A stretch of DNA of 64,000 bases from Clostridiales bacterium (GTDB taxonomy: Bacteria; Bacillota; Clostridia; Lachnospirales; Lachnospiraceae), in assembly GCA_020860715.1 (NCBI GenBank), contig JAJBTU010000032.1, positions 1 to 64,000 of the forward strand, written 5' to 3'. Below are positions 1 to 64,000 of this stretch, one piece after another (positions within the stretch are counted from its first letter, which is position 1; each line of letters begins with the position of its first letter). The notes under the pieces are model-generated. The model saw only the letters and a program-made list of their open reading frames with translations. It was not told where the DNA came from and did not search any database. Position numbers and translations under genes: made by a program.

Positions 1-122
1 CAGAAAGCGAGAGCGAGACAGAAAGCGAGAGCGAGACAGAAAGCGAGAGCGAGACGGAAAGCGAGAGTGAGACGGAGAGCGAGACAGAGAGCGAGAGCGA
101 GACAGAAAGCGAGAGCGAAACC
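1..122 (+). repeat. 18-bp tandem repeat encoding ESESET
   Basis: Six-codon units of the type gaa-agc-gag-agc-gag-aca are repeated back to back with few changes and give an acidic Glu/Ser/Thr stalk. The array continues beyond the left edge, so its length is unknown. Such arrays can change copy number by slippage or recombination; being a multiple of three, a change would keep the frame. Confidence 0.85.
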
Positions 123-2081
123 GAATTGGAATACCAGACGGAGACTTCTGATCCTGCAGAAACAGTTATGTCAACAGTGAAGGAGACAGAATCTGTTTCA
201 ATCACCCGAGGCGTCGATTATGACCTGAAAGGGGATGATGGCGCCTGGTATCGAGATACAGAAGGCAGACTTTGGGTGCGGTCAGGGACTTCTCTTACTG
301 CAGCACCTGTGTCGGGAACCGGATACAATCTGGGAAGCAGTGCAACAAATTTGCAAAAGGATGGTGTGATGGCGGTCTCTCTGAAAGAAGTAAATGAGGA
401 GGGAACGGTGATAAAAGAGTCTGCGGTACAGAAAGAATCATACTATATAGACGGAGAAGCTCCGCAGGCAAACTTTCAGATGACTGGAAGCCGGCAGGGA
501 GAGATAGTCTATTCATCCGGTTCCTGCTCTGTTTCTGTTCGTGTAGAGCCAGATGGTAAGAGCGGTTTGAAAAGTACGTACTACAAAATTGTATCCTGTG
601 ACATCAATGGAAGTGTGACAGAATCTGCTGCCTCAGGTATGTGGAAAAAATGCGCCCCTTCATCGGACATCGACATATCGGGAGAAGGTCTGTATCGACT
701 CTATATTAAAACAGAGGATATGGTAGGAAATATAACATTTTCAGGGAGCAAAGTAATCTGCGTGGATGATACCCTGCCGCAAATCCGCGTTACGGGAGTA
801 GACGATCAGACCGCAAATTCCGGGAATGTACAGCTGCGGATCAGCTGCACGGATCCGAATTTTAAGAAAGACTCTCTGCAGGTAACCATCGTTGGTGTAA
901 ATCAGGGAAATTCTCCGGCAGTCAGCCGAAAGGGAGAGGATGAAAGCGGTGCATGGGTGGAATATCAGAATTTCCCATCAGCAAAGGACTATGATGATGT
1001 ATATGAGGTGACAGTATCAGCGGAGGACATGGCTGGGAACGCACAGAAAAAAACGGTACGGTTTTCCATAAATCGATTTGGTTCTGTCTACGACCTTTCT
1101 TCGGAGACCAAATCACTGCTGGAACAGTACTATGTCTCAGAAGCAAAAGAAGTGGTGTTTTATGAGACAAATATCGACTATATTGGAGAATCGAAAATAT
1201 TTTGCCGTTTTGACGGTTCTTTACGTGAACTGATTGCCGGAACCGATTATCAGGTATCGATGGAAGGAAGTGAACAGTCCTGGAAACGATATTGTTATAC
1301 AATTTCATCGGACTGTTTTACGAAGGAGGGTGTTTATGAATTACAGCTTACATCTGGTGATGCTGCCTCTAATATGAGTGATACTGGTATACAGCAAAAA
1401 CAGGTGTCATTCGTTCTTGATCATACAGCACCTTCCTGTACGGTAAGCGGAATTGAGAAATACGGAATATATGGGGAGGAGGCAGTAACACTCTGTATTA
1501 TTCCGGATGACAATATTGGCCTGGACTGTGTGCGGGTATTTCATAACAGTGATCTTCTTTTGGAGAATACCTGCCAGCCAAAATCCGGAGAACCGATAAA
1601 ACTTACACTGGTAAAAGATCAGAATTGGCAGACAGTACAGTTCTGGCTGTGTGATAAGGCAGGAAATGAATACTGGAGTGAAGAAATTCCGGTATTTGTG
1701 GGCGCTTCGGATGCGGATGTACCAGAATATCAAAAAAGCAGGTTAAGCGCGATGGAACTGGCAGAGGCGATATTATCAGATGCTGCGCTATATGAGGATT
1801 CAACAGAAAGCGATACAATGCCGGATGCAGAAAAGCCGGATACAGAAATAACATGTTTGAATGATAGCGGGGATTCCGGTGAAAAAGAAATCGATTCGAA
1901 GGAAGGCACAGAGTCTCCTGATGTAAGCGGGTTCGGTATAAGGCTTACCGCATCTTCGAATACAGGAGCGGAGGGAGGAATATTCCAGAAAGGAAATCAC
2001 AGTCAGAGGGCTGGATGGATACTATTGGGAGCGGGAATGCTTAGCTTTATGATAACAGTTATTCGGTTTGGGCAGCGCTGA
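1..2081 (+). CDS. Ig-like-repeat surface protein, 5' end outside window
   Basis: The reading frame is open from the first codon in the window (position 3), so the gene starts upstream. The first 40 or so residues are an acidic ESESET repeat. They are followed by several Ig-like (Big-type) modules, recognisable by module starts of the type IDGEAP, VDDTLP and LDHTAP and by the conserved D-x-x-GN ends (EDMVGN, EDMAGN, CDKAGN). The C-terminus (about 1993-2070) carries one hydrophobic segment, WILLGAGMLSFMITVI, followed by a short basic tail, so the protein is probably held in the membrane by its C-terminal end. No LPxTG sorting motif is visible. I infer an extracellular structural or adhesive role; the ligand is unknown. 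The next gene follows after about 100 bases and also has acidic repeats. Confidence 0.8.
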   Translation, partial: ESESETESESETESESETESESETESETESESETESESETELEYQTETSDPAETVMSTVKETESVSITRGVDYDLKGDDGAWYRDTEGRLWVRSGTSLTAAPVSGTGYNLGSSATNLQKDGVMAVSLKEVNEEGTVIKESAVQKESYYIDGEAPQANFQMTGSRQGEIVYSSGSCSVSVRVEPDGKSGLKSTYYKIVSCDINGSVTESAASGMWKKCAPSSDIDISGEGLYRLYIKTEDMVGNITFSGSKVICVDDTLPQIRVTGVDDQTANSGNVQLRISCTDPNFKKDSLQVTIVGVNQGNSPAVSRKGEDESGAWVEYQNFPSAKDYDDVYEVTVSAEDMAGNAQKKTVRFSINRFGSVYDLSSETKSLLEQYYVSEAKEVVFYETNIDYIGESKIFCRFDGSLRELIAGTDYQVSMEGSEQSWKRYCYTISSDCFTKEGVYELQLTSGDAASNMSDTGIQQKQVSFVLDHTAPSCTVSGIEKYGIYGEEAVTLCIIPDDNIGLDCVRVFHNSDLLLENTCQPKSGEPIKLTLVKDQNWQTVQFWLCDKAGNEYWSEEIPVFVGASDADVPEYQKSRLSAMELAEAILSDAALYEDSTESDTMPDAEKPDTEITCLNDSGDSGEKEIDSKEGTESPDVSGFGIRLTASSNTGAEGGIFQKGNHSQRAGWILLGAGMLSFMITVIRFGQR

Positions 2082-2178
2082 AAAAATAGTGCTTCTCGCT
2101 GCTGTTGCTAATATTAAAATAGACTTTTTCAGATAAGTGTGTTATGATGCCCCGTGAAGGGGTGAGATATAAATAATT

Positions 2179-3471
2179 ATGCGAAAGAAAAGGAATATTA
2201 TTAAACGCAACAGCGGGTTCGTTGTGGGATGCGTTGTGGCTGCGGGTGCTTCTTTCCTTACGGTGGACCTGGTCCTGGCAGATGTGCTTACGGCGGATCT
2301 GTTTATGGACGGCAGTTCTTTATCAAATGAGACAGAAAAAGAGACGGAAGCAGCAGTCATTTCCATTCCGGAAGAGCCAGAAGAGGCGTGTACATATGAG
2401 ACAGATGCGTTTACCGTAACTGCGCTGGGGGAAGTGCTGGACGGAGCGGAGACGGAAGAAGAGGCGGAAACTGAATCCGAGACGGAAGAAGAGGCGGAAA
2501 CTGAATCCGAGACGGAAGAAGAGGCGGAAACTAAATCCGAGACCGAAGAAGAGACGGAAATCAAATCTGAAACGGAAGAAGAGAAAGAATCAGAAGAATC
2601 AGATTCTGATCGGGAAAAGAAAACAGCATCCTCTATATCGGAATCCGGTTCTGATGAAGAAGATACAGAAACAAAGAATTCTTCTGTAAAAAAGACGTAT
2701 GTGAGTTATACAGAGACGGATGACGGCGCGGATTCGGGCAGTAGCAGTAGTTCGACCAAATCAGCTGCGAACCCGGATGTGTCGGGAAGTACCGGAACAG
2801 CCGTGAACAGTTCCGCTGTGTCGTCAAGTAATTCCACATCCGGCACTACCTCCGGAAGCAGTTCATCCTCGAGCAGCGCATCCTCAAGCGGAAGCAGTTC
2901 ATCCTCAAGCGGAAGCAGCGCATCCTCAAGCGGAAGCAGTTCATCGTCGGGCGGCTCATCCTCGACCGGCAGCAGTACTTCCTCGTCTGGAAGCACGGAC
3001 GACGGATGGACCGTTGTTGATTCGGATGACAATATTACAATCTGGACTTATCAGGGCTCTTCTTCGAGCACAGGAAGTTCCGGCTCATCGGAGAGTGCTG
3101 CATCCGGCAGCAGTTCCGGTTCGACGGGCAGTACATCTGCATCATCGGGCAGCGGCAGTTCTGATTCGTCCGGAACCGCCGGCGGTGCATCCGATACGAT
3201 TATTTCCGGCATCAGCAGCCGCTATATCAGTGAAAGCGAGCTGTACGGTTACAGTTTAAGTGAATTGCGTCTGATCCGGAATGAAATTTTTGCTTTACAT
3301 GGACGAATATTTAATTCAGAAGATCTGCAGGAGTATTTCAGCCAGAAATCCTGGTATACACCTGTTTATACTCCGGAAGAATTTGATGCTGATCTGTTTT
3401 CTCACCTGAATGAATATGAGAAAGCCAACCTGAATGTGATCCTTGCTTATGAGGAAGCACTGGGCGGCTGA
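2179..3471 (+). CDS. YARHG-domain envelope protein with acidic and Ser/Gly-rich stalk
   Basis: This 430-residue protein starts with a basic segment and a hydrophobic stretch (about residues 13-35) that is a signal peptide or membrane anchor. An acidic repeat of ETESETEEEA type follows (about 90-135), then a long Ser/Gly-rich linker (about 185-345). The C-terminal 85 residues match the YARHG domain: RNEIFALHGRIF, then YFSQKSWY, then LNEYEKAN. YARHG domains are extracellular modules of unknown exact function in Gram-positive surface proteins. The start is supported by a purine-rich site (aaggggtgag) upstream; this site lies in a small CCCC-GGGG hairpin, and a TATGAT box sits at 2143-2148. It is flanked by two other membrane-anchored genes with acidic repeats, suggesting a cell-envelope cluster. 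Confidence 0.8.
   Translation: MRKKRNIIKRNSGFVVGCVVAAGASFLTVDLVLADVLTADLFMDGSSLSNETEKETEAAVISIPEEPEEACTYETDAFTVTALGEVLDGAETEEEAETESETEEEAETESETEEEAETKSETEEETEIKSETEEEKESEESDSDREKKTASSISESGSDEEDTETKNSSVKKTYVSYTETDDGADSGSSSSSTKSAANPDVSGSTGTAVNSSAVSSSNSTSGTTSGSSSSSSSASSSGSSSSSSGSSASSSGSSSSSGGSSSTGSSTSSSGSTDDGWTVVDSDDNITIWTYQGSSSSTGSSGSSESAASGSSSGSTGSTSASSGSGSSDSSGTAGGASDTIISGISSRYISESELYGYSLSELRLIRNEIFALHGRIFNSEDLQEYFSQKSWYTPVYTPEEFDADLFSHLNEYEKANLNVILAYEEALGG
2449..2584 (+). repeat. 30-bp tandem repeats in the YARHG gene
   Basis: About four and a half units of a 30-base sequence (gag acg gaa gaa gag gcg gaa act gaa tcc) are arranged in tandem, encoding ETEEEAETES. The first two complete units are identical and later ones drift. 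Further downstream (about 2851-2960) a second degenerate array encodes SSSGSSS-type linkers. Confidence 0.85.
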
Positions 3472-3566
3472 TGGGAAGCCAACATGAAAACGGCAGCTGC
3501 GTTCGAATGCATTTGCCGGATATGGATCCGGCAAAATAGAAGTGTTTCATGGATTGGAGGATTGGC

Positions 3567-4829
3567 ATGAAAGTTTTTCGCAGGATCTTGATAAAACTGG
3601 TGATACTGATAGTAGTGATTGCTTTGTTTGGCGGTGCTGCCTATGTGAACCATTATTGGCCGCAGAGTTCTTCTCAGGGCGCACTGGAGGAGTACCTGTC
3701 ACTGCTTATAGAAAATAATGCGGAGGAAGCGTATGAGAGACTGGATCAGTCTGAGAGCACGGTGTTGACGCTGACAGAATATCAGGCTGCGGTACAGGCC
3801 TGGAAATATGCTCTGTACGAATCTTGTCAGACAGAAGAAATTTCTGTCAGGCAGGGTTCCAATGGGGACTCCTACGCGGATTATCATGTGGAATTTCTGA
3901 ATTCTTCGGACGAGGTTCAGCTGGAATGCGACATTACATTGAAAAAACAGTCGGATGCGATACTTGGTATGCTGGATCAGTGGAAAGTTCTGCCCGACCA
4001 TTGCCTGGTAACGGGGCTTCGGATCACTGTCCCGGCCGGTTCTACGCTGTATCTGGACGGAGAGGAAGCAGACAGCGCCTGGATTGTTGCGGGGGAGGAA
4101 GAATCGTCGGAACAATCGGATACGGCAGCTGAGACAGGAGATGCATCTGAGACAGACGGTACAGATGAGACGGAAGCTACAGACGAGACGGAAAATTCAG
4201 AAAATACGGAGGCTTCAAAGGTCTGCTATGAACTGCCGGGAATCCTGCCGCAGGAAATCAGCGTTACAGTGCGTCATCCGATACTGGAATCGCTGGAAGC
4301 GATGCTGGATCCGCTGGACGGCGATGTGGATTATAGTGAAAGTATGGACTGGAAGGAAAGTGCAAATTCTTCCTGTATGGAGCTTGCGGTATCTGCACTG
4401 AAGCAGATTTATACAGCTGCTGTAACTCTGGAGACGGACACTCTTGACGAGATGTTTTCTGAATGTCTGGAAGATGTGACTGCCATCGTAGAAAGCCAGT
4501 CTGAAGAATTTTACCGCGAAGATGATGTGACACATCCGGAATTTGAGAGTGTTGGCATTTACGATTATGAGGCTGATTTTGAAGAACCGATATTCACGGA
4601 TGCTGAAAATGGCCGGATCACGGCGGTTATGACGTTTACATATCATTATGCTGTTCACAATACGGAGCGTGTAGAGACCGGTGATATCTGGGCGGATGGT
4701 GAGAATGCCTGGGAATATCAGACAGTTTCATACACGGGAAAAGCTGCGGCAGAATTTGTTTTATCTTATTATGAGGATGAGTGGCACATTGAGGCTGTGA
4801 CACTTCCGGTGATTCCTGAATCCGAGTAA
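3567..4829 (+). CDS. TcaA-like membrane-anchored protein with NTF2-like domains
   Basis: A short basic N-terminus and one membrane segment (about residues 7-27, LVILIVVIALFGGAAYV) are followed by an extracellular part. That part has an NTF2-like domain (about 35-150, beginning EEYLSLLIENNAEEAYERL), a small beta-rich stretch with VPAGSTLYLDGEEAD, an acidic Glu/Thr/Asp insert (about 180-215) and a C-terminal second NTF2-like domain (about 255-415). The order resembles TcaA-type proteins, which lie at the Gram-positive surface and affect cell-wall antibiotic responses; the N-terminal zinc ribbon usual in that family is absent. An earlier in-frame ATG exists at 3549, but ggagg at 3556-3560 sits at the right distance from the ATG at 3567, so I chose that. 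Function here is inferred from fold similarity only. Confidence 0.65.
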   Translation: MKVFRRILIKLVILIVVIALFGGAAYVNHYWPQSSSQGALEEYLSLLIENNAEEAYERLDQSESTVLTLTEYQAAVQAWKYALYESCQTEEISVRQGSNGDSYADYHVEFLNSSDEVQLECDITLKKQSDAILGMLDQWKVLPDHCLVTGLRITVPAGSTLYLDGEEADSAWIVAGEEESSEQSDTAAETGDASETDGTDETEATDETENSENTEASKVCYELPGILPQEISVTVRHPILESLEAMLDPLDGDVDYSESMDWKESANSSCMELAVSALKQIYTAAVTLETDTLDEMFSECLEDVTAIVESQSEEFYREDDVTHPEFESVGIYDYEADFEEPIFTDAENGRITAVMTFTYHYAVHNTERVETGDIWADGENAWEYQTVSYTGKAAAEFVLSYYEDEWHIEAVTLPVIPESE

Positions 4830-4867
4830 GAACAGATTCATATGAAATTTCATGTATGGTGGAAGTT

Positions 4868-5557
4868 ATGAACTGGATTTTCTATGTATTTACTCCGGTA
4901 CTTGTGCATCTGGTGATATCGGAGCTAACGGTAATTTTGGCGGACAATGTTTTAGATAGCGCGGCACGGACCGCGCTGTCTGCATTTTTGACGCTGCCGT
5001 TTGTTCTCTGGATGTACTGGCAGGATAAGAAGCGAAACACTTCTCCGGTAAATATGCGGTATATGGATACAATTACGCCAAAAGAATCGCACAGACTGGC
5101 CGGGCCGCTGAAAGGATCAACCAGGCAGGGGATGAAGAACCTTGTGGCGGCCGGTATCTGTCTTGCGGGCGGCGGATTTCTGAATGTTCTCTGGAGCAGC
5201 ATTTTAAATCTGCTGCAGATCACTTCTTATTTTTCGAATGAAACACAGGCGGCGCTTCTTACAAGCAGGATTTTGATGCAGCTTCTTGGTCCCGGCCTTC
5301 TGGTTCCGGTCACGGAAGAACTGGTTTTTCGGGGACTGCTCTATGCAAGAATACGGTCGCGCCTGCAGGCTGTTCAGGCAGTTTTTATTTCAGCACTGTT
5401 TTTTGCGCTTTATCACGGGAATCCGATTCAGATGATTTATGCGTTTCCGATGGCGCTGATTCTGGCGGCGCTTTATGAGCGGAGTGGCAGGCTGACTTAT
5501 CCGGTCCTGTTTCATATGGGCGCGAATCTGGCGGCAATTCTTCTTCCGCTCATATAA
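4868..5557 (+). CDS. CPBP family intramembrane metalloprotease
   Basis: A protein of about 230 residues with several hydrophobic segments. The three conserved CPBP (Abi) motifs are present in order in the C-terminal half: EELVFRG (the EExxxR motif), FFALYHG (FxxxH) and HMGAN (HxxxN). These residues build the intramembrane active site of the Rce1/CPBP protease family. Bacterial members are implicated in peptide processing and self-immunity, but the substrate here is unknown. An in-frame ATG 12 bases upstream (4856) lacks a ribosome site, whereas GGTGGA precedes the ATG at 4868; either could be used. It is the last gene of the envelope group, and a weak terminator follows. Confidence 0.85.
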   Translation: MNWIFYVFTPVLVHLVISELTVILADNVLDSAARTALSAFLTLPFVLWMYWQDKKRNTSPVNMRYMDTITPKESHRLAGPLKGSTRQGMKNLVAAGICLAGGGFLNVLWSSILNLLQITSYFSNETQAALLTSRILMQLLGPGLLVPVTEELVFRGLLYARIRSRLQAVQAVFISALFFALYHGNPIQMIYAFPMALILAALYERSGRLTYPVLFHMGANLAAILLPLI

Positions 5558-5573
5558 TTGATATCGCTGAAAT

Positions 5574-5602
5574 GCTATTTTACATAATAGCCAGATTTTT
5601 TT
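5574..5602 (+). terminator. Weak intrinsic terminator after the CPBP gene
   Basis: A perfect 6-bp stem GCTATT/AATAGC with a 6-base loop is followed four bases later by a run of seven T. The stem is AT-rich, so it would be weak. Confidence 0.45.
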
Positions 5603-5740
5603 GAATAAAAACGAAATTCAACCATATGTAAATTGTTTTTAAAAAGTAAAATATATAAGATAATTTCAACCGATAACAGACAATTGCCAGTCCAATATAA
5701 AAAGATTCAAAATATCTGAAAATTTATAGAATATTCGTTC

Positions 5741-5769
5741 TTTACAGATAGAGAAAATAGGTGTATGAT
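5741..5769 (+). promoter_or_regulatory. Sigma-A-type promoter for gltBD
   Basis: TTTACA (5741-5746) and TATGAT (5764-5769) are separated by exactly 17 bases in an AT-rich stretch upstream of gltB. The predicted transcript would have about 120 bases of leader. Confidence 0.7.
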
Positions 5770-5895
5770 ACAAAAAGCAAATGCGGCGGATTGTAGGCGG
5801 TATTGTTCTCGATTTGCAGGGCGGATCGGAACAGATTCTGTTTATGAACGGTGCAGGACATTGCAACAAGGAGGAATCACGAGGAGGAAGTTAGG

Positions 5896-10461
<4,566 letters not shown>

Positions 10462-10475
10462 AGGGGGCGCGAATC

Positions 10476-11960
10476 GTGGGAAAACCAACCGGATTTTTAG
10501 AGTATAAAAGGGAAAATGATACCGAGACGGCGCCGATGGAGCGCATTCTGAACTTTAACGAGTTTCATACCCCGCTGCCGCTGGAAAAGCAGAGGCAGCA
10601 GGGAGCAAGATGCATGGCCTGCGGCGTGCCGTTCTGCCAGGCGGGTATGATGATCGGCGGCATGGCTTCCGGCTGCCCGCTGAACAATCTGGTGCCGGAG
10701 TGGAACGATCTGGTTTATCACGGCAGCTGGGAGGAGGCTTATTACCGCCTGACCAAGACCAACTGCTTTCCGGAGTTTACCTCCCGGGTATGTCCGGCGC
10801 TCTGCGAAGCGGCCTGCACCTGTAATCTTGATACGGAGCCGGTGGCATCTAAGGCAAACGAGCGCGCCATCATTGAGAATGCGTTCGCGACCGGCCTGGT
10901 GAAGCCGAATCCGCCTGAAGTGCGCACCGGCAAAAAGGTGGCCGTCATCGGCAGCGGCCCGTCCGGACTCGCGACAGCGATGCAGCTCAACAAGCGCGGG
11001 CATCTTGTGACGGTATATGAGCGCAATGATCGTGTCGGCGGCCTGCTGCGCTACGGGATTCCGAACATGAAGCTGGATAAATCAGTCATTGACCGGCGGA
11101 TTGCCCTTATGGAGGCGGAGGGCATCACATTTGTGACCAACGCCAATGTCGGAGAAAATGTCAGCGCCGAAGATCTGCAGAAAGAGTATGACGCGATCGT
11201 TCTCTGCTGCGGCGCCTCCAACCCCCGCGACATCAATGCGCCGGGGCGTGAGGCGAAGGGTATTTACTTTGCGGTAGATTTCCTTAAGGCGACGACGAAG
11301 AGCCTGCTGGATTCGAATTTTGCGGATAAAAAATATATCTCTGCGAAAGGCAAACACGTGATTGTCATCGGCGGCGGCGATACCGGAAACGACTGTGTTG
11401 GAACATCCATCCGCCTGGGCGCGGCTTCCGTGACCCAGCTGGAGATGATGCCGAAACTGCCGGACACCCGTGCGGCGAACAACCCGTGGCCGGTATGGCC
11501 GCGTGTCTGCAAGACCGATTACGGTCAGCAGGAAGCGATCGCCATGTTCGGACACGACCCGCGTATTTACACGACGACCGTCAAAGAGTTTGTTATGAAC
11601 AAAAAAGGCGAGCTTACCAAAGCCGTTCTGGTCAGTCTGGAGAGTAAAAAGGACGAGAAGACCGGCCGTATGATGATGGTGCCGATCGAGGGCAGTGAAA
11701 AGACTGTGAAAGCGGATCTTGTACTGATCGCTGCAGGTTTTCTCGGCGCACAGAAGTACGTGACCGATGCCTTTAAGGTTGATCTCAACCCGCGGACGAA
11801 TGTCCTCACCGCACCGGGCAAATACGCTTCCAGCGTACCGAAAGTCTTCACGGCGGGCGACATGCACCGCGGCCAGTCTCTGGTCGTCTGGGCGATCCGC
11901 GAGGGCCGCGAGGCGGCAAAAGAGGTGGATCAGTATCTGATGGGATACACGAACCTGTAG
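10476..11960 (+). CDS. gltD: Glutamate synthase small subunit
   Basis: This 494-residue flavoprotein passes electrons from NAD(P)H to GltB. The N-terminal cysteine-rich region for iron-sulfur clusters is visible (CMACGVPFC near residue 46 and CPALCEAACTC near 107). An FAD-binding GSGPSGLATA motif lies near residue 148 and a second nucleotide-binding motif, GGGDTGNDC, near 298. The start is GTG at 10476, preceded by aaaggggg. It lies 14 bases after gltB and the pair ends in a run of hairpins and a terminator. Confidence 0.97.
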   Translation: MGKPTGFLEYKRENDTETAPMERILNFNEFHTPLPLEKQRQQGARCMACGVPFCQAGMMIGGMASGCPLNNLVPEWNDLVYHGSWEEAYYRLTKTNCFPEFTSRVCPALCEAACTCNLDTEPVASKANERAIIENAFATGLVKPNPPEVRTGKKVAVIGSGPSGLATAMQLNKRGHLVTVYERNDRVGGLLRYGIPNMKLDKSVIDRRIALMEAEGITFVTNANVGENVSAEDLQKEYDAIVLCCGASNPRDINAPGREAKGIYFAVDFLKATTKSLLDSNFADKKYISAKGKHVIVIGGGDTGNDCVGTSIRLGAASVTQLEMMPKLPDTRAANNPWPVWPRVCKTDYGQQEAIAMFGHDPRIYTTTVKEFVMNKKGELTKAVLVSLESKKDEKTGRMMMVPIEGSEKTVKADLVLIAAGFLGAQKYVTDAFKVDLNPRTNVLTAPGKYASSVPKVFTAGDMHRGQSLVVWAIREGREAAKEVDQYLMGYTNL

Positions 11961-11992
11961 AAACAGTTCCAAACAGCATCAAAAAGATCGGA

Positions 11993-12097
11993 GAACCGCC
12001 GCATGCAGAATCGTCCTTTGGACGATGCGGCGGTTCCGTCCTCGATTTTCTGCGAAAATCGGGACATTGCCTGCGTCACAGATTCGCGCTGCGAATC
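11993..12097. repeat. Three consecutive hairpins after gltD
   Basis: Three stem-loops stand in a row. The first has the 12-bp stem GAACCGCCGCAT/ATGCGGCGGTTC with an inner CGTCC/GGACG stem. The second is GTCC-t-CGATTTTC-TGC-GAAAATCG-GGAC (12038-12065). The third is GATTCGC-GCT-GCGAATC (12081-12097). None has a T-run. They may protect the 3' end of the mRNA or be REP-like palindromic elements. Confidence 0.7.
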
Positions 12098-12105
12098 AAT
12101 GACAT

Positions 12106-12150
12106 AAGACAGTTTATGCAGATTTATCTGTAAAAGACTGTCTTTTCTTT
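12106..12150 (+). terminator. Intrinsic terminator of gltBD
   Basis: AAGACAGT (12106-12113) pairs with ACTGTCTT (12137-12144), with an inner CAGAT/ATCTG stem, and runs into TTTTCTTTT. Confidence 0.65.
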
Positions 12151-12225
12151 TACATATTTCAAAGCAAATGCGGAAAACTATATCCAGTTAAACAGATAAG
12201 TTCAAATACAAAGGAGAGACACTGT

Positions 12226-13308
12226 ATGCTGGGGAAATTTCAGGTACGGACAGATCTGGCGCTGGAGGCGCGGGAAATCTGCGAGGAAACGATGAAACGC
12301 CATCAACAGAAGGCGGCGGATGAAGCTGCATATAGGGATACCGGGATTTGCGGAGGAGAATCATCTGATGCCGAGAATCAGGACTCCCTCTGGCAGGAGG
12401 ATGAAGAAAGCCGGACGGATGCAAAAGAGCGGATCCGCGGCGTGAGGGTTGAGGAACATGCCGATGAAGAACGGGAAATATATACAACGACTGTGACAAT
12501 CGAGACGGAGAATGCGGCGAAAACGATGGGGAAGCCTGTCGGCACCTATATTACACTGGAAGCACCGAATATGTCGACGCCGGATGAGGACTACCACAGG
12601 GAAATTTCGGAAGAACTCGCAAAACATCTGAATGAACTGATCGGCGGGCGAAAAGAATCTGTGTTAGTGGTCGGCCTTGGCAATCGTGATGTGACGCCGG
12701 ATGCGCTCGGACCGGAAGTCGTGAACAATCTTCAGATAACGCGGCATATGATCCGGGAATATGGAAGGATGCCGGACGGCAGGGAGAGTGTGGGGGAGAT
12801 AAGCGCGATTGTACCAGGCGTTATGGCTCAGACGGGGATGGAAACGCTTGAAATTATCCGGGGAGTGGCAGAGGAGACAAGACCTCATTTGATCATCGCG
12901 GTGGATGCGCTTGCGGCACGCAGTACAAAGCGGCTGAACCGGACGATACAGATTACAGATACCGGAATTAATCCGGGGTCCGGTGTCGGGAATCATCGCG
13001 ATGCAATCAATGAGAAAACCACCGGCGTGCCTGTAATAGCGGTGGGCATACCTACTGTGGTGGATGCGGCGACGATTGTAAATGATACAATGGAGGAACT
13101 GGTAGACCAGATGGACCGTTCAGAGCATTTTCAAATGCTGGGCGGCACGCTCGGAACCCTGGATTATGCAAAGAAACATGAGATGATCCGGGAACTGATT
13201 TCGCCGAGCCTGAACACCATGTTTGTGACGCCCAAAGACATTGATGAGACTGTAAAATATTTGAGCTATACGATTTCTGAGGCACTGAATCTTGCACTGA
13301 CAGTATAA
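12226..13308 (+). CDS. gpr: GPR endopeptidase (spore germination protease)
   Basis: This 360-residue protein matches the A25 family protease that degrades small acid-soluble spore proteins at germination. It is made in the forespore as a zymogen and processed at its N-terminus; the VRTDLALEA stretch near residue 7 resembles the processing site and mimics the substrate cleavage sequence. Family stretches such as VLVVGLGNRDVTPDALGP (about 145-162), PGVMAQTGMET and DALAARS are intact. Residues 25-85 form a charged insert more variable than the rest of the family. A strong ribosome site (aaaggagaga) supports the ATG. The gene is evidence that the organism makes endospores. Confidence 0.95.
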   Translation: MLGKFQVRTDLALEAREICEETMKRHQQKAADEAAYRDTGICGGESSDAENQDSLWQEDEESRTDAKERIRGVRVEEHADEEREIYTTTVTIETENAAKTMGKPVGTYITLEAPNMSTPDEDYHREISEELAKHLNELIGGRKESVLVVGLGNRDVTPDALGPEVVNNLQITRHMIREYGRMPDGRESVGEISAIVPGVMAQTGMETLEIIRGVAEETRPHLIIAVDALAARSTKRLNRTIQITDTGINPGSGVGNHRDAINEKTTGVPVIAVGIPTVVDAATIVNDTMEELVDQMDRSEHFQMLGGTLGTLDYAKKHEMIRELISPSLNTMFVTPKDIDETVKYLSYTISEALNLALTV

Positions 13309-13409
13309 AATTTTTCCCATTTTTGTGAGTTTACAATAACGATATGCCTGCCAATAAGTAATTTTGGCGAAAAAATGGCAAATTTTATATGGAATTCTGT
13401 GAAACCTTA

Positions 13410-13418
13410 TGCTATAAT
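13410..13418 (+). promoter_or_regulatory. Extended -10 promoter for the GGDEF-EAL gene
   Basis: TGC-TATAAT forms an extended -10 element about 85 bases before the start codon. No convincing -35 box is present. Confidence 0.5.
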
Positions 13419-13500
13419 GTCTACTAAATATGATGAATATATGGATGTGCTATTTTCTAAAGGGAGGCAGCCCCGTAGTTTCTGAAACGGGGACAAAGGT

Positions 13501-15213
13501 ATGAAAGACGCAGAAGCAAAAAAAGTCGGGAATGATGATCAGAATAAGGAATTGCTTGCAGTCGATGAACTTTGCCGGATGATTGATCTCTTCAATCCAT
13601 GCACGGATGATTATCTGTTTGTGCTGGACTTCCAGAAAGACACCTATTATATTTCTCCTCACGCACTGGAGCGCTTCTATCTGCCGGATTATTATTTCCA
13701 TAATGTGGTGGATAATCTTCTGGCTGTTACCTATGAAAAAGACCGTGCGACATTGACGGAGGACCTGCAGGAACTTCTTTCTTCAAAGACACGTGAGACA
13801 CACAATCTGATTTACCGATGGCTGAATAAGGAAGGACAGCCGGTTTGGATCAACTGCCGCGGACGCGTGACACGCAAAGACGGCGAAGTTATTTACATGG
13901 TAGGCTGCATCAATGAGATTGGAAGAAAGCAGAAGGCGGACAATGTTACCGGCCTGCTCGGGGAATCCAGTCTTCAGACATTCCTGCAGGGGTATTCAGA
14001 TGTGGTGCCGGACGGTTATCTGCTCCGCCTCGGACTTGACAATTTTAAGTCGATCAATACAAAACTCGGTATAGAATATGGTGATATGGTGCTGCGCCGG
14101 ATGGGCGACATCATTGAGGAATGCGTGCATGAGGGTCAGCATCTTTACCGGATTGTAGCAGATGAGTTTATGATCATTGACTTTAACGGAGGAACGATTC
14201 AGCAGGCCTCAGTTCTTTACCGGAACATTCGGAAAGCGCTGGATCAGTTTGTGGAAGAAAATCATTACGAAGCGTTTGTCACGGTTTCGGGCGGTATACT
14301 GATGTGCCGGGACGTTTCGGATTTTTCCTGGTCTCAGATTATGAAGCTGTCAGAATTTGCCTTGACAGAGGCAAAGCAGCTTGGAAAGAACCGGGATTAC
14401 ATATTTGACCAGAAGGACTATGATTCCTTTATGAAGCGCAAAATGCTGACACAGTCGCTTCGCCAGTCGGTAGCGAATGGCATGACCGGCTTTGAGGTTT
14501 ACTATCAGCCGATTTTCCACAGCGATTCCGGGAAACTAAGCGGTGCGGAGGCTCTGATGCGTTATCACTCGGAAGAAGGCATGGTGATGCCCGGAGAATT
14601 TATTCCGATTCTCGAAGATACCGGACTTATCATTCCTGCAGGACGCTGGATTCTGTACGAAGCGCTTCGTTTTGCAAAACGTATGCAGAAGACCATACCG
14701 GATTTTCGGGTCAATGTCAATGTTTCCTATGTTCAGGTGATGAAGAGCGATGTTGTCGAGGACATTCTTGAGGCTGTGGAAGCATGCGGCATGAAGACGA
14801 AGGATCTGGTGATTGAGCTGACAGAGAGCGGTCTGATTGAGTCGGATGTATATTTTACACGGCTCTGGAAGCAGCTGAAGGAGAACGGCGTAAAACTGGC
14901 TCTGGATGACTTTGGCACCGGTTATTCAAATTTCCATTATCTGAATGATCTTCGGCCGGATATCATTAAGATTGACCGTTCCTTTACCATGCGTGCGATG
15001 GCAAATGAATATGAATATAATCTTCTGTCTCTTTTAAGCGGCATGGTGCGGAACCTTGAACTGAAGGTTTGCGTGGAAGGAGTGGAGACTGAGGAAGAAA
15101 GAGATAAAATTGCTTTGCTTCCTCCGGATTTCAGCCAGGGATATTTTTATGGACGTCCCTGTGCGCAGGATGTTTTTGAAAAACAGTTTCTTCAGAGTGA
15201 AGCGGTCGGATGA
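13501..15213 (+). CDS. PAS-GGDEF-EAL protein, probably a c-di-GMP phosphodiesterase
   Basis: This 570-residue cytoplasmic protein has an N-terminal PAS-like region (about 35-140), a GGDEF domain (about 145-300) and an EAL domain (about 315-565). The GGDEF active-site loop is degenerate and reads VADEF near residue 219, so diguanylate cyclase activity is unlikely. EAL catalytic landmarks are intact: AEALMRY near 348, NVNVSYVQV, IELTES, LDDFGTGYS, CVEGVE and QGYFYGRP. The most likely role is hydrolysis of c-di-GMP, with the GGDEF domain acting as a GTP sensor or scaffold, as known for other such fusions. No membrane segments are seen. A hairpin (13471-13492) sits between AGGGAGG and the ATG. 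Confidence 0.88.
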   Translation: MKDAEAKKVGNDDQNKELLAVDELCRMIDLFNPCTDDYLFVLDFQKDTYYISPHALERFYLPDYYFHNVVDNLLAVTYEKDRATLTEDLQELLSSKTRETHNLIYRWLNKEGQPVWINCRGRVTRKDGEVIYMVGCINEIGRKQKADNVTGLLGESSLQTFLQGYSDVVPDGYLLRLGLDNFKSINTKLGIEYGDMVLRRMGDIIEECVHEGQHLYRIVADEFMIIDFNGGTIQQASVLYRNIRKALDQFVEENHYEAFVTVSGGILMCRDVSDFSWSQIMKLSEFALTEAKQLGKNRDYIFDQKDYDSFMKRKMLTQSLRQSVANGMTGFEVYYQPIFHSDSGKLSGAEALMRYHSEEGMVMPGEFIPILEDTGLIIPAGRWILYEALRFAKRMQKTIPDFRVNVNVSYVQVMKSDVVEDILEAVEACGMKTKDLVIELTESGLIESDVYFTRLWKQLKENGVKLALDDFGTGYSNFHYLNDLRPDIIKIDRSFTMRAMANEYEYNLLSLLSGMVRNLELKVCVEGVETEEERDKIALLPPDFSQGYFYGRPCAQDVFEKQFLQSEAVG

Positions 15214-15278
15214 GTTTCCGGAGTATGCTGGTTTTTTGATAAACAGGATGTGTTCTTTTCATTAAATAAAAATATATA

Positions 15279-15316
15279 TGAGATACCTTCGTGCCGGGAG
15301 GTATCTCATTTTTAAT
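15279..15316 (+). terminator. Intrinsic terminator after the GGDEF-EAL gene
   Basis: TGAGATACCT (15279-15288) pairs perfectly with AGGTATCTCA (15299-15308) and is followed by a T-rich tail. Confidence 0.85.
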
Positions 15317-15426
15317 TTTTTTTTAGAATTATTTTCGATTTGCAGGGTTATCAATTAGAATGAGGTATGGTAAAATAATCAAAAAAACGGAACCGTATTT
15401 TAGAGATATAGACAGAGGATTGAATC

Positions 15427-18222
15427 GTGGAAAAACTGGAAATGAAAGAGACCTCAGATCAGGAGCAGCAGACGGGCTCTGCTGCGGCAGCGGATGGGAC
15501 TGTATCATCGCAAAAAGATGCATTAGAGGGCAGCACTGTACCATCGGACGATATTGAGGAAAAGGACGGTACAGGGATTCCGGACAGCGTGACAGATATG
15601 GAATTGCCTGCAAAAGAAGATCATTCCGGGGAAAGCCTCTGGCATAATATCAAGACATTTCGGAAAAAACTTGTAAGTACGCAGGTGATTCCGGAAGAGA
15701 TGAGAATCCCGGATAATATTATTCCGATGGAGCGTTTTGCGCCGGACGCAGTAAACGGGCTGACGCAGGCTCAGGTGGACGACCGCGTTTACCGCGGCCT
15801 GGTTAATACTGCTCCGGAATCTCCTTCCAAGTCCAAAAAAGAGATTATTTACAGCAATGTTCTCACTTATTTCAACCTGATTTTTCTTCTGATAGCGATA
15901 CTTCTGATTCTGGTTGGCTCTTTCCGTGACATGACTTTCCTGCCCATTATCGCAGCAAATACGCTGATCGGTATTATACAGGAACTGCATGCGAAAAAAG
16001 TGCTTGACGACCTGAACATTCTGAATGCTCCAAAGTGCAGGGTCGTTCGCGACGGAAAAGAAAATGTGATCCCGGCTGAAGACCTGGTACTGGACGATAT
16101 GGTTGTTTTTGGCGCCGGGAATCAGATTCCGGCGGACGCGGTGATCGAAGAGGGAGAAGTGCTTGTGAATGAGTCCCTGATCACCGGTGAGTCGGATCAG
16201 ATATTGAAGAAGAAAGGTGATGAACTTCTTTCCGGCAGTTTTATCGTATCCGGCGAATGTCGGGCGAAGATGGATAAGATCGGGAAAGATTCCTATGTTT
16301 CACAGCTTTCTCAGAAAGCAAAGGTAATGAACGACGCGGAATCTTCCGAGATGATTCGTTCGTTAAATAAGCTGGTGAAGATTGTCGGTATTCTGATTAT
16401 TCCGATTGGTATTATTCTGTTCAGCCAGCAGTATTTTATCAACGAATCCAGTATGAAAGACAGTGTGACTGCTACGGTGGCGGCTATCATCGGTATGATT
16501 CCGGAGGGACTGTATCTTCTTGCCAACGTTGCTCTTGCTGCCAGTGTGGCACGCCTTGCGTTGAAAAAAGTGCTTGTGCACGATATGAAATGTATTGAGA
16601 CGCTGGCGCGCGTGGATGTTCTTTGCGTTGATAAGACAGGAACAATCACGGATAATACGATGACTGTTAAGAAGATGCTGCCGCTGCGCGCGTCTGCCCT
16701 GAAAATGGAATCCGCAGCTTCTGCAAAACAGGACGGTAAGACAGACGGTTTGGATAAAATGGCGCAGACGGAAGGGGAAGCGCAGGCGGCGAAGGATGCC
16801 GACGAACAGTTTACTCCGGAGGAACTTGCGGAAACTGAGCTGGCAGTTGGCGATTTTGTGGCGGCAATGCCTGTAGATAATATTACTATGAAAGCGATGA
16901 AAGAGCATTTCCGTAAACGCACCGGACAGAGGCCGGAGCAGGTATTCTCTTTTTCGTCGCAGTATAAATACAGCGGCGCTGTCTTTGGAGGAACAGGTTA
17001 TGTGCTCGGTGCGCCGGAAATCATTCTTCAGGGCGAATATCCGAAGTATGAAGCCTCTGTGGAGCGATACAGCCGGCAGGGTTTTCGCGTGCTGGTATTT
17101 GGACGCTGCCAGGAACCGCCGGACGGCGGTGCCCTGCACACTCCGGCAGAGCCGCTCTGCATGATTCTGCTGGCAAACCCGGTTCGTGAGAACGCAAAGG
17201 AAACATTTGCTTATTTTGCGGATCAGGGAGTGGAGATCAAGGTTATCTCGGGTGATAATCCGGTAACAGTTTCCGAGGTTGCAAAAGAAGCCGGCATAGC
17301 CAATGCGGACCTTTATGTGGACGCTTCGGTTCTGTATGAAGAAAGGGAACTTCGGGAAGCGGCGACACAGTACACGGTGTTTGGACGTGTATCACCGGAA
17401 CAGAAACGTATTCTGATAAGTGCTCTGAAGGATGCCGGACATACGGTAGCCATGACTGGCGACGGTGTGAATGATGTTCTGGCGCTTAAGGACGCGGACT
17501 GTTCTGTGGCGATGGCGTCCGGAAGCGATGCGGCTGCACAGGTGGCGCAGCTGGTTCTGCTGGAATCAGATTTTTCCAAAATGCCTGCGGTGGTGGCTGA
17601 GGGCCGGCGTGTGGTCAATAATATCGAACGTACGGCGTCTCTGTTCCTGGTAAAGAATATTTTTTCCCTGTGTATGTCCGTGCTTTCGATTATCTTTACG
17701 GTAAATTATCCACTGGAACCTTCTCAGATTTCACTGATCAGTCTGTTTACGATCGGCGTTCCGGCATTTATCATGTCGCTGGAACGGAATACGGACCGCA
17801 TACATGGTCATTTCCTGAGCAATGTCCTGTTTAAGGCGCTGCCGGGCGGGCTGACGGATTTTATTGTAATCAGCGGACTATATCTGTTTTGCGTTCAGTT
17901 TGGCGTGAATGAAACAGATCTGTCGACAGCCTGCACGATCGTGCTTGCGATTGTTGGTATGATGGTGCTTTACCAGATCGCCTCGCCGATGACCAGGTTC
18001 CACTGGCTTCTCTGGTTTGCGATGGGCGCAGGCCTGGTTTACTCCATGATTTTTATGCGTAATATTTTTGGCATTACCAGTATATCGAAAAACTGTATGA
18101 TGCTCCTGCTGATATTCGCGATTATCACGGAACCGACGTTCCGCTATCTGAGCCTGTGGATGAGAAAACTGTCGGATTTCTGTGCAAACCGAATGACAAG
18201 GGCGAAGAAAAAAACGGCATAA
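15427..18222 (+). CDS. P-type cation-transporting ATPase
   Basis: This 931-residue membrane pump has the full P-type set. TGES is in the actuator domain, PEGL in a membrane helix, and the phosphorylated Asp in DKTGTITDN is near residue 401. GDGVNDVLALKDAD marks the hinge. Hydrophobic segments lie at about 140-185, 315-380 and 745-910. The layout (no metal-binding N-domain, IPEGLYLLANVALA helix) resembles the CtpE-type calcium ATPase group, so Ca2+ is the best guess for the ion, though the sequence does not prove it. An acidic, low-complexity N-terminus (about 1-60) and an Ala/Lys/Glu-rich insert after the phosphorylation site (about 420-465) are unusual. The start is GTG 15427 with agagga upstream; ATG 15442 is an alternative. 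A TGG-TAAAAT extended -10 lies at 15368-15376. Confidence 0.9.
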   Translation: MEKLEMKETSDQEQQTGSAAAADGTVSSQKDALEGSTVPSDDIEEKDGTGIPDSVTDMELPAKEDHSGESLWHNIKTFRKKLVSTQVIPEEMRIPDNIIPMERFAPDAVNGLTQAQVDDRVYRGLVNTAPESPSKSKKEIIYSNVLTYFNLIFLLIAILLILVGSFRDMTFLPIIAANTLIGIIQELHAKKVLDDLNILNAPKCRVVRDGKENVIPAEDLVLDDMVVFGAGNQIPADAVIEEGEVLVNESLITGESDQILKKKGDELLSGSFIVSGECRAKMDKIGKDSYVSQLSQKAKVMNDAESSEMIRSLNKLVKIVGILIIPIGIILFSQQYFINESSMKDSVTATVAAIIGMIPEGLYLLANVALAASVARLALKKVLVHDMKCIETLARVDVLCVDKTGTITDNTMTVKKMLPLRASALKMESAASAKQDGKTDGLDKMAQTEGEAQAAKDADEQFTPEELAETELAVGDFVAAMPVDNITMKAMKEHFRKRTGQRPEQVFSFSSQYKYSGAVFGGTGYVLGAPEIILQGEYPKYEASVERYSRQGFRVLVFGRCQEPPDGGALHTPAEPLCMILLANPVRENAKETFAYFADQGVEIKVISGDNPVTVSEVAKEAGIANADLYVDASVLYEERELREAATQYTVFGRVSPEQKRILISALKDAGHTVAMTGDGVNDVLALKDADCSVAMASGSDAAAQVAQLVLLESDFSKMPAVVAEGRRVVNNIERTASLFLVKNIFSLCMSVLSIIFTVNYPLEPSQISLISLFTIGVPAFIMSLERNTDRIHGHFLSNVLFKALPGGLTDFIVISGLYLFCVQFGVNETDLSTACTIVLAIVGMMVLYQIASPMTRFHWLLWFAMGAGLVYSMIFMRNIFGITSISKNCMMLLLIFAIITEPTFRYLSLWMRKLSDFCANRMTRAKKKTA

Positions 18223-18280
18223 GACGGAAAGAGTGTCCGATTTCGACCTGTAAATTTATAGTGGATTTTATCGTCTTTTA

Positions 18281-18289
18281 TGGTATAAT
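18281..18289 (+). promoter_or_regulatory. Extended -10 promoter for pyrH and following genes
   Basis: TGG-TATAAT lies about 55 bases before pyrH. The -35 region is weak. Confidence 0.5.
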
Positions 18290-18344
18290 TCGTTTATGTG
18301 AATACCGGCAGGACATATGAAGATGCGCGGAAAGGAAAAACGAG

Positions 18345-19040
18345 ATGAAGAGAGTTCTGTTAAAACTGAGTGGAGAAGCACTTGCGGGCGACAAAAAGAT
18401 GGGCTTTGATGAGCCGACGGTTACGAAGGTTGCCCTGCAGGTGAAAACTCTGGCAGATCAGGGTATGGAGATTGGGATTGTGATCGGCGGAGGCAATTTC
18501 TGGAGAGGCCGTTCAAGCGAACACATTGACCGCACGAAAGCGGATCAGATAGGTATGCTTGCGACTGTGATGAACTGCATCTATGTATCCGAAATATTCC
18601 GCTCTGTCGGCATAAAAACGGCGGTGATGACTCCGTTTTCATGCGGATCGTTTACTGAGCTTTTCAGCAAGGATCGTGTAAATACATATTTTGCAGACCA
18701 TGCGGTTGTCTTTTTTGCGGGCGGTACCGGGCATCCTTATTTTTCCACGGATACGGCGACTGTACTTCGGGCTGTTGAGATAGAGGCGGAGGTCATTTTG
18801 CTCGCAAAATCTGTGGACGGCGTGTATGACAGTGATCCGAAAGAAAATCCGGATGCTAAGAAATACAGTGAGATCTCTATTCAGGAAGTAATTGACCGTA
18901 AGCTGAAGGTTGTGGATATGACGGCTTCCATTCTCTGCATGGAGAACCGGATGCCAATGCTTGTGTTTGGGCTTAATCAGGAGAACAGCATTGTGAATAC
19001 CGTAAACGGAACGCTGGACGGCACAATGGTAACGGTCTGA
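18345..19040 (+). CDS. pyrH: UMP kinase
   Basis: This 231-residue enzyme phosphorylates UMP to UDP with ATP. It has the amino acid kinase fold: KLSGEALAG at residues 7-15, GGGNFWRG near 52-59, and the nucleotide-binding stretch AKSVDGVYDSDP near 154. Bacterial UMP kinases are hexamers controlled by GTP and UTP. The gene leads a run of core genes (frr, uppS, cdsA, dxr, rseP) in the order common in Firmicutes. The start is supported by ggaaagg upstream. Confidence 0.97.
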   Translation: MKRVLLKLSGEALAGDKKMGFDEPTVTKVALQVKTLADQGMEIGIVIGGGNFWRGRSSEHIDRTKADQIGMLATVMNCIYVSEIFRSVGIKTAVMTPFSCGSFTELFSKDRVNTYFADHAVVFFAGGTGHPYFSTDTATVLRAVEIEAEVILLAKSVDGVYDSDPKENPDAKKYSEISIQEVIDRKLKVVDMTASILCMENRMPMLVFGLNQENSIVNTVNGTLDGTMVTV

Positions 19041-19092
19041 ATTTTATTGCACAGCCGCTACTGTAAATATGGAACAGGATAAAGGAGAAAAT

Positions 19093-19647
19093 ATGATGGA
19101 TGAGAGAATCAAGGTTTATGATCAGAAGATGACAAAGACTTACAACAACCTGCTCGAAGAACTTGGAACGATTCGCGCCGGCCGCGCAAATCCAAATATT
19201 CTGAATAAAATCCGGGTCGATTATTATGGTACTCCGACGCCGATTCAGCAGGTGGGAAATGTCACTGTCCCGGAGCCGAGAGTTCTGCAGATCCAGCCAT
19301 GGGAACCGTCCATGGTGAAGGTGATTGAAAAAGAGATTATGACATCGGACATTGGTATCCATCCGACGGATGACGGCCGCGTGATCCGCCTGGTTTTTCC
19401 GGAACTGACCGAGGAACGCAGAAAAGATCTGGTGAAGGATGTTAAGAAGAAGGGCGAGGCCTCAAAAGTCGCGATCCGCAATATTCGCCGCGATGCCGTT
19501 GACGCATTTAAGAAACTTGGCAAGGGCGAAATCTCTGAGGATGAGGCCAAGAATCTCAGCGATGAGGCGCAGAAACTTACGGATAAATACACAAAAGATA
19601 TCGACAGGGCTGTGGAGGAAAAGTCAAAGGAAATCCTTACGGTATAA
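19093..19647 (+). CDS. frr: Ribosome recycling factor
   Basis: This 184-residue protein splits post-termination ribosomes together with EF-G. The family hallmark LGTIRAGRANPNIL is at about residues 20-33, and the length is normal. An upstream in-frame ATG at 19069 would add eight residues, but aaaggaga at 19081-19088 points to ATG 19093 (with a second ATG right after it at 19096). It follows pyrH by about 50 bases. Confidence 0.97.
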   Translation: MMDERIKVYDQKMTKTYNNLLEELGTIRAGRANPNILNKIRVDYYGTPTPIQQVGNVTVPEPRVLQIQPWEPSMVKVIEKEIMTSDIGIHPTDDGRVIRLVFPELTEERRKDLVKDVKKKGEASKVAIRNIRRDAVDAFKKLGKGEISEDEAKNLSDEAQKLTDKYTKDIDRAVEEKSKEILTV

Positions 19648-19807
19648 ATGCCGGATGGTTTTGGGCGGTATGTTTGATGTTTGAACTGCCGGAACGATTT
19701 TGTATAGACAGCAATATTCTGTTCATAAGAGAAAGAGGAGGCGGGGAGCTGCAGGTGTTGCCCGCCTCTGTTGTTCGATGGTACGGGAATCTGTAAGGAG
19801 AGAAGTT

Positions 19808-20506
19808 ATGATTATTCCACAGCATGTAGCGATTATTCTGGACGGAAACGGGCGATGGGCAAAAAGCAAAGGGATGCCCCGCAGTTATGGCCATGCGAAA
19901 GGCGCGCAGAATCTGGAGGTGATCTGTGAGGACGCCTGGAACATTGGGATCAAATATCTTACGGTATATCTTTTTTCTACGGAAAACTGGAAGCGCTCTC
20001 CGGAGGAAGTCGATTCTCTGATGAAGCTGTTCCGCCGTTATACGAAGACCTGTATTAAGACGGCCCGTGATAACAATATGAAGGTACGCCTTCTTGGTGA
20101 TCCGGCTGATCTGGCGGAGGATCTGCAGAAAAGCCTGGCTGATCTGGTAGAAACATCAAAGAATAATACCGGACTAAATTTTCAGATTGCGATCAATTAC
20201 GGAAGCCGGGATGAGATTATCCGCGCAGTCCGGAAACTTGCTAAAGACTGCATGGATGGGAATCTTGACATTTCCAATATCACAGAGGAGTGCTTTTCCG
20301 GATATCTGGACACGGCGGGAGTGCCGGATCCGGATCTTCTGATTCGTACGAGCGGAGAACTGCGGCTTTCCAATTATCTGCTATGGCAGCTTGCCTATAC
20401 CGAGTTTTATTTTACAGATGTGCCGTGGCCGGATTTTTCAAAGGAGGAACTGATGAAAGCCATTGAGAAGTATAACAGCCGTGACCGCAGATACGGCGGG
20501 GCTTGA
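19808..20506 (+). CDS. uppS: Undecaprenyl diphosphate synthase
   Basis: This 232-residue cis-prenyltransferase condenses isopentenyl diphosphate units to make the C55 carrier for peptidoglycan. The catalytic and substrate residues are visible in ILDGNGRWAK at 9-18, in YLFSTENWKRS near 58 and in the C-terminal RTSGELRLSNYLLWQ. A long in-frame extension reaches 19700, but aaggagagaagtt directly before ATG 19808 sets the start. cdsA follows after about 20 bases. Confidence 0.96.
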   Translation: MIIPQHVAIILDGNGRWAKSKGMPRSYGHAKGAQNLEVICEDAWNIGIKYLTVYLFSTENWKRSPEEVDSLMKLFRRYTKTCIKTARDNNMKVRLLGDPADLAEDLQKSLADLVETSKNNTGLNFQIAINYGSRDEIIRAVRKLAKDCMDGNLDISNITEECFSGYLDTAGVPDPDLLIRTSGELRLSNYLLWQLAYTEFYFTDVPWPDFSKEELMKAIEKYNSRDRRYGGA

Positions 20507-20524
20507 AAAGAAAGGATGCGGATT

Positions 20525-21406
20525 ATGTTTCGGACAAGACTGTTAAGCGGTATTGTGCTGGTGGCGATCGCACTGGTGGTGCTCATTGCCGGAGGCCCCG
20601 TACTGGCGGTTACGCTTTTTGTAATTTCTCTGATCGGGATGAATGAGCTGTACCGCGCTCTTAAAATCGAGCCTCAGAAAGTGCAGCCGCAAAACACGGC
20701 CGGAGGTTCATCGGGAAATACCATGAAAGACGGCCGGATATCAGGCGGTCCACTCTCCTTTATCGGATATTTTGGATGCGCAGTCTGGTATTTGCTTTTA
20801 TTTTTTGACCAGACGGCATATACTTTGACTGTAATGCTTGCCGTACTGATCTGCATGATGGCGGTCTATGTATTTCGATGGCCGCGTTATCAGACGGAAC
20901 AGGTGAGCGGAGCGTTTTTAGGATTTGTATACGTGGCGGTAATGCTTTCCTGTATTTATAAGCTGCGGATCATGGAGAACGGTGTGTATCTGGTCTGGCT
21001 GATTTTTCTGGCCTCCTGGGGCAGCGACACCTGTGCCTACTGTGTAGGTATGCTGATCGGGAAACATAAAATGACACCGAATCTCAGTCCGAAAAAATCG
21101 GTGGAAGGCGCCGTCGGAGGTGTTGCCGGCGCAGCGCTTCTGGGCGTGATTTATGCCGGGGCGGTTTCTTCCCGTCTGCTGGGAGACGCGAACCATATGC
21201 TTTCCTTTGCAATTATCTGTGCTGTCGGCGCTCTGATCTCCATGGTTGGCGATCTGGCAGCTTCCGCCGTCAAACGCAATCATGATATCAAGGACTTTGG
21301 TAAGCTGATTCCGGGACACGGCGGCATTCTGGACCGGTTTGACAGTGTGATTTTTGTCTCTCCGGTGATATTTTATCTGGCGCAGGCACTTATGGAGAGA
21401 TTCTGA
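20525..21406 (+). CDS. cdsA: Phosphatidate cytidylyltransferase
   Basis: This integral membrane enzyme of about 293 residues makes CDP-diacylglycerol from phosphatidate and CTP, the branch point of phospholipid synthesis. It has around seven hydrophobic segments. The C-terminal signature is present: SAVKRNHDIKDFGKLIPGHG followed by GILDRFDS. aaagga sits eight bases before ATG 20525; the ATG at 20516 overlaps that site and is unlikely. It lies between uppS and dxr. Confidence 0.95.
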   Translation: MFRTRLLSGIVLVAIALVVLIAGGPVLAVTLFVISLIGMNELYRALKIEPQKVQPQNTAGGSSGNTMKDGRISGGPLSFIGYFGCAVWYLLLFFDQTAYTLTVMLAVLICMMAVYVFRWPRYQTEQVSGAFLGFVYVAVMLSCIYKLRIMENGVYLVWLIFLASWGSDTCAYCVGMLIGKHKMTPNLSPKKSVEGAVGGVAGAALLGVIYAGAVSSRLLGDANHMLSFAIICAVGALISMVGDLAASAVKRNHDIKDFGKLIPGHGGILDRFDSVIFVSPVIFYLAQALMERF

Positions 21407-21508
21407 TAAAGGATTTCGGACAGGAAACACGCCATTTGACGGTCAGGACAGATGGAATTTCCGGGGCACATGAGAATGCTCCTGACGATGACAGAGAGGA
21501 ACAATGAT

Positions 21509-22666
21509 ATGAAAACGATAGCAATTCTGGGCTCTACCGGCTCCATTGGTACGCAGACTCTGGAAGTTGTGCGCACAAACGGGGATATCCGTGTGGCGGC
21601 GCTTGGAGCTGGAAAAAACATAGATTTGCTGGAAAGGCAGATTCGGGAATTTCATCCGCGCCTTGCCTGTGTCTGGGCCGAGGAAGATGCCAGAACGCTT
21701 CGCACGCGTGTGGCAGATCTTTCCGTTGAGATCTGTTCTGGCCTGGATGGGCTGAAGGCTGTGGCAGTCTGCAGAGAAGCGGATATTCTGGTCACGGCTA
21801 TCGTCGGGATGATAGGCATCGTTCCGACGATTGAGGCCATCAAAGCCGGAAAGGATATTGCTTTGGCAAATAAAGAGACGCTTGTGACAGCCGGGCATCT
21901 GATCATGCCGCTTGCTTCACAGTATGGTGTAAAAATTCTGCCGGTAGACAGTGAACACAGTGCGATTTTCCAATGCTTAAACGGAGAGAGAGAACCGGGC
22001 GGCGTTACAAATCAAATTGATAAAATACTTCTGACTGCGTCAGGCGGCCCATTTCGGGGAAAAAGCTATGAAGAACTGAAGGATGTCAAAGTTGAGGATG
22101 CATTGAAACATCCGAACTGGGCGATGGGGCATAAGATTACGATTGATTCCGCCTCCATGGTCAATAAGGGACTTGAGGTGATGGAGGCGCGCTGGCTGTT
22201 TGATGTGTCGCCGGATCAGATTCAGGTCGTGGTACAGCCGCAGAGTATCATTCATTCCATGGTACAGTTCTCTGACGGCGCTGTGATTGCACAGCTGGGG
22301 ACACCGGATATGAAGATTCCGATTTCCTACGCGCTGTATTATCCGGAACGCCGCTTTCTGCCCGGGGAACGTCTGGATTTTGCTTCGATTGGGAGCATAT
22401 CGTTTGAAAAGCCGGATCCGGATACGTTTCTGGGGCTGAAGTACGCGCTTGAGGCGGCTCACACGGGAGGCTCCATGCCGACGGTGTTTAACGCGGCGAA
22501 TGAGCGTGCGGTATACAAATTTTTGCACCGTGAAATCGGATTTACCGGTATTTACGATATCATCCGTTATTGTATGGATCATCACAGGGTGATTCCTTCT
22601 CCGGATGTCGCTCAGATTCTTGATACGGAACAGAGTGTATACGAAATGATTGAAGGCAGGTGGTAA
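21509..22666 (+). CDS. dxr: 1-deoxy-D-xylulose 5-phosphate reductoisomerase
   Basis: This 385-residue enzyme makes 2-C-methyl-erythritol 4-phosphate with NADPH, the committed step of the MEP isoprenoid pathway that feeds UppS. The NADPH motif GSTGSIGTQTL is at residues 7-17; ANKETLV near 118, the metal-binding VDSEHSAIFQ near 148 and MVNKGLE near 216 are intact. The start at ATG 21509 follows gagagga; an in-frame upstream extension has no ribosome site. The stop codon overlaps the proposed rseP start. Confidence 0.96.
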   Translation: MKTIAILGSTGSIGTQTLEVVRTNGDIRVAALGAGKNIDLLERQIREFHPRLACVWAEEDARTLRTRVADLSVEICSGLDGLKAVAVCREADILVTAIVGMIGIVPTIEAIKAGKDIALANKETLVTAGHLIMPLASQYGVKILPVDSEHSAIFQCLNGEREPGGVTNQIDKILLTASGGPFRGKSYEELKDVKVEDALKHPNWAMGHKITIDSASMVNKGLEVMEARWLFDVSPDQIQVVVQPQSIIHSMVQFSDGAVIAQLGTPDMKIPISYALYYPERRFLPGERLDFASIGSISFEKPDPDTFLGLKYALEAAHTGGSMPTVFNAANERAVYKFLHREIGFTGIYDIIRYCMDHHRVIPSPDVAQILDTEQSVYEMIEGRW

Positions 22667-23709
22667 GCAGATTGAGTATACTGATTGCGTTGATTGTTTT
22701 CAGCCTGATTATTATTATTCATGAATTTGGACATTTCCTTCTTGCGAAGCTGAACGGGATTACGGTACTGGAATTTTCACTTGGAATGGGACCGAGGCTT
22801 CTGAGCCATCAGAAAGAGGGCGGTACGCGGTATTCTCTGAAACTGCTGCCGTTTGGCGGTTCCTGTATGATGCTGGGAGAAGACGGAGAGGATAAAGGCG
22901 AGGAGGGCTCATTTCAGAGCAAATCCGTAGGCGCCCGGATTTCCGTTGTCGCTGCGGGTCCTGTATTCAATTTTATTCTGGCGTTTGTCCTTTCTGTTTT
23001 TATTGTAGGAGCGATTGGCTATGATCCTCCGCTTATCCTTGGTATCTCGGACGGATATCCGGCCGCGGAGGCCGGACTTCAGGAGGGGGATCTGATCACA
23101 AAGATGAACGGCAAGACCATCCGCCTGTATCGCCAGTTTTACAATTATACGTATTTTCATTCGGGAGAGACCATTACATTTGAATATGTCCGTGACGGAG
23201 AGGCTTATACGACGACAGTCACTCCCATGTTGACGGAGAACGGCTATAAATTCGGTATTTCCGGAAGCACGAATTATCGCTACAGAACAGGACCGCTGAA
23301 AACGCTGTACTACAGTGCCTACGAGGTATATTACTGGATTGATACGACCCTGCAGAGCCTGAATCTGCTGATTCACGGCGGTGTTTCGCTGGATGATATG
23401 TCCGGACCGGTCGGCGTCGTCAGCACAATCTCTGAGACCTATGAGGAGAGCAAATCCGACGGAGCCTATTATGTATGGCTGAATATGCTGAATATTGCTA
23501 TTTTGCTGACTGCAAACTTAGGCGTGATGAACCTGCTTCCCATACCGGCACTGGACGGAGGCCGCCTGGTCTTTCTGATCATAGAGGCTGTGCGGCGAAA
23601 ACGTGTTTCCCCGGAGCTGGAGGCGAAAGTACATTTTGTCGGTCTGATGTTTTTGATGGTTTTGATGGTGGTCATCATGTTTAACGATGTGTGGAAAATT
23701 GTTAAATGA
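22660..23709 (+). CDS. rseP: Site-2 intramembrane metalloprotease RseP/RasP
   Basis: This membrane protease of about 349 residues cuts anti-sigma factors and signal-peptide remnants inside the membrane. The zinc motif HEFGH lies in the first helix (about residues 21-25). One PDZ domain follows (about 125-200), and NLLPIPALDGG supplies the second catalytic Asp near residue 300. It overlaps the end of dxr. The start is uncertain: GTG 22660 has GAAGG close by, while TTG 22672 is better spaced from AGGTGG. Confidence 0.94.
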   Translation: MVSRLSILIALIVFSLIIIIHEFGHFLLAKLNGITVLEFSLGMGPRLLSHQKEGGTRYSLKLLPFGGSCMMLGEDGEDKGEEGSFQSKSVGARISVVAAGPVFNFILAFVLSVFIVGAIGYDPPLILGISDGYPAAEAGLQEGDLITKMNGKTIRLYRQFYNYTYFHSGETITFEYVRDGEAYTTTVTPMLTENGYKFGISGSTNYRYRTGPLKTLYYSAYEVYYWIDTTLQSLNLLIHGGVSLDDMSGPVGVVSTISETYEESKSDGAYYVWLNMLNIAILLTANLGVMNLLPIPALDGGRLVFLIIEAVRRKRVSPELEAKVHFVGLMFLMVLMVVIMFNDVWKIVK

Positions 23710-23790
23710 AATGAGCCTGGAGCCTGGGGCCGTTTCACAGTATTTTTTGAAAATAAATGTCGGCTGTATACTGCGGTGCGGCATTTGGAG

Positions 23791-23825
23791 ACAGGTCCTC
23801 GCTTGTATTGCGGGGACCTGTTTTG
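23791..23825 (+). terminator. Hairpin terminator after rseP
   Basis: ACAGGTCC and GGACCTGT form a strong stem with a further CGC/GCG pairing, followed by only four T. It is likely the 3' end of the pyrH-to-rseP run. Confidence 0.6.
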
Positions 23826-23909
23826 CGCGCAGAAAGGTGCCTGGCAGAAGTGTGAAATTGCTGGAACAGGACGACTGATAAATAAAATGTGTTATTAGAT
23901 AAAAAAATG

Positions 23910-23938
23910 TTGACAACTATCAACAGTATTGGTATATT
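23910..23938 (+). promoter_or_regulatory. Upstream recA promoter P1
   Basis: TTGACA (23910-23915), a 17-base spacer and TATATT (23933-23938) form a near-consensus sigma-A promoter. Confidence 0.7.
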
Positions 23939-23966
23939 AGTAAGGAATAGAAAACAAAAGAAAGCC

Positions 23967-23995
23967 TTGACAGAAAAGAAGAAATAAGGTAGGAT
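23967..23995 (+). promoter_or_regulatory. Proximal recA promoter P2
   Basis: TTGACA (23967-23972), a 17-base spacer and TAGGAT (23990-23995) lie directly before the SOS box, so LexA bound there would cover the transcription start. Confidence 0.7.
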
Positions 23996-24007
23996 ATCAA
24001 AGAAGAA

Positions 24008-24021
24008 CGAACATAAGTTCG
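24008..24021. promoter_or_regulatory. LexA (SOS) operator of recA
   Basis: CGAACATAAGTTCG matches the Firmicutes LexA box CGAAC-N4-GTTCG exactly. It sits between the proximal promoter and the recA ribosome site, indicating DNA-damage induction. Confidence 0.9.
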
Positions 24022-24036
24022 AAAAGGAGAAGAACC

Positions 24037-25173
24037 ATGGCACAGGAAGAAAAATTAAAAGCATTGGATGCGGCGCTGACACAGATTGAGAAGCAGTTTG
24101 GCAAAGGCGCGGTGATGAAGCTCGGAGATACAGGCGCACACATGAATATTGAGACGACGCCGACAGGTTCTCTGAGTCTCGATATCGCTTTAGGCCTTGG
24201 CGGGATACCGAAGGGACGTATTGTTGAGATTTACGGTCCGGAAGCAAGCGGTAAGACCACCGTTGCCTTACATATGGTGGCTGAAGTACAGAAGCGTGGC
24301 GGGATCGCAGGCTTCATTGACGCGGAGCATGCGCTCGACCCTGTATATGCGAAGAATATTGGTGTCGATATTGACAATCTTTACATTTCGCAGCCGGACA
24401 ACGGAGAGCAGGGACTTGAGATTACGGAGACGATGGTACGTTCCGGCGCTGTTGATATTATTATAGTGGACTCCGTGGCAGCTCTGGTTCCGAAGGCAGA
24501 GATTGATGGCGACATGGGGGATGCACATGTTGGCCTGCAGGCGCGTCTGATGTCTCAGGCGCTGCGGAAGCTGACCGGTGTGATCAGCAAGTCGAACTGC
24601 ACGGTGGTTTTTATCAATCAGCTTCGTGAGAAGGTCGGCATTATGTTCGGCAATCCGGAGACAACGACCGGCGGACGTGCCCTGAAGTTCTACTCCTCCA
24701 TCCGTCTGGACGTGCGCAGGACAGAGTCTCTGAAGCAGAACGGAGAGGTGATCGGGAATCATGTCCGCGTAAAAGTTGTGAAGAACAAGATTGCGCCGCC
24801 GTTTAAGGAGGCGGAGTTTGACATCATGTTTGGCAAGGGGATTTCACGCGAAGGAGATATTATCGATCTTGCTGCGAATAACAACATTGTCAATAAGAGC
24901 GGTGCATGGTACGCTTACAAGGGAGAGAAGATCGGCCAGGGGCGTGAGAATGCGAAACTTTATCTTCGGGAGCATCCGGATGTGATGGAGGAGATTGACC
25001 GCAAGGTTCGGCAGCACTTCGGTTTGATTGAAGCGGATGAGGAAGAGGCTGTGGCGGACACCACTGCAAAGAAATCTTCCGACAAGGGGAAAAAAGCAAC
25101 GGATTCCACATCTGCTCCGGTGGTATCAGGAACGACTGCGCCCTCAGACGGCTCTTCGATGAAATCGGAGTAA
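24037..25173 (+). CDS. recA: Recombinase RecA
   Basis: This 378-residue recombinase forms ATP-dependent filaments on single-stranded DNA, drives strand exchange and triggers LexA self-cleavage. Walker [10 protein letters not shown] is near residue 67, and the Walker B strand [12 protein letters not shown] near 142. The DNA-binding loop region MSQALRKL and the INQLREKVG stretch are intact. The C-terminal tail is Ser/Thr/Lys-rich. A strong ribosome site (aaggaga) and two promoters with a LexA box precede it; recX follows within 10 bases. Confidence 0.98.
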
Positions 25174-25179
25174 GCTGTG

Positions 25180-25890
25180 ATGGGAGAAAGCGCGGAAAGC
25201 ATGACGGATGACGGCAGGGTTGCTGAGATCAGAAAGATTGGCAAAGGCCGGTATCTCCTGTCTCTGGAGAGCGGACTTCAGTTTCCTCTTTATCGGCAGG
25301 AACTTGCAGAATGCGGTATTTCTATTTCTTTTGCCGGGAACGAAGAAGCGGAAGAGGATTCGCCTGTCCTGTTTGACAGGCCGGATAATACGGCCCGTCA
25401 GGATTTGATTCCAGGTGAGATGCTTCTTAAAATCAGGACAGAGATTCTTCCGAAGCGTGCACGTCTACGTGCAATGCGTCTGTTGGAAAAGATGGATCGC
25501 ACGGAGGCTCAGCTGCGTGAAAAACTTCGGCAGTCTTATTATCCGGATTTTATCATTGATGACGCCATCAATTATGTGAAACGTTATCACTATATAGACG
25601 ATCTTCGCTATGCCAGAAACTATCTTGAGATCCATGCAGCGGCTAAGAGCAGAAGGCTGATGGAGCAGGAACTGTATACGAAAGGTGTTCCGATAGAGGT
25701 CGTGGAGCAGGCAGCAGCGGGGATGGATTTCCCTGATGAAGAGAAACAAATCCGTACGCTGCTGGAAAAGAAACACTATGATTTTTCCTGTGAAGATAAA
25801 AAGCAGCAGCAACGTGCCTGCTCATTTCTCATGCGAAAGGGTTATAGTATGTCTGCAATTTTAAGAGTGCTCCGTGCGGCGGAAGAATGA
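25180..25890 (+). CDS. recX: Regulatory protein RecX
   Basis: This protein of about 236 residues modulates RecA filaments. It has the helical RecX repeats: RLRAMRLLEKMDRTEAQLREKL (split over about 92-113), then YIDDLRYARNYLE and the C-terminal RACSFLMRKGYS. It starts a few bases after recA and shares its transcript, the usual arrangement. GTG 25177 directly before the ATG could also serve as start. Confidence 0.93.
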   Translation: MGESAESMTDDGRVAEIRKIGKGRYLLSLESGLQFPLYRQELAECGISISFAGNEEAEEDSPVLFDRPDNTARQDLIPGEMLLKIRTEILPKRARLRAMRLLEKMDRTEAQLREKLRQSYYPDFIIDDAINYVKRYHYIDDLRYARNYLEIHAAAKSRRLMEQELYTKGVPIEVVEQAAAGMDFPDEEKQIRTLLEKKHYDFSCEDKKQQQRACSFLMRKGYSMSAILRVLRAAEE

Positions 25891-25970
25891 GCCGCAGCTG
25901 TAAAGGATCTGAACAGCTGCGATGAGTCTTCCCGGCGGACATTTGTCCGCGAGATAGACAGGATTTTCTC

Positions 25971-25999
25971 TTGACAGCCATTCTTCTTGGGCGTAAACT
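25971..25999 (+). promoter_or_regulatory. Promoter for ilvE
   Basis: TTGACA (25971-25976), 17 bases and TAAACT (25994-25999). Two small hairpins (CGCAGCTG/CAGCTGCG and GCGGACA/TGTCCGC) lie just upstream, after recX. No T-box or CodY-type site was recognised. Confidence 0.6.
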
Positions 26000-26105
26000 G
26001 AATTACGAATTCGGATTATATTGATTCTGAACCGATTTCATATTATTTGGTCAGATGTTTCCCATTTTGGCCGGATCACCATTTTTGCGAAGGAAGGATA
26101 AAATC

Positions 26106-27131
26106 ATGGAGAAGAAAAACATTGACTGGGCAAACCTTGGCTTTGGCTATATCCAGACGGATAAGCGGTTTGTCGCAAATTATAAAGACGGCGCATGGGA
26201 TGAGGGAGCGCTGATTTCGGATGCGACTGTTGCGATCAGCGAGTGCGCAGGTGTGCTTCAGTACGCGCAGACCTGTTTTGAGGGTCTGAAGGCATACACA
26301 ACAGAGGATGGCCACATCGTGATGTTCCGGCCGGACCTGAACGCGGCCCGACTGAAATCTTCCTGTGAACGTCTGGAGATTCCGGTATTTCCGGAAGACC
26401 GCTTCGTTCAGGCTGTTGCTGACACCGTAGCGGCAAATGAAGCATATGTTCCGCCTTATGGTTCAGGAGCGACTCTCTATATCCGTCCGTACATCTTCGG
26501 CAGCAGTGCCGTGATCGGCGTGGCTCCGGCAGATGAGTATCAGTTCCGTGTATTTACCACTCCGGTAGGACCATACTTTAAGGGCGGCGCTAAGCCGCTT
26601 ACGATCCGTGTATCAGATTTTGACCGTGCGGCTCCTCATGGTACCGGACACATCAAGGCTGGTCTGAATTATGCGATGAGTCTGTATGCTATTGTGGATG
26701 CACACAAGAAAGGCTTTGATGAGAATATGTACCTTGATCCGGCTACACGGACAAAGGTAGAAGAGACCGGTGGGGCGAACTTCCTCTTTGTGACGAAAGA
26801 CAATAAGGTCGTGACCCCGAAGTCTGACAGCATTCTGCCGTCCATTACCCGCCGCTCTCTGATTACGGTAGCAAAGGATTATCTGGGACTTGAAGTTGAA
26901 GAGCGTGAAGTGCTCTTTGATGAGGTGAAGGATTTCGCTGAGTGCGGACTTTGCGGTACGGCTGCGGTTATCTCTCCGGTTGGCAAGATTGTGAATCATG
27001 GTAAGGAGATCTGCCTGCCGAGCGGCATGAATGAAATGGGACCGGTTACGAAAAAGCTGTATGATACACTGACCGGCATTCAGATGGGCCGCTTGGAAGC
27101 GCCGAAGGGCTGGATCCATGTAATTAAATAA
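26106..27131 (+). CDS. ilvE: Branched-chain amino acid aminotransferase
   Basis: This 341-residue PLP enzyme exchanges the amino group between glutamate and the keto acids of valine, leucine and isoleucine. It belongs to fold type IV. The lysine that binds PLP is in GHIKAGLNYAMS near residue 184, and the ECGLCGTAAVISPV stretch near 280 is typical. An upstream in-frame ATG exists, but gaaggaagga before ATG 26106 sets the start. It is transcribed alone and ends at a hairpin shared with the convergent ATPase gene; leuB, ilvD and ilvB of the same pathway lie about 31 kb away. Confidence 0.96.
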   Translation: MEKKNIDWANLGFGYIQTDKRFVANYKDGAWDEGALISDATVAISECAGVLQYAQTCFEGLKAYTTEDGHIVMFRPDLNAARLKSSCERLEIPVFPEDRFVQAVADTVAANEAYVPPYGSGATLYIRPYIFGSSAVIGVAPADEYQFRVFTTPVGPYFKGGAKPLTIRVSDFDRAAPHGTGHIKAGLNYAMSLYAIVDAHKKGFDENMYLDPATRTKVEETGGANFLFVTKDNKVVTPKSDSILPSITRRSLITVAKDYLGLEVEEREVLFDEVKDFAECGLCGTAAVISPVGKIVNHGKEICLPSGMNEMGPVTKKLYDTLTGIQMGRLEAPKGWIHVIK

Positions 27132-27182
27132 AATATTTATATAAAATAATCAAATAAAAATCATCAGCCAGGGATTCATTTG

Positions 27183-27228
27183 GCCCTCCTGCCAGTCTGT
27201 TATCATATATATCGGACGGCAGGAGGGC
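27183..27228. terminator. Bidirectional hairpin between ilvE and the AAA+ gene
   Basis: GCCCTCCTGCC (27183-27193) pairs perfectly with GGCAGGAGGGC (27218-27228). It stands between the convergent genes; T-runs are poor on both sides. Confidence 0.6.
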
Positions 27229-27237
27229 ATTTCTGAT

Positions 27238-28932
27238 TTATAAACTTAGTTCGTCAAGACGCGCCTTAATTGAACGGCTCCGTTCATCAAAAAGCAGCTC
27301 TTTATTGTACCGGTAGTAGCGCTCACATTCATATTGCTGAAGAAACCGGATGCAGTAATAATCTGTATTGAGATTGGTGATGAAGATCACCATTTCCTGC
27401 CCGCTGCCGAAAGCAGCTTCAATAAAGTCGAAAGCGTGTTCTAACCGTGCGGCAGCTGTTTCGAAGCTGTCTTCTAAAGCATCCTGCTGGTTGTTGAACA
27501 TATTTTTAATCCGTGTCCATACTTTTTCTGCCTCAGTAATCGATCTTTCCATATTTCCTGATTCAGACGGCACGGATTCAGACGGCATTGATTCAAACGG
27601 CATTGATTCAGATGGCACAGATTCAGAAGTCACTGATTCATACGATACGGATTTACAGGGTACTGATTCAGACGATGCGGTTTCTGATAGTAACAATTCC
27701 AGTGGCATTTCTTTGGCAGGTTCTTCGGTAAGGATCCTTTTTTTACAGACTTCCAGATCTTGTGTCACCTGACGGTAGATGCGGTCCTCGTCACGGGAGA
27801 GCAGTCCGGCAGTTTTTTTCTGTTCATGCTCCTGCTCAAACGCAGCAATTCGGTTATTCAGGCAGTTCTGTACAGACGAATGCTGCGGATTGTCCAGATT
27901 TGTTTTCAGAAACTTCAGCTGCTCATAGAGAAGCTGGTTCGCCTCTTCACTGCGAATCTGGGCTGCGAAGCACTCACGGCAGCTGGCAAGCAGAAGATTG
28001 ACGACACTCAGCCGTTCGTCAAACGCTGCATGGGCGGCTTTCTTTAGAAGAATTTCATCTATATGACCGGAGAGAACTGCCTCCAGCTGATAATCCAGCT
28101 GATATTTGTGATACAGTTCCAGATAATTCGCGAAATCTTTGGCGATGGTTTCGTGCTGGATGTATTGGACTACCACTTCACGGTCCATTTCTTTGCCCAA
28201 CATTTCATAGACGCGCAGAATGGTGGAGAGATCTTCCCAACCGCGCGGGGTTGCGAATTTACGTCCGTCCACGGTGGTCTCCATTTTGTAAAAGCTGGCC
28301 AGACGTGTATCCAGATAGGAGAGGATGGCGGGATGGATCTGTTCTTTTTGCGCATATTCCTTCCATACAGCGTAATCAGGCTCCACCTCGATTTTCTTGA
28401 CGCGATCCATGGTTACCACGTCAAATTCGCGGACCGATTTATTATATTCCGGCGGATTTCCGGCTGCGACGATGATCCATCCCTTTGGGACTTCGTGACT
28501 GCCAAACGTCTTGCACTGTAAAAACTGCAGCATTGCGGGGGCAAGGGTTTCCGAAACGCAGTTGATTTCATCGATAAATAAAATGCCTTCATGAAGGCCG
28601 GTTGTCTCCATTTTACGGTAGACTGCAGCGACAATCTCGCTCATCGTGTATTCTGTGACGGCATATTCTTTTCCGTCAAAGGTATGCTTTGCGATGGATG
28701 GCAGACCAATGGCGCTCTGACGCGTATGATGTGTGATGGTGTAGGATACGAGGCCAATTTTACATTCGCGGGCAACCTGCTCCATGATCTGTGTCTTGCC
28801 AATGCCGGGTGCTCCGAGCAGCAGTACCGGACGCTGACGGATCTGCGGAATCACATATTCCCCGTATTCGTCTTTTAAAAGATAGGCTTCGATGGTGTCT
28901 TTTATTTCTTTTTTTGCTCGTTTGATATTCAT
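27238..28932 (-). CDS. MoxR-type AAA+ ATPase
   Basis: This protein of about 564 residues has an N-terminal AAA+ domain of the MoxR class: Walker A LLGAPGIGKTQIM (about 39-51), Walker B ILFIDEIN (about 120-127), and a sensor AAGNPPEYNKSVREFD segment. MoxR ATPases usually act with a von Willebrand A partner as chaperones for enzymes or complexes, but no such gene is next to it. The C-terminal half is helical, with a run of pentapeptides of SESVP type (about 410-460), and ends in a charged region. GGAG nine bases before ATG 28932 supports this start over a longer frame. It converges on ilvE. The client is unknown. Confidence 0.85.
   Translation of the reverse strand: MNIKRAKKEIKDTIEAYLLKDEYGEYVIPQIRQRPVLLLGAPGIGKTQIMEQVARECKIGLVSYTITHHTRQSAIGLPSIAKHTFDGKEYAVTEYTMSEIVAAVYRKMETTGLHEGILFIDEINCVSETLAPAMLQFLQCKTFGSHEVPKGWIIVAAGNPPEYNKSVREFDVVTMDRVKKIEVEPDYAVWKEYAQKEQIHPAILSYLDTRLASFYKMETTVDGRKFATPRGWEDLSTILRVYEMLGKEMDREVVVQYIQHETIAKDFANYLELYHKYQLDYQLEAVLSGHIDEILLKKAAHAAFDERLSVVNLLLASCRECFAAQIRSEEANQLLYEQLKFLKTNLDNPQHSSVQNCLNNRIAAFEQEHEQKKTAGLLSRDEDRIYRQVTQDLEVCKKRILTEEPAKEMPLELLLSETASSESVPCKSVSYESVTSESVPSESMPFESMPSESVPSESGNMERSITEAEKVWTRIKNMFNNQQDALEDSFETAAARLEHAFDFIEAAFGSGQEMVIFITNLNTDYYCIRFLQQYECERYYRYNKELLFDERSRSIKARLDELSL
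27560..27680 (-). repeat. 15-bp tandem repeats in the MoxR-type gene
   Basis: Eight 15-base units (gattcagacggcayn on the plus strand) encode ESVPS-like pentapeptides on the minus strand. The first several are nearly identical. The array separates the ATPase domain from the C-terminal part. Confidence 0.85.
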
Positions 28933-29102
28933 GAGATGATCTCCGGATTCACTGTATGATATTTTGGTGATAACCATTTCAGCAGTTTTCGTAACTGCCC
29001 AGTACCTTCACAGTTTTTCACTGGTATATGTGTATGGTATATCAGGTACATGATGGAAAGTATGCGCGCTCGGCGACATAATTTTTTATGCGCGAATGTG
29101 CT

Positions 29103-29128
29103 CTCCATTCATTGTGTTGTGAATGGAG
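29103..29128. other. Perfect hairpin in the divergent intergenic region
   Basis: CTCCATTCA and TGAATGGAG form a 9-bp stem with an 8-base loop and no T-run. It lies in the 350-base gap between the divergent AAA+ and MATE genes, possibly as an operator. Apart from this and the promoter at 29213, nothing else was recognised in the gap. Confidence 0.5.
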
Positions 29129-29212
29129 ACAGAGTTCAGATTATCGCCCGGAACAGTATAGCATAAAAATGAATATTCTACATCTGAAATCTTTATATCG
29201 GGAAAAATTCAG

Positions 29213-29241
29213 TTGATTTTTTTAAAAAGAATCACTATAGT
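29213..29241 (+). promoter_or_regulatory. Promoter for the MATE gene
   Basis: TTGATT (29213-29218), 17 bases and TATAGT (29236-29241). Confidence 0.6.
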
Positions 29242-29338
29242 AGTAGCGAAATTGTACAGGTGAGAATCGAAAAGCGGGAAAAGGAATAAACAGAATTTAT
29301 TTCTAAATCATGATTGCAGAAAGAAGGAATTGACAGAT

Positions 29339-30730
29339 ATGAGATCACGACAGGCAAGAACTGTCCAAAAGAAAAAAGAACCGGACAATGACTTTGCCCG
29401 GGGCAGTGTGGGGCATCATATACTGGAACAGTCGATTCCGCTGATGGCTGCGCAGATCCTGCAGCTGCTGTACAATGTCGTGGATCGGATTTATATCGGT
29501 CACATACCGAACTCGGATGGACTGGCGCTGACCGGGATTGGGCTTGTGTTTCCGATTATCTCCCTGATCTCCGCCTTTACCAATCTGTACGGAATGGGCG
29601 GTGCGCCGCTCTGTTCGATTGCCAGAGGCGCGGGGAAAAAAGATGAGGCGGAGCGGTTGCTTGGAAACAGCGCGGTGCTGCTGTTTTCTACTTCGATTGT
29701 ACTTATGATCCTGTGCTACCTGATCAGGCGGCCGATGCTCTATCTGTTCGGCGCGAGTGATGAGACGTATCCATACGCGAATCAGTATCTGCAGATTTAT
29801 CTGCTCGGCACTGTGTTTGTGATGCTCGGGAATGGGCTGAACAATTTTATTACCTCGCAGGGATTTCCCAGGACGGCGATGTTGACGACCTTCTTCGGTG
29901 CGGCGCTGAATCTGGTGCTGGATCCGATCCTGATATTCGGATTTGGCATGGGGATTCAGGGTGCGGCGATCGCAACTGTCATCTCTCAGATCGCGTCCTC
30001 TGTCTGGGTACTGCGTTTCCTAACCGGAGAAAAGCCGGAATTGCGGTTGAAAAAGTGCTGCTTCCGGCTCGATGCCCGTCTGATAAAAAAGATCACTGCG
30101 CTTGGATTATCCGGGTTTATCATGTCGGCGACCAACAGTGTGGCGCAGATTGCCTGCAATGCCATGCTCGGCATTTATGGAGGCGACCTTTATATCGGAA
30201 TCATGACCGTGCTCAATTCGATCCGCGAGATCTTTACGCTGCCGGTATCCGGCATCACGAGCGGGGCGCAGCCGGTGATCGGCTTTAACTACGGGGCTGC
30301 AAAGCCGGAACGGGTAAAGCAGGGGATCCGTTTTATGACTCTGGCAGGCGGCGCCTACACGATTACGGCCTGGCTGCTGCTTTTGATCTTTCCGAAACCT
30401 CTGCTTTCTCTTTTTACGAATAATCAGGAGATGCTGAATGAAGGTGTTCGCTGCGTCCATCTGTATTTTGCCGGATTTGTATTCATGCTGTTCCAGTTCT
30501 GCGGTCAGTCCGTTTATGTGGCACTTGGAAAATCCGGCAGGGCAGTATTTTTTTCCATTTTCCGTAAGGTCGTGATCGTTCTGCCGCTGACCATTTTGCT
30601 GCCGCGAATCTTTGCAGACGGCGTGGCGGGCGTACTTTTAGCAGAGCCAATCTCCAACGTGATCGGAGGTCTGGCCTGCTATGTGACGATGTATGTGACT
30701 ATTTACAGGAAGCTGGGAAATACTGGTTGA
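29339..30730 (+). CDS. MATE family multidrug efflux protein
   Basis: This membrane protein of about 463 residues has around twelve hydrophobic segments. It matches the MATE (NorM/DinF-like) family, which uses Na+ or H+ gradients to export cationic compounds: early residues HHILEQSIPLMAAQILQLLY, the conserved GQxxVAL-type stretch near 385 (FCGQSVYVALG) and the GAQPVIGFNYGA motif near 315. gaagga precedes ATG 29339; a TTG three codons earlier is too close to the ribosome site. It ends 5 bases from the convergent shikimate kinase gene, with no visible terminator between. Confidence 0.93.
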   Translation: MRSRQARTVQKKKEPDNDFARGSVGHHILEQSIPLMAAQILQLLYNVVDRIYIGHIPNSDGLALTGIGLVFPIISLISAFTNLYGMGGAPLCSIARGAGKKDEAERLLGNSAVLLFSTSIVLMILCYLIRRPMLYLFGASDETYPYANQYLQIYLLGTVFVMLGNGLNNFITSQGFPRTAMLTTFFGAALNLVLDPILIFGFGMGIQGAAIATVISQIASSVWVLRFLTGEKPELRLKKCCFRLDARLIKKITALGLSGFIMSATNSVAQIACNAMLGIYGGDLYIGIMTVLNSIREIFTLPVSGITSGAQPVIGFNYGAAKPERVKQGIRFMTLAGGAYTITAWLLLLIFPKPLLSLFTNNQEMLNEGVRCVHLYFAGFVFMLFQFCGQSVYVALGKSGRAVFFSIFRKVVIVLPLTILLPRIFADGVAGVLLAEPISNVIGGLACYVTMYVTIYRKLGNTG

Positions 30731-30735
30731 TTCTT

Positions 30736-31284
30736 TCATATAGACGCACGGATGCTCTCAACAGCTTCTGCGACACTTAGCCCGGTAATATCCACCGTAA
30801 CATCCGCGTATTTCTCATAGAGCGGTACACGCTCCTGATAGAGATCTTCGAGCGTCTGGCCGGGCTTCATCGTGACCCCGCGCCGGTTCAGATCGCCGAG
30901 CCTGCGGTACAATTCATCACAGCTTACCTTCAGGTAAACGATTTTTCCGATGGAGCGCAGATGCTCCATCGCACGCTTTCCATAGACGGCGCTGCCTCCC
31001 GTTGCAATGACGCTTCGGGAGACAGAAATGCCGGCATTGATTTCTTCTTCAATTTTGTGAAAACCTTCTGTGCCCTGTGCCTCGATGATCTGCCAGAGCA
31101 GCATTCCTTCCGATTTCTGGATCAGAAGGTCCGAGTCTAGAAAATCAAAACCAAGAACCTTGGCAAGAACGATGCCGACCGTGCTTTTCCCTGCGCCCGG
31201 CATACCGATCAGGGTGATGTTGCTGCATGCCTGGGTATTTGCGGCGCCCGGCATGCTGATAAAGGGAACCGTTTCATTTGCCAT
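30736..31284 (-). CDS. aroK: Shikimate kinase
   Basis: This protein of about 182 residues phosphorylates shikimate with ATP on the way to chorismate. It has the P-loop GMPGAGKSTVG (about 27-37), the DSDLLI shikimate-binding Asp region, the ATGGSAVY motif near residue 95, and the lid region NRRGV near 133. The first 20 residues are an extension beyond the usual start of the fold. GGAG nine bases upstream selects ATG 31284 over an ATG five codons earlier. No other aro gene is adjacent. Confidence 0.92.
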   Translation of the reverse strand: MANETVPFISMPGAANTQACSNITLIGMPGAGKSTVGIVLAKVLGFDFLDSDLLIQKSEGMLLWQIIEAQGTEGFHKIEEEINAGISVSRSVIATGGSAVYGKRAMEHLRSIGKIVYLKVSCDELYRRLGDLNRRGVTMKPGQTLEDLYQERVPLYEKYADVTVDITGLSVAEAVESIRASI

Positions 31285-31376
31285 GTCTTTTCTCTCCATA
31301 TTGAATATGAGCCGGAAAAGATCTGCCTGTTTTCATTTTTTTTACGGCAAACCTGCTTCGGATGAACCTGAAAGAA

Positions 31377-31853
31377 TCATCCGAAAATTGCGCCCAGCGC
31401 ACCGAGCAGTCCGTTGCTGGCGAGCCCCATGATGACGCCGGCGAGAAGAACGCCGAGCATGACGGCGGTAATCGTGGATTTAAAATCCATCTTCAGTATG
31501 CTGGCCGCGAGTGTGCCGGTCCATGCACCTGTGCCGGGAAGGGGAATTCCGACAAAGAGAAGGAGTGCGACAAACAGCCCTCTGCCCGCCTTGGCCTGCA
31601 GCTTCTGTCCGCCGCGTTCCCCTTTTTCCAGAAAGAATGTAAAGAGTTTTCCAATCACGGGTTTATCCTGTCCCCAGATAAGCACCCTGCGGGCAAACAG
31701 ATAAATGATGGGAACCGGTATCATATTGCCAATGATCGCGACTATGTAAGTCGGGAGAGTCGGCAGTCCAAACAGGACACCATAGGGAATCGCACCTCTC
31801 AGTTCGATAAGTGGAAGCATGGAAATAAAAAATACGATCAGATAACTTTTCAT
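31377..31853 (-). CDS. Small multidrug export protein family (COG2426)
   Basis: This 158-residue membrane protein has four or five hydrophobic segments and the family stretches MLPLIELRGAIPYGV near the N-terminus and LFVGIPLPGTGAWTGTLAA near residue 100. The family is named for a proposed role in drug export, but this is weakly supported and it may be a more general transporter related to DedA-like proteins. ggaga precedes the ATG. It is divergent from the repeat-rich stretch 31.9-32.2 kb that opens the accessory region. Confidence 0.8.
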   Translation of the reverse strand: MKSYLIVFFISMLPLIELRGAIPYGVLFGLPTLPTYIVAIIGNMIPVPIIYLFARRVLIWGQDKPVIGKLFTFFLEKGERGGQKLQAKAGRGLFVALLLFVGIPLPGTGAWTGTLAASILKMDFKSTITAVMLGVLLAGVIMGLASNGLLGALGAIFG

Positions 31854-31940
31854 AAATACATACGTCTCCTTGAAAATAATATTTCTTAATGATATTTCTT
31901 AAAGGCTCTAAAAATGATTCAAACACCGCTTCATTTCTAC

Positions 31941-32144
31941 TCGCAGCACAGCTGCTCGTTGACCCTCGAGCCGCGAGCCGCCATCGCTTAGCGATCTCTC
32001 ATGCGGCACGCAACCTGGCAGGTGCAGCTTTAGCTGCGCGTGCCGATTCCTTTCCTGCTGCAAGCAGCGCAAATCTCTTCTATTCGCAGCACAGCTGCTC
32101 GTTGACCCTCGAGATTTCCTGCTGCAAGCAGCGCAAATCTCTTC
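31941..32144. repeat. Interleaved repeat and hairpin array
   Basis: A 30-base unit (starting TCGCAGCACAGCTGCTCGTT) occurs exactly at 31941-31970 and 32084-32113. A second 30-base unit (starting TTTCCTGCTGCAAGCAGCGC) occurs exactly at 32051-32080 and 32115-32144. The stretch between the first pair holds several stem-loops (ATCGC-TTA-GCGAT; GCACGC/GCGTGC enclosing GCAGC-TTTA-GCTGC). The 540-base gap has no gene. It looks like a non-autonomous palindromic element or an array of such elements. Confidence 0.8.
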
Positions 32145-32314
32145 GGGTCACATTATACAGGAAAGGATGGAATTCGAACACCCCCTTTTTGATTTTTTTA
32201 TGTGGGGCGCCTCGCGCAAGGGCAGTTCCGCAGGGAATGAAAATAATCCTTGCCATCAAATGAATGTTGAAGCAGCATGTTGCAATCCTAGAGCAGGAAA
32301 TATGGATGTACTTC

Positions 32315-32343
32315 TTGTTTGTAGTGAGAGAGACTGATATAAT
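32315..32343 (+). promoter_or_regulatory. Promoter for the GNAT gene at 32394
   Basis: TTGTTT (32315-32320), 17 bases and TATAAT (32338-32343). Confidence 0.6.
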
Positions 32344-32393
32344 TGGGGCATCGGAGAAAAGAAACGGGTCGGCATCGGAAGTGAGGAGGAGTT

Positions 32394-32942
32394 ATGAACC
32401 ATATTGGAACAATCAGATTGAGAACCGATAGATTAATACTAAGACGTTTTACTGTAAATGATGCAGAGGAGATGTTCAATAACTGGGCGTCAGACGACGA
32501 GGTGACAAAATATTTGACCTGGGCTACCCACCAGAATATTGAAATAACACAGGGGTATATCAATTATTGTATACATGAATACTCGGAATCGGCATTTTAT
32601 CAGTGGGTAATAGAATCAAAGGAAACTCATGATCTAATTGGAAATATTTCTGTAGTACAAATAAATGAAGAAATTGATGGTTTGGAATTAGGCTGGGTCA
32701 TAGGAAAAAAATATTGGGGGAATGGATACACGGCAGAAGCTGCAAATGAAGTGATTGAAGTTTTATTTGATAAGGTTGGAGCAAATTGTATTTGTGCAAA
32801 ACATGATGTAAACAATCCTAATTCGGGACGTGTTATGCAGAAAGCAGGGATGAAATATGAGGGAACTTTACGGCAGAGCGGTAGAAATAATCAAGGCATC
32901 GCTGACATGGCACATTATTCTATAATATGGGCAGAACGATAA
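32394..32942 (+). CDS. RimJ/RimL-type GNAT acetyltransferase
   Basis: This 182-residue protein begins with the RimL-like TDRLILRRFTVNDAEEMF and has the acetyl-CoA loop in WVIGKKYWGNGYTAEA (about 102-117) and NPNSGRVMQKAGM near the end. RimJ/RimL members acetylate protein N-termini or small molecules; the substrate here is unknown. The gene is AT-richer than the core genes. gaggaggagtt precedes the start. Confidence 0.88.
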   Translation: MNHIGTIRLRTDRLILRRFTVNDAEEMFNNWASDDEVTKYLTWATHQNIEITQGYINYCIHEYSESAFYQWVIESKETHDLIGNISVVQINEEIDGLELGWVIGKKYWGNGYTAEAANEVIEVLFDKVGANCICAKHDVNNPNSGRVMQKAGMKYEGTLRQSGRNNQGIADMAHYSIIWAER

Positions 32943-32974
32943 CTTCCAGTTGTGCACCTGGATCGGAGGAAAAA

Positions 32975-33340
32975 ATGAATAGAGAGCAGCTTTTTGAGTA
33001 TACAAAGAGTAAATATGGAACAATGCCGGAGTATTTGTGGGCGCGATATCCATCGTATGCTGTCCTGCGCCATCAGGATAATGAAAAATGGTATGGCATT
33101 GTGATGGATGTTCCAAAGAACAAGTTGGGACTGCAGGGAACCGATGTTGTTGATATCCTTGATGTAAAATGCAATCCGGTAATGATTGATATATTACGCC
33201 AATCCCCCGGTTTTTTCCCAGGATACCATATGAATAAAGCAAACTGGATAAGTATCCTTCTTGATGGAACGGTTTCTGATGAGCAGATTCTGGATTTGCT
33301 GGATTTGAGTTTTCAGATGACGGCAAAGAAAAGAAAGTAA
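32975..33340 (+). CDS. MmcQ/YjbR family protein, copy 1
   Basis: This protein of about 121 residues belongs to the MmcQ/YjbR (CyaY-like fold) family: YAVLRHQDNEKWYGIVMDV in the middle and PGYHMNKANWISILLDG in the C-terminal half. The family is widespread and thought to bind DNA or ligands, but is uncharacterised. tcggagg lies directly before ATG 32975. A related protein lies at 40910-41293, and both are followed by the start of a nitrilase gene, which suggests an old segmental duplication. Confidence 0.85.
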   Translation: MNREQLFEYTKSKYGTMPEYLWARYPSYAVLRHQDNEKWYGIVMDVPKNKLGLQGTDVVDILDVKCNPVMIDILRQSPGFFPGYHMNKANWISILLDGTVSDEQILDLLDLSFQMTAKKRK

Positions 33341-33459
33341 TGGAGAGATGTGGATTGAGATGAAACAATATTCGGTAGTGGAAGAGGCGGCCATTGGGGG
33401 ACACGTAATTAAAATAGTTTCATGTACGAGCAGTTAGAAACATGAGGGAGAAAGATTGT

Positions 33460-33537
33460 ATGAACCTGAAAATCGCATTGCTTCAGATCCTTCCTGGGAA
33501 GAACCTTACGGAGCAGACCAATGTGGCCACGGTGTGA
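33460..33537 (+). pseudogene. Truncated 5' copy of the nitrilase gene
   Basis: The first 20 codons (MNLKIALLQILPGKNLTEQT) match the nitrilase gene at 41470 with only two residue differences, and the upstream leader (from about 33431) is also similar. Similarity then stops and a TGA ends the frame after 25 codons. This is a remnant from duplication or from recombination at the nitrilase 5' end. A 25-codon frame just upstream (33360-33437) was not recognised. Confidence 0.85.
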
Positions 33538-33627
33538 TAGAGAAAAGTGTTGTGAAAATTGAGCCCATGAGTGTATAATAGATAACAAGAAACAGGTGGT
33601 TCCTGAAATAGGAAAGGAGACCAAAAC

Positions 33628-35205
33628 ATGGGAATTTATCTAAATCCAAACAACAAAGACTTCGGGATGGCCTTAAATTCGGAAATCTATGTTGACAAAA
33701 CCATGCTGATAAAGTTAACCAACAAAGTGATTTGTACAGAGCAGCGTTTTGTCTCCGTTAGCCGTCCCAGACGGTTTGGAAAGTCCATGGCTGCCAACAT
33801 GCTGACGGCTTATTACAGTAGGGGCTGCGATTCCGAGAAAATGTTCTCCGGCCTTAAAATAAATAATGATAAAGAAAAGGAAAACTTTGAAAAACACCTG
33901 AATAAGTACAATGTTATCCGTATTAACATGGTGGACTTCTTGAGTGAGGCTAAGGATATAGATGAAATGATAAGTTTCATTCAAGGGGATATATCAGATG
34001 AACTTTTCGATGAATTCTCTGGTATAGCTTTTCCAAGAAGAAAGACGCTGGTTAAAATATTGGAAACAGTTTTTAGCAAAACAGGAGTACCCTTTGTTTT
34101 TATAATCGACGAGTGGGATTGTATTTTTCGTGAACGCAAAGAGGATTTTGATTCTCAAAAAATCTACCTGGATTTTCTTCGGAATCTGCTTAAAGACAAA
34201 AGCTACGTTGCTCTTGCATATATGACAGGTATTCTTCCTATAAAAAAATATGGAAAACACTCAGCTATAAATATGTTTACTGAAATCTCGATGACAAATG
34301 CAGGAGATTATGCGGAATTTACGGGCTTCACTGAAAATGAAGTCGAAGCACTTTGCAAACAGTACCATATGTCCTTTGACGAAACCAAACGTTGGTATGA
34401 TGGATATAATTTAAGGGGTGTCTCCATTTATAATCCCCGCTCAGTAGTAATGTCGATGACCTTCAAAAATTTTAGTAACTACTGGACATCAACGGAGACA
34501 TACGAAGCCCTCAAAATATATATACAGTCCGAAGACATGCGTGAAACTATCAATAAATTGATATCCGGCGAGAAAATTGCCATTGATACCACAACGTTTT
34601 CAAACGACATGGTCACGTTTCACTCGCAGGATGATGTACTGACGCTTCTTGTTCATCTGGGTTATCTGACATATAATTTTGACACCAAAAAGGTCAGCAT
34701 ACCCAACTATGAGATTACGGAGCAATTTGCCAGCACTGTCAGGATTATAGGTTGGTCAGAAATATCAGGTTCATTGATGCGTTCCGATGAACTACTTAAA
34801 GCAACCATCGCATGTGATGAAGAAAAGGTGGCGGAGCTCATAGAGCAGGCTCACACCGAAAATGCATCCATCCTGAAATATAATGACGAAAATTCCCTCT
34901 CATGTGTAATATCGCTTGCCTATTATTCTGCAAGAAAAACATATACCATGCACAGGGAAGTACCGGCAGGAAAAGGTTTTGCGGATATTGTATTCGTACC
35001 GAGAAATGGCGTAACCACTCCGGCAATGATAATCGAATTGAAATATAACCAGTCTGCTGAAACAGCGATAGAACAGGCTAAAAACCGCAATTACGCAGAC
35101 TTCTTTAAGGACTACAAAGGAGACATCCTGCTCGTTGGAATAAATTACTGCAAAGATGATTCGGATAAAAAGCACACATGTCGGATAGAAAAGCTAAAAA
35201 AATGA
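33628..35205 (+). CDS. AAA-ATPase-like protein with PD-(D/E)XK nuclease domain
   Basis: This 525-residue protein has the layout of the AAA-ATPase-like/DUF1703 family common in anaerobes. An N-terminal ATPase region has a P-loop-like SRPRRFGKSMAANML (about 48-62) and Walker B FIIDEWDCIF (about 156-165); the middle holds WYDGYNLRG, and a C-terminal PD-(D/E)XK nuclease-like domain shows KGFADIVFVP and MIIELKYNQS with the E-x-K pair. Members occur in many copies per genome and are often considered mobile or defence-related, without proven function. The gene is AT-richer than the core. It has its own TATAAT box at 33574-33579 and a good ribosome site (aaaggaga). Confidence 0.85.
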   Translation: MGIYLNPNNKDFGMALNSEIYVDKTMLIKLTNKVICTEQRFVSVSRPRRFGKSMAANMLTAYYSRGCDSEKMFSGLKINNDKEKENFEKHLNKYNVIRINMVDFLSEAKDIDEMISFIQGDISDELFDEFSGIAFPRRKTLVKILETVFSKTGVPFVFIIDEWDCIFRERKEDFDSQKIYLDFLRNLLKDKSYVALAYMTGILPIKKYGKHSAINMFTEISMTNAGDYAEFTGFTENEVEALCKQYHMSFDETKRWYDGYNLRGVSIYNPRSVVMSMTFKNFSNYWTSTETYEALKIYIQSEDMRETINKLISGEKIAIDTTTFSNDMVTFHSQDDVLTLLVHLGYLTYNFDTKKVSIPNYEITEQFASTVRIIGWSEISGSLMRSDELLKATIACDEEKVAELIEQAHTENASILKYNDENSLSCVISLAYYSARKTYTMHREVPAGKGFADIVFVPRNGVTTPAMIIELKYNQSAETAIEQAKNRNYADFFKDYKGDILLVGINYCKDDSDKKHTCRIEKLKK

Positions 35206-35294
35206 GACGATGGGGAGAGATATCGTCATCTGGAGAAATAAGGTGCGATAACAGTTATGAAAGAAATAAGAGAACAGGCAGACGGTAATTTCAT

Positions 35295-36008
35295 ATGTAC
35301 TTTGTGATATGCGAAGACAATCCGGAAGAAGGATTGTGGCTTCAGGATAAACTGAAAAAATGGGCGTATAAAAGGAACGTGGTGGTAGAGACAGCCAGAT
35401 ACGAAAGTGCGGAGCAGTTCTGGTTTTCCTATGAGGAAAAGCAAAAAATAGATGCGATTTTTCTGGATATTCAGCTGCCGGATGAGGATGGCATGACGCT
35501 GGCGAGAAAGCTGCGCGCGAGAAAGAATCCGGTTCCGATTCTTTTTGTGACGGGCATGGATGACTATATGGCAGAAGGTTATGACGTGCAGGCCATTCAT
35601 TATCTGTTAAAGCCTGTCTCGGAGGAAAAACTGGAAGCATGCCTGGAGCGCATTATGCGGGCTTCAGATACAAAGGAGCCATTTGTGATATTGCAGACAG
35701 ATGCGGACGCAGTTCGGGTTTTACAGAGAGACATCGTTATGGTAGAGGTGTTTGCGCACCAGTGTGTTTATACAACGAAGGAGAGCTCATACACGGTGCA
35801 GGAATCCCTGAAAGAAGCACAGGAAAAGCTGCAAAGCGGATGGTTTGCCTTGGCCTACCGCGGAATCCTGGTAAACCTTTTTCATGTAAGATCCATTAGT
35901 CGGGATAAGGTTTGCCTGACAGATGGCAAGGAAGTGCCGGTCAGCCGACGAATGTATGGAGAACTGAACCAGGCATTTATCCGGTTTTACAGGGAAGGAA
36001 GAGCGTGA
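35295..36008 (+). CDS. LytTR-type (AgrA-like) response regulator
   Basis: This 237-residue regulator has a receiver domain (residues 1-120) with the acidic pair ED at 7-8, the phosphorylated Asp58 in IFLDIQLP, and Lys in YLLKPVS near 101. A LytTR DNA-binding domain follows (about 135-235, with VMVEVFAHQCVYTT and AYRGILVNL). Such regulators control peptide production, export and immunity with AgrC-like kinases. The stop codon overlaps the ATG of the kinase gene by four bases (ATGA). The start has no clear ribosome site. A double LytTR-like operator lies downstream at 36913-36947, before the ABC exporter genes. Confidence 0.92.
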   Translation: MYFVICEDNPEEGLWLQDKLKKWAYKRNVVVETARYESAEQFWFSYEEKQKIDAIFLDIQLPDEDGMTLARKLRARKNPVPILFVTGMDDYMAEGYDVQAIHYLLKPVSEEKLEACLERIMRASDTKEPFVILQTDADAVRVLQRDIVMVEVFAHQCVYTTKESSYTVQESLKEAQEKLQSGWFALAYRGILVNLFHVRSISRDKVCLTDGKEVPVSRRMYGELNQAFIRFYREGRA

Positions 36009-36757
36009 TGTTGGGATATTTAATTCTGACTGTTTTGTTTTTGATTGTATTTGCATTATTGCTTTTTGTGCTTGAACCGAGGATGGTGGAGAAACGCCTT
36101 GCACAGGTCCAAAACCAGCTGGCAGAGCGGCAGATGGAGGAATTGCAGAGCAATTACAGGGAGTTGCGCGGCTGGCGGCATGACTGGCGGAATCATATGC
36201 AGGCTTTGAAGGTCTATGTGGATGGCGGCGATCTGGACAAGGCGGCGGATTATATTGTGCAGATGGGCGAGGCATTTGAACGTGTGGCGCAGACCGTGAA
36301 GTCCGGCAATGCCATGGCGGATGCGATTATCAACAGTAAATTATCTCTGGCGCGTGAAAAGGGGATCGCAATGGATGCGACATTCCGCGTCCCGGAAATA
36401 CTGCCAGTATCGGATGTGGAATTCTGTGTTTTGTTTGGAAATCTGATGGACAATGCAATCGAAAGCTGTTTGACGATTCCCGAAAAAGAGAAACGCTTTA
36501 TCCGGATCTATATAAGTACCTTTCAGGAGCAGTTTTATCTGTCAATTTCTAACGCGACGGCAAAAATGACACGAACAGCGACTTATTTTTCCTGGAAAGG
36601 GAAGGGACATGGATTCGGGATGACGAATATTGATTCCGTGGTAAAACACCACAAGGGCTACTTAAATCGCAGCAACGAGCCAGGTGTCTTTCAAACAGAG
36701 TTGATGATTCCGTATTATAGTGAACGACAAAATTCTTTTGTCATTCACTATAAATGA
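36008..36757 (+). CDS. AgrC-like GHKL sensor histidine kinase, short sensor region
   Basis: This 249-residue protein has one membrane segment (about residues 4-24), a coiled linker, the phospho-acceptor region GWRHDWRNHMQAL with His near residue 59, and a GHKL ATPase domain with N-box NLMDNAIESC (about 143-152) and G-box GHGFGMTNI (about 203-211). AgrC-type kinases normally have five to seven membrane helices that sense a peptide; here only one helix remains, so it may sense with a partner such as the exporter or respond inside the membrane. It overlaps the response regulator gene (ATGA). Confidence 0.9.
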   Translation: MLGYLILTVLFLIVFALLLFVLEPRMVEKRLAQVQNQLAERQMEELQSNYRELRGWRHDWRNHMQALKVYVDGGDLDKAADYIVQMGEAFERVAQTVKSGNAMADAIINSKLSLAREKGIAMDATFRVPEILPVSDVEFCVLFGNLMDNAIESCLTIPEKEKRFIRIYISTFQEQFYLSISNATAKMTRTATYFSWKGKGHGFGMTNIDSVVKHHKGYLNRSNEPGVFQTELMIPYYSERQNSFVIHYK

Positions 36758-36763
36758 TGCACA

Positions 36764-36879
36764 CAGACGCGCATGGAAGTGCCACTTCGCTGCGCTCGGA
36801 GGCAGGACGCCTCGCCCATGAGAGTTCGCTTCGCGAAGGGCGAGGCTGAGGAATGGCTGCTTGCGCAGCCCCGCGTCTG
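36764..36879. repeat. Palindromic element, copy 1
   Basis: The core (36774-36846, 73 nt) starts TGGAAGTGCC and folds into two arms. The second arm is the perfect stem GCCTCGCCC/GGGCGAGGC (36809-36817, 36838-36846) enclosing TTCGC-TTC-GCGAA. This copy is extended by a GGCTGC-TTGC-GCAGCC hairpin, and the whole is closed by an outer stem CAGACGCG (36764-36771) / CGCGTCTG (36872-36879). It starts seven bases after the kinase stop codon. Confidence 0.85.
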
Positions 36880-36912
36880 GCGCAGAGTAAAACAACTTAC
36901 GTCGTTTACTAT

Positions 36913-36947
36913 AATAACCGCTTATGTCTGGAAAATAACCGCTTGTG
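36913..36947 (+). promoter_or_regulatory. Double LytTR-like operator before the ABC exporter operon
   Basis: Two 14-base direct repeats, AATAACCGCTTATG (36913) and AATAACCGCTTGTG (36934), are spaced exactly 21 bases start to start. Their cores ACCGCTTAT and ACCGCTTGT fit the LytTR half-site pattern ([TA][AC][CA]GTTN[AG][TG]) in 8 of 9 positions, with a 12-base gap as expected. A TATAAT (36910-36915) overlaps the first repeat, and a possible TATGTT -10 lies just downstream (36964-36969). Control by the neighbouring regulator is inferred. Confidence 0.65.
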
Positions 36948-36978
36948 AAAAAAAACAAAAAAATATGTTTTGAATGTG

Positions 36979-37018
36979 ATATCCTCTCCTTATGGACAAT
37001 AAGCAGAGGATATTTTTT
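36979..37018 (+). terminator. Terminator-like hairpin in the ABC exporter leader
   Basis: ATATCCTCTCCTTAT (36979-36993) pairs with ATAAGCAGAGGATAT (36999-37013) with one mismatch and a 5-base loop, followed by six T. It lies between the operator and the exporter genes, so it may end the two-component transcript or act as an attenuator. Confidence 0.75.
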
Positions 37019-37054
37019 CTGCTATTTTGAGCAGTTACATTCATTACATGATAA

Positions 37055-37127
37055 TGGAAATGCCACCTCGCTGCGCTCGGAGGCAGAACGCCTCGTCCAT
37101 GAGAGTTCGCTTCGCGAAGGGCGAGGC
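37055..37127. repeat. Palindromic element, copy 2
   Basis: Exactly 73 nt and nearly identical to the core of copy 1. In the second arm, GCCTCGTCC (37090-37098) pairs with GGGCGAGGC (37119-37127), with one C-to-T change that keeps a G-U pair. It ends just before the ribosome site (ccggagg) of the first ABC gene. Confidence 0.85.
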
Positions 37128-37145
37128 TCCGGAGGTCTTACAGCT

Positions 37146-38969
37146 ATGAAGAGGAAATCATTATTGCAATATCAATGGAAAAAGAACCGGGCAGTTTTCT
37201 TTTGCGGATTTTTCTATGTGCCGACGGGAATCCTGGCGGGTTTGCTGCGGATTTATCTGCCCAAGGCGGTGCTTTCGGAGTTGGAAACCTCACAGACCGT
37301 GGCGCACATGGGAATGACGCTTCTTGTAATTTCAGTGGCGCTGCTTTTACTTCTGCTGATGCAGACAAGGCTTGAGGTGTCAATTTCACGTTACGGGTAT
37401 TTACTTCTTCAGGAAATGCGAGGAGAGTATGCCAGAAGACTTCTTACCGCAAATTATGAAGAAATGGAAACGCAGGATTTTCGTTCGGCGCGTGATCAGG
37501 CAAAACAGGCAATTTACGGTGAACGGATGGATGGAAAAAACGTTACTCCGGTCAATGATTTTATGAAAAATCTGTTGTCTGCACTTACCAATATAGGCTC
37601 TGTGGTGCTCTATACTGTGATGATTGCCCGGGTTTCACCGATCCTGATCCCTGTGCTTCTTCTGCCGCCGATGCTGATTTTTTATCTGGATGGAAAGGTC
37701 GGTGTTCGGGAAGAGAAAAATTGGGATGTGGAAGCGGGCGCGTATCAGAAGGAGGAGTATACGAGAAAACGCGCCGGGGATTTTACTTACGCAAAAGATA
37801 TACGTCTCTACAATATGAAACCGTGGCTGCTTGGCGTGAATCAAAAATATGCCGGGATAAGGCTTGGCTCAAAAAAAGAGGAGCTTCTGTTTACCGGAGG
37901 CCTTGCGGTAGTCAATAATGTAATTAATTATCTGCAAATTGCCTGTATCTGCGGATCCTTTTTGTACCAGGCATGGATTGGACGAATAACGATATCCGAT
38001 GTAGTACTTTATTTCGGAGCGGCTACTTCTTTAACGTCAGCATTGCTTACAGCCTCTCAAACAATGGTTATCCTACGCCTTATGGGGATCAATTATCAGA
38101 AATACGCGGATTTCGTTGATATACCGGAAGGTAAATTAGATGAGGGTGAAATACTTCCTTCAAAAGAGGAGTTGACTGAGCCCGATAATCTAAATTCTGA
38201 AGCGGTTACATTGGAGCTGCAGTCAGTTTCCTATCGTTTTCCGGATACAGATACAGATTTACTGCATAATCTGAACCTGACTGTAAAAAGCGGTGATCGA
38301 ATTGCAGTTGTGGGATTAAACGGCGCCGGTAAAACTACACTAATGAAGCTGCTTTGCGGTCTTTTGACTCCTACAGGCGGGAGAATTCTTTTAAATGGAG
38401 TGGATATGAGTACCCTGCCGCCCGAAAAGCGGTATGAATGGTTTTCCTGTGCGTTTCAGGATATTGGGTTCCTGCCGGTATCTGTGCAGGAAAATATATG
38501 TGGCTATGGAAAAGCTGACAGATTTAAACTTTTTGATTGTCTGGAAAAAGCCGGTATCATAGATAAGATACTTTCCCTTCCAGATAGCGTGAATACTTTG
38601 ATGGAAAAGGATATAAATGAGGACGCGGTTGATTTTTCCGGAGGGGAAAAGCAAAAGCTTGCGCTGGCACGCGCCCTGTACCAAGATCGGCCGGTACTGA
38701 TATTGGATGAGCCGACGGCGGCGCTTGATCCGCTGGCTGAATATGAGATGTATCAGCGTTACGCGGATTTTGCAAAGGACAAATTGTCTTTCTTCGTGTC
38801 GCACCGTTTATCCAGTACAAGATTTTGCACACGTATCCTGCTTTTGCAGGACGGCTGCTTTGCGGAGCAGGGGACGCATGAGGAATTGCTTAAGAAGAAT
38901 GGCGTGTATGCGGAACTGTTTCGGCTGCAGAGTTATTATTATAATCGAGAGAAAGAGGGTATGGTATGA
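37146..38969 (+). CDS. ABC exporter half, first subunit
   Basis: This 607-residue protein has an N-terminal membrane domain with about six helices (residues 15-320) and a C-terminal nucleotide-binding domain. Walker A is GLNGAGKTT (about 388-396), the signature FSGGEKQ (about 496), and Walker B/D-loop LILDEPTAALDP. H-loop SHRLSS is present. It is a half-transporter that most likely pairs with the next gene's product, whose start overlaps its stop by four bases. An in-frame extension to 36945 runs through the palindromic element and has no ribosome site; ccggagg precedes ATG 37146. With an AgrAC-like system upstream, export of a peptide or resistance to one is likely; no precursor peptide gene was found. 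Confidence 0.92.
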   Translation: MKRKSLLQYQWKKNRAVFFCGFFYVPTGILAGLLRIYLPKAVLSELETSQTVAHMGMTLLVISVALLLLLLMQTRLEVSISRYGYLLLQEMRGEYARRLLTANYEEMETQDFRSARDQAKQAIYGERMDGKNVTPVNDFMKNLLSALTNIGSVVLYTVMIARVSPILIPVLLLPPMLIFYLDGKVGVREEKNWDVEAGAYQKEEYTRKRAGDFTYAKDIRLYNMKPWLLGVNQKYAGIRLGSKKEELLFTGGLAVVNNVINYLQIACICGSFLYQAWIGRITISDVVLYFGAATSLTSALLTASQTMVILRLMGINYQKYADFVDIPEGKLDEGEILPSKEELTEPDNLNSEAVTLELQSVSYRFPDTDTDLLHNLNLTVKSGDRIAVVGLNGAGKTTLMKLLCGLLTPTGGRILLNGVDMSTLPPEKRYEWFSCAFQDIGFLPVSVQENICGYGKADRFKLFDCLEKAGIIDKILSLPDSVNTLMEKDINEDAVDFSGGEKQKLALARALYQDRPVLILDEPTAALDPLAEYEMYQRYADFAKDKLSFFVSHRLSSTRFCTRILLLQDGCFAEQGTHEELLKKNGVYAELFRLQSYYYNREKEGMV

Positions 38970-40831
38970 AAATGGAAAATATGCGTTTGAAGGAAATGCT
39001 GCGTATCAATTTCAGGGGGCTTACGTTTATCGCCCGGGATAAAATCCGGGGAATCTTTCTGATGCTTTTTATCGGGATCATCAACGCCGTTTATACATTC
39101 TGGAATGTGTGGCTGCTCGCCGTGCTGGCGGACGCTTTACAGGCACATGCCTCTGCGCAGACTCTGATTCGGGATCTTGCTTTGATGGCAGGAGGCGGCT
39201 TGCTCGTAGGTGCAGTGAATTTCACCTCCTATTACATCCTGTTTTATATTGGCTCGAATGTATGGGAGCAGGCAGATCTGGCGCTGAACAGTAAAATGAT
39301 GGACATGGATTATGAGTATATGGAATCTGAGAAGGTTCAGAATCAGAGGCGCGACCTTGATGAAATGACGCGCAGTTATGGGGGCGGCGGTATTAATTTC
39401 CTGTTCTGGAGAGGGGAGGCCGTTGTCCGTACAACAACAGAGGTTCTGATTGCTGTTTTTTATCTGGCTCAGATGATTTATAAAAGTGCCACCCTTCCGG
39501 GAACACATTCCCGGGAAATGGGATTTATGACCGCCCTATTTATGTTGATGCTCGCGGCGGCGCTGATTTTTTCCTACAGGAAAAATATTCGCTGGCAGGA
39601 GGATCGGTTTTCTCTGGAAAATAAAATGATTCCTGTGAATCGCTCCTTTACCTGGTATGTGGAAAATTATCTGGAGAAGACAGAGGCTTCAAAAAATATT
39701 CGGCTTTTTAAGCAGCAGTCGGTCTTAATGGAACGAATTCAGAATATTTTCGAATCCATTACCGATAAGGTTGGGCGTATAACGGAGATTGATGAGAAAA
39801 TACAGCTTTTTCTGGGCGCACTGCGGGCAGTGCTTCTGGGACTTGTCTATTTCCTGCTTGGAGCGATTGCCCTGCAGGGTGGAATGACCGCCGGAAATGT
39901 GGTGCTATACGCGGGAGCAATTGGGATTCTCATTGAATATTTCAACGAATGGGTGTTTATCTTGACAGAGCTTGCTACAAATAGCAAATATCTGAAAGCA
40001 TTCTTTGATTTTCTCGATATTCCGAATCAAAAGTATGAAGGGACACTGCATACAGAGAAGCGGGATGATGACCGTTTCGAGGTGGAATTTCGGCATGTAT
40101 CCTTTCACTATCCGGGCAGCAAGCAGGATGTACTTAAGGATTTCTCTATCCGTTTCCGGATTGGCGAGCGGCTGGCTGTCGTGGGAGAAAATGGGTGCGG
40201 TAAGACCACTGTAATTAAGCTACTCTGCCGTCTCTACGATCCGACCGAAGGAGAGATTTTACTGAATGGCATTGACATTCGCAAGTATGACTATCAGGAA
40301 TATATGAATTTGTTCGGAGTCGTCTTTCAGGATTTTAAGCTGTTGTCCATGCCACTCGGACAGAACATTGCCGCGAGTGAAATCTATTCCCCCGAGCGTG
40401 TGTATGATGCGCTCGCGCGGATGGGAATGTCGGATTACGCAAAAAACCTTGAGAAAGGACTGGATACAGTATTATATAAGGATTTTGACAGCTCCGGAAT
40501 CGAAGTGTCCGGCGGCGAGGCGCAGAAGCTGGCGATGGCGCGGGCTCTGTACCGGGATGCGCCGTTTCTGATTTTGGACGAGCCAACCGCTGCGCTTGAC
40601 CCAATCGCTGAATACGAGGTTTACTCTAAATTCGACGAGCTTGTAGGGACAAAGACTGCGGTGTATATTTCCCACCGCTTATCCAGCTGCCGGTTCTGCA
40701 ATGACATTCTCGTGATTGCGGACGGCCGGGCGGTGCAGCGCGGAAGTCATGAGGAGCTGCTTGCGGATGAGAAAGGGCTATATTACCGGCTTTGGATGGC
40801 ACAGGCACAGTATTATGTACATGGGAAGTAA
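38966..40831 (+). CDS. ABC exporter half, second subunit
   Basis: This 621-residue half-transporter has about six membrane helices (residues 20-330) and a nucleotide-binding domain with Walker A GENGCGKTT (about 407-415), signature VSGGEAQ (about 514), FLILDEPTAALDP and SHRLSS. Its ATG overlaps the TGA of the first subunit, indicating coupled translation and a heterodimeric exporter. Both subunits have canonical signature motifs and the Walker B Glu, so neither nucleotide site is visibly degenerate. No peptidase C39 domain is present, so it would not itself cleave a leader peptide. Confidence 0.92.
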   Translation: MKMENMRLKEMLRINFRGLTFIARDKIRGIFLMLFIGIINAVYTFWNVWLLAVLADALQAHASAQTLIRDLALMAGGGLLVGAVNFTSYYILFYIGSNVWEQADLALNSKMMDMDYEYMESEKVQNQRRDLDEMTRSYGGGGINFLFWRGEAVVRTTTEVLIAVFYLAQMIYKSATLPGTHSREMGFMTALFMLMLAAALIFSYRKNIRWQEDRFSLENKMIPVNRSFTWYVENYLEKTEASKNIRLFKQQSVLMERIQNIFESITDKVGRITEIDEKIQLFLGALRAVLLGLVYFLLGAIALQGGMTAGNVVLYAGAIGILIEYFNEWVFILTELATNSKYLKAFFDFLDIPNQKYEGTLHTEKRDDDRFEVEFRHVSFHYPGSKQDVLKDFSIRFRIGERLAVVGENGCGKTTVIKLLCRLYDPTEGEILLNGIDIRKYDYQEYMNLFGVVFQDFKLLSMPLGQNIAASEIYSPERVYDALARMGMSDYAKNLEKGLDTVLYKDFDSSGIEVSGGEAQKLAMARALYRDAPFLILDEPTAALDPIAEYEVYSKFDELVGTKTAVYISHRLSSCRFCNDILVIADGRAVQRGSHEELLADEKGLYYRLWMAQAQYYVHGK

Positions 40832-40909
40832 AGGTTATGGTAGAATCAAGATGCAGCCTGTTGCACAGCGAATGTGAATACGGGAGTGCCAAAAAGGAGA
40901 CGTAGAGTT

Positions 40910-41293
40910 ATGAGATATTTGTGGCTTGACGATTTTTTGATGAATAAACCGTTTGTGACAAAAGATATCCAAAAGGACTGGAACTGGATTCGGTATCAGA
41001 TTGGTGGAAAAATGTTTGCGGCGGTCTGTCTGGAATGGGGAACAAACAAGCCGTATTATATTACGCTGAAGCTGGAGCCGTCAGAAGGAGATTTCCTGCG
41101 GCAGCAGTACGAGGACATTATTCCTGGATACTACATGAATAAAACACATTGGAATTCAGTAAAACCGGACGGAAATGTCCCGGATGACCTGTTAAAGGAT
41201 ATGCTAAATAAGTCTTACTTTCTTGTATGGTCTGGATTCAGCAGGAAAAAACAAAAAGAAATTCTCAGGAAAATGGCCCAGAGTATTTTATAA
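40910..41293 (+). CDS. MmcQ/YjbR family protein, copy 2
   Basis: This 127-residue protein shows the MmcQ/YjbR features: an N-terminal LDDFLMNKPFVTKDIQKDWN region, MFAAVCLEWGTNKPYYITLKL in the middle and PGYYMNKTHWNSVKPDG near residue 80. It resembles the protein at 32975 mainly in the PGY-MNK-W motif, so the pair is diverged. aaaggagacg precedes ATG 40910; a longer in-frame start at 40874 lacks a ribosome site. The nitrilase gene follows, as the nitrilase fragment follows copy 1. Confidence 0.85.
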   Translation: MRYLWLDDFLMNKPFVTKDIQKDWNWIRYQIGGKMFAAVCLEWGTNKPYYITLKLEPSEGDFLRQQYEDIIPGYYMNKTHWNSVKPDGNVPDDLLKDMLNKSYFLVWSGFSRKKQKEILRKMAQSIL

Positions 41294-41469
41294 CAAGAAG
41301 GAGTAAAGAAATACATTTGAGATTGGCATTCGGCTCATCGGAATCGGGTGCTTTTTTCTGATTTTAGAGATGGCAAAATATCGAATCATATGGTATTATG
41401 GCTGATGATGTTAGAGGTTGCAATTGTCAATTGGTTATAGGACAGTTGAATATGAGGAAGATAGATTGT

Positions 41470-42306
41470 ATGAACCTGAAAATCGCATTGCTTCAGCTCC
41501 TTCCTGGGAAGGACCTTACAGAGCAGACTATGATTGGAAAGAAAGCCTGTGAGCAGGCTAAGGCTATGGGTGCGCATATTGCGTTATTCCCCGAGATGTG
41601 GAGCAGTGGATATTACATCCCACAGGATGAGAAAGCTGTAAATGAGTTGTCTGTTTCGGCCAAAGATGATTTTGTACAGGGTTTTCGCGCTTTGGCGGCT
41701 GACCTTGAGATGGCTATTGGAATCACCTTTCTTGAAAAGCATGAACCAAAACCACTGAATTCCATAATTCTTTTTGACAGAAAAGGGCAGGAAGTGCTTC
41801 ATTATTCTAAGGTACACACTTGCGCATTTGCTGATGAGAAAATGCTGTCGGAGGGAGAAGACTTTTATGTGGCGGATTTGGATATTGGAGAAGACATAGT
41901 GAAGGTCGGCTCCATGATTTGCTTTGACAGAGAATTTCCAGAGAGTGCACGAATTCTGATGTTAAAGGGCGCGGAGGTTGTGTTAGCTCCCAATGCCTGC
42001 CCGATGGAAATCAACCGGCTTTGTACGCTTCGCGCCAGAGCTTATGAGAATATGATTGCTATTGCTACATGCAATTATCCGGCCGGTCAGCCGGACTGTA
42101 ACGGGCATTCCACCGTTTTTGACGGTATCGCGTGGTTTCGCGATGAACCGTGGGTACGGGATATGTGCATACTGGAAGCGCCGGAGGAAGAAGGCATTTA
42201 TATTGCCGAGATTGATATGGATTTGCTGCGGGATTATCGCAAGCGTGAGGTGAACGGGAATAAATATCGTCATCCGGAAAAATATGGGGTGATAACGGAA
42301 GGATAA
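41470..42306 (+). CDS. Nitrilase superfamily carbon-nitrogen hydrolase
   Basis: This protein of about 278 residues has the Glu-Lys-Cys triad of the nitrilase fold: Glu in LFPEMW (near 41), Lys in HYSKVHTC (near 114) and Cys in SMICFDREFPE (near 151). It could be an omega-amidase, which hydrolyses 2-oxoglutaramate or similar keto-amides; the class I aminotransferase at 46538 would fit as partner, but this is inference. gaggaag precedes ATG 41470; an in-frame ATG at 41452 overlaps that site. Its first 20 codons are duplicated at 33460. The preceding 170 bases hold no recognised signal. Confidence 0.9.
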   Translation: MNLKIALLQLLPGKDLTEQTMIGKKACEQAKAMGAHIALFPEMWSSGYYIPQDEKAVNELSVSAKDDFVQGFRALAADLEMAIGITFLEKHEPKPLNSIILFDRKGQEVLHYSKVHTCAFADEKMLSEGEDFYVADLDIGEDIVKVGSMICFDREFPESARILMLKGAEVVLAPNACPMEINRLCTLRARAYENMIAIATCNYPAGQPDCNGHSTVFDGIAWFRDEPWVRDMCILEAPEEEGIYIAEIDMDLLRDYRKREVNGNKYRHPEKYGVITEG

Positions 42307-42326
42307 AAATGAGATGGAGTAAATGA

Positions 42327-43097
42327 ATGATGACAAATAACGAAGTACTTCAGGCAGCAATGCAGCAGTCTGCATGGGACATGAACTGCAATCCCGATGT
42401 TTTTCTTAGGGACGAACCGGTACTGGTGACATCCGATATTGGGGAAAAAGCGAAAAACTATTATAAAGAACCCATTGCATGCAACTTTATATCGTATGGA
42501 AGCAATATAGTTGCAGCAGCGAAAACAGAGTATCGGGAAATCACGAAGGAGTATATTCATAAGTTTGATTTTTATCATTGCTTTGAGACTCCTAATTTGC
42601 ATTGGCTTAATCAAAGGCTGGAACCATTGGGGCAGAAGGTGTGTTTTATGGCGGAGTATTGGCTGCCGGATTTACAAAAAATGCAGCGCATTTCCTGTGA
42701 CTATCAGCTTCGGGTATTAACGCAGCCCGATTTTCAGAAATTATATACAGACGAATGGAGCAATGCGCTTTGTGAAGACAGGAAAGAATTGGATGTGTTA
42801 GGGGTAGGCGCATACGACAATGGCATACTGATTGGTCTGGCTGGGTGTTCCGCGGATGCCGAGAATATGTGGCAGATCGGGGTAGATGTTCTTCCGTCTT
42901 ACAGGAAGCAGGGGATTGCCGCTTCTTTAGTAAGCAATCTGGCAATGGAAACGATAGACAGAGGCAAGCTCCCTTTTTACTGCTGCGCATGGTCTAATAT
43001 ACGTTCGGCAAAAACAGCCATAAAAGCCGGCTTTTGTCCGGGATGGGTGGAAATGACTGTAAAGCCGGCAGAGGTTGTTAATGAAATGAATAAGTAA
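42327..43097 (+). CDS. GNAT acetyltransferase with N-terminal extension
   Basis: This 256-residue protein has a C-terminal GNAT domain (about 130-245) with the acetyl-CoA loop in VDVLPSYRKQGIAASL (about 191-206) and AWSNIRSAKTAIKAGF. The first 125 residues are an extension seen in some GNAT proteins of anaerobes and contain no motif I can name. ggag seven bases before the ATG supports the start. It follows the nitrilase gene by about 20 bases and is likely co-transcribed. Confidence 0.85.
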   Translation: MMTNNEVLQAAMQQSAWDMNCNPDVFLRDEPVLVTSDIGEKAKNYYKEPIACNFISYGSNIVAAAKTEYREITKEYIHKFDFYHCFETPNLHWLNQRLEPLGQKVCFMAEYWLPDLQKMQRISCDYQLRVLTQPDFQKLYTDEWSNALCEDRKELDVLGVGAYDNGILIGLAGCSADAENMWQIGVDVLPSYRKQGIAASLVSNLAMETIDRGKLPFYCCAWSNIRSAKTAIKAGFCPGWVEMTVKPAEVVNEMNK

Positions 43098-43118
43098 GGA
43101 GGCAGCAGCTCAAAGGTA

Positions 43119-43424
43119 ATGATGCTCGTGGATGATGAGGAACTGGTATCATTTTGTACATATGCAGTAAAAGACGATATTCCATCAACAACACTTACTC
43201 CATGTATTAGGTTTGTATATACCTTTCCGCAATACCGCGGGCATCACTACATGGGGATGTTGTTTGATGAAATAGAAAAGCGGGCGAAAAATGAGAATGT
43301 TCCTGCTATTTACATTTCAACGAATCATACCGGGCTGTATGAAAAATATGGATACAGTTTTTATCAGATGATGAAAGACATGGAAGGCGAGCCATCCAGA
43401 GTTTACAGGAAAGAACTTGTGTGA
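43119..43424 (+). pseudogene. N-terminally truncated GNAT acetyltransferase
   Basis: The 101 visible residues are the C-terminal two thirds of a GNAT protein, from the beta strand MMLVDDEELVSFCTYA through the acetyl-CoA loop in VYTFPQYRGHHYMGML to GLYEKYGYSFYQMM. The normal first 50 or so residues are missing: upstream in the same frame there is only a short stretch to a stop at 43095. AGGAGG at 43097-43102 is too far from the ATG to serve it well. It is probably a remnant, though expression of a short protein cannot be excluded. Confidence 0.65.
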
Positions 43425-43473
43425 AGCCATGTTGTAATTCAATCAGTTTCGCCGGAAGGGAGCGAGAAACATA

Positions 43474-43551
43474 TGACGAGAATATATTTTGTGCGTCATG
43501 CACAGCCATTACATTCATGGAAGGACGATAGAACAAGATCAGACTTATAAG
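43474..43551 (+). pseudogene. N-terminal fragment of a histidine phosphatase
   Basis: MTRIYFVRHAQPLHSWKDD is a clear start of a phosphoglycerate-mutase-type histidine phosphatase with the RHxQP motif. The frame ends at TAA after 25 codons and no continuation was recognised downstream. gaagggagcgag upstream is a leftover ribosome site. The rest of the 360-base gap holds a promoter for the Fic gene. Confidence 0.7.
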
Positions 43552-43674
43552 TGGATAGATCGGGACAACCTAATCAATATGCGGAAAACAGAATTGGTGA
43601 CTGGCAGGATACAGTTTTTTTGGAAGAATTGTAAAGATGACTTTGAATAACAATAGATTTCAGCATAAATCATC

Positions 43675-43702
43675 TTGAATTCCTGACAGTATGCGGTATA
43701 AT
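43675..43702 (+). promoter_or_regulatory. Promoter for the Fic gene, followed by 12-bp tandem repeat
   Basis: TTGAAT, 16 bases and TATAAT (43697-43702). Directly downstream, GCAAGATAATAC is repeated exactly twice (43705-43728) with a half unit after it, at the expected transcription start. Confidence 0.55.
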
Positions 43703-43784
43703 GAGCAAGATAATACGCAAGATAATACGCAAGAATCTGTAGTATTATACAATGTTCTTTAACGTGTGCAGATATGGAGGAAGA

Positions 43785-44780
43785 ATGGAGAAGTTTGAAC
43801 CACCTTTTACCATAACAAATGAAATGCTGTCCTGTGTGGCTTCCGTTTCAGAAAAAATCGGAAGGATTACCGCAGTTGGCAGCCTGGACTCTAGGCCGCA
43901 TCTGAGGAAGAATAACCGAATCCGCTCGATTCACTCATCTCTGAAAATTGAGGCGAATTCTCTTACGCTTGGGCAGGTGAGGGATGTCATAAATGGAAAA
44001 ACTGTGCTGGGCGGGCAGAAGGAGATTCAGGAAGTAAAAAATGCTTATGTGGCATATGGGTTGCTGGACGAAATAAACCCATGGAGTATCGAAGACCTGA
44101 AGCGTTTTCATGGAATTATGACAAAATATGTTGTGGAGGAATCCGGTATTTTCCGCCGGGGTGAGGAAGGAGTATTCCACGGCGATGAGTGTATCTTTAT
44201 GGCTCCGCCGGCCAGAATGGTTTCGCAGCTTATAGAAGACCTTTTTGGCTGGATGGAGAAATCGCGGGACAAGATTCATCCGCTGATTCTTAGCTGTGTT
44301 TTTCACTATGAATTCGTATTTATTCATCCATTTGCAGACGGTAATGGCAGAATGGCGCGGTTATGGCAAACTGCGATTCTCTCAAAGTGGAAACCTGTTT
44401 TTGCATATATTCCTCTGGAAAGTCAGATCGAGCGATTCCAAGAGGAATATTATGATGCGATTGCAAGGTGCCATGTGGAGGGAAAATCGAACGCATTTAT
44501 AGAATTTATGCTGTCGCAGATTGACGGGATTCTGGATGATATCGCGGCGCAGATAGATGAAGAAAGCGCGCAGCTGTCCGAATATGTCAGAAAACTACTG
44601 GGGGTTATGGAATACAACGTTCCGTATACAGGGAAAACACTGATGGACAGACTGGGATTAAGATCCAGAGAGACCTTCCGCCGGAATTATCTTCATCCCG
44701 CGATGGAGCGGGGACTTGTTCGGAGAACCATCCCGGATAAACCGCAAAGCAGAAATCAGAGGTATGTAAAGACGGAATGA
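43785..44780 (+). CDS. Fic family protein (AMPylator type)
   Basis: This 331-residue protein has the full Fic motif HPFADGNGRMAR near residue 182, so transfer of AMP or a similar group to a target hydroxyl is likely. An N-terminal SSLKIEAN segment (about 48-55) matches the [ST]xxxE[GN] inhibitory helix only loosely: the position after Glu is Ala. A winged-helix-like C-terminus (about 280-330, LMDRLGLRSRETFRRNYL) follows. Such chromosomal Fic proteins often control their own target or act as toxin-like regulators. tggaggaaga precedes ATG 43785; an in-frame ATG at 43752 has no ribosome site. Confidence 0.9.
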   Translation: MEKFEPPFTITNEMLSCVASVSEKIGRITAVGSLDSRPHLRKNNRIRSIHSSLKIEANSLTLGQVRDVINGKTVLGGQKEIQEVKNAYVAYGLLDEINPWSIEDLKRFHGIMTKYVVEESGIFRRGEEGVFHGDECIFMAPPARMVSQLIEDLFGWMEKSRDKIHPLILSCVFHYEFVFIHPFADGNGRMARLWQTAILSKWKPVFAYIPLESQIERFQEEYYDAIARCHVEGKSNAFIEFMLSQIDGILDDIAAQIDEESAQLSEYVRKLLGVMEYNVPYTGKTLMDRLGLRSRETFRRNYLHPAMERGLVRRTIPDKPQSRNQRYVKTE

Positions 44781-44795
44781 TTTATCGGCGTTAAT

Positions 44796-45598
44796 GTGAA
44801 AATGAATTCGGAGCGTGCGGTGCAGTTTCGCAAATGGGTGAATCAGATTGCCAAAGATTATACCATAAAAGGCTGGGTGTTGGATGATGAGCGATTGAAA
44901 AACGGAGGCTCCGTACTTACAACGGAGTACTTTGACCGATTGCTTGAACAGATACGGGAAATCCGTCTGTCTGAGCGTAGATTCTATCAGAAGATAACAG
45001 ATATCTATGCCACAGCACTCGATAATGATCGTACAGCTAAAACAACGAGGCAGTTTTTTGCAAAAATATGGAAATGCCCCCTCGCTATGCTTCGGCGGCA
45101 AGTCGCGCCTGCAACAAAAAAAACGCTGTGCGTTTGGCAGGCGCTCAGAATAAGATGCACTACGCAGTGCATGGACACACATCTGCTGAACTTATTTATG
45201 AGCGTGCTGACGAAGAAAAGGAGCATATGGGACTTACCACATGGGCGGCGGCACCTGAAGGCAAAATCGTTAAGAGCGATGTAAGCATAGCAAAGAATTA
45301 TCTTACGGAGCAGGAGATGCGCTCACTGGAACGTATTGTGTCGGCGTATCTGGATCTGGCAGAGGATCGGGCGGAACGACGTATACCAATGACGATGGAG
45401 GATTGGTCGAAACGTCTGGATTTATTCTTAATGGCAGATGATAGAGAACTTTTGCAGGATGCAGGGAAAATTACAGCAGAGATAGCCAAGGCTAAAGCAG
45501 AGACAGAATTTGAGAAGTACAGAATCGTTCAGGACAGATTATTTATGTCGGATTTTGATAAATATATTCTGGAATTAGAAGAAAATGCGAAGAAATAA
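44796..45598 (+). pseudogene. RhuM-family gene, truncated and interrupted by palindromic element
   Basis: Two frames together make the C-terminal two thirds of a RhuM-like protein. The first part runs from SERAVQFRKWVNQIAKDY to TTRQFFAK (up to about 45068); the second resumes at QNKMHYAVHGHTSAELIYER (from 45146) and ends normally at 45598. Between them lies a 77-base palindromic element that shifts the frame. The usual N-terminal third of the family (about 95 residues) is also absent. RhuM proteins are found in pathogenicity and mobile islands; their function is unclear. The gene is inactive as read. Confidence 0.88.
45069..45145. repeat. Palindromic element, copy 3, inside rhuM
   Basis: The first 35 bases match the other two copies (TGGAAATGCC, then CTCGCT-GCT-CGG-GGCA). 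The second arm differs in sequence but not in form: GCGCCTGC pairs with GCAGGCGC (ending 45144) and encloses AACGC-TGT-GCGTT. The 77-base length is inferred from where RhuM homology stops and resumes, and is not a multiple of three. Confidence 0.8.
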
Positions 45599-45616
45599 GA
45601 CTTTGGGAGAAATGGA

Positions 45617-46056
45617 ATGAAAATAAGACTTATGACAATGAAGGATTATAGTGTGGTCTATCGCTTATGGATGTCATGCAAGGGATGGGTTTAAACATGA
45701 TTGATGATTCTGAGCAAGGTATAAAAAGATTTCTGGAGAGAAATCCTGACACCTGTTTCGTGGCGGAAGATAAAGATGAAATAGTCGGAGCTATTATTGT
45801 TGGAAATGATGGACGCAGGGGCTATATTTATCACACGGCAGTATTACCGGGCTGCAGGCATCAGGGGATTGCAACTCAGCTTGTAGATACGGCAATGAAA
45901 GCCCTGCACAAAATTGGTATTATAAAAGCAGCTCTTGTAGTGTTTGGCAGAAATGAAACAGGAAATGCATTTTGGGAGAGTATGGGATTTACTGAGAGAG
46001 ACGATTTGGTTTATCGAAACAAAGCATTTTCTGAAATCGAACGAATCGATACATGA
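45617..46056 (+). pseudogene. GNAT acetyltransferase with frameshift
   Basis: A good ribosome site and ATG 45617 open MKIRLMTMKDYSVVYRLWMSCKG, which runs into a stop, while the neighbouring frame continues GMGLNMIDDSEQGI and carries a complete GNAT core (acetyl-CoA loop in LPGCRHQGIATQLVD, then GNAFWESMGF). The two parts join if one base is added near 45684 (tgcaagggatggg). Either a single-base deletion has inactivated the gene or a sequencing error is present. A shortened protein from 45667 would lack the first strand and helix. Confidence 0.75.
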
Positions 46057-46089
46057 AATTTTTATAAGATAATGAAAGGTATGCAACAA

Positions 46090-46536
46090 ATGGAAGAAAA
46101 AATAACCTTGTGTGGAGACAACTGTATAGAATGTCCACGATATAATGCGCATAGTGAGGAACATCTCCAAAAGGTGGCAGAACTTTGGTACAGGGTAGGT
46201 TGGAGGGATTGCATTGTATCAAATGAGGAAATTAAATGCGAAGGCTGTTCTTCCCATAAACAGTGTACATATCAATTGGTGGAATGTACAAAAGAGCATA
46301 GTGTAGAAAAATGTAATCAGTGTGTAGAATTTCCTTGTGGGAAACTTCGCAGTATGTTGGAGCGTTCCGGGGATTACCAGAAACGATGCAAAGAAGTTTG
46401 TTCGCTTGCAGAATATGATATGTTGGAGAAAGCGTTTTTTGATAAGGAAAACAACTTGAGAGAATGCAATCAAATTGTCAGGGGACATCTAAAAGGACAC
46501 CATGAGGATAAAATAAAAAGATGGGGGACATGCTGA
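46090..46536 (+). CDS. DUF3795-type cysteine-rich protein
   Basis: This protein of about 148 residues has cysteine clusters typical of DUF3795 proteins: CGDNCIECPRY near the N-terminus, CEGCSSHKQC in the middle, and EKCNQCVEFPCGKL followed by a helical C-terminus. These probably bind zinc or an iron-sulfur cluster; the function is unknown. Three in-frame ATGs occur (46072, 46081, 46090); aaaggt is best spaced for the last. The stop is one base before the aminotransferase start, so the two genes are co-transcribed. Confidence 0.8.
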   Translation: MEEKITLCGDNCIECPRYNAHSEEHLQKVAELWYRVGWRDCIVSNEEIKCEGCSSHKQCTYQLVECTKEHSVEKCNQCVEFPCGKLRSMLERSGDYQKRCKEVCSLAEYDMLEKAFFDKENNLRECNQIVRGHLKGHHEDKIKRWGTC

Positions 46537-46537
46537 A

Positions 46538-47698
46538 ATGAAACCACTGAGCCAGAAAACAGAAGGTTTTACGGATTCCGTAATCCGCAGAATGACAAGG
46601 ATATCCAATCAATATCAGGCGGTGAACCTGTCGCAGGGCTTTCCTGATTTTGACCCGCCAAAGGAGATCACGGACCGATTAAAGGAAATTGCGCCATACG
46701 GCCCGCACCAGTATGCGCTGACTTGGGGCGCACAGAACTTCAGGGAGGCGCTTGCCCGCAAGCAGGAGCATTTTTCCGGGATGCAGGTTGACCCGGATCA
46801 GGAGATTGTCGTCACCTGCGGGAGCACGGAAGCCATGATGGCTTCTATGTTGACCGTCTGCAATACGGGAGATAAAGTGGTCGTTTTTTCGCCTTTTTAC
46901 GAGAATTACGGGGCGGATGCGATACTGTCCGGCGCTGAGCCCATCTATGTGTCGCTGAACCCGCCGGATTTTTGTTTTGATCCTGATGTGTTGGAGGCGG
47001 CAATGCGGCAGGAAGGCGTGAAAGCGCTGATTCTCTGCAATCCGTCCAATCCTTCCGGAAAAGTATTTACCAGAGAAGAATTGCTAATAATCGCGGAACT
47101 GGCCATCCGGTATGATATCTATGTGATAACGGATGAGGTCTATGAACATATTTTGTACAAGCCGAATACACATACCTATATGGCAGCCCTGCCCGGCATG
47201 AGAGAGCGAACGATCATCTGCAGCTCGCTGTCGAAGACGTATTCCATTACCGGCTGGCGGCTGGGGTATGTCATTGCGCCGCCCGAGATCACAGAGCGCG
47301 TAAAAAAGGTACATGATTTCCTGACCGTTGGCGCCGCAGCACCGCTGATGGAAGCGGTCATACCCGGACTGAATTTTGGAGATGAATATTACCTGGATCT
47401 TCAGGCACATTATACACATTTAAAAGAGCTGTTTATCAATGGCCTGCGGGATATCGGTTTTTCCTTTGTGGAGCCTCAGGGCGCCTATTATGTTATGGTG
47501 GATATCAGTGAGTTCGGCTATGAGAATGATCAGGAGTTCTGTATAGATTTGGCAAGAAAAGTCGGCGTTGGAGCGGTTCCCGGCTCCAGTTTTTTCCGCG
47601 AGGATATTAACAGCTATATCCGCTTCCACTTTGCGAAAAAGGATGAAACTTTGTATGATGCGTTAAACAGGCTGGCTGACATACGGAAGAAAATGTGA
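46538..47698 (+). CDS. Class I/II PLP-dependent aminotransferase
   Basis: This 386-residue protein is a fold type I aminotransferase with NPSNPSGKVF (about 168-177), ITDEVYEHI and the PLP lysine in SSLSKTYSITGWRLGY near residue 233; the C-terminal Arg is in YIRFHFAK. It resembles the YbdL/glutamine-transaminase-K branch (SQGFPDFDPP near residue 32), which prefers methionine, glutamine or aromatic amino acids. With the nitrilase at 41470 it could form a glutamine transaminase/omega-amidase pair; this is inference. The start overlaps the end of the DUF3795 gene closely, with ggggga upstream. Confidence 0.92.
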   Translation: MKPLSQKTEGFTDSVIRRMTRISNQYQAVNLSQGFPDFDPPKEITDRLKEIAPYGPHQYALTWGAQNFREALARKQEHFSGMQVDPDQEIVVTCGSTEAMMASMLTVCNTGDKVVVFSPFYENYGADAILSGAEPIYVSLNPPDFCFDPDVLEAAMRQEGVKALILCNPSNPSGKVFTREELLIIAELAIRYDIYVITDEVYEHILYKPNTHTYMAALPGMRERTIICSSLSKTYSITGWRLGYVIAPPEITERVKKVHDFLTVGAAAPLMEAVIPGLNFGDEYYLDLQAHYTHLKELFINGLRDIGFSFVEPQGAYYVMVDISEFGYENDQEFCIDLARKVGVGAVPGSSFFREDINSYIRFHFAKKDETLYDALNRLADIRKKM

Positions 47699-47777
47699 GA
47701 CGCCGCTTGCATGAAATAATTTTTATATATTGATAGTTCAACTTTCAGGATTGTTAATAACACAGGGATAAGACAGT

Positions 47778-48215
47778 ATGAATATTAATTTTCGAAAAAT
47801 GACAGAGGAAGACAGAGCCGGAGTGCTTGCCATGATGCAGGTATTTTATCGTTCGCCAGCTTTATATACGAACGGCTCAGAAGAAATCTTTGTGAATGAC
47901 TTTAATAACTGTGTAAATGAAAGTCCGTATCTGGAAGGGTATATTTTTGAATGTAACGGGAACGTTTGCGGATATTCCATGATAGCAAAAAGTTTTTCGA
48001 CAGAGTTTGGGAAGCCCTGCATCTGGCTGGAAGATTTGTACATAAAGGAAAATTATAGAGGCACAGGAATGGGGACACAATTTTTCGCGTTCCTGCATAA
48101 TCAATATTCGGATGTAATCTTCCGTCTGGAAGTGGAAAAAGAAAACCTTCCGGCGATTCATTTATATCAGAAAAACGGATATCAGGTTTTGCCCTATTTG
48201 GAAATGAAAAAGTAG
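47778..48215 (+). CDS. GNAT acetyltransferase, single domain
   Basis: This 145-residue protein starts NFRKMTEEDRAGVLAMM and has the acetyl-CoA motif in LEDLYIKENYRGTGMGTQFF (about 86-105) and AIHLYQKNGY near the end. The substrate is unknown. It lies in a group of GNAT genes (42327, 43119, 45617, 48259), which may share ancestry. Confidence 0.88.
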   Translation: MNINFRKMTEEDRAGVLAMMQVFYRSPALYTNGSEEIFVNDFNNCVNESPYLEGYIFECNGNVCGYSMIAKSFSTEFGKPCIWLEDLYIKENYRGTGMGTQFFAFLHNQYSDVIFRLEVEKENLPAIHLYQKNGYQVLPYLEMKK

Positions 48216-48258
48216 TTTACATGATGATATGTAGCAGAGCAACGAAGGGAGAATACGG

Positions 48259-49131
48259 ATGGCAGCAGATGTAAATGAATTATATAATTTATTTGAAAGA
48301 AATTTTCCGGAGGTTGTCTGCAGCAAGGCAGGGGCGGAAGAAATATTGTCGCACAAAGGCAATCAGGTAATTGAAAAAAGGTCTGCGGATGGTGAACTGA
48401 TTGCGGCATCCGTGATTAATGAAAGCACGGTGTTAATGCTTTGCGTGAATGAAGGATTTCGAAAGCAGGGGATCGGGTCCTGGCTTGTGAAGGAGAGCGA
48501 GAGACTTGTCAGAGCAAATGGCTATGACAGGATGAATTTTGGCGCGGGATTTGATTATCTGATGCCGGGCATTCCCGCAAGTTCGGAGAATGAAAGGTTC
48601 TTTGCTAAGCGCGGGTACATACATGAGTGGGGTGGCAGGGAATGCTTTGACATGGAGGCGGATTTTGAAAGCATCCGTGATTTTGGTATTTCGACAGGAG
48701 ACACGGTTAATGAGATTTTATACCGCATTGCCGGTATTGAAGATATAAATGCTGTGCTGAACTGTGTGGAAAACGCGGAGCCGGGTTTTGTTCCCTATTA
48801 TCGGAATGAAGAATTGTTCAGGGACGACAGCCCGGAATGTGTGCTGATGGCCGGAAACGGAAATGAAGTATATGGCGCATTGATTATCGAACTGGAGGCG
48901 CAGTTGCCCGGAACCGGCAGCATTGGCTGCACGTCGGTGAGAAAGGATATGCGGCATCGCGGCATCGCCGGAAATATGGTCAGGGCAGCAGCGGACTATC
49001 TGAAAAAGGCGGGTATGAAGCGCGGATATCTGAGTTACACGTATACGGGACTGGAGAAGTTGTACGGTGTAGCCGGATTCCGGGTAACAACAAGGTATCT
49101 TATGACAGAGAGGCAGCTGGAATTTATATAA
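48259..49131 (+). CDS. Two-domain GNAT acetyltransferase
   Basis: This 290-residue protein contains two GNAT-like domains. The first (about 1-140) has VNEGFRKQGIGSWLV near residue 62 and the second (about 150-285) has VRKDMRHRGIAGNMV near residue 230, followed by TGLEKLYGVAGF. Tandem GNAT proteins acetylate small molecules or peptides; the substrate is not evident. gaagggag precedes the ATG. It follows the preceding GNAT gene by about 40 bases. Confidence 0.88.
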   Translation: MAADVNELYNLFERNFPEVVCSKAGAEEILSHKGNQVIEKRSADGELIAASVINESTVLMLCVNEGFRKQGIGSWLVKESERLVRANGYDRMNFGAGFDYLMPGIPASSENERFFAKRGYIHEWGGRECFDMEADFESIRDFGISTGDTVNEILYRIAGIEDINAVLNCVENAEPGFVPYYRNEELFRDDSPECVLMAGNGNEVYGALIIELEAQLPGTGSIGCTSVRKDMRHRGIAGNMVRAAADYLKKAGMKRGYLSYTYTGLEKLYGVAGFRVTTRYLMTERQLEFI

Positions 49132-49174
49132 GAATATCAGAATGATCAGAAAGTAAATAATGCTGTGAATCCAG

Positions 49175-49203
49175 TCATAATTCCAGAACTTCCGGGCATA
49201 CTA
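49175..49203 (+). promoter_or_regulatory. Sigma-G/sigma-F-like promoter for the germination gene
   Basis: CATACTA (49197-49203) matches the forespore sigma -10 consensus, and TCATA (49175-49179) lies 17 bases upstream as a plausible -35. The downstream gene is a spore germination protein, which fits forespore expression. Confidence 0.55.
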
Positions 49204-49251
49204 AGGAAAACGTTTTTGAATTCAACCAGAATGCCAGGAGGAAATCGCAAG

Positions 49252-50610
49252 ATGGCAAAACCGCAGAAATTTTACTGGAAGCTCTGGCAGAATGTGGCCG
49301 GGATGAAGCAGGTGCTTCCGGTGGATGAGAGCTTCGACCTGATACAGAGGGACATCCGCATCGGCGGGCGGGAGGCGTCCTTTTATTTTGTGGACGGAAT
49401 GCTGAATGACGAGGCATTATTGAAGATTCTGGATTCCATTCTTAAAATCACACCGGATGAGATGCCCGAGGACGCGGATCAGCTGATCAAAAAATTCCCT
49501 TATTCCGAGGTGGAGACCATCGAGGAATTTGACCAGGCGGTACGCATGGTGCTCTCAGGCATGACCGTAATGTTCGTGGACGGGTACTGTAAGGCGATAC
49601 AGATTGACTGCCGGACCTATCCGGTGCGCAGCGTGGAAGAGCCGGATATGGATAAATCGCTGCGCGGTTCAAAGGACGGCTTCGTGGAGACGGTAGTGTT
49701 TGATACGGCACTGATCCGCAGGCGTATCCGTGATCCGAACCTGATCATGGAAATCGTGGAGGTCGGAACATCGTCCCGCTCGGATGTGGTGCTCTGCTAT
49801 ATGAAGAATCTGATTGATCCGAAGCTGCTTGAGACTGTCCGTGAACGGATTCAGGCAATTGACACGCCGGATCTCTGCATGAACCAGCAAAGTCTGGCCG
49901 AAGCACTGATTGGTACGCGCTGGTACAATCCATTCCCGAAATTCAAGTTCACCGAGCGTCCGGACACGGCGGCAGCCTGTATTATGGAAGGAAAGCTGAC
50001 GATCCTGGTGGATAACGCTCCATCGGCAATGATCCTGCCGACCTCGATTTTCGATATGATTGAGGAAGCGAACGATTATTACTTTCCGGCATGGACCAGC
50101 CTGTACCTGAAAATTTCGCGGGTGCTGATACTGATTGTAACGGTCTTCCTGACGCCGGTCTACCTGCTCCTGATGCAGAATCCGCAGTGGGTGCCGCCTC
50201 TGTTTGATTTTGTGTTGATTCGTGACACGATTAACATTCCGTTGATCTGGCAGCTTTTAATTCTGGAACTGGCCATCGATGGACTTCGTCTGGCGGCATT
50301 AAACACACCGAATATGTTAAGCACACCTTTAAGCATCTTTGCCGGACTCGTGCTCGGGGAATTTGCCGTGACCTCCGGATGGTTCAACACGGAAGTGATG
50401 CTCTATATGGCGTTTGTGGCTGTGGCAAACTATACGCAGCCGAATTTTGAACTTGGATATGCGGTGAAGTTTATGCGGATGATGATTTTGATTCTGACAG
50501 CAGTCTTCGGCGTGTACGGCTTCATTGCGGGTTGTATTATCCTGCTTTTGCTCCTTTGCACAAATAAAACACTGAGCGGACGGAATTACCTGAATGTGAA
50601 GCTGAATTAA
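49252..50610 (+). CDS. GerA/SpoVAF-family spore germination protein
   Basis: This protein of about 452 residues has a large hydrophilic N-terminal domain (about 1-275) and a C-terminal domain with about five membrane helices (about 285-440), the GerA A-subunit layout. The RDPNLIMEIVEVGTSSRSDV and NAPSAMILPTSIFDMIE stretches are typical. Its length and isolated position (no GerB/GerC partner beside it) resemble SpoVAF more than a full GerA receptor operon. It sits in the inner spore membrane in known cases. AGGAGG nine bases before ATG 49252 fixes the start; the in-frame region upstream overlaps the sigma-G-like promoter. Confidence 0.88.
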   Translation: MAKPQKFYWKLWQNVAGMKQVLPVDESFDLIQRDIRIGGREASFYFVDGMLNDEALLKILDSILKITPDEMPEDADQLIKKFPYSEVETIEEFDQAVRMVLSGMTVMFVDGYCKAIQIDCRTYPVRSVEEPDMDKSLRGSKDGFVETVVFDTALIRRRIRDPNLIMEIVEVGTSSRSDVVLCYMKNLIDPKLLETVRERIQAIDTPDLCMNQQSLAEALIGTRWYNPFPKFKFTERPDTAAACIMEGKLTILVDNAPSAMILPTSIFDMIEEANDYYFPAWTSLYLKISRVLILIVTVFLTPVYLLLMQNPQWVPPLFDFVLIRDTINIPLIWQLLILELAIDGLRLAALNTPNMLSTPLSIFAGLVLGEFAVTSGWFNTEVMLYMAFVAVANYTQPNFELGYAVKFMRMMILILTAVFGVYGFIAGCIILLLLLCTNKTLSGRNYLNVKLN

Positions 50611-50736
50611 ATCTGGAACAGAATTTTATCTGAAACAGAATGAAGGTTGAAATCAATGGTTCTGGCTGCTGTTTACAATCAAATATAAAAGTTAAAAACA
50701 GCAGTCAGAAATTTGTGCAAAATGTCAAAAATGTTC

Positions 50737-50765
50737 TTGAAAAATGAGGAAAAATTGTGTATGAT
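50737..50765 (+). promoter_or_regulatory. Promoter for the phosphoribosyltransferase-like gene
   Basis: TTGAAA (50737-50742), 17 bases and TATGAT (50760-50765). Just upstream, CTGCTGTTT/AAACAGCAG (about 50670-50704) forms a hairpin that may end the germination gene transcript. Confidence 0.65.
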
Positions 50766-50855
50766 AATGGTATGTTATTTGGTTCATGCAGGAACGGAAA
50801 TATGGCATGAGAAACAGAATTGAATACAGATTATATATTTCAGGAGGGCAGGCTT

Positions 50856-51497
50856 ATGGAAAGCAGAGCGAACAGGATCGAGTCAAAATTAAACAGAAAC
50901 GTGATCATCCGGACGATTCCGGGGCATTTTGCCACGAACCACTCCCACATCAACAACTATGTGGATATGACAATCATGAAATGCAGAAAGAGTGAGGCAG
51001 CTGCGGCAGCTTCCGTACTGGCGAGAAAGTATACGAACACTACATATATTGATACGATCATCTGCATGGACGGCTGCGAAGTGATCGGGGCTTATCTGGC
51101 TGACGACCTGACGGAGTCAGGCATTATGTCGCTGAACCGTCATCAGACGATGTATGTGGTGACGCCGGAGATGAATCCGGGCGGGCAGCTGATCTTTCGT
51201 GATAATATGCAGATGATGATCAAAGGCAAGCACTGTATCCTGCTTCTTGCTTCCGCGACGACCGGACGCACGATCGCAAGCGCGATTGAGTGCATCCATT
51301 ATTATGGCGGCATTCTGGAAGGCATTTCCGCGATATTCAGCGCGAGCCCTGAGGTAGAGGGCTATGAGATCAACAGTATTTTCCATGGAGAGGATATCGG
51401 CGACTATCAGACTTATGAGGTGGGCCATTGCCCGATGTGCGCGGCCGGTCAGAAGATTGACGCGATCGTGAACAGCTTTGGTTATTCGAAGCTGTAA
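50856..51497 (+). CDS. Phosphoribosyltransferase-like protein with degenerate PRPP loop
   Basis: This protein of about 213 residues looks like a type I phosphoribosyltransferase related to orotate phosphoribosyltransferase. The nucleotide-binding segment reads CILLLASATTGRTIASAIE (about 129-147): the TTG and following helix are kept, but the acidic pair that normally precedes it to bind PRPP is replaced by Ala and Ser. It may be a regulator or have altered chemistry. A C-terminal HCPMCAAGQ adds two cysteines. AGGAGG before ATG 50856 sets the start; an upstream in-frame ATG at 50820 lacks a site. A strong terminator follows. Confidence 0.7.
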   Translation: MESRANRIESKLNRNVIIRTIPGHFATNHSHINNYVDMTIMKCRKSEAAAAASVLARKYTNTTYIDTIICMDGCEVIGAYLADDLTESGIMSLNRHQTMYVVTPEMNPGGQLIFRDNMQMMIKGKHCILLLASATTGRTIASAIECIHYYGGILEGISAIFSASPEVEGYEINSIFHGEDIGDYQTYEVGHCPMCAAGQKIDAIVNSFGYSKL

Positions 51498-51573
51498 GAC
51501 TGCGCGGGATGAGAAAATCATTCTGACAAACGAAATGATAAATGATATCGTGATGGAAATGATATTGAGATGG

Positions 51574-51606
51574 AAAATGGCGGGAGATGTATCCCGCCAT
51601 TTTTAT
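51574..51606. terminator. Strong bidirectional terminator
   Basis: AAAATGGCGGG (51574-51584) pairs with CCCGCCATTTT (51593-51603) across an 8-base loop, giving U-runs on both strands between the convergent genes. Confidence 0.9.
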
Positions 51607-51683
51607 ATCATCTCTGTTCTTTTCAGTGCGAACCTTTCTTTTTGGAAAAATCACTGTGCAAGCTGTTTTGCTGCGGATTTTTA

Positions 51684-54600
51684 TCAGGATGCTTTATCCT
51701 TCTCCTTCTTCAGATTCTTCTGCGCGGTGGAGAGCATCAGCTTGATGCGGTTGAGCTGGTTGACCTCGCTCGCACCCGGATCGTAGTCGATGGCCACAAT
51801 GTTCGAAAGCGGATACTGGCGGCGCAGCTCTTTGATGACGCCCTTGCCGACAACATGGTTCGGCAGGCAGGCAAACGGCTGTGTGCAGACAATGTTGTTG
51901 ACACCGGAGTGGATCAGCTCAAGCATCTCACCGGTCAGGAACCAGCCCTCACCGGTCTGGTTGCCCAAAGAAACGATGTCTTTTGCCATTGAAGCGGTGT
52001 CCTGAATCTTTCCGGGCGGATCAAAGTGTACACTCTTTCGCAGTTCATCCGCGGCGGCAGCGCGCAGTTTTTCAAGGAAAGCGATGCCAATGTTCGCGAA
52101 GGTCGCGGTGCTCTTTTTCGTGCCGAGATTCTGACTTTTGAAGTTCTGGTTGTAGAAGCAGTAGAGGAAGAAGTCCATCAGATCCGGCACAACGGCCTGC
52201 GCCCCTTCTTTTTCCAGAAGCTCCACCAGATAATTGTTGGCGGCCGGCATGAACTTGACCAGAATCTCGCCGACGACGCCGACCTTCGGCTTTACCTCAT
52301 CCGTGATCGGCAGATTGTCAAAGTCGCGGATGATCTCGCGGCACATCTTTTTGTATTCAAGGTAGGAAGGATTGCCCGATACAAATTCACAGCAGCGGTC
52401 TTCCCATTTTTTGAACAGTGCGTTCGCGGAACCAGGCTCTTTTTCATAGGGGCGCATCCGGTAGAGGCAGCGCATGAAAATATCGCCGAAGACGAGTGCA
52501 AACAGTGCTCTTTTGAGCATTTTGTAGCTGAGCGTAAAGCCCGGATTGCCTTCCAGACCGCTTAGGTTCAGCGATATGACCGGAATCTGCTGCATGCCGG
52601 CTTTTTCGAGCGCACGGCGGATGAAGCCGACATAGTTCGAAGCGCGGCAGCCGCCGCCGGTCTGTGTCATGATAACAGCTGTGTGGTCGAGGTCGTATTT
52701 GCCGGAGAGCAGCGCCTCCATGATCTGGCCGACCACCATCAGAGACGGGTAGCAGGCGTCGTTGTTCACGTAGCGCAGGCCCATGTCGATCGCGTGACGG
52801 TTGTCGTTCGGCAGCACCTCAATGTTGTAGCCGGAGGCGTTCATTGCGGCAGAGATCATCCGGAAATGGATCGGCGACATCTGCGGGCAGAGGATTGTGT
52901 AATTCTTACGCATCTCCTTGGTAAACTGCACACGCTCAATATTTGCCGGGACGATCGTTCTCGGCTCCCCGCTGCGTTCTTTGCGGACACGGATCGCGGA
53001 GATCAGGGAGCGGACGCGGATGCGCGCAGCCCCGAGGTTGTTCACTTCATCAATCTTCAGGCAGGTATAGATCTTGCCGGAACGGGAGAGGATGTCGTTC
53101 ACCTCATCGGTCGTGACCGCGTCCAGACCGCAGCCGAAGGAATTCAGCTGGATCAGGTCCAGATCTTCTCTTGTCTTTACAAAGTTTGCCGCGGCATAGA
53201 GACGGCTGTGGTACATCCACTGGTCAAGCACCTGCAGCGGCCGTTCAACCGGATTCAGGTTCGAGACAGAATCTTCCGTCAGTACGGCGATGCCGTAGGA
53301 GTTGATCAGCTCCGGGATACCGTGGTTGATTTCCGAGTCAATGTGGTAGGGGCGTCCCGCGAGCACAATGCCGTGGCGTCCGGTCTCTTCCAGATATTTC
53401 AGCGTTTCCTGCCCCTTATCGTACATCGCCTGGCGCGTTTTTGCCATTTCCTCCCAGCCGGCTTTTGCGGCGGCAGCCACCTCCGCGGCGGGGATATCCG
53501 GAAAAGCCTCCTTCAAACGGCTTGTCACGGTGTCCAGACTGGTAAAGGCAATAAACGGGTTCTCAAAGCGTACCTGCTCGGTGCGCAGGCTTTCCACGTT
53601 ATTTTTAATATTCTCCGCGTAGGAGGTCACGATCGGGCAGTTGTAATGGTTCGGCGCATCGTCAAATTCTGTGCGCTCGTAGGGAATGCACGGGTAGAAA
53701 ATGTACTTGATGCCCTTTTTGATCAGCCATTCCACATGTCCGTGCGCCAGCTTCGCCGGATAGCATTCCGATTCGCTCGGAATCGACTCGATGCCCAGCT
53801 CGCAGATCTTGCGCGTGGATGGCGGAGAAAGAATGACCCGGTATTTGAGTTCCGTGAAAAAACGGAACCAGAACGGGTAATTTTCATACATGTTCAGAAC
53901 GCGCGGAATGCCGACAGTGCCGCGCTCCGCCTCGTCCTCCGGCAGAGGTTCGTAGGAGAAAAGCAGCTTGTTCTTGTATTCAAACAGGTTCGGCACGTGA
54001 TCTTTATTGCGCTCTTTGCCGATGCCGCGCTCGCAGCGGTTGCCACTGATGAACTGGCGGCCGCCGGAGAAACGGTTGATTGTCAGACGGCACTGGTTTG
54101 TGCAGCCCTTGCATTTCGCGGTCGAAGTCGTGTACTCCAGCGCGTTGATGCGCTCAATGGAGAGCATGGTCGTGTGCGGGAAGTCCGGATCGTTCGCGGC
54201 GGATGAAGCGGAACTGGAATGTGCCCGCTCATATTTCGCGACCTCAGCCTGATAGCGTTCCCGCGCCACCAGAGCTGCGCCGAAGGCGCCCATGATACCG
54301 GCAATGTCGGGACGAATCGCTTCACAGTCGGCGATGCGCTCAAAGCTGCGCAGCACACCGTCGTTGTAGAACGTACCGCCCTGCACGACAATGTGACGTC
54401 CGAGCTGGGAAGCATCCGATACCTTGATTACCTTATATAGAGCGTTTTTGATAACCGAGTAGGCCAGTCCGGCGGAGATGTCGGAGACTTCCGCACCTTC
54501 CTTCTGCGCCTGCTTTACTTTTGAGTTCATGAAAACCGTGCAGCGGGTACCCAGATCGATCGGGTGTTTCGCAAACAAAGCCGCTTTCGCAAAATCCTGC

Positions 54601-56159
54601 ACGGTGTAATTCAGTGATTTCGCGAAGGTTTCAATAAAGGAACCGCAGCCGGAGGAGCAGGCTTCGTTAAGCTGCACGCTGTCCACGGTACCGTTTTTGA
54701 TCTTAATGCACTTCATATCCTGACCGCCGATGTCGAGAATGCAGTCGACCTCCGGGTCAAAGAAGGAAGCCGCATAATAATGCGATACAGTCTCGACCTC
54801 GCCCTCATCGAGAAGGAGCGCAGCCTTGATCAGCGCCTCGCCGTAGCCGGTCGAGCAGGACCAGGTGATGTGTGCCGTGTCCGGCAGCAGGGAATAGATC
54901 TCCTGCACAGCCTGAATTGTGGTGCGCAGCGGACTGCCGTTATTATTGCTGTAGAACGAATACAGCAGCTTGCCGTCCTCGCTTACAAGGGCGGCTTTGG
55001 TTGTGGTTGATCCCGCGTCAATACCGAGGAAACAGTCGCCGCTGTAGGAAGCAAGGTCGCTGGTCTTCACCTTGTGATGGCTCTGGCGTTCGATGAAATC
55101 GTCATAATCTTTCTGCGAGGCAAACAGCGGTTCCATACGCGCCACCTCGAATTCCATATGGATGTTGCCGGACAGCTTGTGAATCAAAGCGCCGAATGTG
55201 GTGACTTCACCGGTATCGCCTGCAGCATCAGCCTCTGGTACGGCCACACAGGCGCAATTAGCGCAGCCGTCGTCCATGACTTTTGTATTAAAGTGATACT
55301 TTTCAGAAATTTTTTCCATATCTGCGTTCAGCGCGGAGCCGATCGCCGCAAACAGATGAGAGTTCTCCGGTGTGATCGCGTGCTCCTCGTCAAGATTCAG
55401 TGTGCGGATAAAGGCCTCGCGCAGTTCGGAAAGGAAGTGCAGCGGTCCGCCGAGGAATGTGATGTGTCCGCGGATCGGTTTGCCGCAGGCCAGACCGCTG
55501 ATGGTCTGGTTTACCACGGCCTGAAAAATGGAAGCCGACAGATCCTCTTTGGTCGCGCCGTCATTGATCAGCGGCTGGATGTCGGATTTTGCGAACACGC
55601 CGCAGCGCGCCGCGATCGAATACAGAGATTTATAATTTTTCGCGTACTCATTTAGGCCTGCCGCATCTGTCTGGAGCAGGGAGGCCATCTGGTCAATAAA
55701 AGAGCCGGTACCGCCTGCGCAGACGCCGTTCATACGCTGCTCGACATTGCCGCCCTCAAAATAAACAATTTTCGCGTCTTCACCTCCGAGCTCGATTGCC
55801 ACGTCGGTCTGCGGAACATAATGTTCCAGAGAGGTCGCCACCGCGATTACCTCCTGTACAAAGGGAACATGCAGGTGATTCGCGAGCGTCAGCCCGCCCG
55901 AACCCGTGATGACCGGAGCCACCGTCAGATCGCCCAGCTTTGCAGAAGCATCTTTTAAAAGCTCGGACAATGTCTCCTGAATATTGGCATAATGCCGCCG
56001 ATAATCAGAGAATAATAACTCTTTATCGGGGCCAAGCACTGCCACCTTGACCGTGGTGGAGCCGATGTCAATGCCCAGAGTATGTAAGGATACGATTTGC
56101 TGCGCTCCGGCTTTGGTTTCCGGGCCGGAACCGTTTGTGATATGATCTGCCATAAACAT
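51684..56159 (-). CDS. 2-hydroxyacyl-CoA dehydratase activase-type fusion protein
   Basis: This 1491-residue protein joins two ASKHA-fold activase (BcrAD/BadFG) domains and a large C-terminal part. The first domain (about 28-285) has [15 protein letters not shown] and the iron-sulfur Cys region [14 protein letters not shown]; the second (about 375-640) has [15 protein letters not shown] and [16 protein letters not shown] cysteine-rich [17 protein letters not shown] motif follows near 690, then a DUF2229 region and an HgdB-like dehydratase domain (about 1070-1400) with [12 protein letters not shown]. Related activases use ATP to fire one electron into a dehydratase; in this large single-chain form the substrate is unknown. 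No separate dehydratase subunit is adjacent. A second in-frame ATG lies two codons inside (56153). Confidence 0.9.
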
Positions 56160-56184
56160 TGCGGCGGATGCCGCACCCTCCTTT
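56160..56184 (-). promoter_or_regulatory. Ribosome site separated from the start codon by a perfect hairpin
   Basis: On the minus strand the order is AAAGGAGGG, then TGCGGC-ATCC-GCCGCA, then ATG. The SD-like motif is 16 bases from the start, too far, but the hairpin fills exactly that gap and would bring the two together when folded. Confidence 0.6.
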
Positions 56185-56315
56185 GTATCATAAGCGCCGT
56201 TATAGGAAACGGCTGTTCATAGCTATGGAGTGCCGTGTCAGTGAAAATCGCTTTGTGATGTGCACGGCTTTAGCCCTGTGCCCTGATGGATGCAGGACAG
56301 CAAACAACAGTCTGT

Positions 56316-56344
56316 ATTATAGTACAAACACGGCAAAATAGCAA
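56316..56344 (-). promoter_or_regulatory. Promoter for the activase gene
   Basis: On the minus strand, TTGCTA (56344-56339), 17 bases and TATAAT (56321-56316), leaving a leader of about 150 bases. Confidence 0.65.
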
Positions 56345-56433
56345 ATGTTACATTTCGCCATTTGTTTCTGAAAATGAACGGTATTTACTCATATTTATAC
56401 ATATTTTATACAAATATATCGAACAAAAACAGA

Positions 56434-56462
56434 TTGACTTTATTCGGGCGGAATATTATCAT
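56434..56462 (+). promoter_or_regulatory. Promoter for tgt
   Basis: TTGACT (56434-56439), 17 bases and TATCAT (56457-56462). No preQ1 riboswitch was recognised. Confidence 0.65.
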
Positions 56463-56550
56463 AATTCATGTTTATCCTGTTTAGAACAGGATGAAAGGAT
56501 ATGGTTTTTGATTTTGAAAATACGGGCTTCGGCTTTCTGGAGGACAGGAA

Positions 56551-57681
56551 ATGTATAAAATAATCAAACGAGATCATCTTGCGAAGCGCGCGGTCTTTGA
56601 AACGGTACATGGCACGGTGCAGACGCCGGTGTTTATGAACGTGGGAACGGTTGCCGCGATCAAGGGCGCGGTGGCGACGACAGATCTCTATGAGATCGGC
56701 ACGCAGATTGAACTGTCCAATACGTATCATCTGCATGTCCGCCCAGGTGATGAAGTGGTTAAAAAGATGGGCGGCCTGCATAAATTCATGAACTGGGAAC
56801 GCCCGATCCTGACGGATTCTGGTGGATTTCAGGTCTATTCTCTGGCAAGCATGCGGAAGATAAAGGAAGAGGGCGTTACATTTCAATCTCATATCGACGG
56901 CCGCAGAATCTTTATGGGGCCGGAGGAGAGTATGCAGATTCAGTCCAATCTGGGTTCGACAATCGCGATGGCGTTTGACGAATGCCCGTCCAGTGTGGCG
57001 GACCGGAGCTATGTGCAGGCGTCTGTGGACCGCACAGCGCGCTGGCTTGTGCGCTGCAGGGATGAGATGCAGCGGCTGAACGCGCTGCCGGATACCATCA
57101 ACCCGCATCAGATGCTGTTTGGTATCAATCAGGGCGCAATCTACGAGGACATCCGTATTGAGCATGCGAAGCGGATCTCGGAGCTGGATCTGGACGGCTA
57201 CGCGATCGGAGGCCTGGCGGTTGGGGAGACTCACGAGGAGATGTACCATATTCTGGATGAAGTGGTGCCGTATCTGCCGCAGGATAAACCGACTTACCTG
57301 ATGGGCGTCGGCACGCCGATCAACATTCTGGAGGGCGTAGCGCGAGGCGTGGACTTTTTCGACTGTGTCTATCCGAGCCGGAATGGCCGTCACGGCCATG
57401 TGTACACGAATGACGGAAAGCTGAATCTGTTTAATGCGCAGTATGAGTTGGATGAGCGTCCTATTGAGGAAGGCTGCGGCTGCCCGGCCTGCCGCCATTA
57501 CAGCCGCGGCTATATCCGTCATCTTCTCAAGGCAAAGGAAATGCTCGGCATGCGTCTCTGCGTGCTGCACAATCTGTATTATTACAATCATCTGATGGAG
57601 GAGATCCGGGAAGCCATCGAGCAGGAGCGGTACGAAGAATTCAAAAAAGAAAAGATTGACCGGTATACGCAAAATATGTAA
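56551..57681 (+). CDS. tgt: tRNA-guanine transglycosylase
   Basis: This 376-residue enzyme swaps guanine 34 of tRNAs with GUN anticodons for the queuosine precursor preQ1. Key parts are present: ILTDSGGFQVYSL with the catalytic Asp near residue 89, AFDECPSS with Asp near 142, MGVGTPINILEGVARGVDFFDC with the nucleophile Asp near 266, and the zinc ligands CGCPACRHYSR near 307 with His downstream. ggaggacag precedes the ATG. yajC follows after about 160 bases with its own promoter. Confidence 0.97.
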   Translation: MYKIIKRDHLAKRAVFETVHGTVQTPVFMNVGTVAAIKGAVATTDLYEIGTQIELSNTYHLHVRPGDEVVKKMGGLHKFMNWERPILTDSGGFQVYSLASMRKIKEEGVTFQSHIDGRRIFMGPEESMQIQSNLGSTIAMAFDECPSSVADRSYVQASVDRTARWLVRCRDEMQRLNALPDTINPHQMLFGINQGAIYEDIRIEHAKRISELDLDGYAIGGLAVGETHEEMYHILDEVVPYLPQDKPTYLMGVGTPINILEGVARGVDFFDCVYPSRNGRHGHVYTNDGKLNLFNAQYELDERPIEEGCGCPACRHYSRGYIRHLLKAKEMLGMRLCVLHNLYYYNHLMEEIREAIEQERYEEFKKEKIDRYTQNM

Positions 57682-57739
57682 TGAATCGAACAGCGGGCTA
57701 TATACCGCTGTTCTGTCATGAACTATTGCAAAAAAAGAC

Positions 57740-57768
57740 TTGATTCGGCGCAAAGGATTGTGTATTAT
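57740..57768 (+). promoter_or_regulatory. Promoter for yajC
   Basis: TTGATT (57740-57745), 17 bases and TATTAT (57763-57768). An AACAGCGG/CCGCTGTT hairpin after tgt (about 57688-57711) lies just upstream. Confidence 0.65.
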
Positions 57769-57839
57769 AATATGCAGTCAAAAGCGGAAGCAGGTAATAT
57801 TACAATTTGCGGAAGCAGAAAAATCAGGAGGCACCTATT

Positions 57840-58166
57840 ATGATGTTAAATTTATTGACCGAGACTACCGATACCGCATCGACCGGCAGCAGTATGCTTG
57901 TGCTCGTCATCTACATTGTAGTGATCGGCGTGGCGATGTACTTTTTTGCGGTTCGTCCGCAGAAGAAAGAGCAGAAGAGAATGCAGGCTCTGATCAACTC
58001 CGTGGAGGTTGGCGACACGATTGTTACGACGAGCGGATTCTATGGAGTGGTGATCGATCTTACGGATGAAGACTGCATCGTGGAGTTCGGCAGCAACAAG
58101 AACTGCAGAATCCCGATGAAGAAGTCGGCGATCTCAGAAGTCGAGAAAGCGGGAGAGGCATCGTAA
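57840..58166 (+). CDS. yajC: Preprotein translocase subunit YajC
   Basis: This 108-residue protein has one membrane helix (about 20-40, [17 protein letters not shown]) followed by the family motif [11 protein letters not shown] and a cytoplasmic [10 protein letters not shown] domain. YajC joins SecDF in aiding protein export; secD and secF are not in the window. It commonly follows tgt, as here. aggagg seven bases before ATG 57840 supports the start; a second ATG follows at 57843. Confidence 0.93.
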
Positions 58167-58198
58167 GCGATTCACAAAGCATGACAATAAGCGCTGTG

Positions 58199-58225
58199 CG
58201 CCAGAATTGGCTGCATGGCGTTTTT
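58199..58225 (+). terminator. Weak terminator after yajC
   Basis: CGCCA (58199-58203) pairs with TGGCG (58216-58220) and is followed by five T. The stem is short. Confidence 0.35.
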
Positions 58226-58245
58226 ATCATAGGAAAAATCTATGG

Positions 58246-58274
58246 TTGAAAAAGCAGATAAAATCTACTATTAT
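58246..58274 (+). promoter_or_regulatory. Promoter for leuB
   Basis: TTGAAA (58246-58251), 17 bases and TATTAT (58269-58274). The leader is only about 25 bases, leaving no room for a T-box or attenuator. Confidence 0.65.
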
Positions 58275-58305
58275 ATGTAATGATGCAAAAGACAGGAGGA
58301 ACATC

Positions 58306-59388
58306 ATGACTTATAACATAGCGGTGATTCCTGGCGACGGGATCGGTCCGGAGATTGTAAAGCAGGCGCAGCGCGTACTGGATGCTGCTGCTGCAAAATA
58401 TGGATTTGAACTGAATTACACGGAGCTTTTGTTGGGCGGCGCCTCGATTGACGCGAATGGCGTGCCGCTGACGGAGGAGACGATCGCGGCAGCGAAGGCC
58501 AGCGATGCGGTGCTGATGGGCTCGATCGGCGGCGATGCGAAGACGTCCCCCTGGTATCAGCTACCTCCGAATCTTCGCCCGGAAGCGGGGCTTCTGGGGA
58601 TCCGCAAGGCGCTGAATCTGTTCGCGAACCTTCGCCCGGCGTATTTGTATGATGAACTGAAAGCGGCCTGCCCGCTCTCAGATGAAGTGATCGGCGACGG
58701 CTTTGATATGATGATCGTGCGGGAACTGACCGGCGGTCTGTATTTTGGCGAACGCCATACGGAAGTGCAGGATGGACTTCGGACGGCGACCGATACCCTT
58801 GTATACAATGAGAATGAGATCCGCAGGATTGCAATCAAGGCTTTTGAGATCGCCCGCAAGCGCCGGAAACAGGTGTGCAGTGTGGACAAGGCGAATGTAC
58901 TGGATTCCTCCAGACTCTGGAGAACCGTGGTGGAAGAAGTCGCGAAGGACTATCCGGACGTCACGCTTTCCCATATGCTGGTGGATAACTGTGCAATGCA
59001 GCTGGTGAAAGATCCGGCACAGTTTGATGTGATCCTCACGGAGAATATGTTTGGGGATATTCTTTCAGATGAAGCGAGTATGGTGACCGGCTCGATCGGG
59101 ATGCTTTCCTCCGCTTCCCTGAATGAGACAAAGTTTGGCCTGTACGAGCCGAGCCATGGCTCTGCTCCGGATATCGCAGGACAGGGTATTGCGAACCCGA
59201 TCGCGACGATCCTTTCCGCGGCGATGCTCCTTCGCTATTCGCTGGATCAGGATGAGGCGGCGGACGCGATTGAGAACGCAGTGAAGCAGGTGCTGAAGGA
59301 GGGGTATCGCACTGTTGACATTTACAGTGATGATTGCATAAAGGTCGGCACAGAGAAGATGGGCGAACTGATCGCGGAGCGTGTATGA
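58306..59388 (+). CDS. leuB: 3-Isopropylmalate dehydrogenase
   Basis: This 360-residue enzyme oxidises and decarboxylates 3-isopropylmalate with NAD+ in leucine synthesis. [11 protein letters not shown] is at about residues 8-18, the substrate-binding Arg stretch [17 protein letters not shown] near 96, [12 protein letters not shown] near 138, and the metal-binding [11 protein letters not shown] near 245. [14 protein letters not shown] near 283 selects NAD+. The ATG at 58306 follows aggaggaac; a longer in-frame start has no such site. leuA, leuC and leuD are not adjacent. Confidence 0.96.
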
Positions 59389-59414
59389 CGCATAAAAGGC
59401 GAATGGGAGAAGTT

Positions 59415-59657
59415 ATGAAAAACAGGGAGGATACAAATAAGCAGGAGAAGAAACTTAAAAAGGTGGAGCTGGTTCTGAATTTTGTTTTCATTCTTCTGAT
59501 GCTTTAGCTGCTTGATTTATTTGAGAACCTGTGGTCAATGAATAAATTATGGATGCAGCTGATTTTTGTGGCTCTTTATTCTATTATCTGGAGCAGAGTT
59601 TCCGGATTGCTTCTGTCTGCCATCTGGAACAGAATCAAGAACAGGATTGAGAATTAG
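59415..59657 (+). pseudogene. Small membrane protein frame interrupted by an in-frame amber codon
   Basis: From an ATG with gggagaagtt upstream, an 80-codon frame reads MKNREDTNKQEKKLKKVELV then a hydrophobic segment ending LLML, meets TAG (59505-59507), and continues LLDLFENLWSMNK with a second hydrophobic segment to a TAG at 59655. Without the inner stop it would be a two-helix membrane protein. It is not recognised. It lies between leuB and ilvD and may be a decayed gene or read-through case. Confidence 0.5.
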
Positions 59658-59682
59658 CATTACATGAAGATATAGTTATAAG

Positions 59683-59713
59683 TTATATAACCGTACATGG
59701 TTTATATAACCAT
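59683..59713. promoter_or_regulatory. Palindrome and direct repeat before ilvD
   Basis: ATGGTTTATATAACCAT (59697-59713) is a perfect palindrome, and its TTATATAACC half also occurs at 59683-59692. It lies just before the ilvD ribosome site and could be an operator for a dimeric repressor, overlapping AT-rich promoter-like sequence. Confidence 0.45.
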
Positions 59714-59746
59714 AGATGAATGAGCAAAGAGAGGAGATTTGTGAAA

Positions 59747-61420
59747 ATGAGAAGTGACGCGGTAAAAAAGGGCGTGCAGCAGGCGCCGCACCGCTCCCTG
59801 TTCCATGCGCTGGGGCTGTCGGAGGAGGAGATGAAGCGGCCGCTGGTCGGCATAGTGAATTCATATAATGAAGTAGTTCCGGGGCATATGAACCTGGATA
59901 AGATCACCGAGGCGGTAAAACTTGGCGTCTCACTGGCGGGCGGCGTACCGAGAGAATTTCCGGCGATTGCGGTCTGCGACGGCATTGCGATGGGGCATGT
60001 CGGCATGAAGTATTCGCTTGTGACGCGTGATTTGATCGCAGATTCCACGGAATGTATGGCGATGGCACATCAGTTTGACGCGCTGGTCATGATCCCGAAC
60101 TGTGATAAGAATGTGCCAGGCCTTCTGATGGCGGCGGCACGTCTGAATATCCCGACGATTTTTGTCAGCGGCGGACCGATGATGGCTGGCCATCACAGAG
60201 GCCGCAAGCGCAGCCTTTCAAGTATGTTTGAGGCAGTCGGAGAGCATGCGGCGGGGACGATGACGGACGAGGAACTGAGCGAGTTTGAGCAGAATGCCTG
60301 TCCAACCTGCGGGTCCTGCTCCGGCATGTATACCGCGAACAGCATGAACTGCCTGACCGAGGTGCTCGGTATGGGCTTAAAAGGAAACGGCACGATCCCG
60401 GCTGTCTATTCGGACCGCATTATTCTGGCAAAACAGGCCGGTATGCAGGTCATGGAGCTGTTGAAAAATAATATCCGTCCGCGCGATATTATGACAGAGA
60501 AGGCGTTTATGAATGCGCTGACTGTGGATATGGCGCTCGGCTGCTCCACGAACAGCATGCTGCATTTGCCGGCGATTGCGCATGAAGCTGGCGTGGAGTT
60601 GAACGTGGATATCGCGAATGAGATCAGCGCCCGCACGCCGAACATCTGTCACCTGGCGCCGGCAGGCCCGACCTATATCGAGGATCTGAACGAAGCCGGC
60701 GGCGTCTACGCGGTGATGAACGAGCTGACCAAGAAGAACCTGCTGAATCTGGACTGCATGACGGTGACCGGAAAGACGGTGGGTGAGAACATAAAGAATT
60801 GTGTAAACCGCAATCCGGAGGTCATCCGTCCGCTGGAGAATCCTTACAGCGAGAACGGCGGCCTTGCCGTATTAAAGGGTAATCTGGCGCCGGAGGGCAG
60901 CGTAGTGAAGCGCTCCGCGGTCGCTCCGGAGATGATGGTGCATGAGGGCCCGGCCCGCGTCTTTGACTGTGAGGAGGACGCGATCGCCGACATCCTTGGC
61001 GGGAAGATCAATCCGGGGGATGTGGTGGTCATTCGCTATGAGGGACCGAAGGGCGGCCCGGGTATGCGTGAGATGCTGAATCCGACTTCCGCGATCGCAG
61101 GTATGGGCTTAGGCTCGTCGGTAGCTCTGATCACGGACGGCCGTTTCAGCGGTGCGTCCAGAGGCGCTTCCATCGGCCATGTCTGCCCGGAGGCAGCAGT
61201 CGGCGGGACGATTGCTCTGGTAGAAGAGGGCGATATCATTAAAATCAATATCCCGGAATGCACACTGACACTCGATGTCAGCGAGGAGCAGCTTGCGAAG
61301 CGCCGTGCAGCATGGCAGCCGAGGGAGCCGAAGGTCAATACCGGATATCTGAAACGCTATGCGGCTCTGGTGACGAGCGCCAGCCGCGGAGCGGTGCTGG
61401 AAGTGCCGGGAAATGCATAA
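59747..61420 (+). CDS. ilvD: Dihydroxy-acid dehydratase
   Basis: This protein of about 557 residues dehydrates dihydroxy acids to the keto acids of valine and isoleucine, using an iron-sulfur cluster. Cluster cysteines are in PNCDKNVPG near residue 122 and [11 protein letters not shown] near 190. [19 protein letters not shown] near 465 is typical. The exact start is uncertain: gaggag at 59731 suits GTG 59741 or ATG 59747; an ATG at 59720 is upstream of it. ilvB follows 100 bases later, and together with leuB the genes form a branched-chain amino acid set. Confidence 0.96.
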
Positions 61421-61520
61421 GGACTGCCAGATGGTTTCCCTGTCAGATTTCGAATGGTAATAATTTAAAAAAAATATTTTATAACGATAATATAGACAGA
61501 GACAGGAAGGAAAGATACGG

Positions 61521-63209
61521 ATGAAGTTAAATGGTTCCCAGATTGTGATTGAGTGTCTGAAAGAGCAGGGTGTGGATACGGTCTTTGGCTATCCGGGCGG
61601 CACGATCCTCAATGTTTATGACGAATTGTACAAGCACAGCGATGAAATTACACATATTCTGACGTCGCACGAACAGGGCGCATCCCATGCGGCGGACGGC
61701 TATGCGCGTTCTACTGGAAAAGTGGGTGTCTGCATGGCGACCTCCGGCCCGGGTGCGACGAACCTTGTGACCGGTATCGCGACCGCGTACATGGATTCCA
61801 TCCCGATTGTGGCGATTACAGCCAATGTAGCGGTGCCGCTGCTTGGCAAGGACAGCTTTCAGGAGATCGATATTGCAGGGATCACAACGCCGATCACCAA
61901 GCATAATTTTATTGTAAAAGATATCACAAAGCTGGCGGATACAATCCGCTGGGCATTCCGGATCGCGCAGGAAGGCCGTCCGGGACCGGTGCTCGTGGAT
62001 ATCCCGAAAGATCTGACATCAACCGTGACGGATTTTGAACCGCAGGTTCCGGAGAAGCCGGAGCGCAGCACGGAATATATCAAAGAGGCAGATCTCGAGG
62101 CGGCGGTAAAGCTGATCGAGGAGAGCGAGCGCCCGTTTATATTTGTCGGCGGCGGTGCGGTGCGTTCCGACGCGGCGGACGAGCTGAAAAAATTTGCCGA
62201 TATCGTACACGCGCCGGTGGCGGATTCTCTGATGGGAAAAGGCGCTTACGACGGACGAAGCGAGCTGTACTGCGGTATGCTCGGCATGCATGGTACAAAA
62301 ACTGCGAACCTCGGCGTGAGCCAGTGTGATCTTCTGATCACGATCGGTTCCCGTTTCAGCGACCGTGTGATCGGGAACGCGGCGACGTTTGCAAAGAACG
62401 CGAAGGTTCTCCAGATCGATGTCGATCCGGCAGAGATCAATAAAAATATTCAGGTCGACGTCAGCATTCTCGGCGACGTCCGCGAGGTTCTGAAACGCCT
62501 GAATGAGCGCGTGGAAGAGCATCGCCATGATGAGTGGGATGACTCCATCAAGGCACTCAAAGAGAAATATCCGCTGAAATACAACGAAGAGGGTCTGACC
62601 GGACCGTATGTGATCGAGGAGATTTATCGGCAGACCAACGGGGACGCGATCATCGTGACCGATGTCGGGCAGCATCAGATGTGGGCGGCGCAGTATTACA
62701 AATATTCGAGACCGCGCCAGCTGCTTTCTTCCGGCGGACTCGGCACGATGGGCTACGGCGTCGGCGCTGCGATCGGCGCGAAGGTGGGCAACCCGGATAA
62801 GACTGTCATCAATATCGGCGGCGACGGCTGCTTCCGCATGAACATGAATGAGATCGCCACGGCAGCCCGCTACAACATTCCAATCATAGAAGTGGTGATC
62901 AACAATCATGTGCTCGGCATGGTGCGCCAGTGGCAGACCCTATTTTATGAGAAACGTTACTCCGCTACCGTCCTGAATGACGGCGTGGATTTTGTAAAGG
63001 TGGCGGAAGCGCTGGGTGCGGTCGGCATCCGCGTGACCAGGAAAGAGGAATTTGCGCCGGCACTGCAAAAGGCAATGAGTCTTGGCCGTCCGGTGGTTAT
63101 TGACTGTCAGATTGACAGTGATGATAAGGTATTCCCGATGGTAGCGCCGGGAGCACCGATCGACACCGCGTTTGACGCGGATGATCTATTGAAAAAGAGC
63201 CCTCAATAG
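61521..63209 (+). CDS. ilvB: Acetolactate synthase large subunit
   Basis: This 562-residue TPP enzyme condenses two pyruvates, or pyruvate and 2-oxobutyrate, in the first common step of valine and isoleucine synthesis. The catalytic Glu is in [16 protein letters not shown] near residue 51, the FAD-binding region in the middle, and the TPP motif starts [12 protein letters not shown] near 433 and ends in NN near 457. The small regulatory subunit gene (ilvN) is not adjacent. ggaaggaaag precedes the ATG. Confidence 0.96.
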
Positions 63210-63316
63210 CCAGACTGCTGGCACACTTGGGTGCCTGGCTGTTTGGCAGTTGCGAAAGTGCGTTAGCACGTAGCAATTGGCTTTCTCATGATATAGGAAA
63301 TTCGTTCCCTATATCA
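63208..63316. repeat. Hairpin array after ilvB
   Basis: Three stem-loops in a row: AGCCAG/CTGGCT with inner GGCAC/GTGCC (63208-63240), GTGC-gtta-GCAC inside a TTGC/GCAA stem (about 63250-63276), and TGATATAGG/CCTATATCA (63289-63316). The form resembles the array after gltD, although the sequences differ. Confidence 0.65.
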
Positions 63317-63332
63317 CAAAACGCTCGGCGCG

Positions 63333-63359
63333 AGAATGCGCCAGGGCGCATTCTTTTTT
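63333..63359 (+). terminator. Intrinsic terminator after ilvB
   Basis: AGAATGCGC (63333-63341) pairs perfectly with GCGCATTCT (63346-63354) and runs into six T. Confidence 0.88.
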
Positions 63360-63396
63360 AGATGAATGGATGAATCATAGAGGAGGAAATGAAAAA

Positions 63397-64000
63397 ATGA
63401 GCAGAGTGTACAATTTTTCGGCGGGACCGGCGGTTTTGCCGGAGGAGGTTCTGCAGAAAGTGCAGAGCGAGATGATGGATTTCAACGGCTGCGGCATGTC
63501 CGTGATGGAGATGAGCCACCGTTCTAAGGTTTTTGATAACATTATCAATGAGGCAGAGCAGGATCTGCGGGATCTGATGGGGATTCCGGACAATTATAAG
63601 GTCCTGTTTATGCAGGGCGGTGCGAGCCTGCAGTTCGCGATGATTCCGATGAACCTGATGAAAAATCGTGTCGCGGATTACGTGATCACCGGCCAGTGGG
63701 CGAAGAAGGCATGGCAGGAAGCGCAGAAATACGGCACGGCGAATGCTGTCGCATCAAGCGCGGACAAGACGTTTTCCTATATTCCGGACTGCAGCGATCT
63801 GCCGATCGACGACAACGCGGATTATGTTTATATCTGTGAGAACAACACGATTTACGGAACAAAATACAAAAAGCTGCCGAACACCAGGGGCAAGATCCTG
63901 GTGTCTGACGTTTCCTCCTGCTTCCTTTCGGAGCCGGTGAATGTGAGCGATTACGGCATCATTTACGGTGGTGTGCAGAAAAATATCGGACCGGCCGGCA
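63397..64000 (+). CDS. serC: Phosphoserine aminotransferase, 3' end outside window
   Basis: The visible 201 residues match SerC, which makes phosphoserine from 3-phosphohydroxypyruvate and glutamate in serine synthesis (and acts in pyridoxine synthesis in some bacteria). The start NFSAGPAVLPEEVL, MSHRSKVF, and GGASLQFAMIPMNL are typical, and the PLP lysine is in GVQKNIGPAG at the window edge. aggaggaaat precedes the ATG. The gene runs off the right side; the PLP lysine is the last catalytic feature visible. Confidence 0.95.
   Translation, partial: MSRVYNFSAGPAVLPEEVLQKVQSEMMDFNGCGMSVMEMSHRSKVFDNIINEAEQDLRDLMGIPDNYKVLFMQGGASLQFAMIPMNLMKNRVADYVITGQWAKKAWQEAQKYGTANAVASSADKTFSYIPDCSDLPIDDNADYVYICENNTIYGTKYKKLPNTRGKILVSDVSSCFLSEPVNVSDYGIIYGGVQKNIGPAG

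Follow-up and report, generated by a model that had tools for sequence, protein, structure and literature searches.

Insertion sequences of the IS200/IS605 type carry hairpins near both ends, do not duplicate their target and insert at a fixed distance from a short motif. GA-cis (RF02987) has so far figured solely as a family of small RNAs, with the Rfam type 'Gene; sRNA'; from its name and original description we take it that such an RNA should lie in sense orientation upstream of a gene, in a cis role. How coding palindromes such as the Rickettsia palindromic elements (RPEs) move is to our knowledge an open question, partly because the hosts are obligate intracellular bacteria and the sites tend to be shared among species. 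RPEs are described as short repeated palindromes residing in frame within unrelated genes (PMC3767692, PMC10969869, PMC2229807), and in the account of PMC3767692 their sites tend to be common to several species. Repetitive extragenic palindromes (REPs) of the CGTC class, as far as they are described in PMC3733652, have no transposase of their own, and RPE-4 and RPE-6 are counted among them.

The window analysed here, a whole stretch of 64,000 nucleotides, contains repeats which, judged from genome comparisons, are in all likelihood a short non-autonomous mobile palindrome of the same sequence family as GA-cis.

Copies in the window and their fold

The initial annotation had described three palindromic copies, all of which were re-located at the same places by a covariance model (R1) that also detected a fourth, degenerate copy. 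The extents matched by the model are 36774-36847, 37055-37128 and 45069-45145 (74-77 nt, two hairpins). R1 was built from the 74-nt class, comprising 19 of 29 collected copies, and the 77-nt class therefore scores lower. The following features were defined:

31972..32051, minus strand: degenerate fourth copy, intergenic; R1 28.8 bits, E 0.0034
36773..36847, plus strand: copy 1, putative mobile unit of 75 nt, with a left imperfect hairpin (36781-36803) and a right two-part hairpin (36809-36846); R1 95.4 bits
36848..36853, plus strand: GAGGAA, target motif of the GNNGAA type adjoining copy 1 on the right, also present in the empty site of the relative G030
37054..37128, plus strand: copy 2, extent of 75 nt assumed as for copy 1; R1 95.8 bits
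44796..45068, plus strand: RhuM-family gene, piece before copy 3; PF13310 profile 35-122
45069..45145, plus strand: copy 3, 77 nt, within the RhuM-family gene, frame broken; R1 56.1 bits
45146..45598, plus strand: RhuM-family gene, piece after copy 3; PF13310 profile 123-248

Copy 1 is intergenic, with a gene for a GHKL-type sensor kinase on one side and an ABC exporter gene on the other (neighbours assigned by Pfam). Its extent had to be corrected by one additional base on the left, according to the empty site. Copy 2 is located directly upstream of an RBS-like sequence, CGGAGG, followed by the ABC exporter ORF, whose likely start judged from the sequence is at 37146. Copy 3 interrupts the PF13310 profile at positions 122|123, and in the degenerate copy the left hairpin, the ATGAGAG bulge and the inner hairpin are still recognisable. 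Over 80 nt, copies 1 and 2 share 93% identity. As had been noticed initially, copy 3 shares the first arm (88% identity to copy 2 in the first 24 nt), and its right-hand part has the same architecture but another stem sequence. The C-to-T change in copy 2, thought to preserve pairing, does so, but only as a G-U (G-T in DNA) wobble.

The element is one unit of usually 75 or 78 nt, in which the left hairpin is imperfect and conserved and the outer stem of the right hairpin covaries freely. Folding energy, with z values from -1.1 to -1.6 on five of the six strands of the window copies and -3.0 on the minus strand of copy 3, is by itself weak evidence for this fold. Covariation of the outer stem is strong. 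In an alignment of 19 copies, 98.7% of the cells are paired and the covariation score is 0.308 compared to 0.142 after shuffling, a value reached in none of 500 shuffles; the count of further pair types, one of five measures used, was not above the shuffled alignments (413 of 500 reach the observed number). Among 104 copies, counting distinct 74-nt copies without N only, 55 different stem sequences were found, and their 936 outer stem cells comprise 889 Watson-Crick pairs, 14 G-T pairs and 33 mismatches. At positions 37-38 of the stem all four Watson-Crick types are found and intermediates are very rare, and the mismatches of the left hairpin are conserved across copies. A conserved fold with diverged sequence, as postulated initially, is supported by covariation.

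Sequence and structure of GA-cis are those of the minus strand of the element, and its two-hairpin structure has covariation support in the element copies. On this strand copies 1, 2 and 3 score 36.0, 40.4 and 37.4 bits, with a gathering cut-off of 34.7; the degenerate fourth copy remains below it. In eight sources searched with both models, 11 of 16 R1 matches reached the cut-off.

Spread in the genus and empty sites

The initial annotation had proposed searching this genome and related genomes with a covariance model and had regarded a lack of further copies or of covariation as evidence against the element; many further copies were found, with covariation present. At least 37 matches at E<=0.01 and at least 49 at E<=1 are contained in the genome to which the window belongs. 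Of 47 genomes of the genus, this one included, 28 were matched and 16 harbor 20 copies or more. These copy numbers are lower bounds, with up to 104 candidates scored per genome in the genus count and up to 12 in a further scan. While GA-cis is classified as an sRNA, the element behaves here as mobile DNA residing mostly in ORFs, with at least 85 copies in the richest genome of one genus. Across the order, where up to 10 candidates per genome were scored, GA-cis matches were detected in at least 10 of 392 genomes and at least 8 of 173 genera. A search of viral contigs with the exact core pattern yielded no match. The R1 search of loci covered 98 sources in one run and 60 in another. From 190 distinct model matches, 161 passed a filter for length (70-92 nt) and flanks (at least 300 nt) and were merged by flank similarity to 132 distinct sites.

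In the relative G030 (95-96% identical), exactly 75 nt corresponding to copy 1 are missing from the orthologous locus, whereas copy 2 is present there and interrupted by a nested 78-nt insertion of another palindrome. Comparisons with relatives were tried for 28 sites of the genome, of which 23 could be aligned and ten revealed clean empty sites (gaps of 2-6 nt); the other 13 are filled or show gaps of other lengths. The insert measures 75 or 78 nt at eight of these ten sites and 70 (L080) and 77 nt (L095), not multiples of three, at the remaining two. One of four empty relatives at site L073 implies 74 nt, and the ileS site of G062 has one extra codon relative to a clean empty site. At the empty sites displayed, that of copy 1 in G030 among them, no target site duplication was seen and the joins are exact.

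Insertion occurs preferentially 5' of a GNNGAA-like motif, which is then found directly to the right of the element. In 120 non-tandem sites the composition is G at +1 (54%), G at +4 (66%), A at +5 (52%) and A at +6 (45%); the motif is loose, with GAA at +4 to +6 in only 20 sites, and it resembles the element's own left end, [A/G]TGGAA. A link between stem and flanks was considered as well: 71 5-mers are common to stems and their own flanks compared to 33.4 after shuffling (0 of 500 shuffles), but many of these cases look like remnants or neighbours of another copy, and no weight was placed on the link.

The window repeats are thus confirmed as copies of one genus-wide element. That it is mobile appears very probable from presence and absence between related genomes, although loss in the relative may be conceived for any single site. 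The suggestion of a non-autonomous mobile element made in the initial annotation is supported by covariation, copy number and empty sites. In-frame coding insertions and the match to GA-cis are additions to that annotation.

Insertions inside genes

After removal of the element, 83 of the 132 sites fall within an ORF of at least 150 aa; ORFs were assigned by length rather than annotation, except for proteins scanned by profile. The element length is a multiple of three at 77 of these 83 sites compared to 33 of the 49 sites outside such ORFs (Fisher p 0.0004), and the element is free of stop codons at 78 of 83 sites, compared to 81% of simulated insertions at motif sites. Both properties, frame kept and no stop, are combined at 74 ORF sites. 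Exceptions exist, six insertions not being multiples of three and five containing a stop, and copy 3 of the window also breaks its gene. Host proteins would thereby be longer by about 25-26 residues (typically METPPRxARRQ...).

A search of the genome with PF00133 revealed five genes, typed as valS, metG, cysS, ileS and leuS. Since each type is represented once, the element-bearing ileS and leuS are the only copies. Both retain an open frame (1180 and 835 aa, respectively), so that two essential genes host the element without a frame break. Further hosts are argJ, hflX, the genes for RibF (near the N terminus) and a LacZ-type beta-galactosidase, and that for an arylsulfotransferase.

Insertions occur in both orientations, with an uneven phase. 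The motif is found in ORFs in phase (+,0) in 32% and (+,2) in 30% of cases, and the observed insertions are in (+,0) at 44 and in (+,2) at 7 of 83 sites. Outside (+,2), (+,0) accounts for 58% of 76 sites compared to 46% expected from the motif, an approximate fit. Once the frame in which stops are commonest is discounted, the phase bias of the motif comes close to the observed preference, which needs no tie to translation; insertion linked to translation is largely unnecessary as a source of the bias.

In its behaviour the element can be likened to RPEs, since it also resides in frame within protein-coding genes, and in our reading GA-cis may work here like these elements. RPEs measure about 100-150 bp and are known from Rickettsia and Wolbachia, while the element measures 75 or 78 nt and occurs in a genus represented, as far as its members are named, by Lachnospiraceae/Clostridiales MAGs. 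Unlike RPE sites, those of the element differ between genomes 95-96% identical, with exact joins and a target motif. Dozens of copies per copy-rich genome and presence or absence between such close genomes, together with the joins and the motif, therefore make the mobility of coding palindromes testable in this genus.

Explanations for fold and movement

The RF02987 match of all three window copies and the strong covariation could indicate a cis-regulatory structured RNA, kept upstream of genes for regulation by its fold. In GA-cis sense, a start codon follows within 80 nt at 13 of 49 non-ORF sites, and some matches in other genera, where 22 loci were inspected by ORF length alone, adjoin RBS-like sequences (e.g. 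L250, L253). By position and strand, however, none of the three window copies is placed in sense upstream of a gene, since the GA-cis strand is opposite to neighbouring or host genes in all of them; the opposite sense has more starts at non-ORF sites (25 of 49), ORF sites are antisense to the gene in 60 cases and sense in 23, and G-T pairs are fewer (14 of 936) than expected for an RNA helix. That empty sites are precise and that unrelated genes carry the element in frame argues in the same direction, and a regulatory role of this kind is highly improbable. The position within essential genes and the strong fold would also suit an insert that is removed from the mRNA or skipped by ribosomes, and for yeast mitochondria it is reported that palindromic inserts are bypassed during translation (PMC6649704). 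Keeping the frame (77 of 83) and avoiding stops (78 of 83) would then be unnecessary, and insertions are found in both orientations, so that removal or bypassing is scarcely credible. Another view accepts mobility and attributes the stem covariation to template switching between the arms (quasi-palindrome correction) instead of selection on the fold. The four pair types at positions 37-38 with few intermediates are in its favour; correction would erase the conserved mismatches of the left hairpin, though, and conserved ends and target motif suggest an enzyme that reads the structure. Template switching is compatible with a mobile palindrome, and we consider it rather unlikely as the source of the covariation.

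Short hairpins, many copies and no target duplication are features of REPs mobilised by a RAYT (REP-associated tyrosine transposase) resident in the genome, and the initial annotation had named REP-type elements as one parallel and advised a search for such a TnpA-REP enzyme. The search revealed no Y1_Tnp (PF01797) match in the genome, which is rated 100% complete. Y1 does not track copy number, since five of the 16 genomes carrying 20 copies or more lack it, and the best R1 score in eight Y1 loci examined, among about 50 Y1 places listed, was 10.5 bits. Of 104 copies, only 7 contain GTAG at any position and only 4 have CGTC ahead of the right stem. The element resembles GTAG and CGTC REPs as a high-copy short palindrome, but it is a two-hairpin unit and mostly intragenic (83 of 132 sites in ORFs), not extragenic. 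A RAYT as resident mobiliser was rejected, and the REP reading is very unlikely. The Y1 candidate failed in this genome and across the genus, and no mobilising enzyme was found. A MITE of a DDE transposon should produce a target site duplication, which was not seen at the displayed empty sites; mechanisms of the IS110, IS607, group II intron and integron attC types were judged to fit poorly.

For the mobile palindrome, the closest parallel in mechanism is IS200/IS605, with which it shares hairpins near both ends, the lack of target duplication and a loose GNNGAA-like motif directly to the right, but a Y1 transposase is absent from the genome and none was found linked to copies. The element probably moves as a single-strand hairpin. 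The cuts would be made by an enzyme with folded single-stranded DNA as its substrate and would fall at |GNNGAA (TTCNNC| on the bottom strand), both at the left end of the element and at the flanking target, and the released hairpin DNA would be joined at the same kind of site, in the manner of IS200/IS605 transposition. Among insertions in genes, selection would then retain those that leave the frame open. More speculatively, GA-cis might be a still-active single-strand element with its own site-specific enzyme outside PF01797, which would recognise GNNGAA in the target as well as at the element's end; a stop-poor hairpin of 75 or 78 nt could then have coding sequence as its main habitat and write peptides of 25-26 residues into housekeeping enzymes across the genus, a proposal we regard as tentative and somewhat doubtful.

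A re-reading of the Rfam family GA-cis as mobile DNA is suggested. Some caution is also indicated for inserts of 25 residues in essential enzymes, which can derive from transposons.

Architecture and distribution of the element

The initial annotation had placed three copies of a palindromic element in the window, and their positions were confirmed in the sequence. A degenerate fourth copy is also present.

36773..36847, plus strand: copy 1
37054..37128, plus strand: copy 2
45069..45145, plus strand: copy 3
31972..32051, minus strand: degenerate fourth copy

In copies 1 to 3 the first arm is conserved (TGGAA-TGCC ... GGCAGG or a near form) and folds as an imperfect hairpin, the mismatches of which are conserved as well. 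The right part consists of an outer stem of 8-10 bp, a bulge of at least seven bases and a short inner hairpin. Folding energies of the six strands of these copies are unremarkable (z -1.1 to -3.0). Since energy folding alone is not striking, the case for an element rests on comparison.

Blast searches with copy 1 detected two additional places in the genome carrying the window, while copy 2 matched 13 of 60 genomes, this one included, all from one genus. Among 29 collected copies, 19 of the 74-nt class were aligned without gaps. The covariance model R1, built from copies of this class, was applied to own and related genomes, and the further copies asked for in the initial annotation were found: the own genome holds at least 37 at E<=0.01 and 49 at E<=1, and within the genus 28 of 47 genomes, counting this one, give matches. 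Sixteen of the 47 contain at least 20 matches, with at least 85 in the richest; these copy numbers are lower bounds from the best 104 candidates per genome. In 392 genomes of the order (best 12 candidates per genome), R1 detected nothing beyond the own genome and a single borderline relative from another genus of the family. The exact core pattern occurs in four named records, all MAGs titled Lachnospiraceae or Clostridiales bacterium.

Conserved structure despite diverged sequence had been claimed earlier, and covariation is indeed present in the 19 aligned copies, with a score of 0.308 versus 0.142 in shuffles. The structure read off the sequence is paired in 98.7% of 399 cells. Both partners have changed in 8 of the 21 pairs; counts of further pair types showed no excess over shuffles. 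Across 104 distinct copies of 74 nt, 55 different outer-stem sequences occur, and stem positions 37-38 show all four pair types. The 936 cells of this stem comprise 889 Watson-Crick pairs, 14 G-T pairs and 33 mismatches, a low wobble count which would be easier to reconcile with DNA pairing, or with one arm being copied from the other, than with an RNA helix.

Insertion sites and host genes

Around copies 1 and 2, genome G030 of the same genus is 95-96% identical to the window. Copy 1 is absent there as exactly 75 nt, with neither duplication nor loss; copy 2 is present and interrupted by a different palindrome, inserted as 78 nt. The left flanks of 26 further copies of the own genome, including window copy 3, were searched in eight relatives. 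Together with copies 1 and 2, this gave 28 sites, of which 23 were alignable with one or more relatives; for window copy 3 no relative was found by this search. A clean gap of 2-6 nt was observed at ten of the 23, at the following loci.

Clean empty sites: L072, L073, L075, L080, L081, L083, L086, L091, L094, L095

Eight of these have an insert of 75 or 78 nt; it measures 70 nt at L080 and 77 nt at L095. For L073, a length of 74 nt follows from one of the four empty relatives. The remaining 13 sites are filled in relatives or show gaps of other lengths. In genome G062, the ileS site without the element (L126; L075 in the own genome) retains one extra codon at the insertion point, possibly an excision footprint.

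For a wider analysis, 198 R1 matches in loci (126 + 72) were reduced to 190 distinct matches, 161 with usable length and flanks, and finally 132 distinct sites, 12 of them with a tandem-like right flank. At 83 of the 132, an ORF of 150 aa or longer spans the insertion point once the element is removed. The insert is a multiple of three and free of stops at 74 of these ORF sites, stop-free with another length at four, a multiple of three containing a stop at three, and fails in both respects at two. Multiples of three were less frequent at non-ORF sites (33 of 49; Fisher p 0.0004). Tandem arrays with a 75-nt period at L109 and L111 also preserve the frame. Window copy 3 is exceptional, splitting a RhuM-family gene and breaking its frame. 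The observed ORF share of 63% compares with 81% for random and 79% for motif positions in the same loci; genes are thus somewhat under-represented, as would be expected if part of the insertions were lost.

To the right of the 120 non-tandem sites, G prevails at +1 (54%) and +4 (66%), followed by A at +5 (52%) and +6 (45%), which amounts to a GNNGAA-like motif. GAA is found at +4 in 20 of the 120 sites, and at the other scanned offsets in 0-7, with one exception of 11. The left end of the element itself has the same form as this target motif.

Orientation and phase of the motif in 189 long ORFs (percentage) and of the 83 ORF sites (number)
(+,0): 32%; 44
(+,1): 6%; 9
(+,2): 30%; 7
(-,0): 14%; 7
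(-,1): 10%; 12
(-,2): 9%; 4

Stops close the (+,2) frame more often than any other; it is open in 48 of 76 copies. Most of the bias in orientation and phase is therefore explained by the choice of target together with the avoidance of stops.

Hosts in the own genome include the genes for IleRS and LeuRS, whose reading frames are open over 1180 and 835 aa. A PF00133 search revealed five genes there, typed as valS, metG, cysS, ileS and leuS; both element-bearing genes are therefore single-copy. In IleRS the insert is flanked by two stretches for which solved structures could be aligned (query 220 and 263); in LeuRS it separates the catalytic Pfam domain from the editing one. Both positions are plausible linkers. 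Further hosts are ArgJ, HflX, RibF (near the N terminus), a LacZ-type beta-galactosidase, an ABC-class ATPase, a radical SAM protein and an arylsulfotransferase with two copies in one ORF.

Relation to known families

On the minus strand, copies 1, 2 and 3 match the Rfam family GA-cis (RF02987) with 36.0, 40.4 and 37.4 bits (cut-off 34.7). Its original description reportedly proposed a cis-regulatory role. Altogether 13 GA-cis matches were obtained in nine sources, the window among them, and in the eight of them searched with both models 11 of 16 R1 matches reached the GA-cis cut-off. In the order, 10 of 392 genomes, belonging to 8 of 173 genera, match the family model; another genus reaches at least nine matches among the best 10 candidates per genome. 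Of 22 GA-cis loci from these other genera, only the tandem pair L255/L262 is clearly located within an ORF, near the end of a long one, as judged by ORF length alone. In the genus studied here, GA-cis would be oriented antisense to the host gene at 60 of the 83 ORF sites. The family is named in a table of the Rfam 15 paper (PMC11701678).

The element shows formal features of an IS200/IS605-type insertion, but no corresponding enzyme was found. PF01797 (Y1, including RAYTs), the family of the suggested TnpA-REP-type enzyme, has zero matches in the own genome. At eight loci around Y1 genes, no element end scored above 10.5 bits. PF01797 is present in 25 of the 47 genomes: 11 of the 16 copy-rich ones, five lacking it, and 14 of the 31 others. 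Rickettsia palindromic elements are likewise in-frame coding palindromes; compared with their descriptions, the present element is shorter and occurs in another phylum. PMC3767692, PMC10969869, PMC6649704 and PMC2229807 served for comparison with palindromic inserts in coding sequence, and PMC3733652 for REP sequences. A literature search recognised no reports of such elements in this bacterial group.

Neighbouring repeats

A second family of palindromes, built on a unit of 39 nt (GATATCCC...ATGCC..CCCGGCGAGG) that occurs singly or as tandem repeats, is nested in or adjoins the left hairpin of the element (L119:12691-12768 in G030, L099, L121, L137, L053); its lengths of 39 and 78 nt preserve the reading frame. 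A third nested insert, of type TCTCCGCTNCCGCTCCGGTCGGTG..., occurs in the left hairpin at L096, L100 and L035. Copy 1 is embedded in another intergenic repeat, window 36750-36915 (CACACAGACGCG ... CGTCTGG ... ACTTACGTCGTTTACTATA), of which L110 in genome G032 provides a second empty example. Relative to window positions 38935 and 40840, G030 (L119) contains additional segments of 203 and 160 nt, which are missing in the window. Clustered duplicated pieces of 30-36 nt and inverted repeats lie beside the degenerate fourth copy (31935-32144). Two 80-nt stretches, 33439-33518 and 41449-41528, are 93% identical; the latter is located close to where a 302-aa ORF begins, and the former may be a truncated duplicate. 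At L232, L186, L010 and L133, the last bases of the left flank directly repeat a short piece of the 3' end of the element, perhaps left over from a previous copy that had used the same target.
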